Shown here piece after piece: positions 1 through 64,000 of a stretch of DNA of 64,000 bases; position 1 is the first letter of the stretch; every line of letters begins with the position of its first letter. The position numbers and the translations under genes were made by a program. Below the pieces are notes generated by a model. The model was not told the DNA's origin. It saw only the letters and a list, made by a program, of their open reading frames with translations, and did no database searches. This DNA is from Rugosimonospora africana (GTDB lineage Bacteria > Actinomycetota > Actinomycetes > Mycobacteriales > Micromonosporaceae): NCBI RefSeq assembly GCF_016862975.1, contig NZ_BONZ01000030.1, positions 62,001 to 126,000 of the forward strand, read 5' to 3'.

Positions 1-695
1 CGAAACAGCTCTGTCCGCGCGTCGGTTTGACGCGGTAGGTCGGCAGCGGGCGTTTCCAGCAGACCCAGGAAGCCGTCGAGCACGGTGACCGGGTCGGCCG
101 GTGCCTGAGCGGGATCGGGATGGAAGCCGCGCAGGTTGACGTACAGGACGCGCTCGAAGAGTCCCTGGCGGATGAACTCGTGCGCGGCATGCACGGCCAG
201 TTGAGTCTTGCCGACACCGGCCAATCCCTCGATGGTGATGGCTGCCGGCCGGCCGGAGCCGGCCAGGTCCCGCAGCGCGCGTAGCTCCCGGCCGCGGCCG
301 GTGAACCACCGCAGATCCTCCGGCAGGATGTCCTGGGCGCGGATCTCGCTGGCGGTGTGGGCCTTCGCGCCGATGTCACGCAACGCCTGCCGCCACCCGC
401 CCAGGTAGCCCACGTCGGTGTGCAGCGCGCGTACGACCGCGATGAGCAGATCGCCATTGAGCCGCCGCCGCCCTGTCTTGAAACAGTCCGCGACCGTGGA
501 CTTCCTCGCGCGCTCGCCGGGCGGGCGTCCGGCCGCCGACCAGATCCTGTTTACGCGCTGGGTAATGGCGTCATAAGACGGGTTTCCGGCCCAAGCCTTC
601 AATGCCCGTAAGACGTCAATGAGTTCCGCGAGGGTGCCCGCCTGACTCGGGTCAGGAGGCATCCCGAACGCACGCACTACTACCGGCTCGGTCAT
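1..695 (-). CDS. NB-ARC (AfsR/STAND-type) regulator, 3' end outside the window
   Basis: Reading the minus strand from an ATG at 695 gives an uninterrupted frame of 231 codons that runs off the left edge, so this is the N-terminal part of a larger protein. The first ~100 residues resemble the helical N-terminal domain of actinobacterial NB-ARC regulators. Near residue 155 comes a P-loop, GLAGVGKTQLAV, followed by VLYVNLRGF, the usual next strand of NB-ARC ATPases. Family knowledge: such STAND proteins couple nucleotide binding to a C-terminal TPR sensor and control gene expression. The missing C-terminus prevents a firm subclass. Its start faces the secreted-protein gene at 937. Confidence 0.8.
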   Translation of the reverse strand, partial: MTEPVVVRAFGMPPDPSQAGTLAELIDVLRALKAWAGNPSYDAITQRVNRIWSAAGRPPGERARKSTVADCFKTGRRRLNGDLLIAVVRALHTDVGYLGGWRQALRDIGAKAHTASEIRAQDILPEDLRWFTGRGRELRALRDLAGSGRPAAITIEGLAGVGKTQLAVHAAHEFIRQGLFERVLYVNLRGFHPDPAQAPADPVTVLDGFLGLLETPAADLPRQTDARTELF

Positions 696-936
696 CGGTC
701 AACTCCCCGTATTGAAGACCATTGACAGCCGGAATCATGTTAACGGCAACCCGGCCGCATTGGGGACCATGACGGCTGCGAAGAATTCAGGCCCGGTCAC
801 GCGGACGGGACTGCCATCCGGGATCGTCCGGATTTCTCGCCACCGTCCCGCGGTTCGGCGACAGTCGATGTCGGTAACCACCTGGGCTCAACCGGGCCGG
901 GATGGTCCAGTCCTTCAGATCCAGCCGGGAGGCATC

Positions 937-1377
937 ATGCTACGGAAGTTGCTCATGACCACCGCGGTGTCCGCGGCTCTGCTCACGGCCGGAGCCGCAC
1001 CCGCGCTCGCGGCGGAGCCCGCCGCGGTTCATCCGGCGGCGAGCGGGGGTGGGTGCCAGCCATACAGCGAGGGCCTACAGGTGTGCATCAGCTGGAAGAC
1101 GGGTGTCGGGCTTTCCGCCGACTTCTACGTCACCAAGTGGAATCCGATCGCCAGTGGGTGGAAAGGTTCTCTCAACATCGTCGTGTGCCCGTCGGGGCAC
1201 ACAGCCTGCGACGGCCCCCCGGCCAACCGCACTTACTCGATCACGTCGCCGACCACCCACTATGGATCCATCACGAGTTCGCCTGGCGGACATGGAACGG
1301 CCTACTCGGTGGTCTCGCTCTACAACGCGTCCGGTGGCTATGTGAATGCCTACAAGAGCCCCGTCGAGACCTACTGA
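937..1377 (+). CDS. Small secreted protein, unknown function
   Basis: 146 aa. I chose the ATG at 937 because GGGAGG lies at 927-932 and the protein then begins with a clean signal peptide: MLRKLL, a hydrophobic stretch, and an Ala-Leu-Ala-Ala cleavage site near residue 27. The frame stays open upstream but without signal-like sequence. The mature part is about 120 aa, rich in Gly, Ser, Thr and Tyr, with four cysteines in two pairs (CQPYSEGLQVC and CPSGHTAC), suggesting two disulfides. I do not recognise a family. It stands alone between an NB-ARC regulator and a sialidase and is followed by a hairpin terminator. Confidence 0.7.
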   Translation: MLRKLLMTTAVSAALLTAGAAPALAAEPAAVHPAASGGGCQPYSEGLQVCISWKTGVGLSADFYVTKWNPIASGWKGSLNIVVCPSGHTACDGPPANRTYSITSPTTHYGSITSSPGGHGTAYSVVSLYNASGGYVNAYKSPVETY

Positions 1378-1424
1378 CGATTGCCAATACCCGAATTCGA
1401 AATCACCTCCCTCGAATGAGGCGG

Positions 1425-1455
1425 GCGTCCGGCGGCCGGAGGAGCCGTCGGACGC
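1425..1455 (+). terminator. Hairpin terminator after the small secreted protein
   Basis: Arms GCGTCCGGCGG (1425-1435) and CCGTCGGACGC (1445-1455) pair over 11 bp with one G-U wobble, followed by CTTTG. It lies 48 bp past the stop of the 937-1377 gene. Confidence 0.6.
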
Positions 1456-1520
1456 TTTGCCGTAACCGTAGGCACAGCCGATGCCGGGAGACGGGTCGCC
1501 CCAAGGGGCTTGCGGTGCTC

Positions 1521-1540
1521 GACGTAGGACGTAGGATGTC
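1521..1540 (+). promoter_or_regulatory. Putative sialidase operator, copy 1
   Basis: Right half GTAGGATGTC (1531-1540) matches 9 of 10 bases of the half-site found before the second sialidase at 37776-37785. The left half is weaker (6 of 10). It lies about 180 bp before the 1722 sialidase start. Confidence 0.5.
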
Positions 1541-1590
1541 CTCATCGACGTACGCCAAGGCCGATGGGGCTGGAAGGATCGCGGTTGTCC

Positions 1591-1610
1591 GGCTTGGGAC
1601 GTGGGATGTC
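1591..1610 (+). promoter_or_regulatory. Putative sialidase operator, copy 2
   Basis: Right half GTGGGATGTC (1601-1610) is identical to the half-site of the perfect palindrome at 37766-37785. The left half matches 5 of 10. The centre-to-centre distance to copy 1 is 70 bp, close to seven helical turns. Confidence 0.55.
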
Positions 1611-1647
1611 CGCCTACCTGTCGTACCCGGAGGTCGACAGGTAGGCG
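1611..1647 (+). other. Perfect 13-bp-stem hairpin in the sialidase leader
   Basis: CGCCTACCTGTCG (1611-1623) and CGACAGGTAGGCG (1635-1647) are perfectly complementary around an 11-nt loop. It abuts operator copy 2 and precedes the sialidase start by 75 bp. No T-run follows, so it may be an RNA leader structure or a second protein site rather than a terminator. Confidence 0.55.
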
Positions 1648-1721
1648 TCGTCATACGGCCCCTTCGCCGGCCGTTCGACGCGATCCTCCCCGGCGGTGAC
1701 CCGTGGAGGTATCGCAATTCG

Positions 1722-3599
1722 ATGATCAGACAAAGACGCCGTCTACTGTCCACTGTGGTGATTGCGGCGATGGCGGCCGCCTTGCTCACCACCGGCACCG
1801 CGTACGCCGCCGAGCCGTACCACGAGGAGACCGCGGTCTTCACGGCGAACACGGAAGGCCACTTCTGTTACCGGATCCCGGCGATCGTCAAGGCCGCCAA
1901 CGGGGATCTGCTCGCGTTCGCCGAGGGTCGGGTCGACAACTGCAACGACCGGGGCAACATCGACCTGGTGCTCAAACGGTCGCACGACGGCGGCCGCACC
2001 TGGGGGCCCTTGCAGATCGTGTCGCGCGGCAACGGCGACACGCATGGCAACCCGATGCCGGTCGTGGACGAACGTACCGGTCGGGTCGTGCTGTTCACGA
2101 CTCACAACCCGGGCACCGGAACCGGCGGTCGGGTTCCGTACCTGCAGGTCAGTGACGACAACGGGGCGACCTGGACCGCTCCGCGGGAAATGACCGAGTT
2201 GCTGCGTCCGGAGTGGACGAGTTGGTATGCCACCGGTCCCGGGCACGCCATCCAGCTCACGCGTGGCCCGCATGCCGGCCGGCTGGTGATCAGCGCCAAC
2301 CACGAGGGTGGGACGCCTTCTCCGGGCATCCTCCTCGCCTACAGCGACGACGACGGGAACACGTGGCAGATGGGCGCCGACGGCGGTGGCGCCACCCCCG
2401 ACATCGCCGTCAACGAGTCGAGTCTGGTGGAGCTGACCGACGGGCGGATCTACGTCAACGTGCGGGAGGGCGGAACGGCCCTGGGAACCCGGGCGTACGC
2501 GATCTCCAGCGATGGCGGTGAAAGCTACGACGCGCCGTTCCAGATGGTGCCCGAGCTGACGATGCCTGTCGTGCAGGGATCGATGGTGCGCCTGGACGCC
2601 ACCGACCAGGGCGACGCGGGCAACCGCATCCTGTTCGCCGGACCCGCCAACCCCGGCAAGCGTGAGGCTCTGACGATCCGGTCGTCGTTCGACGAGGCGC
2701 AGAGCTGGCAGACGTGGCAGCAAGGCAAGGTCATCAGCTGGGGTCCGGGCGGGTACTCCGACCTGGTGAAGATCGGGAACGATCCCGTCGAGGGGCCCGT
2801 GGCCGGGGTGCTGTACGAAGGCGGCACGGTCGCGCTGTACGAGGTGATCGAGTTCGTCAGGTTCAACGAGGCGTACCTCGACACCCCCAACGGCACACCG
2901 CCGAACCTGCCGCCGCCGCCAGCGCCGGGGCCGACCACCCCGGACGCGTCACCGCGCTACGACAACACCGCCTATGTGCGCGGCGGGGCGACGCTGACCG
3001 ATGGGCGCTTCGGCGACGGGCTCGCGTTCGACGGCGTCGACGACCGCGTGGAGGTGCCGTACAACAGCGACGTCGACCTCGGAGACGGCGACTTCACCAT
3101 CATGACGTGGTTCCGGTACAGCGCGACCACCGGTCAGCACACCCTCTGGTGGTTCTACCAATGGGGTACCGGCGCGGCACAGATCTGGCTGCGGGCGTAC
3201 CCGGTGAACAACCGCATCCAGGCCGTCGTCGGCACCGGCCAAGGCGACGCGAACATCACCATCCAGGGTGCGTACAACGACGGGCTCTGGCACCACGTCG
3301 CGATGCGACGCACGGCGACCCGGGTCCAGGTCCTCATCGACGGCGCCACGGTCGCCGACGTGGCCGCCCCCCGCGGCTCGGTGACCACCGGCAAGGAGTT
3401 CGGCATCCAGAGCATCATCCTCGGCCAACGGATCGACCAGACCAACGTCGACCCGTTCCACGGCACCCTCGACGAATTCCGCGTCTACGGCCGCGCCCTC
3501 AGCGATGAGGAACTGCGGGAGATCCGGCAGCACAACGTACCCATCGCCGGGCAGCTCCGGCTCCGCCTCCCGTTCACGACCATCAAACCTCAGCAATAG
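1722..3599 (+). CDS. Secreted sialidase (GH33) with C-terminal LamG-like domain
   Basis: 625 aa exo-sialidase predicted to release terminal sialic acid from extracellular glycans. A signal peptide (residues 1-30, ending AYAA) is followed by a six-bladed propeller: YRIP with the arginine-triad Arg51, Asp76 as likely acid/base, Asp-boxes SHDGGRTW, SDDNGATW and SDDDGNTW, Glu232 in NESS, Arg302 in GNR, and Tyr345 in GYSDL as the expected nucleophile. A Pro-rich linker (~395-410) leads to a LamG/concanavalin-like domain (~425-610) that could bind carbohydrate. GGAGG lies 12 bp before the ATG, slightly far. It is a paralogue of the gene at 37816 and shares its operator motif. Confidence 0.92.
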   Translation: MIRQRRRLLSTVVIAAMAAALLTTGTAYAAEPYHEETAVFTANTEGHFCYRIPAIVKAANGDLLAFAEGRVDNCNDRGNIDLVLKRSHDGGRTWGPLQIVSRGNGDTHGNPMPVVDERTGRVVLFTTHNPGTGTGGRVPYLQVSDDNGATWTAPREMTELLRPEWTSWYATGPGHAIQLTRGPHAGRLVISANHEGGTPSPGILLAYSDDDGNTWQMGADGGGATPDIAVNESSLVELTDGRIYVNVREGGTALGTRAYAISSDGGESYDAPFQMVPELTMPVVQGSMVRLDATDQGDAGNRILFAGPANPGKREALTIRSSFDEAQSWQTWQQGKVISWGPGGYSDLVKIGNDPVEGPVAGVLYEGGTVALYEVIEFVRFNEAYLDTPNGTPPNLPPPPAPGPTTPDASPRYDNTAYVRGGATLTDGRFGDGLAFDGVDDRVEVPYNSDVDLGDGDFTIMTWFRYSATTGQHTLWWFYQWGTGAAQIWLRAYPVNNRIQAVVGTGQGDANITIQGAYNDGLWHHVAMRRTATRVQVLIDGATVADVAAPRGSVTTGKEFGIQSIILGQRIDQTNVDPFHGTLDEFRVYGRALSDEELREIRQHNVPIAGQLRLRLPFTTIKPQQ

Positions 3600-3608
3600 C
3601 CGCGGCGA

Positions 3609-3658
3609 CGGTGCCCCGCCGGACGCCTATGAGAATCCAGGCGTCCGGCGGGGCACCG
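3609..3658 (+). terminator. Strong 20-bp-stem terminator after the sialidase
   Basis: Arms at 3609-3628 and 3639-3658 are perfectly complementary over 20 bp, with a 10-nt A-rich loop. It starts 10 bp after the sialidase stop and has no T-tract, as is common in actinomycetes. Confidence 0.85.
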
Positions 3659-3701
3659 CGCTGGCGAACCACCCGGCGCGGGACCGTGATGTGAGACACG
3701 G

Positions 3702-3731
3702 TTCAACTTCCATTAAGCCTATGGGTACAGT
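3702..3731 (+). promoter_or_regulatory. Promoter with CCTATGGG operator, upstream of leader peptide 1
   Basis: A -10 TACAGT (3726-3731) lies 18 bp after a weak -35 TTCAAC (3702-3707). CCTATGGG at 3718-3725 fills the end of the spacer. The 17-mer CCTATGGGTACAGTAGG matches 14 of 17 positions of the element at 13276. The leader GTG at 3739 is 8 bp past the -10, so the transcript is probably leaderless. Confidence 0.6.
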
Positions 3732-3738
3732 AGGGATC

Positions 3739-3813
3739 GTGAACGGCTCACTGCTCTGGTCCCGGCGCGAGATCGACCTCGCGTTCTTCGCCAGTGCGCT
3801 GTGTCGGCGCTGA
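3739..3813 (+). CDS. Putative Cys/Arg-terminated leader peptide 1
   Basis: A 24-codon frame starting with GTG exactly where transcription is predicted to begin. It contains WSRREIDL and ends ASALCRR-stop. This resembles the short actinobacterial leader peptides (SRRxIDL...ALCR) commonly annotated upstream of sulfur-assimilation genes; that family match is from memory. It lies 190 bp before the ROK regulator gene. Inference: cysteinyl-tRNA shortage stalls ribosomes at the terminal Cys-Arg codons and changes downstream expression. The sequence 3814-4005 contains no other gene. Confidence 0.65.
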   Translation: MNGSLLWSRREIDLAFFASALCRR

Positions 3814-4005
3814 CTGGCTGTTCTACCGTTCGCACCGCGGCGCCCGCCATTGTCAGCGGGGCCAATCTGATCCATCGAGCCGGCGGCACCTCGTAGTGGG
3901 GCCCGGCGGGATCCCCGCTTCTCCGGTCATCCGCGACCGCTAGCGATATCTGATGCCACGCGGGCTTGTGCCGCGACGGCGTTCATCCTTCCGGGTGACT
4001 CACCT

Positions 4006-5241
4006 GTGGCGAGGTGGTTCGTGAACGAGCCGGCCGGCATCGGGCGTACGACCCGGCGGGGCGACCTGCCACCGCCCGTGCCTCAGAAGTCGCGAGACAC
4101 GGCAGGGGAGGTGCTGCGCACCATCCTCGACCATGGGCCGATCGCGCGCAGTTCGGTCGCTCGGGCGGCGCGCCTGTCCGCGGCTTCGGTCAGTGGCGTC
4201 GCTGCCTCGCTGCTGGACCGTGGACTCGTCCGTGAGGTTCCGGAGGCGGCCGGGCCACCCGGTGTCGGTCGGCCGCACGTGCCGCTGAACATCGACACCG
4301 ACGGCTTCGCGGTCATCGGCGCGCACATCGCGGTCACACACACGACGGTTGCCCTGCTTGACCTTCGGGGACGGGTCATCGCGCAACGCCGGGATCCGCG
4401 CGGCGGTAGCGACCCGGACGACGTCCTCGCCGCACTCGCCTCACGGGTGGCCGCCCTCCGCGACGAGTACGGCCGAGGGCGCCGGATCCTCGGCCTCGGT
4501 ACCGCGACGGGCGGCTGGGTGGACGCCGCGAACGGCGCGGTCGTCGAACATCCGCTCCTCGGATGGCACGACGTTCCGGTCGGTGGCGTGCTGGCCGAGG
4601 CCACCGGGCTCCCGGTGCGTCTCGACGGCAACTCCCGCGCGTTGCTCACCGCCGAACTGCTGTTCGGCGCCGCCGCCCGGCGTGCCCGGGACAGCGCGGT
4701 TCAGCTCTTCGTGGGAGATGCCGTCGACGTGGCCTTCGCGTTGGGCGGCACCGTCCATCGCGGTGTCCGGTCTGCCGCCGGCGCTGTCGCTCACCTGCCG
4801 GTGGAGGGCTGCCGTGAGGTCTGTGCCTGTGGCCGCACCGGCTGCCTGCAGGCCGTTGTCTCCGGCCAGACGCTCGTGCGCCGTGCGCTGGCCGGTGGAC
4901 TGATCGACCGGCCCGACTTCCGCGCCCTGGTGGGTGCGGCCGTCGCCGGACACGAAGAGGCGGTCGCGATGTTCGAGGAGCGGGCCCGAGTCGTGGGCCG
5001 GGCCGCGGGCGCGCTACTCGACCTGTTCGACCCGGCGGTTCTCGTTGTGGTGGAAGCGGGTGCGAACCGGTTGCCCGGACTGTTCGGGACGGTACGAGCC
5101 GAAGCGGCGGCCTGGTCGGATGGGGGCGCCGCCGCGGCCAGAGTCATTCGGCCGACCAGCTTTCCGGACAACGTACTCGCGGTCGCCGGAGGCGCGGTCG
5201 CCCTCGACCGGGTGTATGCCGCGCCGCTGGACACGTGCTGA
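4006..5241 (+). CDS. ROK-family transcriptional regulator (SsuR-like by context)
   Basis: 411 aa. The N-terminal winged helix (~25-85; ARSSVARAARLSAASVSGVAASLL) is followed by a ROK kinase-fold domain. The ROK zinc motif is visible as GAVAHLPV...CACGRTGCLQ (His and three Cys). The phosphate-binding DxGxT is degenerate, as expected for a regulator rather than a sugar kinase. Family knowledge: the sulfonate regulator SsuR of Corynebacterium glutamicum is a ROK protein, and this gene stands directly before an ssu-type operon. GTG at 4006 is used; GTG at 4021 with GCGAGG upstream is an equally good start. Confidence 0.85.
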   Translation: MARWFVNEPAGIGRTTRRGDLPPPVPQKSRDTAGEVLRTILDHGPIARSSVARAARLSAASVSGVAASLLDRGLVREVPEAAGPPGVGRPHVPLNIDTDGFAVIGAHIAVTHTTVALLDLRGRVIAQRRDPRGGSDPDDVLAALASRVAALRDEYGRGRRILGLGTATGGWVDAANGAVVEHPLLGWHDVPVGGVLAEATGLPVRLDGNSRALLTAELLFGAAARRARDSAVQLFVGDAVDVAFALGGTVHRGVRSAAGAVAHLPVEGCREVCACGRTGCLQAVVSGQTLVRRALAGGLIDRPDFRALVGAAVAGHEEAVAMFEERARVVGRAAGALLDLFDPAVLVVVEAGANRLPGLFGTVRAEAAAWSDGGAAAARVIRPTSFPDNVLAVAGGAVALDRVYAAPLDTC

Positions 5242-5293
5242 TTGCCGTCCTTCGCCGTCGGAGGAATCGTAGTTAATTCAGCCCGGCGCATAG

Positions 5294-5321
5294 TTGTCAA
5301 CTAAGCCCATCGGATTAGTAT
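5294..5321 (+). promoter_or_regulatory. Promoter of the organosulfur operon with CCCATCGG operator
   Basis: -35 TTGTCA (5294-5299), a 16-bp spacer, and -10 TAGTAT (5316-5321). CCCATCGG (5306-5313) sits inside the spacer, where a bound repressor would block RNA polymerase. The predicted start falls on the GTG of leader peptide 2 (5329). Confidence 0.7.
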
Positions 5322-5328
5322 GAATTCT

Positions 5329-5403
5329 GTGCTGACGATGACCCAGACACCGAGCGGTCCGATCTCGGACCGGGCGTGTCCGGTCGCGTCCTGTCATCGC
5401 TGA
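5329..5403 (+). CDS. Putative Cys-rich leader peptide 2
   Basis: 24 codons, the same length as leader peptide 1. GTG lies 8 bp past the -10; an in-frame ATG exists at 5320. It ends RACPVASCHR-stop, with two Cys in the last eight residues. A small hairpin follows (GCCCGC 5434-5439 / GCGGGC 5446-5451), and the flavin reductase starts 137 bp downstream. Inference: a cysteine- or sulfur-sensing attenuator for the whole operon. Confidence 0.6.
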   Translation: MLTMTQTPSGPISDRACPVASCHR

Positions 5404-5488
5404 CACCGGCACACACGCCCGACGCCCGCTCCCGCCCGCCGTGCCGCGGGCCGGATTCGCCCTGGCGTACTTCGACATCCGAGCGGAA

Positions 5489-5528
5489 GCCGACCTCAGA
5501 TCCGAGCAGCCGACCTCAGATCCGAACG
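5489..5528 (+). repeat. Two 20-bp tandem units before the flavin reductase
   Basis: The unit GCCGACCTCAGATCCGAGCA at 5489-5508 is repeated with two changes at 5509-5528, ending at the ribosome-binding site (CGGAG 5527-5531) of the next gene. Confidence 0.75.
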
Positions 5529-5540
5529 GAGCCGACCCCT

Positions 5541-6047
5541 ATGACCACCGTCGCCCCCCGATCACGCCTATCCCTACCGGTCGACGCCGCGTTGTTCCGC
5601 CAGGTGTTCCGGCGCCACGCAGCGGGTGTCGCTGTCGTGACCGCCGACGCGGGACGCGGCCCCGCGGGCGTGACCGTGACATCCCTCGCCTCGCTGTCCG
5701 CCGAACCGCCCCTGCTGTCCTTCAGCATCTCGGCGACCGCGTCGACCTGGCCGCACCTTCGGGACGCCGACACTGCTGTCGTGCACCTGCTGGGAGCGGC
5801 GCACACCGAGTTGGCGCGGACCTTCGCCACCAGCGGTATCGATCGGTTCGCCGCGCCGACCCGCTGGCGCCGGCTGCCGACCGGCGAACCCGTCCTGGAC
5901 GGTGCCGCCGCCTGGTTGCGGATCTGGCTCGAACACCGCCACCCCGCCGGCGGTTCGCATCTGGTCATCGGCCTGATCGAAGAGGTGGGGATCGCCGAAG
6001 CCGGCGGCCCGTTGCTCTATCACGACGGCACCTACCACGCCCTCTGA
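5541..6047 (+). CDS. Flavin reductase family protein (monooxygenase partner)
   Basis: 168 aa. It belongs to the small NAD(P)H:flavin oxidoreductases of the split-barrel type: FRRHAAGVAVVTA at the N-terminus, GVTVTSLASLSAEPPLLSF for the FMN site, and a late HLVIGLIEEV strand. It would supply reduced FMN to the two flavin-dependent monooxygenases at 8925 and 10330. The ATG at 5541 is chosen because the conserved fold starts right after it and CGGAG is 9 bp upstream; the longer open frame upstream is the leader region. First structural gene of the operon. Confidence 0.85.
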   Translation: MTTVAPRSRLSLPVDAALFRQVFRRHAAGVAVVTADAGRGPAGVTVTSLASLSAEPPLLSFSISATASTWPHLRDADTAVVHLLGAAHTELARTFATSGIDRFAAPTRWRRLPTGEPVLDGAAAWLRIWLEHRHPAGGSHLVIGLIEEVGIAEAGGPLLYHDGTYHAL

Positions 6048-6133
6048 AAGCACACCTTCTGAAAGCACGCCCGCTGAAACCACGCCCTGTGAAAACCACG
6101 CCTCGAAAAGCCAGGCCCTCTGAAAACCCCTCG
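6043..6133 (+). repeat. Degenerate 15-bp tandem repeat, six units
   Basis: Units begin at 6043, 6058, 6073, 6088, 6103 and 6119, modelled on TCTGAAAGCACGCCC. The first unit contains the stop codon of the flavin reductase and the last ends 6 bp before the AAGGA of the next gene. Confidence 0.8.
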
Positions 6134-6149
6134 CCAGAGAAGGACGGTC

Positions 6150-7325
6150 ATGACCACATCGCCCCAGCCCCCGGCCCTCGACGCCGGCCGCCGAACCCAC
6201 CGCCGCGCGGCTGATCGCGGCGGCGTCGGGCAGGCGACCGGCCGCGTGCGGCGCACCGACCGATCGCGCCGTTCGGCGCTCGCGTGCGTCGCGGTGCTGG
6301 CCGTCGCACTGTCCGGCCTGACCGCCTGCGGGAGCAAGGACTCGGGCGCAACCCTGGAGCTGTCGGCCGCACTGCCCGACAAGGTCCCCGGCGGCACAGT
6401 CATCCGGATCGGTGATCCGTCGATCCAGGCGATCGTGCAGACCTCGGGCCTGAGCAGACAGCTGGCGGACGCCGGCGTGAAAGTCCAGTGGGCCAACATC
6501 AGTGGCGGTCCGCAGAGCATTCAAGCCTTCCGCGGCAACAAGCTCGACTGCAGCTCGGTCGCCGACATCCCCTCGCTGTTCGCCGCCTGGACCGGAACCT
6601 CGACCAGAATCATCTTCCAGTCGGTGACGGTCGATCCGCTCGAGCACCCCATCTACGAACTGGGTGTGGCTCCCGGGGTCACGGTCACCTCGCTGGCGGA
6701 CCTCCGGGGCAAGAAGATCGCCTACAGTGCCGGCCAGGCGCAGGGCGCGCTCGTGCTGCGGGTACTGCAGAAGGCGGGCCTGACTCAGAAGGATGTCAAG
6801 CTGATCGACCTGACCAGCACCGGTGACTCGTACGTCACGGCGCTTGGCGGCAAAGCCGTCGACGTCGCGCCACTCGGGGCCGCCAACGTGAAGATCTACG
6901 AGGGGAAGTACCCGGGAGGCACCGCGATCCCGACCGGCATCCGTGACGACGCGTCGACGCTCTACTGCCTGACCAGCTCCGTGAAGGACGAGGCGAAGGC
7001 TGCCGCGCTCAAGGTGTACGTCGCGGTCCGCACCAAGGCGTTGCTGTGGCAGAACCAGCACCCCGACGAGTACGCCAAGGCGTACCTCGAGGACGTCCAG
7101 GGGCTCAGCGCCGCCGACGCGAAGACGGTCAACGCGCTCGACGGGACCGCGGGCATACCGTCGACCTGGGACAACGCGCAGACTCGGCTCCAGGAAACCG
7201 CCGACCTGCTGGCCAGGGAGCAGGGCCACAAGAAACTCGACGTGAGCATCCTCGTGGACCGCCGCTTCGAGAAGATCGAGGCAGCGGCCGCCGGCTCCGA
7301 TGTGGTCACCGGTGACGCGTCATGA
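6150..7325 (+). CDS. ssuA: Sulfonate-type ABC transporter substrate-binding lipoprotein
   Basis: 391 aa. After an Arg-rich N-terminus, a hydrophobic segment ends in lipobox LSGLTAC (Cys60), so the mature protein is membrane-anchored outside the cell. The fold is the SsuA/NMT1 type: IRIGDPSIQAIVQTSG, SVADIPSLFAAW, VTSLADLRGKKIAYSAGQAQG. It probably captures an organosulfur compound. AAGGA precedes the ATG. The stop overlaps the permease start (ATGA), so transporter subunits are translationally coupled. The exact ligand cannot be read from sequence. Confidence 0.85.
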   Translation: MTTSPQPPALDAGRRTHRRAADRGGVGQATGRVRRTDRSRRSALACVAVLAVALSGLTACGSKDSGATLELSAALPDKVPGGTVIRIGDPSIQAIVQTSGLSRQLADAGVKVQWANISGGPQSIQAFRGNKLDCSSVADIPSLFAAWTGTSTRIIFQSVTVDPLEHPIYELGVAPGVTVTSLADLRGKKIAYSAGQAQGALVLRVLQKAGLTQKDVKLIDLTSTGDSYVTALGGKAVDVAPLGAANVKIYEGKYPGGTAIPTGIRDDASTLYCLTSSVKDEAKAAALKVYVAVRTKALLWQNQHPDEYAKAYLEDVQGLSAADAKTVNALDGTAGIPSTWDNAQTRLQETADLLAREQGHKKLDVSILVDRRFEKIEAAAAGSDVVTGDAS

Positions 7326-8188
7326 CCACGACCGGCGCCATCGACGCGCTCACCGTGGCCAAGGCGACCGTGCCGGGCGCGGGCGCCCCGAAGACCGATG
7401 CCCGGGTCGTACGCCGCCGGCTCGGTCCGGGCCGCCGGATCCGGTTCGCCTTCTGGGTGGGACCGATCCTCTTGTTGGCCGTCTGGGCCATCGGCTCGAA
7501 GGTCGGCGTCATCAACCCGGCGGTCCTCACGGCGCCGTGGGACGTGGCGCAAGCGTTCCAGGACCAGTGGGTCAACCACGATCTCGGTGGCGACATCGCC
7601 GCCTCGTTGGAGCGGGCCGGGCTCGGACTGGCCTTCGGGGTGGTCGGCGGCACGCTGCTCGCCGTGACCTCGGGGCTCTCGCGGATCGGGGAGTCCCTGA
7701 TCGACGGTCCGATCCAGATCAAGCGGTCGGTCCCCACGCTGGCGCTGATCCCGTTGTTCGTCGCCTGGTTCGGCATCGGCCAGGAAATGAAGATCGTGAC
7801 GATCGCACTGATCAGCATGATCCCGGTCTACGTCAACACGCACAACGGGCTGCGCAGTATCGACGGCAAGTACGCCGAGCTGGCCGAGACCATCGGGATC
7901 GGGCGCGGCGAGTTCATCCGGCACGTGGTGCTGCCGGGGGCGTTGCCGGGATTCCTGCTCGGTATGAGGTTCGCGGTGACGTCGGCGCTGCTCGGCCTCG
8001 TCGTGGTGGAGCAGTACAACGCGACCAGCGGCATCGGCCACATGATGACGCTCGCCGAGGAGTACGGCGAAACCGACGTGCTCGTCGTCGGCCTGGTGCT
8101 CTACGGCGTCTTCGGCTTCCTCGCCGACACCGCCGTCCGGCTCACGGAGAGGAGGGCGCTGTCATGGCGACGGACGATCGAGGGCTGA
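7322..8188 (+). CDS. ssuC: Sulfonate-type ABC transporter permease
   Basis: 288 aa inner-membrane permease of the SsuC/TauC type. A cytoplasmic N-terminus of ~40 residues precedes about six membrane segments. The EAA-type loop that docks the ATPase is visible as EYAETIGIGRGEFIRHVVLPGALPG-like sequence around residues 190-215 (YAELAETIGIGRGEFIRHV). Start overlaps the substrate-binding gene; the 3' end overlaps the ATPase gene by 25 bp. Confidence 0.9.
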   Translation: MTTTGAIDALTVAKATVPGAGAPKTDARVVRRRLGPGRRIRFAFWVGPILLLAVWAIGSKVGVINPAVLTAPWDVAQAFQDQWVNHDLGGDIAASLERAGLGLAFGVVGGTLLAVTSGLSRIGESLIDGPIQIKRSVPTLALIPLFVAWFGIGQEMKIVTIALISMIPVYVNTHNGLRSIDGKYAELAETIGIGRGEFIRHVVLPGALPGFLLGMRFAVTSALLGLVVVEQYNATSGIGHMMTLAEEYGETDVLVVGLVLYGVFGFLADTAVRLTERRALSWRRTIEG

Positions 8189-8925
8189 TCCGTAACACCG
8201 CGGACGCGCCGGCGGTGCGGGTACGCAATCTGCACCGGAGCTTCAGCGAGAACGGGGGAGTGCTCGACGGGCTCGACCTGGACATCGCCCCCGGCGAGTT
8301 CGTGGCGCTGATCGGGCGCTCCGGCACCGGCAAGAGCACTCTGCTGCGGGCTCTGGCCGGACTGGACCGGGACGTCGCCGGGTACGGTCAGATCCGCGTC
8401 CCGGACGCCGTGTCGGTGGTCTTCCAGGACTCCCGGCTGCTGCCCTGGAAACGGGTCCTGGACAACGTGGTCTTCGGTCTGCGTGCCGGCGACGCGGCCG
8501 AGCGCGGCGGGCAGGCACTGGCCGAGGTCGGCCTGGCCGGCCGCGAACGGGCCTGGCCTGACGAACTGTCCGGCGGCGAGCAGCAGCGCGCCTCGCTGGC
8601 CCGCTCGCTCGTCCGCGAACCCGCGCTGCTGCTGGCCGACGAGCCGTTCGGTGCGCTCGACGCGCTGACCCGGATCCGGATGCACGCGCTGCTGCGCAAG
8701 CTGTGCGAGGTGCACAGGCCGTCGGTGCTCCTGGTGACCCACGACGTCGACGAGGCCATCGTGCTCGCCGACCGGGTGATCCTGCTCGATGCCGGTGTCG
8801 TGCGCACCGACGTACGGGTGGAGCTGCCCCACCGTTCTCAGGCCGATCCCGGGTTCGCTGAGCTACGCGCGTTCCTGCTCGACCAGTTGGGTGTCAACGA
8901 TCTCACCGCGGAGGTGACCGCCTGA
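8164..8925 (+). CDS. ssuB: Sulfonate-type ABC transporter ATPase
   Basis: 253 aa. All nucleotide-binding motifs are intact: Walker A GRSGTGKS (51-58), Q-loop Gln88, signature LSGGEQQR (135-142), Walker B LLLADE (155-160) and switch His193 in VTHDVDEA. It energises uptake together with the 6150 and 7322 products. The ATG at 8164 lies inside the permease gene, and its TGA overlaps the ATG of the next monooxygenase (TGATG), indicating tight coupling. Confidence 0.92.
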   Translation: MATDDRGLIRNTADAPAVRVRNLHRSFSENGGVLDGLDLDIAPGEFVALIGRSGTGKSTLLRALAGLDRDVAGYGQIRVPDAVSVVFQDSRLLPWKRVLDNVVFGLRAGDAAERGGQALAEVGLAGRERAWPDELSGGEQQRASLARSLVREPALLLADEPFGALDALTRIRMHALLRKLCEVHRPSVLLVTHDVDEAIVLADRVILLDAGVVRTDVRVELPHRSQADPGFAELRAFLLDQLGVNDLTAEVTA

Positions 8926-10274
8926 TGGCCCGCCAGCTCCACTTCAATCTGTTCCTGCACGACACCGGCCACCACGAGGCGTCGTGGCGGCTGCCCGAGT
9001 CGGACCCGCGGGCCAACCTCTCGCTGGAGGCGCACCAACACCTGGCGCGGATCGCCGAGGACGCGAAGTTCGACTCCGTGTTCCTCGCCGACAGCCCTGT
9101 GTTGTGGAGCGACCCGGGTCGCCGGCCGTCGGGCAAGCTCGAGCCGACGCTGTTGCTCGCCGCGCTCGCCGTGGGTACGAGCAGGATCGGGCTGATCGCG
9201 ACGGCCTCGACGTCGTACAACGATCCCTACAACCTGGCCCGCCGGTTCGCCTCGCTCGACCACCTGTCCAAAGGCCGCGCCGGCTGGAACATCGTCACCA
9301 CCGCCGGAGACTCCGCCGCACGCAATTTCGGCCTGGAGCATCAGCCGTCGCACAAGACGCGCTACGAGCGGGCCGACGAGTTCCTCGCGGTCTCGACCAA
9401 GCTGTGGGACAGCTGGGCCGACGACGCGGTCGTCGCCGACAAGGACGCGGGTGTCCACGCCCGGCAGGACCGGGTTCGCGGCATCGACCACCGCGGGACG
9501 TTCTTCCGGGTGAACGGGCCACTGAACCTGCCGCGTTCACCACAGGCTCACCCGCTGCTCGTGCAGGCCGGCTCCTCCGAGGACGGCAAGGAGTTCGCCG
9601 CCAAGTGGGCCGAGGCCATCTTCACCGCCCAGCCGACTCTCGGGGAGAGCCAGGCGTTCTACGCCGACCTGAAGCGCCGCGCGGCGGCGGCCGGTCGCGA
9701 CCCGGATCACGTCATCATCCTGCCCGGAATCGTGCCGGTCATCGGCGACACCGAGGTGGAGGCGCGCGAGCTCGACGCTGAGCTGGATCGGCTGATCGCC
9801 CCGCGGTACGCCGTGACGCAGCTCGCCGAGACGCTGCGCGTGGACCCCGAACGGTTGAAGCTGGACGACCAACTCCCCGCGGACCTGCCCAGCGAGGATG
9901 AGATCGAGGGTGCGAAGAGCCGGTACACCCTCATCGTCGACTGGGCCCGGCGGGACAACCTGACCGTACGGGAGCTGATCGGCCGGCTCGGCGGCGGGCG
10001 CGGTCACCGTACTTTCACCGGTACGCCTGTGCAGGTGGCCGACACCATCCAGCACTACTTCGACAACGGCGCCGCGGACGGCTTCAACATCATGCCGGCG
10101 GTACTGCCTTCGGGAATCGAGGCGTTCGCGAGCAAGGTGGTACCGATCCTTCGGGAGCGCGGCCTGTTCCGTACCGAGTACGAAGGCTCCACGCTGCGGG
10201 AGCACTACGGGCTGCCTCGGCCGGTCAACCAGTTCACGACGGCGGACAGCGCGCCGGGGCGCTCGGCGTCATGA
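8925..10274 (+). CDS. NtaA/DszA-type FMN-dependent monooxygenase
   Basis: 449 aa luciferase-like monooxygenase of the NtaA/SnaA/DszA/DmoA subfamily: HLNFLFL-like start, SVFLADSPVLWS, NIVTTAGDSAARNFG, LPRSPQAHPLLVQAGSS and EAIFTAQPT are characteristic. Members use reduced FMN and O2 to cleave C-S or C-N bonds (dimethyl sulfide, sulfones, EDTA, nitrilotriacetate). The ssu-like context favours an organosulfur substrate. It is coupled to the ATPase gene and followed after 55 bp by a second monooxygenase. Confidence 0.88.
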   Translation: MARQLHFNLFLHDTGHHEASWRLPESDPRANLSLEAHQHLARIAEDAKFDSVFLADSPVLWSDPGRRPSGKLEPTLLLAALAVGTSRIGLIATASTSYNDPYNLARRFASLDHLSKGRAGWNIVTTAGDSAARNFGLEHQPSHKTRYERADEFLAVSTKLWDSWADDAVVADKDAGVHARQDRVRGIDHRGTFFRVNGPLNLPRSPQAHPLLVQAGSSEDGKEFAAKWAEAIFTAQPTLGESQAFYADLKRRAAAAGRDPDHVIILPGIVPVIGDTEVEARELDAELDRLIAPRYAVTQLAETLRVDPERLKLDDQLPADLPSEDEIEGAKSRYTLIVDWARRDNLTVRELIGRLGGGRGHRTFTGTPVQVADTIQHYFDNGAADGFNIMPAVLPSGIEAFASKVVPILRERGLFRTEYEGSTLREHYGLPRPVNQFTTADSAPGRSAS

Positions 10275-10329
10275 GGCTCGACCAGCGCGGCAACCCCGAC
10301 CACGACGACAGCATCCGATCGGAGACACA

Positions 10330-11490
10330 GTGAGCCTGACGTTCTTGTGGTACATCCCCAACACCGTCGAGCCGGGACACCGGGGCGACGACGCCGTCGA
10401 CGGCTACGGCAGCCTCCACCACGCCGTGGACCTGGCCCGGATCGCCGAGCAGCACGGCTGGTCCGGGGCGCTGATCGGCACCGGGTGGGGTCGGCCCGAC
10501 ACGTTCACGGTCGCCACCGCGCTCGCGGTCCGTACCACGACCTTCCGGCCGCTCGCGGCCATCCGCCCCGGCTACTGGCAGCCGGCGCACTTCGCGAGCG
10601 CGGCGGCGACCCTGGACCACCTCAGCGGCGGCCGGCTGCTCGTCAACGTCGTCAGCGGGCAGGACAACCTGGCGGCGTACGGCGACGCCGAGGGCGATCA
10701 GGCCCAGCGCTACGCGCGGACCAAGGAGTTCATGCGCATCGTCCGGCGGCTGTGGACCGAGGAGCACGTGACCTACGCGGGCGAGTACTTCGGGGTCACC
10801 GATTCCACGGTGGTACCGCGGCCGCACGGAGCCGGTCCGCGCCTGTACTTCGGCGGCGCGTCCACGGCCGCGGAACGGGTCTCGGCCACCGAGGCCGACG
10901 TGCAGCTGTTCTGGGGTGAGCCGCTGGACGGCATCGCCGAACGCGTCGACCGACTCCGCCGCCTCAGCGCGGAGCTGGACCGCGACCTGCCCCCGCTGGA
11001 GTTCGGGCTGCGGATCACCACGCTGGTTCGCGACACGACCGAGGAGGCGTGGCGGGACGCGGAGGCGAAGGTCGCCGCCATGGCGGAGCGCTCCGGAGGG
11101 CTCGCCGACCGGCACCGCGGCCCCGCGGTCGGGCAGCAGCGGCTGCTCGACCTGGCCGCGCGCGGCGACGTACTCGACAGCTGCCTCTACACCGCGCCCG
11201 GACGGTACGGCGGCGGAGGCGCGGGTACGACCTGGCTGGTCGGCTCGCCCGACGATGTCGCCAGCGCGCTGCGCCGGTACGCCGAGTTGGGCATCCGGCA
11301 CTTCGTCCTGTCCGACACTCCCTACAAGCAGGAGACGGTCCGGGTCGGCGACGCGCTCATCGGGCGGCTGCGCGACTCGGTGGCGCAGCGGCCGCTGCCT
11401 GAGCCGCTGCCGGAGCCCTCGCTGTCTGAGTCTTCGCTGTCTGAGTCTTCGCTGTCTGAGCCGGAGCCGGTGACCGTGGCCGCGCCGTAA
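10330..11490 (+). CDS. ssuD: Alkanesulfonate monooxygenase (SsuD-like)
   Basis: 386 aa FMNH2-dependent monooxygenase, expected to convert sulfonates to aldehyde plus sulfite. SsuD features are FLWYIPN, a LAAIRPGYWQPAHFAS region and LLVNVVSGQDN with GEYF and LYFGGAS. GTG start with GGAGA 4 bp upstream. The last ~35 residues are an added low-complexity tail encoded by a 15-bp tandem repeat and are not part of the barrel. It ends the operon and converges on the PfkB gene. Confidence 0.87.
   Translation: MSLTFLWYIPNTVEPGHRGDDAVDGYGSLHHAVDLARIAEQHGWSGALIGTGWGRPDTFTVATALAVRTTTFRPLAAIRPGYWQPAHFASAAATLDHLSGGRLLVNVVSGQDNLAAYGDAEGDQAQRYARTKEFMRIVRRLWTEEHVTYAGEYFGVTDSTVVPRPHGAGPRLYFGGASTAAERVSATEADVQLFWGEPLDGIAERVDRLRRLSAELDRDLPPLEFGLRITTLVRDTTEEAWRDAEAKVAAMAERSGGLADRHRGPAVGQQRLLDLAARGDVLDSCLYTAPGRYGGGGAGTTWLVGSPDDVASALRRYAELGIRHFVLSDTPYKQETVRVGDALIGRLRDSVAQRPLPEPLPEPSLSESSLSESSLSEPEPVTVAAP
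11419..11463 (+). repeat. 15-bp tandem repeat in the 3' end of the ssuD-like gene
   Basis: The unit TCGCTGTCTGAGTCT occurs at 11419-11433 and 11434-11448, with a partial copy to 11463, encoding SLSES repeats in the C-terminal tail. Confidence 0.85.
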
Positions 11491-11512
11491 GAGGGTGGCC
11501 GCCGCGACCCTC
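11491..11512. terminator. Short bidirectional terminator between convergent genes
   Basis: GAGGGT (11491-11496) pairs with ACCCTC (11507-11512) around a GC-rich loop, filling the gap between the ssuD-like and PfkB genes. Confidence 0.45.
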
Positions 11513-11513
11513 G

Positions 11514-12614
11514 TCAGGCGGCGTCCGGCAGCCGGGTGATGGTCGCCGGCGCCCGCCGCGGCGTCCGGCGCTCGTCCCGCGGGAGAAGGTCGTCGAGGAA
11601 TCCGTACCGGGCGGCCAGCGCGGCCTCGCTCGACTCGTCGTGGTGGCGCGTGGCCCGGGTGCGGGTCGTGCGCCACCAGTCGGTGATGTCGCCCCATCCG
11701 GGCGCGGACAGGGAGCCGCCGAAGTGTTGAACGGACAGCGCCGACACCAGAGTGGCGAAGGCGAGTCGCTGGCGCAGCGGTAGTCCCCACAGCGTGCCGG
11801 CGATGAAACCGGCGGTGAACACATCGCCGGCACCGGTCGGGTCCAGCGCCTCGACAGGAACCGCCGGCACACTGACCGGCGCGCCGGTGTCGGAGTCGAT
11901 GGCCAGCGCTCCGTCGGATCCGCACGTCACGACGGCGACCGGAACCCGGTCGGCCAGCCGCCGCAGCGCGTCGCCGGGAGTGTCGGTGCGGGTGTAGTGC
12001 ATCGCCTCGGCCGCGTTGGGCAGAAACGCGTGGCAGTCGTCGAGGACTTCCAGCGCGGAGGTCGACCAGGCCGCGCTGTCGTCCCAGCCGACATCGGCGA
12101 AGACGAGCGTGCCGGCGTCTTTGGCTGTGCGCAGCCAGGCCGGTCGCCGCTCGGTGAGGCTGACGGAGGCGGCGCGTGCCGCCGGCAGCTCCGCGACCAG
12201 GCCGGTGGTGTTCACCGGTACCGGGTGTCCGTGCGTGATCATGCAGCGGTCCCGGTCGTACGCCAGGGAAACCGTGACCGGTGTGTGCCAGTTGTCGAAC
12301 CGGCGCGACGATGACAGGTCCAGACCCTCCTGGCGGCTGAGGATCTGCCAGCAGAAGTCGCCGTACGCGTCGGTGCTGAACGCCGTGCTCAGACCGGTGC
12401 GTACGCCGAGCCGCCCGGCCGCCACGGCGAGATTGGCGATCCCGCCCGGGCACGAGCCCATGCCCGGGGCCCACGCTTCGGTGCCCGGCGCCGGCAGTTC
12501 ACGCAGCCCGGTGAAGATGATGTCGAGGAACACGGCCCCGGAGACGAAGAGGTCCAGCTCCCTGCCGCGGGAAGTCACCGCGCCGCGGGAGTTCACCGCG
12601 TCGCCGGAAGTCAC
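11514..12614 (-). CDS. PfkB-family carbohydrate kinase
   Basis: 366 aa. Ribokinase/PfkB fold: N-terminal PGGIANLAVAAGRLG signature and C-terminal PTGAGDVFTAGFIAG with the catalytic Asp and anion hole. I place the start at GTG 12614 because it overlaps the TGA of the upstream FMN reductase gene (GTGA); the longer ATG frame would intrude 58 bp into that gene. The first ~15 residues come from an 18-bp tandem repeat. Substrate unknown. Its place in an organosulfur island hints at a sulfonated or sulfur-containing sugar or nucleoside, but only by context. Confidence 0.82.
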   Translation of the reverse strand: MTSGDAVNSRGAVTSRGRELDLFVSGAVFLDIIFTGLRELPAPGTEAWAPGMGSCPGGIANLAVAAGRLGVRTGLSTAFSTDAYGDFCWQILSRQEGLDLSSSRRFDNWHTPVTVSLAYDRDRCMITHGHPVPVNTTGLVAELPAARAASVSLTERRPAWLRTAKDAGTLVFADVGWDDSAAWSTSALEVLDDCHAFLPNAAEAMHYTRTDTPGDALRRLADRVPVAVVTCGSDGALAIDSDTGAPVSVPAVPVEALDPTGAGDVFTAGFIAGTLWGLPLRQRLAFATLVSALSVQHFGGSLSAPGWGDITDWWRTTRTRATRHHDESSEAALAARYGFLDDLLPRDERRTPRRAPATITRLPDAA

Positions 12615-12624
12615 CGCGTCGCCG
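12571..12624 (-). repeat. 18-bp tandem repeat, three units, across a gene junction
   Basis: Units at 12571-12588, 12589-12606 and 12607-12624, modelled on GAAGTCACCGCGTCGCCG on the plus strand. They cover the end of the FMN reductase gene and the start of the PfkB gene and provide several in-frame GTG codons. Confidence 0.85.
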
Positions 12625-13156
12625 AACCGAGCGCGTCGGCGATGGCGGGTGCGTGCTTGGCCGCCCACTGCGCGGCGAGCCGTTTCGGGTCGGCGAGCGC
12701 CGACTCGAGGACCGCCAGGGCCGGCACCGGAACCGTCGCTCGCAGCTCGTCCAGCAACGCCTCCAGGGCGGCCGCGACCGCCGCCCGGTGCGGTTCGGCG
12801 GCGGCGATCGCCACCGGTACGGCGACGACGCCGGCCAGCTCCCGATGCCCGTACTGGTCCAGGAAAACCTTCAACAGCCCGGTGTAGGTTCCCTTGTAGG
12901 TGGGCGTGGCAAGAAAGAGCAGCCGCGCCCGACGGGTCACGGCGTGCGGATCGTCGAGTACGGTGATGGGCCGAACAGGCTCGGGACCGAAGGAGACGGC
13001 CGAGATCTCGGCAAGTTCCAGCACCCGCACCCCGGACAGCGCGGGTCCCCCGGCTGCGGTCACGGCCGGGAGGATGCTGGCGGCGGTCGCCTCGGCCAGT
13101 GTCCGGGTCCTCGATCCGGCTCGCGGATTGCCGATGAGCGCGACGACGTCCGACAT
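12611..13156 (-). CDS. ssuE: NAD(P)H-dependent FMN reductase (SsuE/MsuE type)
   Basis: 181 aa flavodoxin-fold reductase. IGNPRAGSRT near the N-terminus is the FMN phosphate loop, and LLFLATPTYKGTYTGLLKVFLDQ is the typical SsuE/MsuE stretch. It can supply FMNH2 to the sulfonate monooxygenases, so the island has two flavin reductases of different folds. ATG at 13156 is preferred over GTG at 13198 because AAAGGAG precedes it. Driven from the divergent region at 13244-13364. Confidence 0.88.
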   Translation of the reverse strand: MSDVVALIGNPRAGSRTRTLAEATAASILPAVTAAGGPALSGVRVLELAEISAVSFGPEPVRPITVLDDPHAVTRRARLLFLATPTYKGTYTGLLKVFLDQYGHRELAGVVAVPVAIAAAEPHRAAVAAALEALLDELRATVPVPALAVLESALADPKRLAAQWAAKHAPAIADALGSATR

Positions 13157-13243
13157 GCGGTCTCCTTTGTTGGGGTCGATCGCTGAACGGTCATTCACGG
13201 CGCTTCTCCCGCTCGCGCCGTGGCTGCCATCGGACCCGCACCC

Positions 13244-13273
13244 AGGCTAGAGCGCTCTTCGCGTTGCGGTCAA
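13244..13273 (-). promoter_or_regulatory. Promoter of the FMN reductase-PfkB operon
   Basis: On the minus strand: -35 TTGACC (13273-13268), 18-bp spacer, -10 TAGCCT (13249-13244). The CCCTATGGG element at 13275-13283 touches the upstream edge of the -35. Confidence 0.6.
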
Positions 13274-13274
13274 T

Positions 13275-13292
13275 CCCTATGGGATAAGTAGG
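13275..13292. promoter_or_regulatory. CCCTATGGG operator between divergent sulfur genes
   Basis: CCTATGGGATAAGTAGG (13276-13292) is the best-conserved copy of the element and serves here as the reference. Shared 14 of 17 with the sites at 3718 and 15336. Confidence 0.6.
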
Positions 13293-13334
13293 TAATACGG
13301 CTTGTTGAGGTCGGCCTTGTCGGTCACAGGCGCC

Positions 13335-13364
13335 TTGACATTTAGTCGACCAACCCGATAGGAA
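13335..13364 (+). promoter_or_regulatory. Promoter of the FAD/NAD(P)-binding oxidoreductase with CCGATAGG
   Basis: -35 TTGACA (13335-13340), 18-bp spacer, -10 TAGGAA (13359-13364). CCGATAGG (13355-13362) overlaps the -10. The flanking CCGATAGGAATT resembles sites bound by CymR-type Rrf2 repressors of sulfur metabolism, as I recall them. Confidence 0.65.
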
Positions 13365-13391
13365 TTAAGTGGTATCCAGAGGAGAGATTCG

Positions 13392-14762
13392 ATGGGACGC
13401 ACAAGCACGGTGGTGGTGGGCGGCGGGTGTAGCGGGGTGCTCGCGGCGGTGCAACTGCTCCGGCACACTTCCGATCGGGTGACGGTGGTGGAGTCCGGCG
13501 CGACCCTTGGCGCGGGGATCGCATACCGCACGCCCGTGGTGGCGCACGTGCTCAACTCCCGGGCCGCCGCGATGAGTGGCGATCCCGACGACCCGGACGA
13601 CTTCCTGGTCTGGACACGCCGACAGGCCATCCCGTTGCGCCCGGTCGGATTCGCTGTCCGCCGTGACTACGGACGGTACCTCCACGACCTGCTGGACGCG
13701 GCGGCCCTCGACAACCCCGGCCGGTTCACCCACCTCCGTGCCCGGGTCACCGGACTGAGCCCGAACGGGCGTGTCCAGGTGGTCACCGACCGGGGCGCCA
13801 CCCTGCGAGCAGACCGAGTCGTGCTCGCCATCGGACACGGCTCACCGAACCGGCCGCGCCAGCTCAGTGAATCCGCCGCGTGCCACCCAGGATACGTGCC
13901 GGACCCGTGGCGGCCCGGAGCGCTTGACGCCATCGCGCTGGATCGGCCCGTCCTGTTGCTGGGCACCGGCCTGACCGCTGTGGATGTGGCCCTGGCACTT
14001 CAGATCCGGGGCATGCGAGCACCGATCCACGCGGTCTCCCGGCACGGGCTGCTGCCGCTGGTACACACCGCCGAACCCACCGCACCGCTCGTTGCCGCGT
14101 CGCCTGTTGCCGTGCCGCCTGTTGCCGTGCCGCCTGTTGCCGTGCCGCCCACACCGGATGCCCTCCGAACCCTCATCCACCGGATCCAGGTGAGCGCCCG
14201 CGGCGCCCCGGACTGGCGCGACGTTGTCGACAGCATCCGCCCGAGCGCCAATGAGCTGTGGGCCGGGCTGCGCCTGGAGGACCGCGACAGCTTCCTGCGC
14301 CATGTCTGCCGGTACTGGGAGATTCACCGGCACCGGATGGCGCCCTCGGTCGCCGTCCTGGTTCACGGGCTGCTGGCCGACGGCGCGCTTCGCGTGCGAG
14401 CGGCGGCTCTGTCCACTGTAGACGTCGAGGCGGATCGGTTCATCGTCGACAGCGGGCCGGGCACACGCTGGCGGGTCGGTGCCGTGGTCAACTGCACCGG
14501 TCGAGGCAGTGCCGCACGGTCATCGCTGGGTCGCCGACTCCTGGCTGACGGACTGGCCCGCCCCGACCCGCTCGGCGTGGGCATCGACGTCGACACCGAC
14601 GGCCGCCTCGTCTCCGGCACCGGTCGCAGCCACGAAAGGATCCTGGCGATTGGGCCGCCGCGGCGTGGCCAGTGGTGGGAAACCGACGCGGTACCGGAGA
14701 TCAGAGCGCAGGCGCGGGGACTGCTGAGCATTCCAGCTCCCCGTTCCCGGATCGCCGCCTGA
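13392..14762 (+). CDS. FAD/NAD(P)-binding oxidoreductase
   Basis: 456 aa. A dinucleotide-binding VVVGGGCSGVLAAVQLL opens the protein; GAGIAYRTP, VLNSRAAAMSG and a second nucleotide loop LLLGTGLTAVDVALAL (~190-205) follow, ending with VVNCTGRGS. This is the FAD-NAD(P)-binding family that includes lysine/ornithine-monooxygenase-like proteins often found beside sulfonate genes. GGAGAG precedes the ATG. A Pro/Ala/Val linker (~235-255) is built of 15-bp repeats. The reaction is unknown; the position under a CCGATAGG promoter points to organosulfur catabolism. Confidence 0.8.
   Translation: MGRTSTVVVGGGCSGVLAAVQLLRHTSDRVTVVESGATLGAGIAYRTPVVAHVLNSRAAAMSGDPDDPDDFLVWTRRQAIPLRPVGFAVRRDYGRYLHDLLDAAALDNPGRFTHLRARVTGLSPNGRVQVVTDRGATLRADRVVLAIGHGSPNRPRQLSESAACHPGYVPDPWRPGALDAIALDRPVLLLGTGLTAVDVALALQIRGMRAPIHAVSRHGLLPLVHTAEPTAPLVAASPVAVPPVAVPPVAVPPTPDALRTLIHRIQVSARGAPDWRDVVDSIRPSANELWAGLRLEDRDSFLRHVCRYWEIHRHRMAPSVAVLVHGLLADGALRVRAAALSTVDVEADRFIVDSGPGTRWRVGAVVNCTGRGSAARSSLGRRLLADGLARPDPLGVGIDVDTDGRLVSGTGRSHERILAIGPPRRGQWWETDAVPEIRAQARGLLSIPAPRSRIAA
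14091..14150 (+). repeat. 15-bp tandem repeat, four units, coding for VAVPP
   Basis: Units at 14091, 14106, 14121 and 14136 (GTTGCCGTGCCGCCT); the last three are nearly identical. They form an in-frame linker inside the oxidoreductase. Confidence 0.9.
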
Positions 14763-14791
14763 CCCGGTGCCAGCGGTCCCGCGGCGCCGGA

Positions 14792-15247
14792 TCAGCGTGG
14801 CTGCCAGGCATCCGGCGCGGCGGCCAGCCGCCGAACCCGGCTGGGCAACCTGCCGCTGGCCAACTGGGCGAGGTTGACCTCGTCGAGGACATCGCGCAGC
14901 GCCGACCGGGCCGCGACCCACAACTCGGAGAGGTGCTCCGCGCATCCCACGTAGGCCACCTCCTCCGGTCGCATGCCGCGTACCTCGGCCAGCGGCCCGT
15001 CCACGGCTCGCAGGATCGTCGCGACCGCCACCTGATTCGGCTCGCGGGTCAACTGGTACCCGCCGTCACAGCCGCGTACCGCACGCACCACGTCGGCACG
15101 GCGCAGATCGGCCAGCACGGCCTCCAGGAACTTGCGGGGGAGGCGCTGCTCATCCGCCAGCGCCTGGGTGGAAACGGTCGCCGGGTGACGGGCGGCGAGG
15201 GCGAGGGCGGCACGAACCGCGTAATCACCACGGGCGGAGACACGCAT
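14792..15247 (-). CDS. Rrf2-family transcriptional regulator
   Basis: 151 aa. Winged-helix Rrf2 protein: RVSARGDYAVRAALALA, STQALADEQRLPRKFLEAVLADL (recognition helices), and RGCDGGYQLTREP. There are two Cys (RGCDGG and VGCAEHL) rather than the three of IscR, so an iron-sulfur cluster is not assured. Rrf2 proteins such as CymR control sulfur genes. ATG 15247 is preceded by CAGGAG. A CCTACCGG element overlaps its own promoter, suggesting autoregulation, and I infer it is the repressor for the island's CCnATnGG sites. Confidence 0.88.
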   Translation of the reverse strand: MRVSARGDYAVRAALALAARHPATVSTQALADEQRLPRKFLEAVLADLRRADVVRAVRGCDGGYQLTREPNQVAVATILRAVDGPLAEVRGMRPEEVAYVGCAEHLSELWVAARSALRDVLDEVNLAQLASGRLPSRVRRLAAAPDAWQPR

Positions 15248-15317
15248 ACGCACTCCTGACGGCGTCGTCACGGGTGTCGCCTCGCGGGAGGCCACCCTGG
15301 GAAGGCTGAGCGGTCTG

Positions 15318-15336
15318 ATCCTACTTCTCCGGTAGG
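15318..15336 (-). promoter_or_regulatory. Promoter of the Rrf2 gene with CCTACCGG element
   Basis: Minus strand CCTACCGGAGAAGTAGG (15336-15320) ends in -10 TAGGAT (15323-15318). It matches the 13276 element at 14 of 17 positions. Confidence 0.6.
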
Positions 15337-15412
15337 CATTATGTCCGGCTGACCCGCGCACGCATCGTGCCGCCTCGCGTGGTCCGGCCTCACGCCCCCG
15401 GGACCGCCGCGG

Positions 15413-17383
15413 TCACCGGTGATTCGAACGGCTGATCGGCACCAGCGTCGGCGGTTGCTCGGCCGGAGCGAAACGCCAGGCCCACACGTCGCCGCCGGGC
15501 AACTCGATTGTCACCTCGTCGGCCACGACGGACAGGACAACGGGTGGTTCCGCGTCCGCGTCCAGTGGCTCGCCGCTGAGCACGAGGCAGGACGCGTAGA
15601 GCCGATCGTCGCCGGGATGCTGCGCGAGCAGGTAGGGGACGGCCGATGCCCCTCCCAGAGCGTCGACTTCCTCCTGAAGGTCGACGTCTGAAGTGCGGTA
15701 GCCGTGCAAACCGGCCACCGCCGTGCAGCGACCGGCCCGGTCCGAGGCGCTGGTCCAGCGCTTTCCGCGGTGTACCGTCGCGGTGCCGGTGCCGCTGAGG
15801 TTGTATCCGGAGTCGCGCACGAGCCAGCCGCGTGGCGCTCGGACCGCGTGCAGCCGCACCTCGTACCGGCCGAACGCGAGCGCGTGTGACTCGATCCGCA
15901 CGCCGGGTGCGGGGGAGTGCCATGATGCGGCGTGCCCGACCCCGTCGGTGACCTGTGCGCCGAGCGGCTGGATACGTCCCCAGCCGGTCTGCGTCCCGTC
16001 CGGGTCGGTCACCGTGATGCTCGCGTCGGCGACCGGGCCGGTCGGGACGCTCCGCGGCGCGGTCACGGTGGTGAAGCACAGCCGCGCGTAGTGCGGGTTG
16101 TCGGTGGTCGACCCACGGGCCACGCCGTCCGAACCGTGGTTGTGCACCCGCACGATGCCATCCGCGTGGGTCGCCTGGACGAGCCAGTTCGGCCCCGGAA
16201 GCGCGTGCAGGACGTCGCGGCGTTCGACGGGCAGCGGCTGCTCCTCCTCGACCCACACCGGGTGCGACGGCGGCAGCAGTAGTCCGAGGAATCCCTTCGA
16301 CGCCCAGTACGGGGACGCCGGCCCGGAGTAGGGCTGGATCGTGCCCCGGAACGGACGCAGCCAGCCCAGGCGCAGCAGCCCGGCGTCGTCGGGAGCACCG
16401 CGATCGGTGAAGTAGCGCAGGATGCCGCTGGCGGCGCGCCTGGTGAGCCCGGGTGCCAGCGGCGTGGCGTCGAACAGGGCCCCGGTCCACAGCGAAGCGG
16501 CGGTCGCCAGGCGGTAGGTCAGCGACCTGCCCTGGTGCAGCGGGGCGCCGTCGCCGCCGATGAGCTGGACGTAGTCGGCGAGGAACGCGCGCAGCCGGGC
16601 CCGGTACCGTTCGCGCAGCTCCGCGGCGAGTGCCGACCGCGGCCCGGAGGCGGCGAGGTCGGTCCACAGCAGCGGGTACAGGTGAAGCGCCCAACCGTTG
16701 TAGTGGTCGACGCGGCGTCCCTCGCCGTCCGTGTACCACCCGTCATCGAGCTGCCACCGGGCGATCGCGTGCAGCCCATCGACGATCTCGTCGTGCCGGT
16801 GCGGTCCGCCGACGATGGCGAGGAATTCTTCGACGACCGTCCGGAACAGCACCCAGTTGCTGCGTGGGGTCTGGCGTCCGACGATGCCGCCGAGCCACTG
16901 GACGATATGGTCGTGGGCCGCGGCCGGCAGGTTGTCCCACAGCCACGGCCGGGTTAGCTGCAGTGCGATGGCGATCGACGCGGATTCCACGATCTGCTGG
17001 CAGCCGTCGGCGTCGATGCGCGGCCAGGCGTCGGCGTGCCGCTGGTCGGCACCGGCGGCGAGCCCGCGGGCGTACCGGTCGAGCAGCGGCCCGGCGATCG
17101 CCGGATCGCCCTGAGCGCCCGCGATTCGCAGCGCGGCGAGCAGGAATGTGCGGGCGAACCCTTCGAGCGCGTCGCTGTCCGGCCCGGCCCAGGATGGTGC
17201 CCCGGGCAACGAGATGCGCGCGAACGACGCACTGGCGTACGGGCGCACCGCGTCGAGCAGGTTGTCCGCGGACGTTTCCCAGTCGGCCCGGACGAGACCG
17301 GTGTGCGGCGACACGCTGCCCGAGGGCTCCGGCGGGTCCGGGCACCCGGGGCGGGATGAGCCGCGCGGCACGCTGTCCGACAT
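15413..17383 (-). CDS. DUF2264 protein, pectin/glycan utilisation
   Basis: 656 aa, full length for DUF2264 (PF10022) proteins. The N-terminal alpha/alpha-barrel-like half contains SNWVLFRTVVEEFLA, DDGWYTDGEGRRVDHYNGWA and SPYWASKGFLGLLLP; the C-terminal half is beta-rich. No signal peptide, so cytoplasmic. The family has no settled activity but occurs in plant-polysaccharide loci and resembles unsaturated-glycuronyl hydrolases in fold. ATG at 17383 is chosen; GTG at 17392 is possible. It is divergent from the regulator at 17461 with a shared operator. Confidence 0.78.
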   Translation of the reverse strand: MSDSVPRGSSRPGCPDPPEPSGSVSPHTGLVRADWETSADNLLDAVRPYASASFARISLPGAPSWAGPDSDALEGFARTFLLAALRIAGAQGDPAIAGPLLDRYARGLAAGADQRHADAWPRIDADGCQQIVESASIAIALQLTRPWLWDNLPAAAHDHIVQWLGGIVGRQTPRSNWVLFRTVVEEFLAIVGGPHRHDEIVDGLHAIARWQLDDGWYTDGEGRRVDHYNGWALHLYPLLWTDLAASGPRSALAAELRERYRARLRAFLADYVQLIGGDGAPLHQGRSLTYRLATAASLWTGALFDATPLAPGLTRRAASGILRYFTDRGAPDDAGLLRLGWLRPFRGTIQPYSGPASPYWASKGFLGLLLPPSHPVWVEEEQPLPVERRDVLHALPGPNWLVQATHADGIVRVHNHGSDGVARGSTTDNPHYARLCFTTVTAPRSVPTGPVADASITVTDPDGTQTGWGRIQPLGAQVTDGVGHAASWHSPAPGVRIESHALAFGRYEVRLHAVRAPRGWLVRDSGYNLSGTGTATVHRGKRWTSASDRAGRCTAVAGLHGYRTSDVDLQEEVDALGGASAVPYLLAQHPGDDRLYASCLVLSGEPLDADAEPPVVLSVVADEVTIELPGGDVWAWRFAPAEQPPTLVPISRSNHR

Positions 17384-17422
17384 GGCCCACACCGTACGGC
17401 ACGACAGCGCGCGACTGACGAG

Positions 17423-17440
17423 CGTTTGACCGAACGATCG
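17423..17440. promoter_or_regulatory. Pectin-locus operator 1 (divergent region)
   Basis: CGTTTGACCGAACGATCG. Matches the reverse complement of the 18618-18635 site at 14 of 18 positions. Lies 20 bp before the GTG of the regulator. Confidence 0.6.
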
Positions 17441-17460
17441 CGGTTGGGCACCATGCGAGT

Positions 17461-18642
17461 GTGCGGGTGCCCATACCGGAACGGCAGGAACACATTCTCG
17501 TGATGCTGAGGCAGCGCGGGCGCATCCGCGTCGCCGACCTGGCGCGGGAGCTGGGCATCTCGCCGATCACCGCCCGGCGCGACGTGGAGACCCTGGCCAA
17601 GCAGGGCGCTCTGCGCCGCACCCACGGCGTGGCGATCGCCATCGACGCACCGGCGACGGCCGGTCATCCGCAGCATCCGGCCGGCAGGGTGCACCTCTCC
17701 CTGCGGCAACCCTCCCCGGCGGTGACCGCGCCGGTGATCGGGATGGTCGTGCCGAATGCCACGTACTACTACGCCGACGTCATCCGTGGCGCGCGCGCCG
17801 CCGTCGCGGAGGCCAATGGTCGACTGGTCATCGGCATCACGAACTACGACCTGGACGCCGAACGCGAGCAGATCCGGCAGATGCAGGCGCGGGGTGTCCA
17901 CGCCCTGCTGCTGACCCCGGCCTGGCCGACCGGGACCTCGCCGGACGAGGAGGCCGAACGGGCCGCACGGTTGGGCGTGCCGACGGTGCTGGTGGAGCGC
18001 CGCGGCAAGCTCGGGTTCCCGGTCGGTGAGCTGGATCGTGCGTGCTCGGCCCACGCCGACGGCGGCTGCCTCGCCGTGCGGCACCTGGCAGACCTCGGCC
18101 GGCGCAGGATCGGGCTGATCGCCCGCGGCTCGCCCACAGCCGCCCAGTTGGAGTTCGGCTACCACGCCGCACTCGATCACCTGCGGTTCCCGCGCTCCTC
18201 GCGGGTGGTGCGGACCACGCCACCGCGCCCGGACCCCGCCCAGGTCGAGGCGACGCTGGCCGCGGTCGTCGCGCAGGCCCGGCGCGGCAGGATCGACGCC
18301 GCGCTGGTGCACACCGATCAGGACGCGATGCAGTTCGTCCAACAGTTGCAGCGCCAGGGACTGCGGGTCCCCGACGACATCGCGGTCGTCGCGTACGACG
18401 ACGACCTCGCCGGGCTGGCCGACCCGCCGCTCACCGCGGTGGCGCCGCCGAAGTTCGCGATCGGTCAGGCGTCGGTGCGGCTGGCCATCGGCAGGCTCGG
18501 CGAGCGGCACCGGGCGGTACCGGGGCTGCCGAGCGCGCCGCGTCATCACCTGGAGTTGCTGCCCGAGCTGCGGATACGCGAGTCGTGCGGTGCGCCGGCC
18601 GTGGCGCGATCGGATTATGATCGAACGATCAAACGACCTTGA
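17461..18642 (+). CDS. Regulator with DeoR-type HTH fused to LacI-type sugar sensor
   Basis: 393 aa. Residues 1-60 are a DeoR winged helix (RQEHILVMLRQRGRIRVADL, ARELGISPITARRDVETL), whereas ~90-375 are a LacI/GalR periplasmic-binding-type sensor (IGMVVPN, YYADVIRGARAAV, GVHALLLTP, VAYDDDLAGLADPPLTAVAPP). Domain swap of this kind is found in actinobacteria as DeoR/LacI chimeras. Starts with GTG 17461. Likely senses a pectin-derived sugar and binds the 18-bp sites at 17423, 18618 and 28568. The second site lies inside the end of its own gene. Confidence 0.88.
   Translation: MRVPIPERQEHILVMLRQRGRIRVADLARELGISPITARRDVETLAKQGALRRTHGVAIAIDAPATAGHPQHPAGRVHLSLRQPSPAVTAPVIGMVVPNATYYYADVIRGARAAVAEANGRLVIGITNYDLDAEREQIRQMQARGVHALLLTPAWPTGTSPDEEAERAARLGVPTVLVERRGKLGFPVGELDRACSAHADGGCLAVRHLADLGRRRIGLIARGSPTAAQLEFGYHAALDHLRFPRSSRVVRTTPPRPDPAQVEATLAAVVAQARRGRIDAALVHTDQDAMQFVQQLQRQGLRVPDDIAVVAYDDDLAGLADPPLTAVAPPKFAIGQASVRLAIGRLGERHRAVPGLPSAPRHHLELLPELRIRESCGAPAVARSDYDRTIKRP
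18618..18635. promoter_or_regulatory. Pectin-locus operator 2 (before the sugar ABC transporter)
   Basis: TGATCGAACGATCAAACG, overlapping the last codons of the regulator gene and 113 bp before the transporter start. Confidence 0.6.
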
Positions 18643-18747
18643 CCGGGTCGCGACATCGGTCGCAGGATGCCTAGCACTTGCTCGCCGGCCGGGTAACGGA
18701 TCGTCGGGTTGGAGAGCTCCCCGTCCCCCCTCAAGGAGTTCATCGAG

Positions 18748-20100
18748 ATGAACCTGTCCATTGAGCGCAGCACGAGACGTACAACGCGGGGGCGCGCAGG
18801 TGTTGCGGCATCGATCGCGCTGCTCGCGGTATCCCTGGTCGCCGCATGCTCGGGTGCGGCCGACAGCGGCGGCTCGTCCTCCTCGGCGGTGGATCCGGCC
18901 AAGACCTACAACCTCACCTACTGGTCGTGGACCAAGGGCAGCGCCGAGGCCGTCGAGGCGTTCAACAAGGCGCATCCCCACATCCACGTGACCTTCCAGC
19001 AGACGCCCAGCGGCTCCAAGGGCGGCTACGCGAAGGTCTCCGACGCGTTCAAGGCCGGCAACGGACCCGACGTGTTCAACGCCGAGTACGTCGCCCTGCC
19101 CAGCTTCGTCGCGGCCGGTCAGGTGGCCGACCTCACCAGCTACCTCACCCCGCAGGCCACCTCCGGCTACCTGCCGCAGGCGATGCAGATGGTCACCCTG
19201 GGCGGACGGAAGTGGGGCGTGCCCAGCGACATCGGCGCACAGGTGCTCTACTACCGCAAGGATCTGTTCGCCCAGTACGGCCTCACGGTGCCCACGACCT
19301 GGCAGCAGTTCCAGGACGACGCCCAGAAGCTGACCGCGCGGAAACCGGGGCTGTATCTGGCGAACTACACGGTCGACGACCCGTTGGTGCTCGAAGCGCT
19401 CGCGTCGGCGGCCGGCGCCAACTGGTTCAGCACCGCCGGAGACTCCTGGACCCTGAACTTCACCGACCAGGCGACGACCCAGGTGGCGAACTTCTGGCAG
19501 GGCCTCGCGGACAAGAAGCTGCTCGCACCGGTGTTCAGCAATACCACCGGATACACCGCCGACGTGGCGGCCGGGCACATCCTGTCGCTGGTCTCGGTGA
19601 ACTGGAACGCCTCCTACAACATGACCAACTACCCGAGCCTGGCGGGCAAGTGGGGGGTGAGCCTGCTGCCGAGCTTCGACGGCCAGCCGACCAGCGGCGT
19701 GCTGGGCGGATCGACCTACGCGGTCTCGAAGTCCTCGAAGAACACCGCCGCGGCCGCCGAATTCGCGCTGTGGATGACCAGCAACGCCGACGCCATCAAG
19801 GCGCGGACGAGCGGCGGATCCAGCGCCTACTACGCCAACCGGACCGCCCTGCAGGTGGCCCGCGACGGCTTCGACACCGGCTACTACGGCACTGACATCT
19901 ACGACACCTTCGACACCGCCGAGCACGCACTCAAGCCGTGGACCTTCGGACCCACGATGACGGCCACCAACCAGGTGTTGACGACCAAGCTCAAGGGGCT
20001 GTCGGGTGGCACGACGGTCGCCGACGCGATCGCGGCGGGAGCAGCCGACGCCAAACAGGAGATGTCCACGCTCGGGCTGAACGTGCGGGTCCAGGGCTGA
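18748..20100 (+). CDS. Sugar ABC transporter substrate-binding lipoprotein
   Basis: 450 aa family-1 extracellular solute-binding protein. The signal ends in LVAACSGA with lipid-anchored Cys34. Typical features are LTYWSWTKGSAEAVEAFNKAHP, a DVFNAEYVALPSF motif and GVLGGSTYAVSKSSKN. ATG 18748 is chosen because AAGGAG lies at 18734-18739 and the lipobox spacing is normal. First gene of a transporter operon; expected ligand is an oligosaccharide released from rhamnogalacturonan or galactan. Confidence 0.9.
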   Translation: MNLSIERSTRRTTRGRAGVAASIALLAVSLVAACSGAADSGGSSSSAVDPAKTYNLTYWSWTKGSAEAVEAFNKAHPHIHVTFQQTPSGSKGGYAKVSDAFKAGNGPDVFNAEYVALPSFVAAGQVADLTSYLTPQATSGYLPQAMQMVTLGGRKWGVPSDIGAQVLYYRKDLFAQYGLTVPTTWQQFQDDAQKLTARKPGLYLANYTVDDPLVLEALASAAGANWFSTAGDSWTLNFTDQATTQVANFWQGLADKKLLAPVFSNTTGYTADVAAGHILSLVSVNWNASYNMTNYPSLAGKWGVSLLPSFDGQPTSGVLGGSTYAVSKSSKNTAAAAEFALWMTSNADAIKARTSGGSSAYYANRTALQVARDGFDTGYYGTDIYDTFDTAEHALKPWTFGPTMTATNQVLTTKLKGLSGGTTVADAIAAGAADAKQEMSTLGLNVRVQG

Positions 20101-20107
20101 GTCGACG

Positions 20108-21061
20108 ATGCTGAGCAAGAGCCGCGGTGCGGTGCCGCGTCGCGGTACCCGCACCGGACCGGTCGCCGGGCGGAACCGGCGGGGCACGGGTGCCGCGCTG
20201 GTGCTGATGGCGCCGTTCTTCGTCCTGTTCGCGCTCGCCACGCTGGCCCCGATCGGGTACGCCATCTATCTGAGCCTGTTCGCGCAGCGCGCCAGTGGTC
20301 TGGGTTTCGGTGGTACGCGTACGGTGTGGGTCGGCCTCGACAACTACGTGCGCGTGCTCACCGACGGCGGCTACACGTCGAGCTACCTGCACATCGCGGT
20401 GTACGCGTTGGTCGCCGTACCCCTCGTGCTGGGGCTGAGCGTGGCGGTGGCGCTGCTGCTGGACAGCGCGTACGCCTTCGGGCGCCGCGCCGCCCAACTG
20501 GGCCTGTTCGTGCCGCACCTGGTTCCCGGCGTGATCGCCGCGTTGCTGTGGGCCTACCTGTACACGCCTCAGGTCAGTCCCGTGGTCTCGGCGCTGAACC
20601 GGCTCAGTGTCCACGTCAATCTGCTCGGCCACACCTTCAGCTACCCGACGCTGGTCAACGTCGTGCTCTGGGAGAGCCTGGGATACAACATCGTGATCTA
20701 CTACGCGAGCCTGCAGGCGATTCCCCGGGAGATGACCGAGGCGGCGGTCGTCGACGGTTCGGGGGAGTGGCGCACGGCCTGGCACATCAAGCTGCCGCTC
20801 ATCCGCTCGGCCGTGGCTCTGACCGCCATCTTCTCAGCCATCGGCGCGATGCAGCTGTTTGCCGAGCCGCTGCTGCTGTCCGACGCCGGAGCGGTCGGCA
20901 TCACACCGACCTGGACGCCCAACCTGTACGCGTACTCCGCCGCATTCACCCGGAGCAACAACTACGGCGTGGCGGCCGCGGCGGCACTGCTGCTGGCCGC
21001 GTTCGCCGCCGTCCTGTCGTTCCTCGTCAGCCGATGGGCGAAGCCATGGCAACAGACCTGA
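20108..21061 (+). CDS. Sugar ABC transporter permease (MalF/LacF type)
   Basis: 317 aa with about six membrane segments; the first starts at LVLMAPFFVLFALATLAPIG after a basic N-terminus. The docking loop EMTEAAVVDGSGEWRTAWHI is typical of MalF-type permeases. Seven bases separate it from the binding-protein gene, and its end overlaps the second permease. Confidence 0.92.
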   Translation: MLSKSRGAVPRRGTRTGPVAGRNRRGTGAALVLMAPFFVLFALATLAPIGYAIYLSLFAQRASGLGFGGTRTVWVGLDNYVRVLTDGGYTSSYLHIAVYALVAVPLVLGLSVAVALLLDSAYAFGRRAAQLGLFVPHLVPGVIAALLWAYLYTPQVSPVVSALNRLSVHVNLLGHTFSYPTLVNVVLWESLGYNIVIYYASLQAIPREMTEAAVVDGSGEWRTAWHIKLPLIRSAVALTAIFSAIGAMQLFAEPLLLSDAGAVGITPTWTPNLYAYSAAFTRSNNYGVAAAAALLLAAFAAVLSFLVSRWAKPWQQT

Positions 21062-21975
21062 ACGCGATCGTGGCCGCGGCACCGGCCGCGACGGCGGCTC
21101 CCTCGACCCATACCGCCGGACCCGGCCGGCGCCATCGCCGGTGGTCGCCCTCGTCGATGACGGTGAACCTGCTGCTGCTGATCACCGCGTGCTACACGTT
21201 CTTCCCGCTCGTGTGGACCGTCTTCGCCGCACTGAAGTCCGCCGGTGCGGTGCAGACCGGCGACGTCCTGAGCCTTCGCCACTTCAACGTCGTCGCCAAC
21301 GTCCGACTACTGTGGACTTTCCAGGGCGGGGTCTACGAGCGGTGGTTTCTCAACTCGATCCTCTACGCCGGCGTGGGCGCCGGGCTCGGCGCACTGATCT
21401 GTGTCGCCGCCGGGTATGCCTTCGACAAGTACGACTTCCGGGGTAAGGACCAGCTCTTCGGCCTCGTGCTGCTGGGCGTCCTGGTGCCCGCCGCGGCCAC
21501 GACGCTGCCGTTGTACCTGCTGGCATCGAAGGTCGGCCTGGTCAACACCTACTGGGCGGTGCTGATCCCGTCGCTGGTCAACCCGTTCGGGGTGTATCTC
21601 GCGCGGGTGTTCTCCGCCGGATACGTACCGAACGAGGTGCTGGAAGCCGCGCGTGCCGACGGCGCCGGGGAACTGCGCATGTTCCTGCGCCTGTCGCTGC
21701 CGATGCTCCGCTCCGGCTACACCACCATCCTGCTCTTCCACTTCTCGACGATCTGGAACGGCTTCTTTCTCGCCCTCGTCATGCTCACCGACCAGCGCCT
21801 GTTTCCGGTCAGCCTCGGCATCTACGAGCTGAATTCGTCGCTGAGCTCGGAGGGGCCCGCGCTGCTGCCGGTCGTCATGCTCGGGTCGCTGATCTCCATC
21901 CTTCCGCTTCTGGTCATCTTCATCAGCCTGCAGCGGTTCTGGAAGGCGGGGCTGACCGCGGGGAGCGTGAAATGA
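21046..21975 (+). CDS. Sugar ABC transporter permease (MalG/LacG type)
   Basis: 309 aa, six membrane segments, EAA loop EVLEAARADGAGELRMFLRL. ATG 21046 overlaps the first permease by 16 bp; an in-frame ATG at 21034 is also possible. No ATPase gene is present in the locus; as is usual for this class, a shared MsiK-like ATPase elsewhere would serve it. Confidence 0.92.
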   Translation: MATDLNAIVAAAPAATAAPSTHTAGPGRRHRRWSPSSMTVNLLLLITACYTFFPLVWTVFAALKSAGAVQTGDVLSLRHFNVVANVRLLWTFQGGVYERWFLNSILYAGVGAGLGALICVAAGYAFDKYDFRGKDQLFGLVLLGVLVPAAATTLPLYLLASKVGLVNTYWAVLIPSLVNPFGVYLARVFSAGYVPNEVLEAARADGAGELRMFLRLSLPMLRSGYTTILLFHFSTIWNGFFLALVMLTDQRLFPVSLGIYELNSSLSSEGPALLPVVMLGSLISILPLLVIFISLQRFWKAGLTAGSVK

Positions 21976-23027
21976 CCACGGGCACCAGGGAATCAGCGGA
22001 CGACGCCGCGCGCGACGCGGAACCGTCCCGGCGACCCGCGACCGTCCTGGCCATGGCGCCGGAGTTCGTTCCCGCGCTGTTCGACACCGAGGCCCGGAAG
22101 CGGCTGCGTACGTTCGCGTCCATCGACCCGGACACGGTCGTCCACGGACCCATCCACGCCGAGGCCGGGCTGGCCGAGACGGAGGTTCTGCTCACCTGCT
22201 GGGGGGCACCACGGCTGGACGGGGCCACGCTCGCCGCACTGCCGCGGTTGAGGGCCGTCATCCACGCCGCCGGATCGGTCAAGGGCATCGTGACGGATGC
22301 CTGCCGCGCCGCGGGCATCCAGGTGTCGTCAGCCGCGGCCATGAACGCGGTACCGGTCGCCGAGCACACCGTGGCGATGATTCTCCTGTCGAACAAGCGC
22401 ACCCTGTGGCTGGCGCGCCGCTACAGTGAACTGCGCGGCGCCTGGCACGCCTCGGAAATCCCGCACGACATCGGCAACTACGGCACCACGGTCGGCATCG
22501 TCGGCGCGTCCTGGATCGGCAGGCGGGTCATCGAACTGCTGCGACCGTATGACCTGCACGTCCTGCTGGCCGACCCGTACCTGCAGGCCGACCAGGCCCG
22601 GCGGCTGGGCGTCGAACTGGTCGACCTCGACGAACTGTGCCGCAGGTCGCACATCGTCAGCCTCCACGCCCCCGCGCTGCCCAGCACCCGGCACCTGCTG
22701 GACGCATCGCGTCTGGCCGCCATGGGCACCGGCACCACGGTGATCAACACAGCGCGGGGAACGCTCATCGACACCGCGGCGCTCACCCGCGAGGTGGCTT
22801 CAGGCCGCCTCTACGCGGTACTCGACCACACCGATCCCAGGATCCTCCCCGACGACTCGCCGCTGTACGACTCGCCGAACGTCCTGCTGACCCCGCACAT
22901 CGCCGGATCGCACGGCAACGAACTACGCCGACTGGGCCGATCCGCGGTCGACGAGCTGATCCGGTACGCCACCGGTGAGCCGTTCGCGTACCCGGTGCGC
23001 TACGCCGATCTCGAACGCTCGGCCTGA
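21972..23027 (+). CDS. D-isomer-specific 2-hydroxyacid dehydrogenase
   Basis: 351 aa cytoplasmic oxidoreductase. NAD-binding GIVGASWIGRRVIELL (a variant of GxGxxG), VINTARGTLID with the catalytic Arg region, and LLTPHIAGSHG with the catalytic His are present; the Glu/Asp of the relay lies in DHTDPRILPDDSPL. ATGA overlap with the permease gene. In the pectin setting it could reduce or oxidise an acid derived from galacturonate or rhamnose; the substrate is not readable. Confidence 0.85.
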   Translation: MTTGTRESADDAARDAEPSRRPATVLAMAPEFVPALFDTEARKRLRTFASIDPDTVVHGPIHAEAGLAETEVLLTCWGAPRLDGATLAALPRLRAVIHAAGSVKGIVTDACRAAGIQVSSAAAMNAVPVAEHTVAMILLSNKRTLWLARRYSELRGAWHASEIPHDIGNYGTTVGIVGASWIGRRVIELLRPYDLHVLLADPYLQADQARRLGVELVDLDELCRRSHIVSLHAPALPSTRHLLDASRLAAMGTGTTVINTARGTLIDTAALTREVASGRLYAVLDHTDPRILPDDSPLYDSPNVLLTPHIAGSHGNELRRLGRSAVDELIRYATGEPFAYPVRYADLERSA

Positions 23028-23060
23028 CCGCGACGCCTGACCACGACGCCTGACCACGAC
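23022..23060 (+). repeat. 13-bp tandem repeat, three units, over a stop codon
   Basis: GCCTGACCGCGAC, GCCTGACCACGAC, GCCTGACCACGAC. The first unit contains the stop of the dehydrogenase. Confidence 0.85.
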
Positions 23061-23125
23061 GGCACCTGTCCACGTTCCCTCACCCACGGCAACACCTGTC
23101 TGGCCTGAGAATCATCTCGGGCACC

Positions 23126-23139
23126 GGAAAGCGTTTACC
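23126..23139 (+). promoter_or_regulatory. Possible LacI-type half-palindrome before the PL26-like gene
   Basis: GGAAAGCGTTTACC is an imperfect dyad with the AAAGCGTTT look of LacI/GalR operators, 17 bp before the start codon. Confidence 0.3.
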
Positions 23140-23155
23140 AGTGGAGGAGAACCGC

Positions 23156-25888
23156 ATGTCACAACCACATCAGATCACCCGGCGCACCTTCCTCGCCGGT
23201 GCGAGCGCCGCCGCCGCGGCCGCGGCACTGGTGCCCACGACGAACGCGGCCGCCGCCACCCCCGCGGCGGCCCAGTCCGCGGCCCAGCCCGCGGACGTGG
23301 CCGACGGCGTAGCCCTGCACTGGGTGGACGGCAAGCCGGCGGCGACCACCGGCAGCAGCTGGGGCGTGCCGTGGCCGAAGGGCGCAGTCAGCGCCCGTAC
23401 GACCTTCGCGCTGCGCGACGACCGCGGCAATGCCGTGCCGGTGCAGTCCTGGCCGCTGGCGTACTGGCCGGACGGCACGCTCAAATGGAGCGGCCATGCC
23501 GTCGACTCGACCGCCCTCGCGGCCGGCTTCCGGCTGGCGCCCGGCACGCCCGCGGCGCCCGCGCAGGCGGTGCACGCCGCCAGATCCGGCGACCAGATCC
23601 GGCTGACCAACGGAGTGGTCGAGGTCCGTCTGGCCACCTCGGGTCCCCTCGCGATCCCGAGCATCACCCGGGGCAGCCGAGTCACCGCACACGACGGCCG
23701 GCTGGTGCTGCTGTTGCAGGACAAGCCCGACGACGCAGACGGTCCGCGTCGCACCTCGTGGACGGGCCTCGTGGAGACCGCGGACATCGAACAGTCCGGG
23801 CCGGTACGCGCGGTGGTCAAGCTCACCGGACACTACCGGGAGGACACCAAGTCCGGGTACGGCAACGGTCACCGCGAGATCCTGCCCTGGACGATGCGCG
23901 TCTACCTGAACGCGGGCGACGGCTCGATGCGGGTGATGCACCACTTCGTCTGGGACGGCGACGACAGCCGCGACTTCATCAGAGGCCTGGGCCTTCAGAT
24001 CCAGGTGCCGATGAGCGACGCGCCCCACGACCGGCACGTCCGTTTCGCCGGACCGGCCGGCGGCGTCTGGGGTGAGGCCGTGGTCGGGCTGACCGGCCTG
24101 CGCCGGGACCCCGGATCGGCGGTGCGTGCCGCGCAGGTCGCCGGCACCGCGACGCCGCCGCCCGCGCAATGGGAGGCGACGACCCAGTCCGAATGGCAGG
24201 ACCTGCCGGCCTGGGGTGACTTCACCCTCGCGCAGCACTCGGCGGCGCAGTGCGCGGTGTGGAAGCGCACCTCGGACAAGGCCAGCTGGATCAAGCACGC
24301 CGGTTTCGCCGATCGGGCTCCCGGCTGGGGATTCGTCGGCGGAGTCAGCGGCGGGCTGGGGTTCGGGCTGCGGGACTTCTGGCAGCAGTTCCCGCGCGCC
24401 CTGGACATCCGCCAGGCCACCGGCGACACCGCCACCGTCACCCTGTGGTCGTGGTCGCCGCACGCGGAGGCGATGGACCTGCGCCCGTACGACACCGCGG
24501 GCCACGGCCTGGACCTCGCCTACGAGGACACCCGCTACGGCTGGGGCATCTCCACCGGGATCTCCCGCTCCACCGACCTGCAACTGTGGGCCTTCGAGAC
24601 GACACCGCCACGGGACACCGTCGCCGACCTCGCCGGCGCGCTCGCCGGGCGGCCACAGATCGTCGCCGACCCGCAGACCTACCACGACGCCGGCGTGTTC
24701 GGCCGGTGGAGCCTGCCCGACCGCGGCACGCCCGCCCGCGCTGGTCTGGAAGACTCCATCACCGGCATCGTCGACTTCTACGCCGGCCAGGTCGAGCAGC
24801 GACAGTGGTACGGCTTCTGGCACTACGGCGACATCATGCACACCTACGACAACGACCGGCACGCGTGGCGCTACGACGTCGGCGGGTACGCGTGGGACAA
24901 CGCCGAGCTGGGTTCGGACGCGGCGCTGTGGTACTCGTTCCTGCGCACCGGCGACGCGAAGACGTTCCACCTCGCGCGCGCGATGACCCGCCACGTCAGC
25001 GAGTCAGACACTCACCACTCCGGACCGTTCGCCGGGCTGGGCTCGCGCCACGACGTCCAGCACTTCGGCGACGGCGGCAAGGAAGCCAGGGTCTCCGAGT
25101 CGTTCACCAAGCGGTTCATGTACTACCTGACCGCCGACGAGTTCATCGGCGACGCGATGCGCGCCACGCTGCAACTGGACAAGACGCTGCTGAAGTACCC
25201 GCCGTTGCGCGACTACCTCGCCGCCCCGAGCGGGGTGCCGACCGTCATCCGGATCGGCCCGGACTGGTACGCGCTGGTCAGCAACTGGCTGACCGAGTGG
25301 GAGCGCACCGGCGACACCCACTGGCGCGACCGGATCGTCACCGGCATGCGGGACCTCGCCACACTGTCCGCCGGCCTGTTCGCCGGCCAGCAGGGCGGTG
25401 CCGTCGGATTCGACCCGGCGACCGCCCACATCAGCGACCTGCACCTCGGCGGCGACTACGGCAAGGTGAACCTGACGATGTCGTTCTGCGGCGAGCAGAT
25501 CATGTGGGAAGCCATCGAACTGGTCGACGTTCCGGAGTTCCGGGCGAAGCTGATCGAGTTCTGCCGCTACGTGCAGGCGCCGTCGCAGGAGCAGCAGGCG
25601 CACTTCGGGTTCAGCTTCAACACCCAGGCGCCCGGCGCGGTCTACTCGCGGATGACGGCGTGGGCCGGCGAACAACTCGGCGAGCCGACGGTCCAGCAGC
25701 GCGGCTGGGCCGAGTTGCTGGGCGACGGCACGGCGGCACGGTGGCCGGCACCGGTACACGTCGACGGTGCGGCCACGTTCACCCCCGTCGACGAGATCCC
25801 GCTGTCCGGCTTCAACACCAACGACGTCGCCCAGCGCAGCCTGGCCATCATCGCGCTGCTCGCGGTGGCCCCGGACCAGGCCCCGTGA
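23156..25888 (+). CDS. Tat-exported exo-rhamnogalacturonan lyase-like protein (PcRGLX/YetA, PL26)
   Basis: 910 aa. Twin-arginine signal ITRRTFLAGASAAAAAAAL then cleavage after an Ala-rich stretch. The mature N-terminus (GVPWPKGAV, RDDRGNAVPVQSWPLAYWPDGTLKWSGHA) is the PcRGLX/YetA first domain, and the large C-terminal helical part carries YDVGGYAWDNAELG and HDVQHFGDGGKEARVSESF. Family knowledge: PcRGLX removes disaccharides from rhamnogalacturonan I ends. GGAGGAG lies 8 bp before ATG 23156. Its product would feed the transporter encoded upstream. Confidence 0.82.
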   Translation: MSQPHQITRRTFLAGASAAAAAAALVPTTNAAAATPAAAQSAAQPADVADGVALHWVDGKPAATTGSSWGVPWPKGAVSARTTFALRDDRGNAVPVQSWPLAYWPDGTLKWSGHAVDSTALAAGFRLAPGTPAAPAQAVHAARSGDQIRLTNGVVEVRLATSGPLAIPSITRGSRVTAHDGRLVLLLQDKPDDADGPRRTSWTGLVETADIEQSGPVRAVVKLTGHYREDTKSGYGNGHREILPWTMRVYLNAGDGSMRVMHHFVWDGDDSRDFIRGLGLQIQVPMSDAPHDRHVRFAGPAGGVWGEAVVGLTGLRRDPGSAVRAAQVAGTATPPPAQWEATTQSEWQDLPAWGDFTLAQHSAAQCAVWKRTSDKASWIKHAGFADRAPGWGFVGGVSGGLGFGLRDFWQQFPRALDIRQATGDTATVTLWSWSPHAEAMDLRPYDTAGHGLDLAYEDTRYGWGISTGISRSTDLQLWAFETTPPRDTVADLAGALAGRPQIVADPQTYHDAGVFGRWSLPDRGTPARAGLEDSITGIVDFYAGQVEQRQWYGFWHYGDIMHTYDNDRHAWRYDVGGYAWDNAELGSDAALWYSFLRTGDAKTFHLARAMTRHVSESDTHHSGPFAGLGSRHDVQHFGDGGKEARVSESFTKRFMYYLTADEFIGDAMRATLQLDKTLLKYPPLRDYLAAPSGVPTVIRIGPDWYALVSNWLTEWERTGDTHWRDRIVTGMRDLATLSAGLFAGQQGGAVGFDPATAHISDLHLGGDYGKVNLTMSFCGEQIMWEAIELVDVPEFRAKLIEFCRYVQAPSQEQQAHFGFSFNTQAPGAVYSRMTAWAGEQLGEPTVQQRGWAELLGDGTAARWPAPVHVDGAATFTPVDEIPLSGFNTNDVAQRSLAIIALLAVAPDQAP

Positions 25889-25928
25889 CCGGGCGGGTGC
25901 CGGATCGACCGATCTGAGATTGCCGAGT

Positions 25929-25962
25929 GGACCGCCGCCGCGAAGCCTCGTGGCGGCGGTCC
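25929..25962. terminator. Bidirectional terminator between convergent lyase genes
   Basis: GGACCGCCGCC (25929-25939) pairs with GGCGGCGGTCC (25952-25962); a 12-nt loop separates the arms. Confidence 0.8.
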
Positions 25963-25966
25963 GCAC

Positions 25967-27304
25967 TCAGGCGGCTTCGAACGCGCCCAGGTCCGGCGCG
26001 CTTCCCTGGTAGGGCAGGCCGACGTTGACGCCCCTGTTGATCAGCGTGCTGTTCGCCGCGAGGCGGAGGTAGGGCAGCGCCGGCAGGGTGCCGTCCGCGC
26101 GCCGGGCCGCGTCCCAGCCCGACGTCGACACGCTCTGGAACTGCGAGTCCGACATGGTGACGCCGGTGTTCCAGGAGTTGTTGGCGTCGTTGGCGCCCGT
26201 CTCGTTCGACAGCAGCGTCCCGCCGTAGGCGACGTTGTTGCGCAGGTTGCCCAGCGCGATCGCGGCTCCGCTGGGGCTGACGCCGAGCATGTTGTAGTCG
26301 GGGTGGTTCGCGTAACTGGTGTTGTTGAAGAAGTCGTTCGCGACGGTGTGATGGTTGGCGTAGAAGCCTGCCGCCCGGTTGTTGAAGGCGACGGACAGGC
26401 GGACGGTGTGTTTGACGCCGTTGGAGACGTAGCCACCCCCGTACCCACCGGCCTTGAAACCGTTGCCGTCGCCGGCACCCGTGGTCGTCTCCGGCACGTA
26501 CCCGTTGCGCCACGCCCACGAGTTCTCGATGGTCACCGGCGAGAAGGCGTTGATGAGGTCGAAGCCGTCGTCGGAGTTCCACCACGACCGGCATCCGCGG
26601 AACACGTTTCCGGGATGGTTGGCGGAGATGTGCGCGCCGAACCCGTCGGCGTTGGTGCCGGCCCCGCTGGAGCTGCGCGCGTCGTAGTTGTCGTGTGAGT
26701 CCGAGTTCAGCACGAGGTTGCCGCCCCCGTCCTGGATGAACAGCCCGGGTCCCGAGTTGTTGTGGGTGTTGATCAGCTCGAAGGTGTTGCTGCTTCCGGA
26801 GATCCAGATGCCCCACGACTCGTGGTTCAGGTTGTTGTTCTGCGGTACGCCCTTGACTTCCAGGCCCCTCAGGTAGATGTAGCTGCCGGTGACGTCGAAG
26901 CCCTTGATCCGGCAGTCGTCGGTCATGGGGGAGAAGTCGAAGACTGGCTTTTCGCCCGGGTAGGCCCAGTAACGGATCGGGCTGCCCGAGGTGCCACTCT
27001 TGTTCAGCGTGACGGCGTCGACCCGGTCGGTCTGGCTCGCGCACGCCTTGTTCGCGTGGGTGAAGCGGTACGTGCCGCCCCGGAGGTAGACCGTGTCCCC
27101 CGCGCCGGCAACGGATTCGGCGTGGGCCACCGATGCCCACGGCGCGGACTGCGTCCCCGCGGCGCTGTCGCTGCCGTTCGGGGCGACGTAGTAGACCCCT
27201 CCCGCCGCGTGGCTCACGCCCGCCAGACTTTCCACGACCGCGACGGGGGCCACCGTGACCACCGAGGCCAACAGGGCACGCACAACAAACCCGGCGTGTT
27301 TCAT
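25967..27304 (-). CDS. Secreted right-handed beta-helix polysaccharide lyase (PL9-like)
   Basis: 445 aa. Sec signal ending SHAAGG, then YYVAPNGSDSAAGTQSAPWASVAHAESVAGAGDTVYLRGGTY, the standard entry to PL9/PL1-type parallel beta-helices, followed by coils with NADGFGAH, GNVFRGCRSWWNSDDGFDL and AGFYAN. PL9 members cleave polygalacturonate or rhamnogalacturonan; which one is uncertain. It lies 13 bp after the galactanase gene and is co-transcribed with it. Confidence 0.85.
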   Translation of the reverse strand: MKHAGFVVRALLASVVTVAPVAVVESLAGVSHAAGGVYYVAPNGSDSAAGTQSAPWASVAHAESVAGAGDTVYLRGGTYRFTHANKACASQTDRVDAVTLNKSGTSGSPIRYWAYPGEKPVFDFSPMTDDCRIKGFDVTGSYIYLRGLEVKGVPQNNNLNHESWGIWISGSSNTFELINTHNNSGPGLFIQDGGGNLVLNSDSHDNYDARSSSGAGTNADGFGAHISANHPGNVFRGCRSWWNSDDGFDLINAFSPVTIENSWAWRNGYVPETTTGAGDGNGFKAGGYGGGYVSNGVKHTVRLSVAFNNRAAGFYANHHTVANDFFNNTSYANHPDYNMLGVSPSGAAIALGNLRNNVAYGGTLLSNETGANDANNSWNTGVTMSDSQFQSVSTSGWDAARRADGTLPALPYLRLAANSTLINRGVNVGLPYQGSAPDLGAFEAA

Positions 27305-27317
27305 CGCTTACCTCCGG

Positions 27318-28364
27318 TCACACGTTGAGGAATCCGTCCAGGGCCGCCGTCGGTCGTCGGGTCGTGGGATCCCAGGCGGAGCTGCCGTAGTCGGTGAACG
27401 GGGAGTAGCCCTCCGGCTCCCAGTAGAACGTGCCCAGGCCACCGAAGCCCTTCAGGCCCGTGATGAACGCGCGCAATGAGTCCCGCACCTGGGTCGGCTT
27501 GTTGAGCGGGCCGCCGTACTCCACCTGCATCACCGGTTTGCCGTAGCTGCTCTGGATGGTCTGCATGTTGGCCAGCACGGCCGGTACGTTGCCGCCCTGC
27601 GCGTACGACGAGAGTCCGGTGATGTCCCACTGGCCGCCGTTGTTCCGGTACGCGTTGAGGAAGTTCTGGACGCTGCTCAGGTTCTGCGGCTGGGCCAGGT
27701 GCACCAGCACGGCGGTCGACGGGGAGACCTCCTTCACCATGTCGTGCGCGGCCATCAGCAACCCGGTCATCTGGGCCGGGTTGCTGATGCTGCCGGTGGG
27801 CTTGCAGATGCCCGAGTTGGTCTCGTTGCCGATCTGCACCCAGGTGGGCGTCACCTTGTTGTACTTGAGCACGTTCATCGTGTGGTACACGTAGTCGTAC
27901 ATCGCCTGCAGCATCTGGCTGTATGTCAGGTTCGCCCACGCGGCGGGCGGGCGCTGCGTGCCGACCGAGTTCCAGGTGTCGCCGAAGTGGTAGTCGATGA
28001 GCACCTGCATGCCGGCGTTCTGCGCCCGGACCGCCAGGGCCGCGGTCTCGTCTATCGAGCAGTGCCCGTTGGCCGGGTCGCTCGACGGGTTGACCCAGGT
28101 GCGCAACCGGACCGCGGTGAGCCCGTAGCCCTTGAGAACGGTGAACAGGTCCTGCCGGGTACCGGCGCTGTTGTTCCAGTAGTAGCCCTGCGCCTCCATC
28201 TGCGGCATCCAGCTGATGTCCGCGCCCTTGATGAAGGACGCGGCCTCGGCCGCTGGCGCCAGCGCACCGGCGCCCAGCACAAGCGCGCCGGCACCGGCGG
28301 CGGCGCCGAGAAGCACGGTGCGTCGCGAGAGGTGAACAGGTCCGGTCGCTTGCCTTTCGTGCAT
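27318..28364 (-). CDS. Tat-exported GH53 arabinogalactan endo-beta-1,4-galactanase
   Basis: 348 aa. Tat signal SRRTVLLGAAAGAGALVLG then a (beta/alpha)8 barrel: FIKGADISWMPQME, VRLRTWVNP, VLIDYHFGDTW, acid/base Glu181 in WVQIGNETN and nucleophile Glu282 in VMQVEYGG. It cuts the beta-1,4-galactan side chains of rhamnogalacturonan I outside the cell. First gene of the minus-strand lyase operon; the operator at 28568 lies about 200 bp upstream. Confidence 0.95.
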   Translation of the reverse strand: MHERQATGPVHLSRRTVLLGAAAGAGALVLGAGALAPAAEAASFIKGADISWMPQMEAQGYYWNNSAGTRQDLFTVLKGYGLTAVRLRTWVNPSSDPANGHCSIDETAALAVRAQNAGMQVLIDYHFGDTWNSVGTQRPPAAWANLTYSQMLQAMYDYVYHTMNVLKYNKVTPTWVQIGNETNSGICKPTGSISNPAQMTGLLMAAHDMVKEVSPSTAVLVHLAQPQNLSSVQNFLNAYRNNGGQWDITGLSSYAQGGNVPAVLANMQTIQSSYGKPVMQVEYGGPLNKPTQVRDSLRAFITGLKGFGGLGTFYWEPEGYSPFTDYGSSAWDPTTRRPTAALDGFLNV

Positions 28365-28718
28365 GGCGAACCTCCCTTATCTTGGCTGTCCATTGCGGAC
28401 CCGGTGGTATGGCGAGTGGCGTGGCGCGTCGACTCATCCCGTTGCGCCGGACGCCGCTGTCGGCTGGGGTGTGGCGGAGTTCGTTCTCCAGCCCGAAGGC
28501 CGGCAAGTCGGCCGGCTAACGAGTGTTGGCATCCTGCGGCCCGGCGGCGGGTCCAGTCAAGGTACTTCGATCGATCGATCAGACTCGATCCCTGGGTCGT
28601 GGTGTGCCCGAGGCCGTCGCGGCCCGTCGGCGGCCGACGGCGATGCTTAGGCGTCGGCGGTGCCCGGCGGCGGTTCTCAGGCGTCCGGCGGTGCCCGGCG
28701 GCGTGCCCGGGCAGACGG
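28365..28718. other. Intergenic region between galactanase and SARP genes
   Basis: About 350 bp without a convincing gene. It holds the pectin-locus operator at 28568-28585. Near the SARP end (28640-28715) are GC-rich, partly repeated GGCGTCCGGCGGTGCCCGG-like segments that could form terminator hairpins. Confidence 0.6.
28568..28585. promoter_or_regulatory. Pectin-locus operator 3 (before the galactanase operon)
   Basis: CGATCGATCGATCAGACT, matching the 18618-18635 site at 14 of 18 positions. Confidence 0.5.
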
Positions 28719-31700
28719 TCAGGGTGCCGGTTCGCCGGATCGGGCCAGCAGTTCGCGGGTCTTTCCGACCTCGGCGAGATTGCCGAGGGCGGCGAACACG
28801 TCGCGCGCGGCCACCCAGTGGTGCTCGGCGGCCGTCCGGTCGCCCATCGCATCGTGCGCCGAGCCGATCGCCTTGAGCACGTGAGCCTCCAGGTAGGGGG
28901 CCCGGTTGCGGCGGCTCAGCGCCAGACTCTCCGCCAGATCCGTCAGGGCGCGGGCCGGATCGCCGGCGGCCAGCGCGAGCTGTCCGCGCCACCGCAGCAC
29001 GGCGGACTGTCCGGTGGACAGCCGCAACCGGCGGAACAGCGCGTAGGCACGGTCCAGCGCCGCACCCGCGTCGGCGAGCCTGTGCTGGCTCAGGTACCGG
29101 CCCCCCAGCACGCACAGGATCCACGCCTGCAGGCTCTCGTGGTCGAGTTCGACGGCGATGCCGAGCGCCTCTTCGAGGTGGTGCACGGCATCGTGCGGCT
29201 GTCCCAGGCTGTCGTAGAGCGAGCCGAGAAGCTGCAGGGCGTCAGCCTGCTGGGCCCGCCAGCCGTGCGCGCGGGCGAGTTCGAGGCAGCGCTGCGCGAA
29301 GTCCCGACCCAGCTCGTACTGGCCGAGTTCCTGCGCGACGAACCCGCGCTCCAGGAAGAGAGCGGTCGCGGTGGCGGGATCGGCTCCGCTGTCCACGAGG
29401 CGGGACGCGCCGTCGAGGAGCACCTGTGCCCGCCGGCCCTGACCGCCGGCCCGCTGCAGGCTGGCCAGCACGGTGAGCGCGTCCGCCTCGGCCGAGCGGT
29501 CGCCGGAGTCGTGGAAGATCCGTCGGGCGCGGATCACGGTGGTGAGGTGGTCGCCGGTCCTCGCGATCGGGGTGAGCGTGGCCAGATCCCCGAGTCCGCG
29601 ACACGCCACCGCCTCGCCGCGGCGATCGCCGTGCCGCCGGCACGCCGCCAGGACGACCCGGTGCGTGTGGTACCAGTCGTCGTGCAGGTCGCGCAGGTCG
29701 AAGAAGTCGACGCAGCGTGCCGCGAGATCCCACGCGAGATCCGTCCACCCCCGCCGGCATGCCTGCTCGATCGCGGCGATCAGGCTGGCCCGCTCCGCGC
29801 TGAACCAGGCCAGCGGGTCGGGCACCAGTGCGTCGGGTTCGGGCGGGGTCCACCGCTTGGCCGCGCTGTGCACGAGAGCGAGCCTGCGGTTGGGAAGCCG
29901 GGAGTCGGCGTGCTCGGCGAGCGTGAGCCAGGCGCCGAGGGCCCGTTCGACGGATGCCTGCCGGCCCGGCTCGTCGTCGTGCGCCGCCGCGCGTTCCTGA
30001 GCGTAGATGCGCACCAGGTCGTGCATCCGGAAGCGCACCTGGCCGCCCGCGTCGACCGCGTCGACCGCGTCGACCGCGTCGATGAGGTGCGCCTCGGCGA
30101 GTGTTTCGATCAGCTCCGCGCCGCGGTCGACGTCGATGTCGAGCAACGGCGCCACCACCCAGGCCGCGAAGTCGGGTGCGTCGAGCAACGCGAGGCACCG
30201 CAGCGCGCGGGCGGCCGGCGCCTCCAACTCCTGATAGCTGAGCGCCAGGCTGGCTCGCACGTCCAGGTCGCCGGTGACGAGTTCGTCGAGCCGGCGTTGC
30301 TCGTCCCGCAGGCGTTCGGCGAGAACGTCCAACCGCCAGTGTGGGCGGCGGGCCAGCCTGGCGCCGGCGATCCGTACCGCCAGCGGCAGCAGCCCGCACA
30401 GGTCGACGATGCGTTCCGCGGCCTCGTGCTGCGCGTCCACCCGGGACTGCCCGGCGATCCGACCCAGCAGTGCGACGGCTTGGTCGGGTTCCAGCACCTC
30501 GACCGGGACCAGTTGGACGCCGGGTACCTCGGCCGGGCGGGTACGCGAGGTGACCAGCACCGCGCAACCCGGGCCGCCCGGTACCAGCGGGCTCACCTGC
30601 GCGGCGTCGGCGGCGTTGTCGAGGACGACCAGGACCCTCCGCCCGGCCAGCAGCGTGCGGTACAGCGCCGCCCGCTCGGCCGGGTCCGGGGGGATGACCG
30701 ATCCGTCCACCCCCAGCGCGCGCAGGAACCGGCCGAGCGCGGCGCCGACCGTCAACGACTGGGACTGCCCGTCACGCAGGTCGAGGTAGAGCTGACCGTC
30801 CGGGAAGTGCTGGACCAGGCGCTGCGCCACCTGTACCGCCAGTGCGGTCTTGCCGATGCCGCCACGCCCGACGAGCGCCACGACCGGTACCGGGACGGGT
30901 CGCCCGGTGTCGCCGGCGGTGTGCAGCAGCCGCACCAGTTCGGCGATCAGCGCATCGCGGCCGACGAAGTCGGCGAGCGCGGCGGGCAGCATCGCCGGTA
31001 CGAGACGGTCGCTGGGTTGTGAGCGCTCACGCGGCTCGTCGGCTAGGTCCGTCGGCGGGTGCCCTCGCAGGATCGCCTGGTGGACGCGCTGCACCGTGGG
31101 TCCCGGGTCGGTACCCAACTCCTCGGCGAGACGCCGGCGCAGGCTCGCGTACTGGGTCAACGCCTCGGCGCTGCGCCCGACCAGGTGCAGCGACCGCATC
31201 AGCGCGGCCACCAGTGACTCTTCCAGCGGGTACTCGCCGGCCAGGCCGGTCAGCCGGGTGACGACGGCCTGCGGGTCACCGACCTCCAGCTCGCCGTCGG
31301 CCCAGGCCACGACTGCCGTCAGGAAGTCTTGCCGGCATGCCTCGCGGACCCGCGCGGCCCAGTGCCCCGACAGGCCGGAAAGCGGCTGACCCCGCCACAA
31401 CGACAGAGCCTCGCGCAGCAGCGCGACCCGCTCGCGAGTGGGTAGCGCCGCCGCACGGGCCTGTGCCAGCAACTGCCCGAACCGGTGCACGTCCACCCGC
31501 TGGCGGTCGATGTCCAGCAGGTACCCGCCGGAGCGGCGGACCAGCCGTGCCGGGTGCGGGTCGGTGCCACCGGCATCGGCGAGCAGCCGCCGGATCCGGG
31601 TGAGGTGGACCTGGAGCGTACGCCGGGAGCCGGGCACGGCCTCGTCCCACACCCGGTCGATGAGCGTCTCGGTGGTGACCGGCCGGCCCGCGTCGACCGC

Positions 31701-31796
31701 GAGCGCGGCCAGCACGCGTCGCTGCTGGGGAGAGCCGGTGTCGAGTGCCCGCCCATCGGCGTCTGCCTCCACCACCCCCAGCAGCCGAAACTCCAC
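28719..31796 (-). CDS. SARP/AfsR-type transcriptional regulator (BTAD-NB-ARC-TPR)
   Basis: 1025 aa, three-domain AfsR layout. An OmpR-type winged helix (1-95; TLQVHLTRIRRLLADAG) and BTAD (~95-245) are followed by NB-ARC with Walker A LVGRGGIGKTALAV and Walker B RRVLVVLDNA, then TPR repeats from ~700 to the C-terminus. Members activate secondary-metabolite or exoenzyme genes; no biosynthetic cluster is visible here. A DAVDAVDAVDA stretch comes from a 9-bp repeat. It faces the cupin gene tail-to-head, with a short dyad at 31855 before its start. Confidence 0.93.
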   Translation of the reverse strand: MEFRLLGVVEADADGRALDTGSPQQRRVLAALAVDAGRPVTTETLIDRVWDEAVPGSRRTLQVHLTRIRRLLADAGGTDPHPARLVRRSGGYLLDIDRQRVDVHRFGQLLAQARAAALPTRERVALLREALSLWRGQPLSGLSGHWAARVREACRQDFLTAVVAWADGELEVGDPQAVVTRLTGLAGEYPLEESLVAALMRSLHLVGRSAEALTQYASLRRRLAEELGTDPGPTVQRVHQAILRGHPPTDLADEPRERSQPSDRLVPAMLPAALADFVGRDALIAELVRLLHTAGDTGRPVPVPVVALVGRGGIGKTALAVQVAQRLVQHFPDGQLYLDLRDGQSQSLTVGAALGRFLRALGVDGSVIPPDPAERAALYRTLLAGRRVLVVLDNAADAAQVSPLVPGGPGCAVLVTSRTRPAEVPGVQLVPVEVLEPDQAVALLGRIAGQSRVDAQHEAAERIVDLCGLLPLAVRIAGARLARRPHWRLDVLAERLRDEQRRLDELVTGDLDVRASLALSYQELEAPAARALRCLALLDAPDFAAWVVAPLLDIDVDRGAELIETLAEAHLIDAVDAVDAVDAGGQVRFRMHDLVRIYAQERAAAHDDEPGRQASVERALGAWLTLAEHADSRLPNRRLALVHSAAKRWTPPEPDALVPDPLAWFSAERASLIAAIEQACRRGWTDLAWDLAARCVDFFDLRDLHDDWYHTHRVVLAACRRHGDRRGEAVACRGLGDLATLTPIARTGDHLTTVIRARRIFHDSGDRSAEADALTVLASLQRAGGQGRRAQVLLDGASRLVDSGADPATATALFLERGFVAQELGQYELGRDFAQRCLELARAHGWRAQQADALQLLGSLYDSLGQPHDAVHHLEEALGIAVELDHESLQAWILCVLGGRYLSQHRLADAGAALDRAYALFRRLRLSTGQSAVLRWRGQLALAAGDPARALTDLAESLALSRRNRAPYLEAHVLKAIGSAHDAMGDRTAAEHHWVAARDVFAALGNLAEVGKTRELLARSGEPAP
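30051..30077 (-). repeat. 9-bp triplet-phase repeat inside the SARP gene
   Basis: GTCGACCGC three times in a row (30051, 30060, 30069), encoding an AVD run between NB-ARC subdomains. Confidence 0.85.
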
Positions 31797-31854
31797 GACA
31801 GGTCACCTCGCCGGTCGAGGAACGCGAGTGTCGCGTCCCGGACGACTCGGACAT

Positions 31855-31867
31855 TAACACTTTGTTA
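31855..31867. promoter_or_regulatory. Small dyad upstream of the SARP gene
   Basis: TAACA-CTT-TGTTA, a perfect 5-bp-arm dyad in an AT-rich patch 59 bp before the SARP start; may be part of its promoter or an operator. Confidence 0.35.
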
Positions 31868-31918
31868 GCAATCCGCTCGGTCGGGTCGGTGAGGCTGCGG
31901 ACCGCGGTGTGTCGTCAC

Positions 31919-32284
31919 TCATGACTCGTACCGGGCGGGACCGGGCAGGTGTGTCACCTCCGAGTTGTAGCGCGCCCACACCTCGGCTCGCTCCTCGTCC
32001 GACGAGGCGGCGTGCAGTGCCGATACCAACTGGTCCACCTCGGGCGTCATCACCGCGAGCACCTGGGCGCCGGCGGCGTCGACGGTGGCGAAGGTGTGGG
32101 TGGTCCCGGCCGGGACGGTCACATGTTCGCCCTGCTGGAGAACCCGCCGGACGCCGCCGACGAGTACCTCGAGGCGGCCGCGAAGGACACAGAACGCCTC
32201 ATCCGATCCGTGATGCACGTGAGGTGGCGCCTGATCACCGGGATAATGATCCAAATCCCATCGACGAATCACGAAGTCATTCAT
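31919..32284 (-). CDS. Cupin-domain protein
   Basis: 121 aa single-domain cupin. Motif 1 is PPHVHHGSDEAFCVLRG (metal-ligand His, His and Glu), motif 2 VPAGTTHTF. Such small cupins are dioxygenase-like or sensory; the substrate is unknown. Divergent from the LysE-type gene. Confidence 0.85.
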   Translation of the reverse strand: MNDFVIRRWDLDHYPGDQAPPHVHHGSDEAFCVLRGRLEVLVGGVRRVLQQGEHVTVPAGTTHTFATVDAAGAQVLAVMTPEVDQLVSALHAASSDEERAEVWARYNSEVTHLPGPARYES

Positions 32285-32400
32285 TCCGCCAACGTAGCGC
32301 TCGGCACGTGGGAGGGCATGCGTGCCGGCCCGGGGTGTTATCCGGTCCTAGGTCTAAAGTCTGTCTGTCCCGGCGGAGGGTTTGTGGGGAGGATGCACCG

Positions 32401-33096
32401 GTGATTGATCCTCATCGGCTAGCTGCCTTCTGCGCGATGTCCCTTCTGCTGTCTGCCATCCCGGGACCGAGCGTGCTGTTCGTTGTCGGCCGCGCCCTGG
32501 CGCACGGCCGGCGGGTGGCACTGGCATCGGTGTTCGGCAACGCGCTCGGCGGCTATGTCCTCGTCATCGCCGTGGCCCTGGGAGTGGGCAGCGTGGTGGC
32601 GAGATCGGTCGTGGTCTTCAACGTCATCCGGATTGCCGGGGCGCTGTACCTGATCCTGCTCGGGGTCCAGGCGATCCGCGGCCGCCGCGGGTCCGTTGCC
32701 GCTGACCGACTGGTCCGGGTCGTGACGCGGCGCCAGACGCGCCGAGCCGGACTGGTCGTAAGTGCCGCGCGAGCAGAGGTACGCGGGGGACCGTGGCACG
32801 TGTGGTAGGGGTTCACGGTGGGGGTGACCAATCCCAAGAGCATCGTGTTCCTCATGGCTGTGCTTCCGCAGTTCGTCGACCAGAGCGCGGGCCACGTGGT
32901 CGTGCAGATGCTGCTGTTCGGGCTGGCCGGAGCGCTGCTCCAACTGGCATCCGACTCGGTCTGGGGATTGACGGCCTCCGCCGCCCGGGCCTGGTTCGGC
33001 CGTTCTCCACGGCGGATGTCACTCGTGCGTGGCACGGGCGGCATGGCGATGATCGGGCTGGGAGTCACCGTCGCGGTCACCGGTCAGGCTCACTAG
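32401..33096 (+). pseudogene. LysE-family exporter interrupted by an in-frame TAG
   Basis: GTG 32401 with GGGAGG upstream begins a LysE/RhtB translocator (SAIPGPSVLFVVGRALAHGRR, FGNALGGYVLVIAVALG). The frame stops at TAG 32806-32808 after GGPWHVW. Translation in the same frame continues as GFTVGVTNPKSIVFLMAVLPQFVD, the conserved second half, to 33096. The full reading is 231 codons, about 20 longer than usual, and the residues just before the stop are unlike the family, so a local rearrangement or pair of compensating frameshifts plus the stop is likely. A sequencing error remains possible. The stop overlaps the MFS stop in CTAG. Confidence 0.75.
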
Positions 33097-34337
33097 ACCG
33101 GGCTGCCGGTGGGTGCCGGCTGATCCACCGCCGCCGACTCGTCTGCGAGGCCGGTGCCCGAGGCGCTCCGCCGCGCGCCGAGCGTGACGAGAAGCGACGC
33201 CGTCGTCAGCGCCACACCGAGCCAGACGGCGCTGCGGACACCGAGACTGTCGGCGAACAGCCCGCCGAGGAGCGCTCCGAGCGCGATGGAGGTGTTGTAC
33301 CCCAGGGTGTTGATTGACATCGCGGCTTCGAAGGTGTCGGGTGCGGCGGCGAGCGTCGTGTTGACCTGACACAGGTTCGCCGCGCCGAAGGACAGCCCCC
33401 ACAGGAGCACCGAGACGATCAGACCGGGCCACCCGTGGCCGATCGCGAGCAGCAACAGCAGGGACGCGACCAGTCCCGCGCGGGCGACGACGAAGCTGGC
33501 CCTCGCGTGCTTGGTCACGGTGTACCCGGCGATGAAGTTTCCGGCCGCGCCTCCGAGACCGTAGATCATCAGCAGCCCTGTGATGGCGGCGGAGCTCGCG
33601 GATGAGTTGTCTTCCACGAAGGGCCGGATGAAGGTGTAGGCCCCGAAATGGCCGAGTACATACAAGATGACGGTGACCATCACCAGACGCAGCCGCACGT
33701 TGGTGACCGGGAGCCCGAAGACTTCCCGGACCGATACCGCGTTGTCCGACGGTAGGGACGGAATCGCCGCGGCGACCGCGCCGAGCACCAGCACACCGAG
33801 GCCGCTCCAGACCAGGAACGTGGTGCGCCAGTCGGTGAGGCTTTCCAGGAAGGTTCCGAGGGGCATGCCCACCACGGTGGCGATCGAGATGCCCGACAGC
33901 GCGATGGCCGCCGCCCTTCTCGCGTGGCGGGCGGGCACCAGGCGCATCGCCATGCTCACGCCGATGGCCCAGAACACCCCGTTGGCGAATCCCATCACCA
34001 GTCGCGTGGTCAAGACCAGCGCGAAGTTCGGCGAGACGGCGGTGACCAGGTTTCCCAGCGCCAGTACCGCCAGCAGGGCGCACAGCAGTACCCGTCGGTC
34101 GACCCGCCGGGTCCACGCCACGATGAACGGCACGCCCAACCCCGCGGACACGCCGTACAAGGTGACCATCAGCCCGGCGACTCCGACCGGTACATCCAGG
34201 CTCGCGCTGACCCGGGTGAGCAGACCCACGGGCATCAGTTCGGTCGTGACAAAGGCGAACAGGCTGGCGGTGATGGCACCGACACCCAGCCAGGCTCTCC
34301 AGGTGGAGTACGGATGTTCATCGCGTGTGGTGGCCAT
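33093..34337 (-). CDS. MFS transporter (DHA1, drug/arabinose-efflux type)
   Basis: 414 aa, about 12 membrane segments. FVTTELMPVGLL at TM1 and GVPFIVAWTRRVDRRVLL after TM2 place it with the YdhP/AraJ-like DHA1 exporters. ATG 34337 is chosen over the longer frame because the family begins there and GAGAGAAG precedes it. Divergent from a LysR gene, the usual arrangement for an exporter and its activator. Confidence 0.9.
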   Translation of the reverse strand: MATTRDEHPYSTWRAWLGVGAITASLFAFVTTELMPVGLLTRVSASLDVPVGVAGLMVTLYGVSAGLGVPFIVAWTRRVDRRVLLCALLAVLALGNLVTAVSPNFALVLTTRLVMGFANGVFWAIGVSMAMRLVPARHARRAAAIALSGISIATVVGMPLGTFLESLTDWRTTFLVWSGLGVLVLGAVAAAIPSLPSDNAVSVREVFGLPVTNVRLRLVMVTVILYVLGHFGAYTFIRPFVEDNSSASSAAITGLLMIYGLGGAAGNFIAGYTVTKHARASFVVARAGLVASLLLLLAIGHGWPGLIVSVLLWGLSFGAANLCQVNTTLAAAPDTFEAAMSINTLGYNTSIALGALLGGLFADSLGVRSAVWLGVALTTASLLVTLGARRSASGTGLADESAAVDQPAPTGSPV

Positions 34338-34415
34338 GTCTTCTCTCTCAGGGAAACGAGCGGACCTGTCGGCTCGCAGTCTCACCCGGCCGCAATCGAT
34401 GAGTCCAACGCATGT

Positions 34416-34448
34416 TTGTCACGGCATCCATCTCGATACAAGATGGAT
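34416..34448 (+). promoter_or_regulatory. Promoter and dyad of the MFS/LysR divergent region
   Basis: -35 TTGTCA (34416-34421), 17-bp spacer, -10 CAAGAT (34439-34444). A perfect dyad ATCCATCT-N7-AGATGGAT spans 34426-34448, directly before the LysR ATG (34451), which is probably the transcript's first codon. Confidence 0.55.
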
Positions 34449-34450
34449 CC

Positions 34451-35326
34451 ATGGAACTCCAGCAGATGCGCTACGTGGTCGCGGTCGCCGAGACCAACAG
34501 CTTCACCCGCGCCGCCGAACGGTGCCTGGTGGTCCAGTCCGCCCTCAGCCACCAGATCGCCCGCCTGGAACGGGAACTCGGCGCGAGACTGTTCGAGCGC
34601 ACCAGCCGCCGGGTGCGGATGACGCCGGCCGGTGAGGCGTTCCTGCCGGCCGCCCGCCAGTGTCTGGAGGCCGCGGATCGCGCCGCCGCCGAGACCGCGG
34701 CAGCGCTCGGCGAGGTGCGCGGACGGTTGGCCGTCGGCGTGATCTCCACGGTCGCCGCGGTCGACATCCCCGATGCGCTGCGCGAGTTCCGCCGGCAGTA
34801 CCCGCACGTGCGGATCAGCCTGCGGGTGGGCCCCAGCGAGGACCTCATCGACAGGGTCAAGCACGGCGCCATCGACGTGGCCTTCCTCGGGCTGCCGACC
34901 ACCACGCGACCCGACGGCGTGGCCGCCCACGAACTTGCCCGCGACCGGCTCGTCGCCGTGGTCGCACCGGCGCATCCGCTCGCCGACCAACCAACGGTCA
35001 CCCTTCGCGGGCTCTGCTCCGAGGTGTTCGTGGACCTGCCGGCCGGCACGGCCGGACGTGAGGAATCCGACCAGGCTTTCTCGGCCGCCGGCCTCGACCG
35101 TGAGGTCGCGTTCGAGGTGACCACCGCGGACTTCACCGCTCGACTGGTCAGATCGGGCCTGGCCGTCGCCCTGCTGCCATCCGCCTACGTGTCCCAGCTG
35201 ACCGGCGTGGTCACCATCGAGGTCGCCGACGCGCCGGCCCGCGTCGAATACGCCATCTGGAGCCGCGGCGGCCGCGCGCCGGCCGCGACGGCCTTCCTCG
35301 CGATTCTCGACATCCCGGCCGCGTAG
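34451..35326 (+). CDS. LysR-family transcriptional regulator
   Basis: 291 aa. N-terminal HTH (MELQQMRYVVAVAETNSFTRAAERCLVVQSALSHQIARLE) and a LysR substrate domain (RLAVGVISTVAAVDIPDAL, VKHGAIDVAFLGLP, ARLVRSGLAVALLPSAYV). Likely controls the adjacent MFS gene and itself through the 34426 dyad. A 9-bp-stem terminator follows. Confidence 0.93.
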   Translation: MELQQMRYVVAVAETNSFTRAAERCLVVQSALSHQIARLERELGARLFERTSRRVRMTPAGEAFLPAARQCLEAADRAAAETAAALGEVRGRLAVGVISTVAAVDIPDALREFRRQYPHVRISLRVGPSEDLIDRVKHGAIDVAFLGLPTTTRPDGVAAHELARDRLVAVVAPAHPLADQPTVTLRGLCSEVFVDLPAGTAGREESDQAFSAAGLDREVAFEVTTADFTARLVRSGLAVALLPSAYVSQLTGVVTIEVADAPARVEYAIWSRGGRAPAATAFLAILDIPAA

Positions 35327-35343
35327 AAGCCGAACTCGACGCG

Positions 35344-35370
35344 CGGCTCTCCCTGTTCGGTGGAGAGCCG
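35344..35370 (+). terminator. Terminator after the LysR gene
   Basis: CGGCTCTCC (35344-35352) and GGAGAGCCG (35362-35370), 9-bp perfect stem, 9-nt loop. Confidence 0.7.
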
Positions 35371-35450
35371 GTCGCGCTCCTCGCCGCGCAAACTCCCCGA
35401 TGACCTCCTGGTTGAAGTCGGACCTGAGTATCCTCGCAGCGTCGAACGGA

Positions 35451-35467
35451 TTTGCTTTGAAAGCAAA
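35451..35467. promoter_or_regulatory. MarR-type operator
   Basis: TTTGCTT-TGA-AAGCAAA, a perfect 7-bp-arm palindrome 20 bp before the MarR start codon; fits autoregulation by MarR dimers. Confidence 0.6.
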
Positions 35468-35486
35468 GCTACTTGAGGAGCAAGGC

Positions 35487-35939
35487 GTGTCAAGGTCGCA
35501 GGGACCCGACGTCGACGAGGCGATCCGCACTCTGCTGCTACTGATGCCGCGCCTGGTCGGGCGGATCAAGCGCATCCCGGTACCCGAAGAACTCGCGTCG
35601 TTCTCGCTCGCCCCGCGTCACCTCTCGCTGCTGTCGTACCTGCTGTTCGAGGGGTCGCTGGGCGTCAACGAACTGGCCGCCCGCCTCCAGGTCGCCCCAG
35701 CGACGGTGAGCCTGATGGTCGGTGACCTGAGCCGCAAGGGGATCCTGTGCCGGCAGGAGGACGAGGCCGACCGGCGGCGGACGATCGTGAGCATCGCCGA
35801 TGAGTACCACGGCGCGATCAACGGCTGGCTGGGCCGGGGAGCCAGCGCTTGGCGCAAGGCGCTCGAGCCGCTGACCCCCGCCCAACGCAAGCTGTTCATC
35901 GACACCCTGGCCGCGTACGAGAGCGCGGCCGGCGAATAG
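35487..35939 (+). CDS. MarR-family transcriptional regulator
   Basis: 150 aa. Winged helix with LSLLSYLLFEGSLGVNELAARLQVAPATVSLMVGDLSRKGIL and the wing DEADRRRTIVSI. I place the start at GTG 35487 (GAGGAG six bases upstream); the frame upstream runs through the palindrome and is not coding. Targets beyond its own promoter are unknown. Confidence 0.88.
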   Translation: MSRSQGPDVDEAIRTLLLLMPRLVGRIKRIPVPEELASFSLAPRHLSLLSYLLFEGSLGVNELAARLQVAPATVSLMVGDLSRKGILCRQEDEADRRRTIVSIADEYHGAINGWLGRGASAWRKALEPLTPAQRKLFIDTLAAYESAAGE

Positions 35940-36054
35940 CGGGGTCGTCGACTCGCGCGTTCACTCTCATTCCATTGCAACGGCCGCCATCGAACGTCGT
36001 TGCGTTAGCGACAGGCTCGTTGCAACAATATCTAGGCTCCGACCAGCTATGATG

Positions 36055-36117
36055 CTGACACAGGGCAACAAGCATGTTGCCGGATTGTGGAATGCAACGT
36101 AGCGTTTCCTGTGTCAG
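36055..36117. promoter_or_regulatory. Nested inverted repeats before the DUF4097 gene
   Basis: Outer arms CTGACACAGG (36055-36064) and CCTGTGTCAG (36108-36117) are perfect over 10 bp, 43 bp apart. Inside lies GGCAACA-AGCA-TGTTGCC (36064-36081), and a further GTTGCAAC sits at 36019-36026. The structure ends 28 bp before the start codon. Confidence 0.7.
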
Positions 36118-36145
36118 AAACAAAGAGCGAGCACAGGAGAGCATG

Positions 36146-36808
36146 ATGCAGAAGTTCGACACCCCGGCCCCGATCTCCGCCGTCCTGGACATCCCCGCGG
36201 GGCGGGTGCGGTTCATCGCCGCCGACCGGGCCGACACCACCGTCGAGGTCCTGCCCGTCAACCCCGGCAAGAGCCGGGACGTGCGGGTCGCCGAGCAGAC
36301 CACCGTCGCCTACTCCGACGGCGTCCTGCGCATCCACACTCCGGAGTCCAAGAACAAGCTCTTCGGCCCCGGATCCGTGGAGGTCACCGTCCAGCTGCCC
36401 GCCGGCTCCCGGGTCGAGGCCAAGACCGCCGCCTCGGAACTGCGCGGCGTCGGTCGCCTGGGCGAGGTCGTGTTCGACGGTGCGTACCGTCAGATCAAGC
36501 TCGACGAGGCCGCGAGCGTCCGGCTGACCGCGGTCGACGGCGATGTCCAGGTCGGCCGGCTGGGCGGACCCGCGGAGATCAGCACCGCGCGGGGCGACAT
36601 CAGGATCGCCGAGGCCACCTCCGGCAGGGTGGTGCTGCGCACCCAGTCCGGCAACATCTCGGTCGCAGCCGCCGCCGGTGTCCCGGCCGCCCTGGACGCC
36701 GGCACCGGCTACGGCCGCGTCAGCAACGCCCTCAAGAACGGTGGCGCCGCCGAACTCGACATCCGCGCCACCACCACCCACGGCGACATCACCGCCCGCA
36801 GCCTGTGA
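36146..36808 (+). CDS. DUF4097 family protein
   Basis: 220 aa, a beta-solenoid-like protein with alternating short strands (VEVTVQLPAGSRVEAKTAASELRG, GDVQVGRLGGPAEISTARGDIRI, VLRTQSGNISVAAA), the DUF4097/adhesin-like pattern. No signal peptide. AGGAG lies 6 bp before ATG 36146 (ATG 36143 also in frame). Function unknown in actinobacteria; the elaborate promoter repeats suggest tight control. Confidence 0.85.
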   Translation: MQKFDTPAPISAVLDIPAGRVRFIAADRADTTVEVLPVNPGKSRDVRVAEQTTVAYSDGVLRIHTPESKNKLFGPGSVEVTVQLPAGSRVEAKTAASELRGVGRLGEVVFDGAYRQIKLDEAASVRLTAVDGDVQVGRLGGPAEISTARGDIRIAEATSGRVVLRTQSGNISVAAAAGVPAALDAGTGYGRVSNALKNGGAAELDIRATTTHGDITARSL

Positions 36809-36904
36809 AGAAGCAGGACCGGGACCACGGCCGGGCCCCACCGCGATCGAGAGTCGTCGGTGACGGCCCGGCCGTCCGTGCCTGGGGTTAGCGGGACCGG
36901 ACCG

Positions 36905-36923
36905 GCCGTCCACAGTGGACGGC
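36905..36923. other. Near-perfect palindrome between DUF4097 and DHFR-fold genes
   Basis: GCCGTCCAC-A-GTGGACGGC. Could be a terminator of the DUF4097 gene or a protein site. The rest of 36809-37087 shows nothing else. Confidence 0.4.
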
Positions 36924-37087
36924 GCCGGCAGCTCGGCCCACGGCCTAGGTTCGTTCGAGTTGCCGGCCTGCCTCGGTGAGCAGCCGTAGTCCGGGTGGCC
37001 GCGAACGTCACCGCGTGCCGGAGGCCGGCGTGCGTAGGCTGGCGAAGGTCGGGCACCGGCCCAGACCAACGGATTGGAGACAGGGAA

Positions 37088-37666
37088 ATGCGCACGTTGA
37101 TCTACACCGCGTTCGTTTCGCTGGACGGCGTCGTCGACTCTCCCGGCGGTGGCCCCGGGGAGAACCACCGCAGTGGCGGCTGGACCTTCCGGGACATCGA
37201 GTTCCTGCCCGAGGCGTACGAACTCAAAGGCCGGGAGATCGGGGAAGCCGCCGCGCTGATGTTCGGTCGGACCAGCTACGAGGCATTCGCGCCGGTGTGG
37301 CCGGACATGGAGGACTTCGCCGCTCTCAAGGAACTGCCGAAATTCGTCGTCTCGACGACCCTCGGCGAGGACGCCCTCGTGAAGAACTGGGGCGACATCA
37401 CGATCCTGCGCTCTCTTCAGGACGTCGCGGCGGTCAAGGAATCTGACGGCGGACCGATCATCATCAACGGCAGTGCCACCCTCGCCCGCAACCTCTCCGA
37501 CGCCGGCCTGATCGACCGCTACCACCTGCTGGTCTTCCCGGTGCTGCTCGGAGCCGGCAAGCGGATGTTCAGCGACACCGACAAGGACAAGCAGCTGCTG
37601 AAGGTGGCCGAGTCCGAGACGTACGCCAACGGCATCACCAAGCTCGTCTACGACGTCGTCCGCTGA
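37088..37666 (+). CDS. Dihydrofolate reductase-fold (RibD C-terminal-like) protein
   Basis: 192 aa. MRTLIYTAFVSLDGVVDSPGG, LMFGRTSYEAFAPVWP, IIINGSATLARNLSDAGLIDRYHLLVFPVLLGAGKRMF are standard for the stand-alone RibD_C/DHFR-like reductases of actinobacteria. It likely binds NADPH; physiological substrate unknown. GGGAA precedes the ATG. Confidence 0.88.
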   Translation: MRTLIYTAFVSLDGVVDSPGGGPGENHRSGGWTFRDIEFLPEAYELKGREIGEAAALMFGRTSYEAFAPVWPDMEDFAALKELPKFVVSTTLGEDALVKNWGDITILRSLQDVAAVKESDGGPIIINGSATLARNLSDAGLIDRYHLLVFPVLLGAGKRMFSDTDKDKQLLKVAESETYANGITKLVYDVVR

Positions 37667-37730
37667 GGGGGCGGATCGGACCCCTGCCTGGCTCGGCTGG
37701 CCGTGCCGGAGCGGCACGTCGATCGCGCCC

Positions 37731-37785
37731 TTGCCCGGCGCGCGTCGATGTGACTACAGTCCGGAGACATCCCACGTGGGATGTC
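37731..37785 (+). promoter_or_regulatory. Promoter and perfect operator of the second sialidase
   Basis: -35 TTGCCC (37731-37736), 18-bp spacer, -10 TACAGT (37755-37760). The 20-bp perfect palindrome GACATCCCACGTGGGATGTC (37766-37785) covers the predicted start of transcription, where a bound repressor would block initiation or clearance. Confidence 0.7.
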
Positions 37786-37815
37786 CTATCCCTCGGGTCG
37801 CAGAGAGGACTCTGA

Positions 37816-39837
37816 ATGTCCAGACCGTCCCTCCGGCACGCCACGCCGAGCCATCGGCATCGACTCCGACTGGCCTGGCTCGGCGCGTCTGTCGCCACGC
37901 AACGACCCAGACCAGCCGCCCTGCCAGCCATCGCGGCGCTGGTCGGCGCCCTGCTGGTGGCCACCGCGGCTCCGGCGAGCGCCGCCGGCACCGCGGCCGT
38001 CATCCCAGCCCCAGCCGCCCCCGCCTCAGCCGTCCCCGCCGCCCCGGCGCCCAGCTTCAGCCAGCAGGTGATCTTCAAGGCCGGCCAGGACCCCGGGTAC
38101 GCCTGCTTCCGCATCCCCGCCATCGTCAAGTCCACCCACGGCACCCTGCTCGCCTTCGCCGAGGGCCGGGTCACCAGTTGCGGTGACGCCGGGGACATCG
38201 ACGTCGTACTCAAGCGCTCCACCGACGGCGGCCGGACCTGGGGCCCGCTCCAGGTACTCAACCGCGGTGACGGCGATTCGCACGACCAGCCCACGCCCGT
38301 CGTGGACGCCCGCACCGGGCAGATCATCCTGGTCAGCAACGCCAATCCCGGTGGTACGAGCACGACCGCCTGCCCGATCCCGTGCGACCGCACCGCCTAC
38401 GAGCAGACCAGCGACGACGACGGCCTGACCTGGTCGGCGCCGCGCGACATCACCAGTCAGGTCAAGCTGCCCCTCTGGAACGAGTGGTTCGTGACCGGCC
38501 CGGGGCACGCCCTCCAGCTCACCCAGGGTCCGCACGCCGGCCGGCTGGTCGTCGGCATCAACGCCGAGAGCGGCACCGGTACCGTCGAGGACGCCAACTA
38601 CGGCGCGCTGGCCTACAGCGACGACGACGGGAAGACCTGGCAGGTCGGCGCGGTTGACCGCGTCGCATTCGCACCCGACGGCACGTTTCCCCAGAAGCCG
38701 TCCGAACTCAGCCTGCTGGAGTTGCCGGGCGGCGTGATCTACGCGGCCGGGCGCGAACAGAGCGGTACCGACATCGGAAACCGCGACTTCGCGATCAGCC
38801 GGGACGGCGGGCAGACCTGGAGCACGCCGTTCACCACGATCCCCGACCTGGTGACCCCGATGGTGCAGGGCACGGTGCTGCGGCTGACCGGGGACCACGC
38901 CGGCAACCGCATCCTGTTCTCCTCGCCGGCCAACACCGACCTACGCCAGACCATGATGATCCGATCCTCGTACGACGACGGTCGCACCTGGGAGAACGCC
39001 GACCAGGGCACGATCATCAGCAACGACCGGGCGGCGTACTCCGACATGGTGCAGATCTCCGATCCCTCGGCGGACGACACTGTGGTCGGGTTGATGTACG
39101 AGGGCGGCACAGCCACGGCGGCCGACGAGATCCGGTTCGCAGTCTTCAACACGGAGTACCTCGGCTACCGCAACTCGGCCGGCCCGCGCACCCCTGACCT
39201 GTCCCGCCCGGCCGCGTCCGCCAACGTCCTGGGCGGCGCCACGCTGGGTACCGGCAAGTTCGGCAAGGCACTCGTGCTCGACGGCGTCGACGACTACGTC
39301 CGGGTGCCCTATGACCAGACACAACTGCCCGGCGACGGCGACTTCACCTGGTCCGCGTGGTTCAACTACGGGGCGACCTCGGGCAACCAGGTCATCATGT
39401 GGCTGGGCGGGATGAACAGCACCGCACCGCAGGTCTGGCTGCGCGGTGAACCGGCCAACCACCGGCTCATCGCCACGATGAGCACGCGCAACGGTACCAA
39501 GCAGATCAGCTCGACAGCGGCGTACAACGACCGGGCGTGGCACCACGTGGCCCTGGAACGGTCCACCGGCCAGTTGCTGATGTGGGTGGACGGCGTCCAG
39601 GTGGCGGCGGGACCGGCAGTCGCCGGCTCGGTGAGCGAGACCGTGTCGTTCCAGCTCCAGGTCGGCGAGCGGCTCGACGGCGCGTTCCACTTCAACGGCT
39701 CGCTGGACGAGGTACGCGTCTACAACCGGGCATTGTCCACCGCGGAACTGGGTCAGGTGCGGTCGGCGAACGCGCCCCTCACCGGCGGCCTTGTGCTGAG
39801 GTTGCCGTTCGACCGGATCGACCCGGCGAAGGGCTGA
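37816..39837 (+). CDS. Secreted sialidase (GH33) with LamG-like domain, second copy
   Basis: 673 aa. A long basic N-terminus and hydrophobic segment (residues ~36-57, ending ASAAG) form the signal; an Ala/Pro-rich spacer follows. Propeller marks are FRIP (Arg99), STDGGRTW, SDDDGLTW, SDDDGKTW, SRDGGQTW, a Glu in SELSLLE and the nucleophile Tyr in AAYSDM. The LamG-like domain (~475-660) carries ALVLDGVDDYVRVPYD and NGSLDEVRVYNRAL. Same architecture as the 1722 gene. A 13-bp hairpin terminator follows. Confidence 0.92.
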   Translation: MSRPSLRHATPSHRHRLRLAWLGASVATQRPRPAALPAIAALVGALLVATAAPASAAGTAAVIPAPAAPASAVPAAPAPSFSQQVIFKAGQDPGYACFRIPAIVKSTHGTLLAFAEGRVTSCGDAGDIDVVLKRSTDGGRTWGPLQVLNRGDGDSHDQPTPVVDARTGQIILVSNANPGGTSTTACPIPCDRTAYEQTSDDDGLTWSAPRDITSQVKLPLWNEWFVTGPGHALQLTQGPHAGRLVVGINAESGTGTVEDANYGALAYSDDDGKTWQVGAVDRVAFAPDGTFPQKPSELSLLELPGGVIYAAGREQSGTDIGNRDFAISRDGGQTWSTPFTTIPDLVTPMVQGTVLRLTGDHAGNRILFSSPANTDLRQTMMIRSSYDDGRTWENADQGTIISNDRAAYSDMVQISDPSADDTVVGLMYEGGTATAADEIRFAVFNTEYLGYRNSAGPRTPDLSRPAASANVLGGATLGTGKFGKALVLDGVDDYVRVPYDQTQLPGDGDFTWSAWFNYGATSGNQVIMWLGGMNSTAPQVWLRGEPANHRLIATMSTRNGTKQISSTAAYNDRAWHHVALERSTGQLLMWVDGVQVAAGPAVAGSVSETVSFQLQVGERLDGAFHFNGSLDEVRVYNRALSTAELGQVRSANAPLTGGLVLRLPFDRIDPAKG

Positions 39838-39851
39838 TCGCGACGGCGCCT

Positions 39852-39892
39852 GCCGGGCTCCCACTGACTCGAGCGGTCGGTGGGAGCCCGGC
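39852..39892 (+). terminator. Terminator after the second sialidase
   Basis: GCCGGGCTCCCAC (39852-39864) pairs perfectly with GTGGGAGCCCGGC (39880-39892). Confidence 0.85.
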
Positions 39893-39957
39893 GACCGCGT
39901 TCGGCAGAATTTTCCGGCGACGATCTCACGTCGCGTTCGTCTGCGGCGTCTTCCTTC

Positions 39958-40012
39958 TGACGGGGCGTCTTCCCGTGACGGGGGTCTTCCCCGTGACGGG
40001 GCGTCCTCCCCG
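39958..40012 (+). repeat. 18-bp tandem repeat, three units, before the ogt gene
   Basis: Units at 39958, 39976 and 39994, modelled on TGACGGGGCGTCTTCCCG. Each unit is itself partly self-complementary (GACGGGG / CCCCGTC). Confidence 0.85.
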
Positions 40013-40029
40013 CGGCGGAAGGAATGCGG

Positions 40030-40542
40030 ATGAACACACGGCACACGGTGACCGACACCGACCTGGGGCCGATCACGATCGTCGCGACCGGTGACGCGAT
40101 CACCGGCCTCTACTTCGACCGGCACGCTCGCCGTCCCCGGCAGGAGGCGTTCGGGCCGCGCGTTCCCATGATCAGCGACTCGCTCCTCGGGCAGGCGTGC
40201 CAGCAGCTGCTGGAGTACCTCGCCGGGCAGCGGACCACCTTCGACCTTCCGCTCGACGCGGCCGGCAACGATCTCCAGCGTTCGGTGTGGAAGATCGTGA
40301 GCGACATCCCGTACGGGCAGACGATCACCTACGGCGAGATCGCCGAGCGGCTCGGCGACCGGGCGCTCGCGCAGAAGGTCGGCCAGGCCGTCGGCGCGAA
40401 CCCGCTGTGCGTCGTCGTACCCTGCCATCGGGTGCTCGGCGCCACCGGCGCGCTGACCGGCTACGCCGGCGGCCTGACGCGCAAGCGGGCGCTACTGGAG
40501 CTGGAAGAGCCGGCGGCGGTGTCCACCGGCAGACTGTTCTGA
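40030..40542 (+). CDS. ogt: Methylated-DNA-protein-cysteine S-methyltransferase
   Basis: 170 aa suicidal O6-alkylguanine repair protein. C-terminal domain has DLQRSVWKIVSDIPYGQTITYGEIA and the acceptor Cys132 in VVVPCHRVLGATGALTGYAGG. GGAAGGA lies 8 bp before ATG 40030, better spaced than ATG 40024. It precedes the sigma factor gene by 43 bp, so it probably shares the alkylation response. Confidence 0.93.
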   Translation: MNTRHTVTDTDLGPITIVATGDAITGLYFDRHARRPRQEAFGPRVPMISDSLLGQACQQLLEYLAGQRTTFDLPLDAAGNDLQRSVWKIVSDIPYGQTITYGEIAERLGDRALAQKVGQAVGANPLCVVVPCHRVLGATGALTGYAGGLTRKRALLELEEPAAVSTGRLF

Positions 40543-40585
40543 GCGCGAACCTCACGCATCGGGTCCCGGGCGCGTCTTCGATGAG

Positions 40586-41083
40586 ATGGGTATGAAACAG
40601 CCGTTCGAGAACATTGTCGCGCAGCACGCCGACACGGTGCTGCGGGTATGCCGGGTCATCCTCGGACCGCACGACGCCGACGACGCCTGGTCGGAGACGT
40701 TCCTGTCCGCCATGCGCGCCTACCCGGACCTTCCGGAGACGGCGAACGTGCAGGCGTGGCTCGTGACGATCGCGCACCGCAAGGCGATCGACGTGCTGCG
40801 CGCGGCCAGACGCCTGCCCGTGCCGGTGGACGAGCTGCCCGAGGAGCCCACCGGACCCGGCGACGCCGCACGCGACGACCCGGACCTGTGGCGCGCGGTG
40901 CGCGACCTCCCGGACAAACAACGCCAGGCCGTGGCGTACCACTACGTGGCCGGGCTGCCGTACGCCGACATCGCCCAGATCCTCGGCGGCACCGTCGACG
41001 CGGCACGCAGGGCGGCAGCCGACGGCATCAGGAACCTGCGCAGGAACTATCCGGACGCGAGCCGGGAAGGAGCACCATCATGA
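40586..41083 (+). CDS. ECF-type RNA polymerase sigma factor
   Basis: 165 aa (ATG 40592 also possible). Region 2: DAWSETFLSAMRAYPDL, VQAWLVTIAHRKAIDVLRAARR; region 4: LPDKQRQAVAYHYVAGLPYADIAQILGG. The gene is coupled (ATGA) to an Ada/Ogt-like transferase, so it probably directs a DNA-alkylation regulon. No adjacent anti-sigma gene is seen, so control must come from elsewhere. Confidence 0.9.
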   Translation: MGMKQPFENIVAQHADTVLRVCRVILGPHDADDAWSETFLSAMRAYPDLPETANVQAWLVTIAHRKAIDVLRAARRLPVPVDELPEEPTGPGDAARDDPDLWRAVRDLPDKQRQAVAYHYVAGLPYADIAQILGGTVDAARRAAADGIRNLRRNYPDASREGAPS

Positions 41084-41694
41084 GTCACCCTCGCCCCGAT
41101 GACGATGTCATCGCCCTCTTGTCGGCGCCCGTGCACGCCGAGACGCTCGGTCGCCTGCACCGCCGTCTCGAACAGCAGGCCGAGCGGGCCGGTCTGATCG
41201 ACGTCGCGTACACCACCGTCGACTCTCCCGTGGGCAAGCTGCTGCTGGCCGCGACCGGACGCGGTCTGGTGCGGGTGGCCTATGCCAGCGAGGACCACGA
41301 CCGGGTGCTGGAGGTCCTCGGACAGAAGCTGAGCCTGCGCATCCTGCGCGCGCCGAAGCGTCTGGAGGACGCGGCGCGGGAACTCGACGAGTACTTCGAC
41401 AGGCGCCGGCAGGTCTTCGACCTGCGACTGGATCTGTCCCTGTCGCGCGGGTTCCGCCAGCTCGTCCAACAGCACCTACCCGAGATCGGCTACGGGACGA
41501 CCCGCAGCTACCGGCAGGTCGCCGAGCTGGTCGGCAACCCGAAGGCGGTGCGCGCGGTCGGCACCGCCTGTGCCACCAATCCGTTGCCCATCGTCGTGCC
41601 CTGCCACCGGGTGCTGCGCACCGACGGCACGCTCGGCGGCTACATCGGAGGCACGGAGGCCAAGACCGCCCTGATCAACCTGGAGGCCGCATGA
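41080..41694 (+). CDS. Second methylated-DNA-protein-cysteine methyltransferase (Ada-like C-terminal)
   Basis: 204 aa. A ~40-residue N-terminal helical extension (DDDVIALLSAPVHAETLGRLHRRLEQQ) precedes the transferase domain with acceptor Cys175 in VVPCHRVLRTDGTLGGYIGG. The extension starts like a short sigma-associated segment and might let the protein interact with the upstream sigma factor (inference). GGGAAGGAG precedes the ATG. Confidence 0.9.
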   Translation: MSHPRPDDDVIALLSAPVHAETLGRLHRRLEQQAERAGLIDVAYTTVDSPVGKLLLAATGRGLVRVAYASEDHDRVLEVLGQKLSLRILRAPKRLEDAARELDEYFDRRRQVFDLRLDLSLSRGFRQLVQQHLPEIGYGTTRSYRQVAELVGNPKAVRAVGTACATNPLPIVVPCHRVLRTDGTLGGYIGGTEAKTALINLEAA

Positions 41695-42425
41695 CCCGCA
41701 CGACGAACGCAGCCGCCGACCCGTGGCGCTCCCGCGTCGACTCCGGCGACTGGGAGGCGATCACCGCCGAGGTCAACGAGTACGGCGGGGCACTGCTGCC
41801 ACAGCTGCTGACCGTGGAGGAGACCGTGCGGATCCGGCAGCTGTACGACCGGGACGCGCTGTTCCGCAGCACCGTCAACATGGGCCGCCACCGTTTCGGT
41901 GAAGGCGAGTACCGGTACTTCGACGCGCCGTACCCGCAGCCGATCGAAGCGCTCAAGCAGGCCCTGTACCCGCGGCTGTTGCCCATCGCCCGGGACTGGT
42001 GGGGCAAGCTGGGCCGACCTGCCCCGTGGCCGGACACCCTGGACGACTGGCTGCGGATGTGCCACGACGCCGGCCAGACGAAGTCCACGGCGATCCTGCT
42101 GCGGTACGCGGAGAGGGACTGGAACGCGTTGCACCGCGACCTGTACGGCGAACTCGTGTTCCCCCTGCAGGTCGTCATCAACCTCAACGAGCCGGGGGTG
42201 GACCACACCGGCGGCGAGTTCCTGCTGCTCGAACAGCGGCCGCGGGCGCAGTCCCGCGGGACGGCGACGCTGCTGCCGCACGGGCACGGATACGTGTTCA
42301 CCACCCGCGACCGCCCGGTCGCCTCGGCCCGTGGCTGGTCGGCCGCGCCTGTGCGCCACGGTGTGTCCGCGATCCGCTCCGGCCAGCGCCACACTCTGGC
42401 GCTGGTGTTCCACGACGCGGCATGA
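41691..42425 (+). CDS. 2-oxoglutarate/Fe(II) dioxygenase (AlkB-like repair)
   Basis: 244 aa. Double-stranded beta-helix with Fe ligands His148-x-Asp150 (LHRDLYGE) and His223 (VRHGVSAI) and 2OG-binding Arg233 (GQRHTL). Of the 2OG-Fe(II) family linked to Ada/Ogt operons; direct oxidative dealkylation of DNA or RNA is the likely role. Start overlaps the previous stop. Confidence 0.85.
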   Translation: MTRTTNAAADPWRSRVDSGDWEAITAEVNEYGGALLPQLLTVEETVRIRQLYDRDALFRSTVNMGRHRFGEGEYRYFDAPYPQPIEALKQALYPRLLPIARDWWGKLGRPAPWPDTLDDWLRMCHDAGQTKSTAILLRYAERDWNALHRDLYGELVFPLQVVINLNEPGVDHTGGEFLLLEQRPRAQSRGTATLLPHGHGYVFTTRDRPVASARGWSAAPVRHGVSAIRSGQRHTLALVFHDAA

Positions 42426-42973
42426 CGAGCCTGTTGCCGGCCAGCCCGTTGCTGACCGGGTCGCCGTCGCACCGGGTCGATCCGGAGGCCACCGACGCCG
42501 AACTCGGCCGGCTCGTCGCGCTCGCCCGGCAGCGCGGCGCGCGGACCATCGCCGTCGGCCACGGCCGCACCCGCGCCGCGCGGGTCGCGGCCGGCAGCCT
42601 GAGCGCGCGTTGGGAGGCGGACGGCGGTCAGGTCCTGGCCACGGTCAGCTGGCCCGAGACGGCGGCGTCCTGGCTGCGGCAGGCCACCCGGTTCGCCGCC
42701 GCGGCGCCCGACATCTGGGTGATGACCGGCCCGCCGGTCGGTTGGGCCCAGCTGACCCGCCGCCTGCTGGCGTCCACGGATTGGCGCCCGGACCGTACCC
42801 TGGCCACCGCCGCGATCGGTACCCGTGAGGCCCTCGACCTGGTCGGCGTACGGCGTCTCGACGGGCTGGCCGGCGTCGCCGCCGATGCCACCACCTGGAC
42901 GGTCTCCGACGGCCAGCTCATCCGGCCGGCGCACCGGCCATGCGATTCGTCCGCATCGTTCACTGGCCGGTAA
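42422..42973 (+). CDS. Unknown protein, last gene of the alkylation operon
   Basis: 183 aa, ATGA-coupled to the dioxygenase. No signal or membrane segment. The pattern of alternating beta strands and helices (ARTIAVGHGRTRAARVAAG, APDIWVMTGPPVGWAQLTRRLLA) suggests a Rossmann-like alpha/beta fold. I do not recognise a family; its last ~15 residues look non-conserved. Coupling implies a role in alkylation repair or regulation. Confidence 0.6.
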   Translation: MTSLLPASPLLTGSPSHRVDPEATDAELGRLVALARQRGARTIAVGHGRTRAARVAAGSLSARWEADGGQVLATVSWPETAASWLRQATRFAAAAPDIWVMTGPPVGWAQLTRRLLASTDWRPDRTLATAAIGTREALDLVGVRRLDGLAGVAADATTWTVSDGQLIRPAHRPCDSSASFTGR

Positions 42974-43078
42974 GCACGGCGATGCCCTCGACGAATATAT
43001 TCGGCACGTCGGCAGCGGATTGTTCGCCCGCCCCGGCGGGCAACCGGGCATAACCCGCTCCGAGCGATTGGACTGCCC

Positions 43079-44332
43079 ATGTTGCCCCTCGTCCAGACCG
43101 CTCGTCACTATGCGGGAGACCTGTCCGACCTGCGGCGTCTCCGGCGCCGACCGAAGGTCGCCTGGCCGGCGACGGCTAACCCGCCGGGTGAGCAAGCGAC
43201 GGCGAGCCCGCCGGATGAACAAGCGCCCACCTCCCCGCGCGCGGCCACATCCGTGGCTTCGCACAGCCCGAACGCGTCGGGCCGGGCGCGGCGACGCCGG
43301 TGGCCGTGGCTGGTGTTCGTCGTCGTGGCCGTCCTCGCCGCCATCATCGGGCTGCATGGGCGGCTGCCCAGTCCCCGGCAGATCGGCGCGGCGCTGGCCG
43401 ATGCCGACTGGCGGTGGATCGCGGCCGCGGCGGTGCTGCAGGCACTGTCGATCGATGCCTTCGCGTCGCAGGAGCGGGTGATCCTCGCCGGTCTCGGAGT
43501 GCGGGTACGCCGGTGGCGGATGGTCGCCATCGCCACGGCGCGGTCGTCGATTTCCATGACCTTCCCGGCCGGGGCCGCGCTCTCGGCCGGATACGCGGTA
43601 CGTCAGTACCGCCGGGCCGGCGCGACCGCGGAGGCCGCGACCGTGACCATGGTCGCCGCCTGGGTGGCGTCCGTGGGTGGTGTGGTCGCGCTCTACCTGA
43701 TCGGTAGCGCGGGACTGGTCGTACGGTCGCCGCGGCTGTTGTGGACGTGGCCGCTGTCGGCAATCATCGGGTTCGCCGTGCTGGGCGCCATCGCGACAGT
43801 CCTGGTGCGCCGAACGCGCCGGTTTCGGGTCTGGTCGGCGTCAACGACACGTCAGACGCGCCGGTCCAGCGGCCGGCTCGGCCGGCTGACCGCCCGGGTG
43901 CGCGCGATGGCCCGCGACGCTCTGCGCACGGGTGCCCGGCTGCGACCGGCGCACTGGTTGGCCGCCCTCGCGTTCGCCGCCGTCAACCGGCTCACCGACC
44001 TGCTGTGCCTGGGTGCGGCGACCAGAGCCGCCGGATTCCCGATCGGCATCACCACGCTGGCGGGTATCTACCTTGGCGTCCAGATCGTGCGGCAGATCCC
44101 GCTGACGCCCGGCGGCGTCGGCGTCATCGAAACGGTGTACGTCACCGCGTTCGTCGCGGCGGGAGACACCGCGGCGAGCGCCGCCGCCGCGGTCATCATC
44201 TATCGCCTGCTGTCCTACTGGATTCTCATCCCGGCCGGTGGCGTCGCCGCCCAAGTGTTGAGCAAGGCCGCCGACGTACCCGTGAACCCTGTCGCCCACG
44301 CCGCAGACTCGCCGGACGATGTCCTGATCTGA
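43079..44332 (+). CDS. Lysylphosphatidylglycerol synthase/flippase-type membrane protein (PF03706)
   Basis: 417 aa. A ~70-residue Pro/Ala-rich cytoplasmic leader containing a 27-bp imperfect repeat precedes about eight membrane segments. Family marks: FASQERVILAGLG, RSSISMTFPAGAALSAGYAVRQYRRAG, and QIVRQIPLTPGGVGVIETVYVTAFVAAG. Family members flip or modify lipids; the mprF synthase domain is absent. Substrate unknown. Confidence 0.88.
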   Translation: MLPLVQTARHYAGDLSDLRRLRRRPKVAWPATANPPGEQATASPPDEQAPTSPRAATSVASHSPNASGRARRRRWPWLVFVVVAVLAAIIGLHGRLPSPRQIGAALADADWRWIAAAAVLQALSIDAFASQERVILAGLGVRVRRWRMVAIATARSSISMTFPAGAALSAGYAVRQYRRAGATAEAATVTMVAAWVASVGGVVALYLIGSAGLVVRSPRLLWTWPLSAIIGFAVLGAIATVLVRRTRRFRVWSASTTRQTRRSSGRLGRLTARVRAMARDALRTGARLRPAHWLAALAFAAVNRLTDLLCLGAATRAAGFPIGITTLAGIYLGVQIVRQIPLTPGGVGVIETVYVTAFVAAGDTAASAAAAVIIYRLLSYWILIPAGGVAAQVLSKAADVPVNPVAHAADSPDDVLI

Positions 44333-44391
44333 CGCAGTACTGGCGCGTTCGCGCGTGCCGCCGTGCGGGGAATCCTCCGTAGCCTCGACGC

Positions 44392-46272
44392 ATGTCGTTG
44401 CTGGAACACGTCGAGGAGCCCGCGGACCTGCGCACGCTGAGCCACGCACAGCTCGCCGACCTGGCCGAGGAGATCCGCCGGTTTCTCGTCCGGCACGTGT
44501 CGGAGACCGGCGGCCACCTGGGGCCGAATCTGGGCGTGGTCGAGCTGACGCTGGCACTGCACCGCTGCTTCGATTCCCCGCGCGACACGCTGTTGTGGGA
44601 CGTCGGTCACCAGGCGTACGTCCACAAGCTCGTCACCGGCAGGGCCGCGGGGTTCGCCCGGTTACGACACCGGGGCGGGTTGTCCGGCTACCCCAGCCGT
44701 ACCGAGTCCGTTCACGACCACATCGAGCACTCGCACGCCTCCATGGCGCTGTCCTACGCCGACGGGATGGCCAAGGCCCGTCAGCTCTCGGGGGACACGG
44801 AGCGGCACATCGTGGCGATCGTAGGAGACGGCGCGCTGACCGGAGGGGCGGCGTGGGAGGCCCTGAACAACATCGCGGCGGCTCCCGAACGTCCGCTGGT
44901 GATCGTCGTGAACGACAACGGGCGGTCCTACGCTCCGACCGTAGGCGGACTGGCGCGGCACCTGGGGGCGCTTCGGCTGCACGCCGGCTACGAACGGCTG
45001 CTGGGCTGGGGGAGGCAGGCGCTCGACAGCGCGGGCATCCCGGGGCAGTCGGTCTACCGCGCCCTGCATGCCGCCAAGCAGGGGCTCAAAGATGTTCTCG
45101 CGCCGCAGGTGCTGTTCGAGGACCTGGGGTTGAAGTACCTCGGTCCGGTGGATGGCCACGACATCCCGGCGCTGGAGGAGGCACTCGAACGCGCGAAGGC
45201 ATACCCGGCCCCGGTCATCGTGCACTGCGTCACCCGCAAAGGGCGGGGGTACCGCCCGGCCGAGGAGGATGCGACGGACCACTTCCACGGTGTCGGTGTC
45301 ATCGATCCGGTCACCGGCAACCCGCTGCGGCCCGGCGGGCTCAGCTGGTCCGCTGCCTTCGGCGGGGAACTGATCTCGGTCGCTTCCGAGCGCCGGGACG
45401 TGGTCGCCATCACGGCCGCGATGCCGGGATCGGTCGGACTGACCGACTTCGCGGAGCGCTACCCGTCGCGCTTCTTCGACGTCGGGATCGCCGAACAGCA
45501 CGCGGTGGCCTCGGCTGCCGGGCTGGCGATGGGTGGCCTGCATCCCGTGGTGGCGCTCTACGGTACGTTCCTCAACCGCGCTCTCGACCAGGTGTTGATG
45601 GATCTCGCGCTGCACCGGCTCGGCGTGACGCTCGCGATCGACCGGGCAGGCGTCACCGGCGACGACGGCCCGAGTCACAACGGTCTGTGGGATCTGGTAC
45701 TGCTGCAGGCGGTTCCGGGCCTTCGGATAGCCGCGCCCCGCGACCTTCCCACGCTCGCCGAGGAGTTGGGGGAGGCGTTGGAGGTCAGCGATGCCCCGAC
45801 GGCGGTACGGTTCCCCCGGGGCGCGGTGGGACAGGCCGTCCCGTCGCTGCGCCGTACCGGTGGCGTCGATGTGCTGCGGGAGTCACTTGGCGGCGGGATC
45901 CTTCTCGTCGGCGTGGGTGTCATGGCGCGTACGGCGCTGGAGGCGGCCGACCGGTGCGCCCGGCAGGGAGTGGAGACCACGGTGGTGGATCCCCGCTGGG
46001 TCAAACCGCTGCCGCCCGAGTTGCTGCGGCTGGCCGCCCGGCATTCCGTGGTGGTGACGGTCGAGGACGGCCTGCGTACCGGCGGCGTGGGGACGGCGCT
46101 GATGCAGGCGTTGCGGGAGGCCGGGATCGACGTCGACGTCCGCGTCCTGGGAATGGCGGAAGGCTTTCCCGAACAGGGCACCCGCGCCGAGTTGCTGACC
46201 GAGGCCGGGCTGACCGCGCAGGGCATCGCTGAGGCTGTCATCTCCGTCGCGGGCGTCGCCCTGACGGCCTGA
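44392..46272 (+). CDS. dxs: 1-deoxy-D-xylulose-5-phosphate synthase
   Basis: 626 aa, full length. [32 protein letters not shown]-binding [31 protein letters not shown], and the transketolase half [17 protein letters not shown] and [15 protein letters not shown]. It condenses pyruvate and glyceraldehyde-3-phosphate, the first MEP-pathway step. -10 TAGCCT (44380-44385) lies 6 bp before the ATG, implying a leaderless transcript. It stands without terpene genes, so may be a second copy. Confidence 0.95.
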
Positions 46273-46289
46273 AGACACGGCCGGCCCTC

Positions 46290-47306
46290 TCATCGGGACT
46301 GCGCCGGAGCCGCACCGCCCTGGTCGGCCGCCGGTACCCGTGGCAGGAACGTGCCGTTCGCCAGGCCGACGACCGTCCGCGCCGCGAGGAACACGAATCC
46401 GGCGCTGAGAACGCCGACGAGGGCGTACGCGATAGCCCCGCGGCCGGGCACGTGCTCGGCGGCCAGCCAGTGGACGCCGTCGGTGACCGCGGCCGCGAAC
46501 GGGAACGAGAAGGCCCAGAAGCCGGGACCGAACTTCGCCCGCCGGTACAACGCAATCAACCTCAGCTGTACCGCCAGCATCAGCCCCGAGAAACCGGCCA
46601 GGATGCCGGCGAACATGTCCACCCGGTTGCCGTTGATGGCGAACCAGGCGCTGCCCGCCACCACCGGCGGCGCGAGTTCGATCGCGATCGTCGGCAGTAG
46701 CGGCGGCGGCAGGGCAGCCACGACGAACAGCCGGTACGAGATGATCGAGGCGAGTATCAGGAAGCAGCCCAGGCCCAGGCCGAACAGGACACGCGACAGG
46801 GTGGTGAAGCCCAGCATGGCGCTCTCGCCCCCGGCCAGCAGGCCACCGGCGGCGGTGGGCAGGAAGTAGCCGGGGTGCCAGCGCTGGATGTCACCGTCGA
46901 GGGTGACCCAGCCCCCGGTGATCCAGGCACCGACGAGCACCATCAGGATGGCGCCGCAGATGAAGACAACCTCTCCCGCGCGCTTGGCCTGTTGAGCCAG
47001 CGGAGCGCCGAGCAACATGGGCACGATGACGATCAGGGCGGTGAACGGTCCGAACGTCAGGTCGGACAACTCGGCTTTCCGGTGCCGGGCGGCGACGTTG
47101 CTCAGATAGGCGACCAAGGTGATCAGCCAGACCACGGCCGTGACGATCCACAGCGCGTTTGCCGGCCAGCTCGAATCGCCGGCGAGCCGGGTCACCGTCG
47201 ACCATGCCTGCGCCAGACCGGCCATGCCGAAAGCGATGGCGAAGAGACTCGCCGGCAACTGGAGCGGCCGTTTGCCGGAGGCGGCCCGCTGATGTGTGGC
47301 TTGCAT
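46290..47306 (-). CDS. TDT-family transporter (TehA/SLAC1-like)
   Basis: 338 aa with about ten membrane segments. LFAIAFGMAGLAQAW and FGPFTALIVIVPMLLG, GYFLPTAAGGLLAG fit the tellurite-resistance/dicarboxylate TDT fold. Substrate (anion) unknown. Its stop lies 17 bp from the dxs stop, so the genes converge. The 257 bp upstream (47307-47563) show no gene. Confidence 0.87.
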   Translation of the reverse strand: MQATHQRAASGKRPLQLPASLFAIAFGMAGLAQAWSTVTRLAGDSSWPANALWIVTAVVWLITLVAYLSNVAARHRKAELSDLTFGPFTALIVIVPMLLGAPLAQQAKRAGEVVFICGAILMVLVGAWITGGWVTLDGDIQRWHPGYFLPTAAGGLLAGGESAMLGFTTLSRVLFGLGLGCFLILASIISYRLFVVAALPPPLLPTIAIELAPPVVAGSAWFAINGNRVDMFAGILAGFSGLMLAVQLRLIALYRRAKFGPGFWAFSFPFAAAVTDGVHWLAAEHVPGRGAIAYALVGVLSAGFVFLAARTVVGLANGTFLPRVPAADQGGAAPAQSR

Positions 47307-47563
47307 CAGGTCCCCTCGTCAGGAAGAGCTGTCGCTCCGGCAATCGCGTCCATCGACTGACGAACGGTCTACTGTGGACCTGCCTCCGCGGCGACGGTCG
47401 CCGGTGGCGGAGGTGTGCCTCCGCGAGAGGTAGCTACACCACCAAGGTTATCGGGACCGGCCTCCCGTGGTCCCGCTCTCGCCGAAGCCGCCGCGCGGTA
47501 CGCGGCTCCTCGGGCCGGATCCCGCCCCGAAGCCGTTGAGCCGCAACGTAACCGGAGGGCCGG

Positions 47564-48613
47564 TCACGGCACCGGCTGGCTCGCCGCCAAGTCCGAGGGG
47601 TACCCGGCGGCCGCGGGCGCCGTGGCGGCCGCCATCCCGGTGGTGCGGAAACTCGCCCGGAACGCGCTGGGGGTGACGCCGAGATGCCGTACGAAGGCGC
47701 GGCGCAGCGTCTCGGGGGAGCCGAACCCGGCGCGGCAGGCGATCACAGCCAGCGGATCGTCGCCGGTCTCCAGCATCGCCTGTGCCGCCTCCAGCCGGAT
47801 CTGCTCCACATAGCGGGCCGGCGTCGCGCCCACTTCGTCGAAGAAGAGCCGGGTCACGTGGCGGGAGCTGATGCCGGCCCTGCGGGCCATGGCGGACAGT
47901 GTGTGGTCGGCGCCGGGGTCTTCCGCGACCGCGTCCAGTACCTTGCGGAGCATCTCCTGGCGGGAGTGCGGCGTACGGGAACGGACGCTGAACTGGGACT
48001 GTCCGCCGGGCCGTTGCATGAAGACCACCAAGTCCTTGGCTACGGCGCGGGCCACCTCGGCCCCGCAGTGCTCCTCGACGAGAGCCAGCGAGACGTCGAT
48101 GCCCGCGCTGACTCCGGCCGAGGTCATCACCGTGCCGTCCCGAACGAAGATCGCGTCGGGGTCGACCCGGACGGTGGGGAACCGCAGGGCGAGTTGCCGC
48201 GAGTAGCGCCAGTGTGTGGTGGCACGACGGCCGTCCAGGAGGCCGGCGGCGGCCAGAAGGAAGGCGCCGGTGCAGACGGAAGCCGTACGGCGGGAATTCG
48301 CGGTGAGCCTCCGGACGATGTCCAGAAGCGCGTCGTCCCTGATCATCCGATCCCAGTCCGGCCCCCCGGGGACCACCAGAACGTCGCTGGTCTCCCGCGC
48401 GTCATCGACAGACCTGTCGGCGCGCAGCCGGGTGCCGGCGGAGGTCGTGACCTCGTTGCCGTCGGCCGACACGAGGTTCAACCGGTAGCGGCCGCCGAAT
48501 TCGTTGGCTGAGGCGAACACCTCGATGGGGCCGGTCACATCCAACAACCGGACCCCGGGGAAGACGAAGATCGTCACCATGAGGGAGCCGGTTCCGGTGT
48601 GTCTGTGGTTCAT
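47564..48613 (-). CDS. GlxA-family regulator (DJ-1/PfpI + AraC HTH)
   Basis: 349 aa. A DJ-1/PfpI-like domain (VTIFVFPGVRLLDVTGPIEVFA, VVPGGPDWDRM, SVCTGAFLLAAAGLLDG with the nucleophile-elbow Cys) is joined to an AraC HTH (SSRHVTRLFFDEVGATPARYVEQIRL, IACRAGFGSPETLRRAF). GGAGG precedes ATG 48613. Divergent from an HxlR regulator. Confidence 0.93.
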   Translation of the reverse strand: MNHRHTGTGSLMVTIFVFPGVRLLDVTGPIEVFASANEFGGRYRLNLVSADGNEVTTSAGTRLRADRSVDDARETSDVLVVPGGPDWDRMIRDDALLDIVRRLTANSRRTASVCTGAFLLAAAGLLDGRRATTHWRYSRQLALRFPTVRVDPDAIFVRDGTVMTSAGVSAGIDVSLALVEEHCGAEVARAVAKDLVVFMQRPGGQSQFSVRSRTPHSRQEMLRKVLDAVAEDPGADHTLSAMARRAGISSRHVTRLFFDEVGATPARYVEQIRLEAAQAMLETGDDPLAVIACRAGFGSPETLRRAFVRHLGVTPSAFRASFRTTGMAAATAPAAAGYPSDLAASQPVP

Positions 48614-48690
48614 CGAATGCCTCCGGACCCGCGAGTACCGCCGATGCTAGCCACAGTGAGTCCGTAAAACAAACCGACTAGTATTGCCGC

Positions 48691-49140
48691 ATGGTAGACA
48701 TCCAGCCGCGCGCCTGCCCCATCGCCGGAACCCTCGACCTCGTGGGAGAACGCTGGTCGCTGCTGGTACTGCGTGAGGTGTTCCTGGGGGTCCGTCGCTT
48801 TGCCGACATCCGCGCCAACACCGGAGCGCCGCGGGACGTTCTCACCAAGCGGCTGAGGTCTCTGGAGAGTGCGGGCATCCTGGAGCGCCGCCGGTACCAG
48901 GACCACCCTCCCCGCTTCGAGTACCACCTGACTCCCGCCGGCCAGGCGCTGGAGCCGGTCCTGATCGGGCTGCGCGAGTGGGGCATCCGGCACCTGCAGG
49001 ACCCGCCGCCCGCGCCGCGATTCGTGCACACCTGCGGTGCCGACGTGAAGACCCGGGTCGTCTGCGCTGAATGCGGCGAACCCCTTGAGGGAGGCGGACT
49101 GGTGACTGTACTGGAGGAAACGGGCGCCGGGACACGGTGA
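48691..49140 (+). CDS. HxlR-family transcriptional regulator
   Basis: 149 aa. CPIAGTLDLVGERWSLLVLREVFLGVRRFADI, LTKRLRSLESAGILERRRY with the conserved N-terminal Cys are typical. A -10 TAGTAT (48679-48684) lies 6 bp before the ATG (leaderless). A C-terminal zinc-like CAECGEPL is present (VVCAECGE), with a second Cys in HTCGAD. Confidence 0.92.
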   Translation: MVDIQPRACPIAGTLDLVGERWSLLVLREVFLGVRRFADIRANTGAPRDVLTKRLRSLESAGILERRRYQDHPPRFEYHLTPAGQALEPVLIGLREWGIRHLQDPPPAPRFVHTCGADVKTRVVCAECGEPLEGGGLVTVLEETGAGTR

Positions 49141-49171
49141 CCCAGGACACCACGCGCTTACCCGCGCGGCA

Positions 49172-49753
49172 TCACCGCACCGCGTCGTAGACGTCCACTC
49201 CCGCCGCGACCGCGACTTCGCGATAGGCGGCGGTGAGGGCGGCGATGGTCGCGTGGGCGTTCAGGCCGCTGGGATTGGGTACCACCCAGAGCTGCGCGCC
49301 CGCGAGAGCCTCCGGTTGGCGGCCGACAACGGCTTTCGGGCGAGCGAACGCGATGCGGTAGGCGGTGATGCCGAGAAAGGCCACCGCCGTCGGATTCCAG
49401 CGTGCCACCCGGTCCCTCAGCGATCGGACGCCGGCGACCAGTTCGGCCGCGGTGAGTTCGTCGGCCCGTGCCGTCGCGCCGCGCACCAGGCTGGTGATGC
49501 CGACGCCGCGCGCCAGCAGATGGCCGCGGTCCTCGTCAGCCATTCCGTTGGAGGCGTCGATGAGCCGGTCGGTGATACCGGCACGGAACAAGGCCGGGTA
49601 GAAGCGGTTGCCCCGGCGGCCGAAGTGCGCCTGAACGGCGACCGTGCGCAGGCCCGGGTTGATACCCACAAACAGCAGCCGCACGCCGGGGCCGATGAGG
49701 TCGGGCAACGTCCCACCGCGGAACGCTTCCAGCTCGGTACGGCTAAATCCCAC
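49172..49753 (-). CDS. mug: G/U mismatch-specific DNA glycosylase
   Basis: 193 aa uracil-DNA-glycosylase superfamily protein. Active-site loop LLFVGINPGLRT and leucine-wedge motif VVPNPSGLNAH identify the Mug/TDG type, which removes U or T opposite G. GNRFYPALFRAGI is also characteristic. Confidence 0.93.
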   Translation of the reverse strand: MGFSRTELEAFRGGTLPDLIGPGVRLLFVGINPGLRTVAVQAHFGRRGNRFYPALFRAGITDRLIDASNGMADEDRGHLLARGVGITSLVRGATARADELTAAELVAGVRSLRDRVARWNPTAVAFLGITAYRIAFARPKAVVGRQPEALAGAQLWVVPNPSGLNAHATIAALTAAYREVAVAAGVDVYDAVR

Positions 49754-49925
49754 AGCCGAACTCTACTGACCCGCGCCGGTGGGGCGCGGCGCCCGGGCGT
49801 TTCCCGCATTCGACCTGTCGCTGTCCCGATCTGTGGGCAGCGTGTCCGGAAACCCGGCAATGGTGGTCGACCGTACTCGCCTTGAACTGTGGCGTAACCA
49901 CCGCCAGGGAAGCCGGAGTACCACT

Positions 49926-50969
49926 ATGACCTCGCCGCCCGAGACAGCCAGTGCGGAAACGAAGGGCGCCGCGAACTCCGGCCGCGGTCCCGCTGGGCCG
50001 CTCGTCGCGCTCGGGCTGGCAGCTGGACCAGTGGTCGCGCTCGGCTTCACCCGCTTCGCGTACGCCCTGCTGCTGCCCGCGATGCGCGACCAACTGCACT
50101 GGAACTTCGCGGCATCCGGCGGCATGAACACCGCCAACGCCATCGGTTACGTGGCGGGCGCCGCTACCTCTGCCTGGTGGGCGCGCCGCGTCGGCGGTCG
50201 CGCCGCCTTCGTCGGCGGCATCCTCATCAGCGCGGTCATGCTGCTCGCCACCGCGGCGACCGGAAACTACCCGGTTCTCGCGGGGATCCGCTTCGTCGGG
50301 GGCGCCGCGACGGCGGTCACATTTGTGGTCGGTTCCGTCCTGGCCGCCCGCATCCACGCCGGTGCGCTCCAGCAACGCTCGGCCTTCCTCGTCGCGCTGT
50401 ACATGAGCGGCGTGGGCATCGGCATCGTGGTATCCGGTGCCGTCATCCCCGCCGCGATCGCCGGCCTCGGTGCGGCGGGGTGGCGACTGGGCTGGCTCGC
50501 GATGGGTCTGCTCGCGGTGGCGGCTGTGCTGCCGGCGGTCTGGGCGGTCAGGCGGGCTCAGGTACCCGCGGCGTCCACGATGGACGGTCACGAGCCGGCC
50601 GACCTTCGGCGGCTGGCGCCGACGTTCGGCTGGTACATCCTGTTCGGTGCGGGCTACGTCTCCTACATGACGTTCGTGGTCGCCTTCCTGCACGCGGAGG
50701 GCTTGGGCCTCGCCGCCGAATCCGCGTTCTTCATCCTGCTCGGCGCCGCTTCGGTGATCGCGTTGCTGACGGTCGCGTTCAGCGCGGGTCAGGCGGTCGG
50801 CCCGCTGGTGGCCGGACTGCTGTCGGACGCCTCCGGCGGTATCACCGGGGGCCTGTGGCTTTCCGTGACACTGCTCGTGATCGCCGCCGTCGTGGCGATG
50901 TTCCAACGCGACCCCTCCCGTCCCGGTGCAGAGCGGCCCGCGGCCCGATCGAGTCGACGGTCATGCTGA
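49926..50969 (+). CDS. YbfB/YjiJ-type MFS transporter with apparent internal deletion
   Basis: 347 aa, shorter than the usual ~390-400 aa. TM1-TM8 are present (VVALGFTRFAYALLLPAMR; NTANAIGYVAGA; GVGIGIVVSG). The text then jumps from FFILLGAASVIA directly to LLTVAFSAGQAVGPLVAGLLSD, which normally lies two membrane segments further on. About 60-70 residues seem missing around 50755-50775, in frame. If so, transport function is doubtful. ATG 49926 starts the conserved domain; no strong ribosome-binding site. Confidence 0.75.
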   Translation: MTSPPETASAETKGAANSGRGPAGPLVALGLAAGPVVALGFTRFAYALLLPAMRDQLHWNFAASGGMNTANAIGYVAGAATSAWWARRVGGRAAFVGGILISAVMLLATAATGNYPVLAGIRFVGGAATAVTFVVGSVLAARIHAGALQQRSAFLVALYMSGVGIGIVVSGAVIPAAIAGLGAAGWRLGWLAMGLLAVAAVLPAVWAVRRAQVPAASTMDGHEPADLRRLAPTFGWYILFGAGYVSYMTFVVAFLHAEGLGLAAESAFFILLGAASVIALLTVAFSAGQAVGPLVAGLLSDASGGITGGLWLSVTLLVIAAVVAMFQRDPSRPGAERPAARSSRRSC

Positions 50970-50999
50970 AGTGCGCGCTGTTCGGGGGCCAGTGCTCGG

Positions 51000-51593
51000 T
51001 CAGCGCGACGGGGTGGGGGCTTCGCGTATCGCGGGGAGGATGATGCGGTCGACGATCTCGGCGATCGCCTTCCTGTCGGGTGGCTGGCCGTACAGGGTGA
51101 CCTCGTTGCGGACGAGGTCGGTCGGGAGCCTGGCCACGCGGGCGGGCAACTGGACCGCGGGGATCTCGCCCCGTTCCGCGGCGCGCTGGACTATCGCCGT
51201 GACGTGCCGGCCCTGCGTTGTCGCGGCCAACCGCCCGCGGAGCGCGTGCATGGCTTCCGGGTCGCGGGCGGTCTCGGCCGCAATGCCGGCGAGTACCTCC
51301 CCGTGGACCGCGTTGACCCGGCGGACGAGCCGCTCCATCAGGGTGAGCAGGTCGGTGCGCAGGCTGCCGGTGTCGGGCGTGTCGGTTTCGACGGGCGCGC
51401 GGTGCTCCACCGCGGCGAACGCGAGTTGCGCCCGGGTGGCCCAGCGGCGGTGAATGACCGGCCGGCTGGTGCCGGCCCGGGCGGCTACGGCCTCCATGGT
51501 CAGCTTCGCGTAGCCGACCTCGCCGAGCAGGTCCCAGGCCGCGTCGAGGATCGCATGCTCCAGGCGTACCCCACGCCGTCGGCTCATTTCCAT
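51000..51593 (-). CDS. TetR-family transcriptional regulator
   Basis: 197 aa. HTH region LEHAILDAAWDLLGEVGYAKLTMEAVAARAGTSRPVIHRRW, with a TetR C-terminal ligand domain. Divergent from the alpha/beta hydrolase at 51686; two copies of one palindrome lie in between, so it most likely represses both genes. Confidence 0.93.
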   Translation of the reverse strand: MEMSRRRGVRLEHAILDAAWDLLGEVGYAKLTMEAVAARAGTSRPVIHRRWATRAQLAFAAVEHRAPVETDTPDTGSLRTDLLTLMERLVRRVNAVHGEVLAGIAAETARDPEAMHALRGRLAATTQGRHVTAIVQRAAERGEIPAVQLPARVARLPTDLVRNEVTLYGQPPDRKAIAEIVDRIILPAIREAPTPSR

Positions 51594-51604
51594 GTCGACT
51601 CCTT

Positions 51605-51657
51605 AGATGCGTTGCGCATCTTATCGCGGTCCGGCATATTAGATGCGGTCCGCATCT
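51605..51657. promoter_or_regulatory. Two TetR operators
   Basis: AGATGCGTTGCGCATCT (51605-51621) and AGATGCGGTCCGCATCT (51641-51657) share identical 7-bp arms around 3-bp centres; centres are 36 bp apart. Confidence 0.8.
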
Positions 51658-51685
51658 TATCTGGAGTTGCGAAGGAGCAGTGACG

Positions 51686-52498
51686 ATGGCTACGCGGCGG
51701 TGCGACACCCTGGACGTGAGCGGCGCACGCCTCTACTACGAGGTACGCGGCTCGGGCCCCACCCTCTTGCTGATCCCCGGAAGCAACGGCGATGCCGGGT
51801 TCTACGCCGCCCTGGCCGACCGGCTCGCCGAGCGCTACACCGTCATCAGCTACGACCGGCGGGGATTCTCTCGCAGCCCGATCTCGCGGCAGGGGTCGGT
51901 GGCGTGGGCCGACGCGCACACCGAGGACGCGCGGCAACTGCTCGACGCCGTCGCCGCGGGGCCGGCGCACGTGTTCGGCAGCAGCGCCGGCGCCGTCATC
52001 GGGCTCGACCTCATCAGCCGCCACCCGCAGCAGGTCGCCACGCTCATCGCCCACGAACCGCCACTGGCCGAACTGCTGCCCGACGCCGCGCGATGGCGCA
52101 CGTTCTTCCAGGACGTCAGCACCATGTACCACACCGAGGGCGCCGGCCCGGCGATGCAGAAGTTCATGACCGGCATCGGAATGGACGCCGCCGAACGGCC
52201 GCCCCACGTCGACCCCGAGGTGATCGGGCGGATGAGCGGAAACGTCCACACCATCCTGACCCAGGAGGTGCCGAACGCCCCCAGCTACAACCCCGACCTC
52301 GCCGCGCTCGACGCTCAGCAGACGCGCATCACCGCCGCGGCGGGCCGACAATCACGTGCACACTTCCCCTCTCGTCCAGCCGCCGCGCTGGCCGACCGTT
52401 GGAACCAGAAACTCACCGAGTTCCCCGGTGACCACACCGGCTATTGGTCTCGTCCGGACGAGTTCGCCACCGCGCTGGCCGACGCCCTGGCTCATTGA
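51686..52498 (+). CDS. Alpha/beta hydrolase
   Basis: 270 aa. Oxyanion/N-terminal LLLIPGSNGDAGFYAALADRL, nucleophile Ser in VFGSSAGAVIGLDL, and the catalytic His in FPGDHTGYW. The acid residue is not obvious; the segment around DLAALDAQQTRITAAAGRQSRAHFPSRP looks reshaped relative to the family. GAAGGAG lies 8 bp before ATG 51686. Controlled by the divergent TetR protein. Confidence 0.85.
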   Translation: MATRRCDTLDVSGARLYYEVRGSGPTLLLIPGSNGDAGFYAALADRLAERYTVISYDRRGFSRSPISRQGSVAWADAHTEDARQLLDAVAAGPAHVFGSSAGAVIGLDLISRHPQQVATLIAHEPPLAELLPDAARWRTFFQDVSTMYHTEGAGPAMQKFMTGIGMDAAERPPHVDPEVIGRMSGNVHTILTQEVPNAPSYNPDLAALDAQQTRITAAAGRQSRAHFPSRPAAALADRWNQKLTEFPGDHTGYWSRPDEFATALADALAH

Positions 52499-52589
52499 CC
52501 ACAGCGCTAAGGTGGCCGACCTCGGTGTCCGCTCGTGCCGCGGTCCGTGGTGCGAATTGGTGGCACCCGGGCTGCTAACGTTCGGCGCC

Positions 52590-53348
52590 ATGTGGACTGA
52601 GGAGATCGTGGCCGGACGGCCGGCCCGCCGGCACATCCCATCCGGCGTGGTCTTTCGAGAGGTGCCGGGCGGGACGTTCCTCATGGGACTTTCCGAGGCG
52701 GAACTGACGGCGGTACGCGCGATCGAGCACGGTGGGGGAGCCGAGGACAGTCTTGAGCCGTTCTTCGCCAGTGCCCGAGATGCCCGGCCGGTACGCGAGG
52801 TGCGGGTCGAACCATTCCTGATCGCCGGGCACCCGTTGACGGTCGAGCAGGTCCGACACTGGATGCCTGAGTACGAGGACGACTACGCCGAAGCGGACTC
52901 CATCACGGCTCGACTCGAGGGTGACCTGGACGACCTGCTCGAAGCGCTGCCGTTCCGGCTGCCCAGCGAGGCCGAGTGGGAGTACGCAGCCCGAGCTGGC
53001 ACGACCACCTTGACCTTCCGCGGCGACGGGAAACCCGGCGAGGACCAACTGCTCGACGACTTCGGCGATGAACAGCGGACGGCCGCCGCCGAGAACGCAT
53101 TCGGGCTGGCCGCGATGGGCTCGGCGAACGAGATCTGCGCCGACGTGTGGATTCCCGGGTTCGTGGGCGCCCCGGCGGATGCCCGGCCGCGCACCGGTGA
53201 CGGGCCGAGGACGGTACGCGGCGGTGCCGCCGACGTCTACCCGTGGCAGGGCTGCGACGAATGGCTGCTGCTGCTTGCCTCCACCCGGTATGGGCACGCT
53301 CAGTTCACCGCGATCCGTCCGGTCGCACCACTGCCGTCCCGCACGTAA
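52590..53348 (+). CDS. SUMF1/formylglycine-generating-enzyme-like protein
   Basis: 252 aa. FGE-sulfatase fold (PF03781): FREVPGGTFLMG, PFLIAGHPLTVEQVRHWMP, RLPSEAEWEYAARAG, TVRGGAADVYPWQ. The usual GNVWEW segment is replaced by SANEICADVW and the paired copper-binding Cys of true FGE are not both present, so sulfatase maturation is unlikely. -10 TAACGT (52576-52581) lies 8 bp before the ATG, implying a leaderless mRNA. Function unknown. Confidence 0.8.
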   Translation: MWTEEIVAGRPARRHIPSGVVFREVPGGTFLMGLSEAELTAVRAIEHGGGAEDSLEPFFASARDARPVREVRVEPFLIAGHPLTVEQVRHWMPEYEDDYAEADSITARLEGDLDDLLEALPFRLPSEAEWEYAARAGTTTLTFRGDGKPGEDQLLDDFGDEQRTAAAENAFGLAAMGSANEICADVWIPGFVGAPADARPRTGDGPRTVRGGAADVYPWQGCDEWLLLLASTRYGHAQFTAIRPVAPLPSRT

Positions 53349-53460
53349 CCAGAGCCGCCGGACGAGGCGGATACACCGCCGCCTATGCGCAGGCTCACGT
53401 ACGGTGTGGTGCGCTGGGTACTGTGATGACGCGGTCTGCCGACGCGGGGGAGGAACGGCG

Positions 53461-54615
53461 ATGCGGGTGCTGCTGGCGACCTCGGCGGGTGCCGGGCACT
53501 TCGGGCCGATGCTGCCGTTCGCGGCGGCCTTCCGGCGGGCAGGACACGAGGTGCAGGTCGCGGCGCCCGGGTCGTTCGCGGCGGCGGTCGAACGGGCCGG
53601 CTACCGGCACTGGTCGTGCCCGGACGCCGATCCGGACGAGTGGGCGGCGGTCCGCGACCGGTTCCTGGCGGCGGAACCCGAACGGCGCAACGAGGTCATG
53701 GTGACGCTGGGCGCCGAGCTGGAAGCCCGGTCCATCATGCCCGGCATGCTGGCCGCGATCGACGGGTGGCGACCGGACCTGATCCTGCGCGAGATCGGCG
53801 AACTGGGCTCGACGCTGGCCGGCGACCTGCGTCGGGTGCCGTGCGCGCAGGTGCTCATCGGGTTGGACAAGTTCGTGGACTTCACGCTGCCGCTGGCGGC
53901 CCCGGCACTGGCCGCGTACCGCACCACGCTCGGGCTGGACGCCGACGCCGAGGGTGGCTACCTGTACAGGCAGCCGTCGCTGAGCCTTCTGCCGCCGTCG
54001 TTCGAGCAGCCTCGCTCCGCGCCGGGACCGCTGGTGCACCGGTACCGCGCGCCCGAGCCGGCCGCCGCGCCGTTGCCGTCGCGGTGGTGGCCGGACGCCC
54101 CGCTGGTGTATGCCACGTTCGGCACGGTGGCCGGTGGGGTGCCGTTCGCCGCGGCGGCGTTCCGCACCGTCGTCGCGGTGCTGGCGGAGCTACCGGTACG
54201 GCTGCTGGTGACCATTGGGGACGGCGGCGACCCGGACGACTGGGCCGCCCTGCCGCCGAACGTGCACGTCGAGCGGTGGGTACCGCAGCGGGACGTGCTC
54301 GCGCGGGCCGCGGCGATGGTGTGCCACGGCGGCACCGGCACCGTGCTCGGTGGTCTCGCGGCAGGCGTGCCCATGGTGGTGGTACCGCAGTTCGCCGATC
54401 AGCCGGACAACGCGGAGCGAGTGGCGGCCACCGGCGCCGGAATCGCGGTCGGCGGCGGGGAGGCGGCGCCGGCGACGCCCGACGAGATCCGCGCCGCCGT
54501 GACGGCCGTGCTCGCCGAGCCCGGCTACCGGCGCGACGCGACCGCGCTGGCCGCGGAGATCGGCGCACTGCCGCTGGTCGACGACGTGGTCGAACTGTTG
54601 GCGGATACCGCCTGA
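53461..54615 (+). CDS. GT1-family glycosyltransferase (MGT type)
   Basis: 384 aa. N-terminal acceptor domain (MRVLLATSAGAGHFGPMLPFAAAFRRAGHEV) and the C-terminal nucleotide-sugar motif VPQRDVLARAAAMVCHGGTGTVLGGLAAGVPMVVVPQFADQPDNAERV. Transfers a sugar to a small molecule or lipid. GGGGGAGG precedes the ATG. The gene ends inside the first copy of a 57-bp repeat. Confidence 0.93.
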   Translation: MRVLLATSAGAGHFGPMLPFAAAFRRAGHEVQVAAPGSFAAAVERAGYRHWSCPDADPDEWAAVRDRFLAAEPERRNEVMVTLGAELEARSIMPGMLAAIDGWRPDLILREIGELGSTLAGDLRRVPCAQVLIGLDKFVDFTLPLAAPALAAYRTTLGLDADAEGGYLYRQPSLSLLPPSFEQPRSAPGPLVHRYRAPEPAAAPLPSRWWPDAPLVYATFGTVAGGVPFAAAAFRTVVAVLAELPVRLLVTIGDGGDPDDWAALPPNVHVERWVPQRDVLARAAAMVCHGGTGTVLGGLAAGVPMVVVPQFADQPDNAERVAATGAGIAVGGGEAAPATPDEIRAAVTAVLAEPGYRRDATALAAEIGALPLVDDVVELLADTA

Positions 54616-54723
54616 GCGCAGCCGGAGCCGGTTTGTGGCGGAGGCGAGCACAGGCTCACGCAGCATCGCCTGAGCGCAGCCGGAGCCGGTTTGTGGCGGA
54701 GGCGAGCACAGGCTCACGCAGCA
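54609..54723. repeat. Perfect 57-bp tandem duplication
   Basis: 54609-54665 and 54667-54723 are identical over 57 bp, separated by a single T. The first copy contains the stop codon of the glycosyltransferase gene. Confidence 0.95.
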
Positions 54724-54782
54724 GAGCCTGACCTGAGCGGTTTCGCTGACGGCCGAAGCGACCGGGCCGAGCGCGGAATCAC

Positions 54783-54813
54783 TTGAGTTCGCCTATAGGC
54801 GAACTCCTAGCGT
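54783..54813 (+). promoter_or_regulatory. MerR-type promoter with palindrome in a 19-bp spacer
   Basis: -35 TTGAGT (54783-54788), 19-bp spacer, -10 TAGCGT (54808-54813). A perfect 22-bp palindrome (54785-54806; core GTTCGCCTATAGGCGAAC) fills the spacer. The ATG at 54821 is 7 bp past the -10, so the mRNA is probably leaderless. Confidence 0.8.
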
Positions 54814-54820
54814 CGGCGGC

Positions 54821-55405
54821 ATGACAGCTGACAACCTCAACGGCCGGCTCCGGATCGCCGTGGTGATCGGGAGCGTACGCAAGCCTCGACTGGCCGACCC
54901 GCTCGCCGCGTGGCTGGAACGTGAGCTGGCCGCGTTGGACTGGGTCGACGTCGACATGATCGATCTGGCGGCCGTCTCGCTCCCGATGCACGAGCTGCAG
55001 CCGCGCGGTGCGGCGGCATCGCCGATCGCGGGCCGGCTCGCGGAGGCCGACGGATTCGTGGTGCTCACCCCGGAGTACAACCACAGCTTCCCCGCGTCCG
55101 TGAAGAACATGATCGACTGGCACCTCGTCGAGTGGGCGTACAAGCCGGTCGGGTTCGTCGGGTACGGCGGCTCCGGCGGCATCAGGGCCGTCGAGCAGTT
55201 GCGGGCAGTGTTCCCGGAACTGCGGGCCACCACCGTACGGGAGTCGGTCCTGCTGCCGATGGCGTGGAAACACCTCGACACCGCGGGCCGTTTCACCCCA
55301 CCGCCCGGTGCCGTGGAGGCGCTGCACGCGATGATGAGCGAGCTGGCCACCTGGGCGCGTGCGCTGCGCCCGGCGCGGGTCGCGGATCTGGCCGGCCGGC
55401 CGTGA
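54821..55405 (+). CDS. NADPH-dependent FMN reductase/quinone reductase
   Basis: 194 aa flavodoxin-fold oxidoreductase: VVIGSVRKPRLADPLAAWL (FMN phosphate loop), VVLTPEYNHSFPASVKNMIDW (flavin ring loop), GFVGYGGSGGIRAVEQLR. Such proteins detoxify quinones and similar electrophiles. First gene of a three-gene operon with an MFS exporter and a MerR regulator. Confidence 0.92.
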   Translation: MTADNLNGRLRIAVVIGSVRKPRLADPLAAWLERELAALDWVDVDMIDLAAVSLPMHELQPRGAAASPIAGRLAEADGFVVLTPEYNHSFPASVKNMIDWHLVEWAYKPVGFVGYGGSGGIRAVEQLRAVFPELRATTVRESVLLPMAWKHLDTAGRFTPPPGAVEALHAMMSELATWARALRPARVADLAGRP

Positions 55406-56853
55406 CCAGACTGACCGGGCCGGAACTGCGCGCCGGAATCGTGTTGTCGTTCGGTGGGCTGGTGGCGGTGCTGGACGCCACGATCGTCGCGGTGGCGCTG
55501 CCGAACCTGATGGCGGCGTTCGACGCGTCGCTGATCGATGCCCAATGGATCATCACGGCGTACACGCTTGCCATGGTCGCGACGATGCCGCTGGCCGCTG
55601 GTCTTGCCGCACGCTGGGGCGCCCGCCGGGTGTACCTCGTGGCGCTGGCCGGGTTCGCGGTTGCCTCCGCCGCCGGTGGCGCGGCCGGCGGCCTGGGCTG
55701 GCTGATCGCGGCCCGGGCGGTCCAGGGTCTGGCCGGTGGCCTGATGACGCCGCTGGGAATGGCGATCGGATTCGGCGCGGTCGCGCCGGAGCGTCGCGGC
55801 CGGATGATGGCGATCACCGGCCTGCCGATGCTGGTGGGACCGATCCTCGGCCCGGTACTCGGCGCGCTGCTGCTGGGCGCGGGGTCCTGGCGGGCCCTGT
55901 TCTACGTCACGGTGCCGCTGGCGTTGCTCGGCGCGGCCGGCACGCTGGCCTGGCTGCCCGCCGATCCCGCACGCCGGAGTCGGGCCGATCTGGACCTGGC
56001 CGGCGCCGTGCTGCTGGTTCCGGGCATCGTCGCGGTGGCCTACAGCATCAGCGCCGAAGACGCCGCGGCCGCGGTGCGGATCGCCATCGCGGCCGCCGGC
56101 GCGGTCCTGGTCGTGGTGTTCTCGGTACGGGCGCTGGCCCATCCCGAGCCGCTGTTGCGGATCCGCCTGCTGGGGAACCCGACGTTCGGCCGGGGCGCCG
56201 CGGTACTCGCGCTGTTCGCCGCGCCCTACTTCGGTACGGCCCTGCTGCTGCCCACGTACGTTCAGGTTCTGCGGGCGGACAGCACATCGGTCACGGCAGC
56301 CCTGATGGTGCCCGCCGCCGTCGGCATGGGCCTCAGCCTGCAGGCCGCCGCGCGACTGCTGGAACGGCTCGGCCCGCGGTCGGTCGTCGCCACCGGGCTC
56401 GGCCTGGCCGTCGCCTCCGGTCTCGCCACGGCGCTCATCCTGCGGCCGGACACTCCGTACGCGTTGCTGGGCGCGCTCGCGCTCCTGCAGGGGGCGGGCG
56501 TCGGCGCGGTCATCATGCCCACGATGTCCGGTTCCAGCCGTGACCTCGACGGTCCCGACCTGGCCTCCGGCTCGGCACTCCTGTCGCTGGTGAGCACGAT
56601 CTCCAACGGCATCGGCACGGTGGCGTTCAGCACTCTCTTCAGCGCGCTGACCGTCGCGCTCACCGGCGGAGACGCGCTCGGGGCGTCGGCCGCGGACACC
56701 GCCACCGCCGTGGACGCCCAGCGCCTGACCCGGCTGGCGGCCGTCGCCGTGATGTCGATCGCTCTGGTCGTACGGCTGCGGTCGCCGCGCCGGAGGACGG
56801 CGACAATGGAACCGGTACAAGAAGCAGCAGCGACATCGGGGCGTGAATCATGA
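55402..56853 (+). CDS. MFS exporter, DHA2 (14-TM, EmrB/QacA) type
   Basis: 483 aa. VAVLDATIVAVALPNLMAAF (motif D1), GRMMAITGLPMLVGPILGPVLGALL (antiporter motif C) and about 14 membrane segments. GTG start overlaps the reductase stop (GTGA). Likely exports the toxic compound sensed by the MerR protein. Confidence 0.92.
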   Translation: MTRLTGPELRAGIVLSFGGLVAVLDATIVAVALPNLMAAFDASLIDAQWIITAYTLAMVATMPLAAGLAARWGARRVYLVALAGFAVASAAGGAAGGLGWLIAARAVQGLAGGLMTPLGMAIGFGAVAPERRGRMMAITGLPMLVGPILGPVLGALLLGAGSWRALFYVTVPLALLGAAGTLAWLPADPARRSRADLDLAGAVLLVPGIVAVAYSISAEDAAAAVRIAIAAAGAVLVVVFSVRALAHPEPLLRIRLLGNPTFGRGAAVLALFAAPYFGTALLLPTYVQVLRADSTSVTAALMVPAAVGMGLSLQAAARLLERLGPRSVVATGLGLAVASGLATALILRPDTPYALLGALALLQGAGVGAVIMPTMSGSSRDLDGPDLASGSALLSLVSTISNGIGTVAFSTLFSALTVALTGGDALGASAADTATAVDAQRLTRLAAVAVMSIALVVRLRSPRRRTATMEPVQEAAATSGRES

Positions 56854-57227
56854 CCATGCTGACCGTGGGCCAACTCGCCGACGCCGCCGGGGTGACGCCC
56901 AACGCAGTCCGTTTCTACGAGCGCTACGGCGTGGTCACCGGCCACCGCAGCAGCGGCAACGCCCGCCGGTTCACCGTCGACGCGGTCTGCCGGATCAAGC
57001 TCGCGCTCGCCGCGCAACGGGTCGGGATCACCCTCAAGGACAGTGCCGTCATCCTCGCCGACATTCCGCCCATGTCACCCGACCTCGACCGGTGGACCAC
57101 CGCCGGCGCGGAACTCGTCCGCATCGGTCGCGTACGCATCGCCCAGCTCCAAGCGACCGTGGACCAGCTTTCCACCCTCGACTTCCTCCAGGCGGAGTCT
57201 CGGTCGGAACTCGGTGCCCCTTCCTGA
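56850..57227 (+). CDS. MerR-family transcriptional regulator
   Basis: 125 aa. HTH and wing MLTVGQLADAAGVTPNAVRFYERYGVV, GNARRFTVDAVCRIKLALAAQRVGITL; the dimerisation helix follows. No clustered metal-binding Cys, so an organic inducer is more likely. ATGA-coupled to the exporter. It presumably twists the 19-bp spacer promoter at 54783, an autoregulated circuit. Confidence 0.93.
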   Translation: MTMLTVGQLADAAGVTPNAVRFYERYGVVTGHRSSGNARRFTVDAVCRIKLALAAQRVGITLKDSAVILADIPPMSPDLDRWTTAGAELVRIGRVRIAQLQATVDQLSTLDFLQAESRSELGAPS

Positions 57228-57269
57228 TCCCGCACCTGCCGCACTGTCAGTGAGCTCCGCCCGGCGCGA

Positions 57270-57998
57270 TCAGCCGTTGACCTGTAACCGTTCCCGAAGC
57301 CGCCGCGCTTCACGGCCGCGATACGCCCCCAGAATGCTTTCGAGGGTGTCGCGTACGTCCTGGTCGGGATGATCTGCCAGATACGCCAGCTCCTCGGCGC
57401 CGCCGCGCCGGCGGCGTCCCAGTGCGCACAACACGTCGATGATCTCGTCGGCGGTGGTCGCCGTGCGCAGCCGCGCCATCAGCTCACTCTTCGGCCTGGG
57501 TGGCTCATCGTACGGGAACCGCTGGCGCAGCCGCGAGACTTTGTACCCGCCGCGCGACAGGCACGCCGGGCACGGGCAGGGGCGCCGGCCGTGAGCCCCG
57601 GGCAGGTACCGCCAACCGACTCCCTGCGGAACCTCACGAACCCGACGCACCTCGGCGGTGGTGATGGCGCGCGGGACGAACACCTCGTAGCCGCGCGGAT
57701 CCTCGAGTCCGCGCACCACCGCGACCGCTTGCGCGGCAGTGACCTCGCGCGGTGTGTCGCCGTAACGCCCGACGCCCACCGGCTGATCGTCGGGCAGCCG
57801 CAGATGTACGGCGACCAGCACGCCCGGGTGCCAGCGGCGAAGCTCGCGCACCCACTGGTAGGTGAGCGTGAACGACGGCAGCACCGGCATGCAGTAGACG
57901 CCGCGCCCGCCGGCCCGCCCGTGACTGCGCGCGGCGATTCCCGAGCGCTCGATGCGTCGAGCGGCCCGCGCCGTCGTGATGTGTACGAACTCCGCCAT
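57270..57998 (-). CDS. Putative ADP-ribosyltransferase-fold protein with zinc motif and HEAT-like tail
   Basis: 242 aa, no annotated activity known to me. The N-terminal ~115 residues carry an arrangement like the H-Y-E triad of PARP/DarT-type transferases: His6 in FVHITT, Tyr35 in GGRGVYCMPVLPSF, Glu105 in GYEVFVPRAI. A CPCPAC cluster (141-146) could bind zinc, and residues ~185-242 form a HEAT-like helical repeat (LADHPDQDVRDTLESILGAYRG). ATG 57998 is supported by -10 TACCGT 8 bp upstream (leaderless). Similar proteins are usually labelled HEAT-repeat proteins. The transferase idea is inference. Confidence 0.65.
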   Translation of the reverse strand: MAEFVHITTARAARRIERSGIAARSHGRAGGRGVYCMPVLPSFTLTYQWVRELRRWHPGVLVAVHLRLPDDQPVGVGRYGDTPREVTAAQAVAVVRGLEDPRGYEVFVPRAITTAEVRRVREVPQGVGWRYLPGAHGRRPCPCPACLSRGGYKVSRLRQRFPYDEPPRPKSELMARLRTATTADEIIDVLCALGRRRRGGAEELAYLADHPDQDVRDTLESILGAYRGREARRLRERLQVNG

Positions 57999-58006
57999 CA
58001 CCGACG

Positions 58007-58111
58007 ACGGTAGCCGACGGAGGGTGGGACGGTCACGGAAGTATCGGCCGTCAGCGGCGGCGCTGATCGGCGAACCTGTCCGCCAGGTCGGGCGCCAGCA
58101 AGCACTATCCT
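58007..58111. promoter_or_regulatory. Divergent leaderless promoters
   Basis: Minus: -10 TACCGT (58012-58007) 8 bp before ATG 57998, with GTGACC 18 bp further upstream. Plus: -10 TATCCT (58106-58111) 8 bp before ATG 58120. Confidence 0.6.
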
Positions 58112-58119
58112 CGTCAACG

Positions 58120-58707
58120 ATGACCAGCTTCCCGGCGCAGGCACGGCGCGTGCGCGACTCCACGCTCACCCCGGCCTGGCGCCTGTCGGCGTTGCGGGAA
58201 TGCACGCTGCACTTCGCCCCGTACGGGTTTCGGGCCACGTGGCACCACCTCGTCGTGAACGCGCGGATCCCGCGCCGGCTTGACGCTGACCCGCAGGCGC
58301 TGATCCGCGCCGTGGACGAACTGGACACTGCGCGGCAGCTGATGATGCGCCACGTGACGGCGTACGCGGCGCAGCGGCAACAGGAGAAGGCAACGGGGCG
58401 TCGAGTGCCGGCTGAGACACTTCGGTGGTACTCGTGGGGCTTCAGCGGGCTGGCGTACTGTCCGAATCCGGAACTGCACCCCCACGAACCACTGGTCGTG
58501 GTGGTCCAACGATTGATCGACGCACACCGGTCCGGGGCCGCCGATCCCGACCGCTGCCTGGTCTGTGGCACCGAGCGCAGGCCATCGCGGGCGTGCCCGA
58601 CGTGCGGGGTGCATCCTGGTGGTCCGGCCGCGCGCGCCGATTCCGGTCAACGGGCGCGGCAGGCCGAACAGTGGCAGCGGATCTGGTCACGCGACATCGT
58701 CGACTGA
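58120..58707 (+). CDS. Unknown protein with C-terminal zinc ribbon
   Basis: 195 aa, cytoplasmic. N-terminal alpha-helical part with several Trp/His (RATWHHLVVNARIP, ARQLMMRHVTAYAAQRQQ), then a four-Cys ribbon CLVCGTERRPSRACPTCG (~147-165). No family recognised. Divergent from the ART-like gene over 121 bp with mirrored leaderless promoters, so the two may work together. Confidence 0.65.
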   Translation: MTSFPAQARRVRDSTLTPAWRLSALRECTLHFAPYGFRATWHHLVVNARIPRRLDADPQALIRAVDELDTARQLMMRHVTAYAAQRQQEKATGRRVPAETLRWYSWGFSGLAYCPNPELHPHEPLVVVVQRLIDAHRSGAADPDRCLVCGTERRPSRACPTCGVHPGGPAARADSGQRARQAEQWQRIWSRDIVD

Positions 58708-58725
58708 TTCCTTGGTAGCAGCCGT

Positions 58726-59577
58726 TCAGCGGTAGCCATGAAGCCCGTCGTCGAGCTTCGCGGTGTCGCCGCTTCGCTGGGCTGGTAACGCCTGTTGCAG
58801 GGCGAAGGTCGCCTGGATTCGCCTGGCCTCGTTGAGCGTCGCGTCGGCGTCGCCGGTGCTCTGGGCGGCCTGAGCGGCGACGGCCCAGCCATAGGTTGCC
58901 GCGATTGAAGCCACGTCGTGGGATGGGCTGCCCAGGAACAGCGCATCCCAGTCGATGACGCTTGCCAGCCGCAACGGTGGGCCCGAGTCCCACAGCAGGT
59001 TGTCGCCGCCCAGATCGCCGTGGACCAGGACCGGAGTGGTGGGTGGCGGTAGCGCGAGCACCCGATCGAGTTCGTGCCGTGCGCGTTGGCGCCCGCGCGC
59101 GGACATCAGCGGGAACAGTTCCTGCTCGACGTCGGCGGCGAAGCCGGCCCACCGGTTCGGGGTGGGTTCGCCGACCAGCTGACCCACATGCTCGGTCGCG
59201 CTCGACAGCGCGGCCAGGGCACTGCAGAGTTCGGCGCCGAGGCGGTGAGGCGACACGTGGGCGCCACCATCGGCCAGGGGCTCGCCGGGTACTCGGGAGG
59301 TTGCCAGATAACAGCGGCCGACGGGTTCGTCGAGGTTCGGCACCGCCAGCGGTACGGGCACAGCGAACCCGAGATTCTGTGCGGCCATGGCGCTCAGTAC
59401 GGTCGCGCGGCGGTGGAGCAGCATCCGGTCCACCTCGTGTCGCGGGAAGCGGTAGGCGGTCGTGCCGGTCAGGACGACGTCGTGGAACTGCCCCCGTCGC
59501 AGCTCGATCGCACCGTTGCCGGGAAGTTCATGCCGCTCGCTGATCACGGCTAGGTAGCTGATCATTTGACCGGTCAC
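58726..59577 (-). CDS. Aminoglycoside phosphotransferase-family protein
   Basis: 283 aa kinase-like fold. Catalytic loop VLVHGDLGGDNLLW and metal-binding VIDWDALFLG are intact. Substrate unknown; may phosphorylate an antibiotic or a metabolite. GTG 59577 is used; ATG 59565 is in frame. Confidence 0.88.
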   Translation of the reverse strand: MTGQMISYLAVISERHELPGNGAIELRRGQFHDVVLTGTTAYRFPRHEVDRMLLHRRATVLSAMAAQNLGFAVPVPLAVPNLDEPVGRCYLATSRVPGEPLADGGAHVSPHRLGAELCSALAALSSATEHVGQLVGEPTPNRWAGFAADVEQELFPLMSARGRQRARHELDRVLALPPPTTPVLVHGDLGGDNLLWDSGPPLRLASVIDWDALFLGSPSHDVASIAATYGWAVAAQAAQSTGDADATLNEARRIQATFALQQALPAQRSGDTAKLDDGLHGYR

Positions 59578-59592
59578 GGATGTCTGCCTCGG

Positions 59593-59991
59593 TCACTGCA
59601 CAACGGCAACGGCCTCGACCTCGACAAGCTGGCCCCGGTATCCGAGCACCGTGACGCCGAGCAAGGTGCTCGGCGCGTCGTGGTCGCCGAACCGGGCGCG
59701 TACCACGTTCCAGGCTGTGACAAGGTCCGCCTGGTCAGTGCTCGCAACGTAGACGGTCGTCCGTACGACGTCTGTCAGCACAGCCCCTGCCGCCTGCAGC
59801 GCCACCTCAAGATTGTCCATGACCTGTCGGGCCTGTCCGGCGACGTCACCGAGCGCTACAACCCGATCGTGCTCGTCGATCGGACACGCGCCCGCGGTGT
59901 GCACAAGCCGGGCACCGGCGGGGACTACCGAGGCGTAGGCATACGGGACAGCATCGGTCAGGCGGCTGGCGCGGATCAGTTCCACAGACAT
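59593..59991 (-). CDS. RidA-family deaminase
   Basis: 132 aa. VPAGARLVHTAGACPID, GQARQVMDNLEVALQAAGAVLTDVVRTTVYVAS are the RidA/YjgF pattern; the catalytic Arg (DVVRTTVY) is present. Hydrolyses reactive enamines/imines. ATG 59991 is the natural family start. Confidence 0.92.
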   Translation of the reverse strand: MSVELIRASRLTDAVPYAYASVVPAGARLVHTAGACPIDEHDRVVALGDVAGQARQVMDNLEVALQAAGAVLTDVVRTTVYVASTDQADLVTAWNVVRARFGDHDAPSTLLGVTVLGYRGQLVEVEAVAVVQ

Positions 59992-60064
59992 GAGGCCGAC
60001 GGTGCCACGTCCGCCGCCCGCTGTGCCACCGCATTCACGATCCTGTTCGTCGTCGAGCTCGTCA

Positions 60065-60715
60065 TCAGGTCGGTAGGCCGAATACCGGCTTGCACTCCTC
60101 GACGCCGGACAACTCGATGTCATGGCGTCGCCGCGATGCCCATCCGTCCCGCGTCAGCCGCCATCGCAGCAACTCAGCGGCCTCACCGCGGCGGGTGGCC
60201 CAGGTCGTGCCGTTGCGGGTGTACCCGAGGGCTTCGGAAACCCGGTTCGACGCGTGGTTGTCGGTGAACGCCTCGCTGGACGCCTCGAGGGCGTCGAAGC
60301 CCTCGAAGGCGAGGTGGAGGATCGCCGCTCGGGCCTCCTTGCCTAGCCCGCGACCGCGGGCTGCGGGGGCCAGCCAGGAGAACGACTCCACCGTGCCGAC
60401 CGCGGCGAAGTCGGTGCCGATCAGGTCCTGCATGCCGACCGGCTCGCCGTCGTCGCAGATCACGAAGTACAACCGCCAGAACGCGGAATTGACCCGCGAC
60501 CTGCCGGACCAGATGCTTCGCATCCAGCGCCACTCCCGGGTCGGGTTGTCTTCGTAGAATGACATCGGATCGTCGAACGGCACCGGCTCGTGGTCGATGA
60601 CCACCCCGGCCCGGACCACCGGCACGAGGCGTTCCAGAAGATCATCGGTGGCGGCGGCGAGGGTCAGCCGCGGTGTACGAACGGCCAGGTTCAGCGGAGG
60701 ATACGTGGACGGCAC
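60065..60715 (-). CDS. GNAT-family N-acetyltransferase
   Basis: 216 aa. Acetyl-CoA loop PAARGRGLGKEARAAILHLAF and the late ASNRVSEALGYTRNGT strand define a RimJ/RimL-type GNAT. Acceptor unknown. Confidence 0.92.
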   Translation of the reverse strand: MPSTYPPLNLAVRTPRLTLAAATDDLLERLVPVVRAGVVIDHEPVPFDDPMSFYEDNPTREWRWMRSIWSGRSRVNSAFWRLYFVICDDGEPVGMQDLIGTDFAAVGTVESFSWLAPAARGRGLGKEARAAILHLAFEGFDALEASSEAFTDNHASNRVSEALGYTRNGTTWATRRGEAAELLRWRLTRDGWASRRRHDIELSGVEECKPVFGLPT

Positions 60716-60861
60716 CGAGGCACCCTACCGCCGGCCACGGGGATGCACATCCGGGTATCGGGCCGCACCGCAGCGTGGGGGCGGCACTGCCGGCGGTGGC
60801 GGGGGTTGTCGGTGAACTCGCACATCGGCGCCGTCCGTGATGAGCCTTGTACCCCGCGCCG

Positions 60862-61677
60862 CTATTCGCGTTCCCAGGTGAACGGCGGGTCGATCCGCTG
60901 GGCGTCGCCGCGGCGATACAGCAGTGGGGGAGCGCCACCGCGGTCGCTCGCAACCGCGCGGTGCTCGTTGGTCGCGACGACGAACCCGGGTGTCTTGAGT
61001 ACCTTGCGGCGGAAGTTCGCCAGGTCGGGCGCGCTTCCCCAGACCGCCTGGTAGACGCGGCGCAGATCGGCGAGCGTGAACGGCTCGGTGACGAACTGTG
61101 CCGCAAGGGTGGTGTATTCCAGCTTCGCTCGGATCCGGTCGCGGGCGTGAGACAGGATCAGTGCGTGGTCGTACGCGAGGACCGGCGCGTCGCCACGGTA
61201 CGGCTGACGGTCGAGCCAGGCGGCGCGTTGGGTGTCGAGACTCAGGTCTTCGACCGGCCAGAACCGGGCACGTGCCGCGTCGGTGCCGGCGGTCGGGAGG
61301 GGCAGGTTCGGGGCCAGCGCGACGTATGCGACGGACGCGACGTGCAGCCCGGCACGGATGCGCGGATCCCGGTCGGGTTCGGTGTAGGTGCCGACCTGTT
61401 CGAGGTGGCCGCCGACGGTCGTCCAGTCCAGCCCGGTTTCCTCGCCGAGTTCCCGTACGGCGGCCTGCTCGGCGGACTCCCGACCGTGCGCGACGTGCCC
61501 ACCGGGCAGCGCCCAGTAGCCCTTGAACGGGTGGTCGCCGCGCTCGACCAGCAGGACGGTGAGAAGCCCGTCCCGGACCGTGAAGATGGCGAGGTCGACG
61601 GTGAGCGCGAACGGCGGGAACGCAGTGGGGTCGTAGGCCGCGAGGAATGTGTCCTCGCCCGGTCGACGCTCGGTCAT
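60862..61677 (-). CDS. nrtR: NrtR-like Nudix regulator of NAD metabolism
   Basis: 271 aa. An intact Nudix box GGHVAHGRESAEQAAVRELGEETGL (~75-100) is followed by a C-terminal winged helix (EPFTLADLRRVYQAVWGSAPDLANFRRKVL), the NrtR/ADP-ribose-sensing layout. ATG 61677 overlaps the end of nadR. NrtR proteins repress NAD salvage genes and are released by ADP-ribose; the operator at 63498 fits that role. The intact box suggests it may also hydrolyse ADP-ribose. Confidence 0.88.
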   Translation of the reverse strand: MTERRPGEDTFLAAYDPTAFPPFALTVDLAIFTVRDGLLTVLLVERGDHPFKGYWALPGGHVAHGRESAEQAAVRELGEETGLDWTTVGGHLEQVGTYTEPDRDPRIRAGLHVASVAYVALAPNLPLPTAGTDAARARFWPVEDLSLDTQRAAWLDRQPYRGDAPVLAYDHALILSHARDRIRAKLEYTTLAAQFVTEPFTLADLRRVYQAVWGSAPDLANFRRKVLKTPGFVVATNEHRAVASDRGGAPPLLYRRGDAQRIDPPFTWERE

Positions 61678-62819
61678 CGGTCGCCCCGCGGGTCGGCTGC
61701 TACCGGGTCTGGCACATCCGCCTGCGTCAGCGGCGCGGCGAACGTCGCGGCCTGGGCCAGCAACAGGTCGGTGGTGCGGACGGCGAGCGAGAGCCGCTGA
61801 TCCAGGCTGCCGGTGAGCAGCATCCACGACTTCCCCGCGCGGGTCAGCGCTTCAGCGAACCAGCCGGTCATGGCGGCCCGGATGGACTGGTCGCCTTCGC
61901 GCAGCCCGTCGTCGACCCAGGGCACACCGTCGTGGTCGGTGACGAGGTAGATCGCGCGACGGGGTAGCGCCGATGCCCACGCCTGGTCGCTGCGCGCCTG
62001 GGGGCCGAGGTAGCGGCGTTCCCAGACGGCGGTCGCGAAGGCGTCGGTGTCGCAGACCAACAGGGGTGAGCCGGCCGCCGCGGCGACGGTCTCCCTCCGG
62101 GTCTGCTCGGTGGCGACGGCGTCGAAGTCGTCGGCCGTCCACTCCAGATCGTCGAGGGCGAGGTCCGGCCGGGCGGCGCGGTCGCGTTCCCATTTGATGG
62201 CGGTGTATTCCCGGCCGTACTCGCCGACCCACCGGGTGCTGGCCCAGACGCCGCCGCGGGAACGGTAGTGCTCGGCGAGCAGCTGGGAGATGGTGGTGGT
62301 GCCGGTCGACTCCGCCCCGACGAGCACGACGCGCGTGGTGAGCCCGGCGCGGGTCGCCGGCGCGAGCCACGCCCAGCCGACGGCGAGGTCGGCACGCACG
62401 GCGCTGCCACTGATCGGGACCGTCGTGCGATCGGGATCGATGGGGACGTGCTTGGCACCGAACCACGAGGCGAGTTGGCCGCCGTATTCCTCGCTGGTGA
62501 ACACGGCGTCCACTGGTTCGGCGGTCACCGTGGCGACCGCGGCCCGCATGAGCGCGACCTGTGCGGCCCACACGGTCTCGTCGTCGTAGTCGGTGGGCGC
62601 GTCGCAACGGATCCCGACGACCGTCACGGTGGTGTCGGCGGCGTGCTCGGCGCGCAACCATGCGACGCGGTCGGCGAGTGGGATCGTCTCGACGGCGGCT
62701 GCCATGCAGACGACGGTCAAGCGCTCGACATTGGCTGCCGCGGTGCGGATGAGGTGGTGGTGCCCGAGGGTCGGCGGGTAGAACTTGCCGATCACGATTC
62801 CGTGCCGCAACCCGGTCAT
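61674..62819 (-). CDS. nadR: NadR-type NMN adenylyltransferase / nicotinamide riboside kinase
   Basis: 381 aa bifunctional enzyme. Nucleotidyltransferase motifs GKFYPPTLGHHHLI and ISGSAVR (~135) are followed by the kinase P-loop LVGAESTGTTTISQLL (~167-182). It phosphorylates imported nicotinamide riboside and adenylylates NMN to NAD. No N-terminal HTH, so regulation is by the adjacent NrtR. Coupled to pnuC and nrtR by short overlaps. Confidence 0.95.
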   Translation of the reverse strand: MTGLRHGIVIGKFYPPTLGHHHLIRTAAANVERLTVVCMAAAVETIPLADRVAWLRAEHAADTTVTVVGIRCDAPTDYDDETVWAAQVALMRAAVATVTAEPVDAVFTSEEYGGQLASWFGAKHVPIDPDRTTVPISGSAVRADLAVGWAWLAPATRAGLTTRVVLVGAESTGTTTISQLLAEHYRSRGGVWASTRWVGEYGREYTAIKWERDRAARPDLALDDLEWTADDFDAVATEQTRRETVAAAAGSPLLVCDTDAFATAVWERRYLGPQARSDQAWASALPRRAIYLVTDHDGVPWVDDGLREGDQSIRAAMTGWFAEALTRAGKSWMLLTGSLDQRLSLAVRTTDLLLAQAATFAAPLTQADVPDPVAADPRGDR

Positions 62820-63490
62820 GCCGCGTCAACCACGGTGGCTGCGACCGGTGCGGCCGCGCCGACCTCCCGCTGCCGGTGGGCCGCGAGCCAGGCGCGCAAC
62901 CCGAGTACGGTCAGGCCGAGGAACAACACGTACACGATCGCGGTCAGGTCGAGCCGCTTCACCGCGTACAGCGGAATGTAGACGATGTCGGCCGCCATCC
63001 AGAACAGCCAGGTCTCGACCTTCTTGGCATTGAGCAGGTACTGCGCGGCCAGCGAGGTCGCGGTGGTCAGCGCGTCCCAGAACGGGGCGACATCGTGTGC
63101 GGCACCCAGCAGCAGGGTCAGCCCCCAGGTCGCGGCGATCACGAAGCCGACGCACGCGGCGAGGGTCTTCGGGCCGGCCCGGCCGACGACGATCGCGGTG
63201 CGGTTCCTGCCGCCGTGCAGCCACTGCCACCAGCCGGCGAACCCGAGCACAATGTAGACCGCCTGCAGGCCACCGTCGGCCCACAGCCGCGCGGTGAAGA
63301 ACAGGACCAGGAAGAATGCCGAGTTCGCGATGCCGACCCAGAAGTTGTGGATCGAGGACCGGACGGTCAGCCAGACGCAGGCCGCGCCGGTCACGAAGCC
63401 GAGCAGTTCGGCCCAGGACACCGCGTCGTTGCCGAGGTGGAACAGGACCGTGTTCAACGGTGCGATCAGGTTTGCCAGCCACGTCAGCAT
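62816..63490 (-). CDS. pnuC: PnuC-family nicotinamide riboside transporter
   Basis: 224 aa, about seven membrane segments. SSIHNFWVGIANSAFFLVLFF, GWWQWLHGGRNRT and LNAKKVETWLFWMAADIVYIPLYAVKRL contain the substrate-binding WxxW and NxxxxxxW motifs of PnuC. First gene of the NAD-salvage operon. Confidence 0.95.
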   Translation of the reverse strand: MLTWLANLIAPLNTVLFHLGNDAVSWAELLGFVTGAACVWLTVRSSIHNFWVGIANSAFFLVLFFTARLWADGGLQAVYIVLGFAGWWQWLHGGRNRTAIVVGRAGPKTLAACVGFVIAATWGLTLLLGAAHDVAPFWDALTTATSLAAQYLLNAKKVETWLFWMAADIVYIPLYAVKRLDLTAIVYVLFLGLTVLGLRAWLAAHRQREVGAAAPVAATVVDAA

Positions 63491-63497
63491 CGGAACG

Positions 63498-63534
63498 CCT
63501 CCCGGTTATGGTCTAACTGACCATAACCGGGAGG
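63498..63534. promoter_or_regulatory. Perfect inverted repeat, likely NrtR operator
   Basis: Two 16-bp arms (63498-63513 and 63519-63534) with core TTATGGTC-TAACT-GACCATAA, starting 8 bp before the pnuC start codon. Layout resembles published NrtR boxes (TTATxGTC-spacer-GACxATAA, from memory). Confidence 0.75.
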
Positions 63535-63591
63535 ACACCACCGCACAACCGAGATTCCGCGTGGATGCTCAACGCCATGGGTCGAGGTGCC

Positions 63592-63969
63592 TCAGCCCAC
63601 GATTTGCCGGTCGGGTTCGATGAGCGCGACGACCCGCTGCTCGTCGCGCGAGTAGGGGCCACCGGTGTACTTCGTCGAGATCCGGTCGATGATCTGCCAG
63701 GCGGCGTCGCCCTCGATCCACTCGACGACCCTGCCGCGCACGATGACCGGCTGGAACGGATTGTCCGTCGGCGTCAGGGAGAGCGCGATCCGCGGGTCGC
63801 GTCGCAGGTTGCGAGCCTTTCGGCTGCCCGGGCCGGTGAGGATCGCGACGTGCTCGCCGTGCGTGCCGATCCACACCGGGACGGCGTGGGGAGCGCCGTC
63901 GGGCAGGACGCTGGCGAGGTGGGCGGTCGGGGTGCCGTCGAGTACGCGGCGCACGTCGGGGTCGAGCAT
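63592..63969 (-). CDS. PPOX-class flavin/F420-dependent protein
   Basis: 125 aa split-barrel protein: TAHLASVLPDGAPHAVPVWIG, KARNLRRDPRIALSLTPTDNP and the late GRVVEWIEG strand match the pyridoxamine-5-phosphate-oxidase-like F420/FMN family. Redox partner or substrate unknown. Confidence 0.88.
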   Translation of the reverse strand: MLDPDVRRVLDGTPTAHLASVLPDGAPHAVPVWIGTHGEHVAILTGPGSRKARNLRRDPRIALSLTPTDNPFQPVIVRGRVVEWIEGDAAWQIIDRISTKYTGGPYSRDEQRVVALIEPDRQIVG

Positions 63970-64000
63970 CGTGGTCAGCTCCTGGTGTGGGTTCTGGATG

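Follow-up and report, generated by a model that had tools for sequence, protein, structure and literature searches.

Why should a sulfonate-type gene cluster carry, before its regulator gene and again before its enzyme and transporter genes, a very short reading frame with cysteine codons close to the stop? The window analysed, meaning the whole 64-kb stretch of DNA from Rugosimonospora africana, has two such frames, both on the plus strand, and the sequence bears out what a preliminary description had assigned to them: 24 codons each, a GTG start, a TANNNT -10 element and the ends CRR and ASCHR. ORF 1 (3739..3813) runs from GTG 3739 to TGA 3811-3813 and encodes MNGSLLWSRREIDLAFFASALCRR, with the C-terminus LCRR and its one Cys codon at position 22 of 24. 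ORF 2 (5329..5403) runs from GTG 5329 to TGA 5401-5403 and encodes MLTMTQTPSGPISDRACPVASCHR, with the C-terminus ASCHR and two separate Cys codons, 17 and 22 of 24. A run of several Cys codons is absent from both. The -10 element of leader 1 is TACAGT (3726..3731), and that of leader 2 is TAGTAT (5316-5321), each separated from the GTG by 7 nt; the 8 bp given earlier hold in the sense that the GTG begins at the eighth base. The predicted, sequence-derived transcription start is thus the GTG itself in both cases, a leaderless geometry. An in-frame ATG at 5320 lies within the -10 element of leader 2 and is therefore not expected in the transcript. In a promoter scan of 3600-5700, TTGTCA-16-TAGTAT (5294..5321, plus strand) was the sole sigma-70-like site, with 0.1 expected from shuffles, and no -35 was scored for leader 1. 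The two leaders are two of only three short ORFs (12-45 aa) in the window, on both strands, with TANNNT positioned 6-8 nt before an ATG or GTG. Sixty Markov-3 random windows contained a mean of 1.87 such leaderless ORFs with lengths of 20-30 aa; with the ending C[RHKC]{1,2} required as well, the mean was 0.033, a value that is indicative as the ending was picked after the peptides were known.

The genes that follow are those originally named, as family scans established. Leader 1 precedes, by 207 nt from its stop, a gene for a ROK-family regulator (4021..5241, plus strand; Pfam ROK, E 2.4e-28), whose start was taken as GTG 4021, with GAGGTGG directly 5′ and GTG 4006 as the alternative. Leader 2 is followed, after a 137 nt gap (5404..5540), by a flavin reductase gene with its ATG at 5541 (5541..6047; Pfam Flavin_Reduct, E 5e-34) and then, on the same strand, by genes for an SsuA-like sulfonate substrate-binding protein (6150..7325; TIGR01728, E 6.7e-24, below cut-off), an SsuC-like permease (7322..8188; NF008470, E 2.8e-56, below cut-off), an SsuB-like ATPase (tested piece 8290..8925, the gene beginning farther upstream; NF008420, E 1.6e-62, below cut-off), an NtaA/DmoA-family FMN monooxygenase (8925..10274; TIGR03860, E 1.9e-166, above cut-off) and an SsuD-like alkanesulfonate monooxygenase (10330..11490; TIGR03565, E 1.6e-65, below cut-off). 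Judged by family matches, most of them under curated cut-offs, the operon behind leader 2 is confirmed as sulfonate-type, and the link of the leaders to sulfur genes is supported by the neighbourhood in the window, in the rest of the genome and in relatives.

According to the available text of PMC2580772, Corynebacterium glutamicum has, in SsuR and CysR, ROK proteins that govern its sulfonate and sulfate genes and whose own transcripts are leaderless. From its ROK membership, its neighbourhood and this precedent, the window protein may be SsuR/CysR-like, and in both organisms a ROK-type protein is tied to sulfonate genes. The SsuR and CysR genes have no 5′ leader, a state that the ROK genes of the Actinoplanes group may share, and the available text of PMC2580772 makes no mention of a leader peptide for either. 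The sequence TTAATTCA (5273..5280, plus strand) recurs, intact or nearly so, in several loci of the Actinoplanes group at the same place, 5′ of the promoter of the flavin reductase gene. Its complement TGAATTAA resembles the CysR 3′ half-site TGAAtnnAAt, as that site is given in the same text, and may have a similar role.

The two peptides differ in how they relate to known families. Peptide 1 matches the NCBIfam family NF042934, "putative leader peptide", at 19.1 bits and E 7e-4 in a protein scan, under the 27-bit cut-off, and spans model positions 1-19 of 19 from its leaderless start. NF042934 is classed as cis_reg_atten and, like peptide 1, has an R-R-x-[IV]-D-L core and an S-A-x-C end, is leaderless and lies near sulfur genes; leader 1 differs from the family in preceding a ROK regulator gene rather than one for an enzyme or transporter, and in its sub-cut-off score. 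By sequence, leader 1 belongs, though marginally, to this known kind of leader peptide. At E<=0.01 NF042934 was found in 140 of 150 sampled genomes of the bacterial family, in 123 above the cut-off, and in none of 14 controls; under the looser E<=10 limit of the own-genome search, 10 of the 14 controls had matches, none above the cut-off. In that six-frame search of the whole genome leader 1 scored 16.4 bits (E 0.154) and was one of 14 matches. Seven of these were read and four besides leader 1 were judged real short frames, three of which precede an SBP_bac_5 transporter gene, a molybdopterin oxidoreductase gene and NIR_SIR/PAPS-reductase genes; some of these frames have no clean -10 at 6-8 nt. 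The frame before the SBP_bac_5 gene (G000:C90) has a counterpart in another locus, L077, in which the NF042934-like leader MVGPLLHSRREIDLAHCASVLCLR (minus strand, 5246-5172) precedes a gene for an apparent peptide-type ABC transporter substrate-binding protein.

Mycobacterial polycysteine ORFs, one of which lies before Rv0485, presumably a ROK regulator gene, resemble the window leaders in being leaderless, in having Cys codons near the 3′ end and in preceding sulfur genes or, in the Rv0485 case, a regulator gene. They differ in that the window leaders have one and two Cys codons, no Cys run and unrelated peptide sequences, and in that the window ROK protein belongs to an Actinoplanes clade apart from that of the Cys-leader ROK proteins. 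In the available text of Shell et al. 2015 (PMC4633059), such leaderless short ORFs are reported before cysA2, Rv0485/Msmeg_0932 and nirA. Leader peptides with Cys codons have also been described before cys operons of Mycobacterium and Propionibacterium and before cbs of Bifidobacterium by Seliverstov et al. (PMC1262725, in its available portion), where the prediction, a weak one, is that Rho acts on those of Mycobacterium. Like the window leaders, these are described as having Cys codons close to the stop, as lacking a conserved terminator and as possible targets of Rho; they stand before other genes in other organisms.

Taken with the frames, the promoter-like elements, the sub-threshold match of peptide 1 and the homologue of leader 2 at the same place described below, both of which support the original reading of the frames as leader peptides, it is probable that both ORFs are leaderless leader peptides and that the downstream genes are under the control of cysteine supply. 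Transcription would start at the GTG and a 70S ribosome would initiate at the 5′ end of the RNA, with the Cys codons coming close to the end of the frame. With Cys-tRNA charged, the ribosome would complete the frame and leave, and the gene behind would lose expression; the most likely agent is Rho, working on the C-rich RNA 3′ of the stop, with closure of the ribosome-binding site as the alternative. With cysteine short, the ribosome would stall at the last Cys codons and cover the C-rich RNA, and the gene would be expressed. Leader 1 would act in this way on the ROK regulator and leader 2 on the flavin-reductase/ssu operon, which the ROK protein may activate. Sensing of cysteine by the leaders is plausible in view of the Cys codons by the stop and the mycobacterial precedent; the single Cys codon of peptide 1 makes a thin sensor and counts against it. 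The one argument for coupling of the two leaders is their arrangement.

Action of Rho on the RNA that follows a leader stop has a precedent in the tna operon, and Rho loading sites are characteristically richer in C than in G. Over the 90 nt after the leader stop, C minus G had a mean of +0.146 in 29 leader loci, as compared to 0.001 upstream of the leader, and in 17 of the 29 it was +0.188, versus +0.033 for the 137 segments that served as controls (p 1.6e-7). The loci lack independence, the 29-locus set contains the leader of L077 and not those of L112, L113 and L120, the leader values are rounded and the control segments may include leader-bearing ones. The excess is weak in 12 ROK-leader loci (mean +0.085 versus +0.033 in the controls, p 0.025) and weak also after leader 1 itself, at +0.04. 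Following leader 2 the value is +0.16 in the first 90 nt, and the C-rich start of 5404..5540 is a candidate Rho loading region. Other forms of control were sought in the same RNA. There are no intrinsic terminators in 3600-5700, and so no classical transcription attenuator, and no Rfam RNA family, riboswitches included, matched at the gathering score in the window. We prefer Rho-type control and hold to it loosely.

The same leaders could instead operate through translational attenuation, in which the leader RNA pairs with the downstream ribosome-binding site and a stalled ribosome opens the pairing, so that Rho is unneeded. Cysteine genes of M. smegmatis are under translation attenuation, according to the available text of a paper that cites Canestrari et al. 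2020 (PMC13236596), and the Shine-Dalgarno regions in the window are partly paired in the predicted folds. We nevertheless consider this explanation possible but rather doubtful: the RNAs fold no better than their shuffles (z -0.17, -0.37 and +0.45), a mask in place of the stalled ribosome gives no clear release of the next start site and little change in accessibility, and the gaps to the genes, 207 and 137 nt, are long. Closure of the Shine-Dalgarno sites thus found no clear support in the masked folds or in the shuffle comparison.

Peptide 2 has no match to any NCBIfam family, NF042934 included, at E<=1 in either a 24- or a 27-aa form. A DNA search with leader 2 gave matches at E<=0.1 in 347 of 354 genomes of the family, nearly all of them short and weak; below 1e-10 there were only the window and one genome of another genus, G012, the sole strong match among the 353 other genomes. 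A second match in the own genome (C41) is not a leader. The G012 match (blastn, 80% identity over query positions 8-87 of 224, the ORF plus five bases, E 1.4e-13) contains MPTMITPLCGPTSDLACPGASCCR, also a frame of 24 codons with a GTG, here 6 nt after TAGTAT and with adjacent Cys codons (CC). It immediately precedes a gene like ssuA, 78% identical at the protein level, at the head of an ssu operon, and tblastn with the window proteins over the surrounding 19 kb found neither ROK nor flavin reductase. G012 also has a stretch similar to the leader 2 promoter TTGTCA-16-TAGTAT. There are no indels between the two copies of the frame; length, start, stop, both Cys codons and the -10 are kept and many other residues drift. 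Identity is 59/75 in the ORF and 40/66 upstream and 52/86 downstream in alignment columns. The third relative is partial: in L051, a MAG labelled Actinoallomurus, a longer frame, without the leader 2 promoter, ends in MTTPLGGPTSDRACPGASCRR before a flavin reductase gene. L051 also has a type-1 leader, MDSRLTIRGYVDFCRIASALCRR, ~530 nt before the flavin reductase gene, and no ROK match. At 2499-3105 the type-1 leader and the leader-2-like tail stand in tandem, and the tail is joined in frame to an ORF that resembles a signal peptide; the locus has probably been rearranged. A possible hairpin within leader 2, GGTCCGATCTCGGACC (5356..5371, plus strand; palindrome GGTCCGAYCTCGGACC; predicted pairs), is kept in the window, G012 and L051. 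At E<=0.01 a profile of the three copies matched 12 of 354 family genomes and 11 of 396 phylum genomes, with E<1e-10 for the window and G012. The other 20 matches (10 in the family set and 10 in the phylum set, E 2.8e-4 to 0.0096) have no 24-codon leaderless frame, and two of these weak matches, L235 and L236, happen to end in GPTSDRACPGCR and AGPTSDLECPGGACR, in longer frames. The suggestion that the second peptide may be a new variant is supported, within the narrow compass of G012 and one MAG tail; as far as its sequence goes, leader 2 is a new variant.

The ssuA-type loci compared were the best 80 of 279. Seventeen of the 80 are from the Actinoplanes group, and in 16 of these 17 a ROK gene adjoins the ssu genes. 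Leader 1 was found before none of the 16 ROK genes. The flavin-reductase promoter is kept in eight Actinoplanes-group loci, as TAGTATG or, once, TACTATG, and a Cys-ended leader 2 follows it in none of the eight; these absences rest on a strict pattern search, one that misses the L051 leader, together with separate ORF scans. Conservation among relatives, one of the checks originally set for these peptides, is accordingly mixed: the G012 homologue and the L051 tail speak for it, and in the loci of the closest relatives neither leader was found. Leader 2 could be a chance ORF at a conserved promoter, with leader 1 alone functional or with just the promoter and a transcription factor of importance. 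The eight loci that keep the promoter without leader 2 favour this, as do the codon changes between the window and G012, of which 2 are synonymous and 10 of 12 non-synonymous, with no sign of general protein-level selection. Nevertheless, such an origin is unlikely, as the G012 homologue retains the length, the Cys codons and the -10 without indels, only 0.033 such ORFs are expected per window, and the three-copy profile singles out the window and G012 among the 354 family genomes, its 20 weak matches having no comparable frame.

Cys-ended leaderless ORFs within 2.2 kb upstream of ssuA are present in 16 of the best 80 of the 279 loci (13 in sense and 3 from a stricter scan, with L077, located elsewhere and on the opposite strand, and 10 other rows excluded). 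They are of several unrelated types, including Micromonospora-type (SRGCCRGWT), Glycomyces-type (RRREIDQMRAASALC) and others with polycysteine ends (ACCCCR). Near ssuA there is no significant enrichment of leaderless ORFs when one or more Cys is required close to the end (7/21 versus 35/132, p 0.60); when two or more are required, the enrichment is significant (5/21 versus 4/132, p 0.003). What these many leaders of unrelated sequence have in common is chiefly Cys codons near the end, which fits codon sensing and makes it very improbable that the peptides work in trans, as small Cys-containing proteins and not in cis, even though a trans role is reported for the leader peptide peTrpL in the available text of PMC7298713. 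In L112 and L113 (genomes G007 and G025), related ssu operons begin with the leaderless frames MTLVGTMTQHATRDAAVGTCC and MTAVGKFTQRRDLVPTRAFRACCCCR, each ended by a stop codon and each behind a near-identical promoter, AATCCCTAGTTAYCCGATNGGARTTAGGGAATAGT.

An order-wide search of 298 genomes for the ROK protein gave the window itself, 30 closer matches and 43 with lower scores. The 29 closest homologues and L272 were scanned and had no convincing leader; L201 has one weak candidate. Among the lower-scoring loci, 41 of 43 were examined (G448 and G518, near contig ends, were left out), and 39 of the 41 have a leaderless Cys-rich ORF roughly 200-550 nt before the ROK gene. In the full set of loci, L217 repeats L186. 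The arrangement seen with leader 1 therefore recurs at distant ROK loci. The two loci without such a leader, L218 and L246, are from families f4 and f2, and all 39 leader-bearing loci are from f8, most likely Mycobacteriaceae; a closer-type ROK gene in f8 (G591:C193) has no Cys leader. A FastTree phylogeny that took in 12 of the 39 leader-bearing genes placed the window protein within the Actinoplanes group and these 12 proteins in a separate clade, and the pairing of leader and ROK gene therefore appears to have been gained twice, independently. The f8 loci (L208-L216, L219-L221, L244, L245 and L247-L271) have at least two leader sequence types before related regulator genes, a polycysteine type ending in RRACCCRAPRRA and the type VTYVTAALGxRLPLxRELCC.

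We propose, with confidence somewhat short of even, that the locus is a two-tier sulfur switch in which a ROK activator resembling SsuR and the sulfonate operon that it targets would each have their own, sequence-unrelated Cys-codon leader, a feed-forward loop with both tiers passing a cysteine check, that leader 2 (GPxSDxACPxASCxR) would found a new small leader family, and that Cys leaders before ROK regulators may have arisen independently in two lineages. If so, control by cysteine-codon leaders would extend to the scavenging of organosulfur compounds and also to the gene for the regulator. Selection is suggested to act chiefly on the Cys codons and on their closeness to the stop, with the remainder of the peptide free to drift, and this would account for the failure of homology searches to find such leaders. 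Our literature search, which reached few subscription papers, found no report of leader peptides before actinomycete ssu operons; the available text of Naville and Gautheret 2010 (PMC2965389) mentions an element of the terminator type upstream of a sulfonate transporter operon. The locus, with two natural leaders, is one at which the question of Rho versus translation could be tested.

Possible operators were also considered. A shared CymR-like operator with the core CCNATNGG, present at four promoter regions of the island (3718, 5306, 13276 and 13355), was rejected, as the core occurs 15 times in the window versus 17.8 times in shuffles. A longer promoter motif, matched in at least 8 of its 12 positions by 12 of 23 leader promoters and by ~3% of random 80-mers, is not claimed because it was derived from the same promoters. 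The divergent promoter region at 13180-13392, which separates a minus-strand FMN-reductase-like gene from a plus-strand gene for a flavoprotein, carries TCCCTATGGGATAAG and CCAACCCGATAGGAATTA, both akin to stretches just 5′ of the -10 elements of leaders 1 and 2, and possibly a common operator of the island. Many of the loci L052-L066 and L075 have, before the ROK gene, an inverted repeat like GTTACCGACCGTNAAACGTCCGGTAAC, which is not present before the window ROK gene and is a possible operator in those loci.
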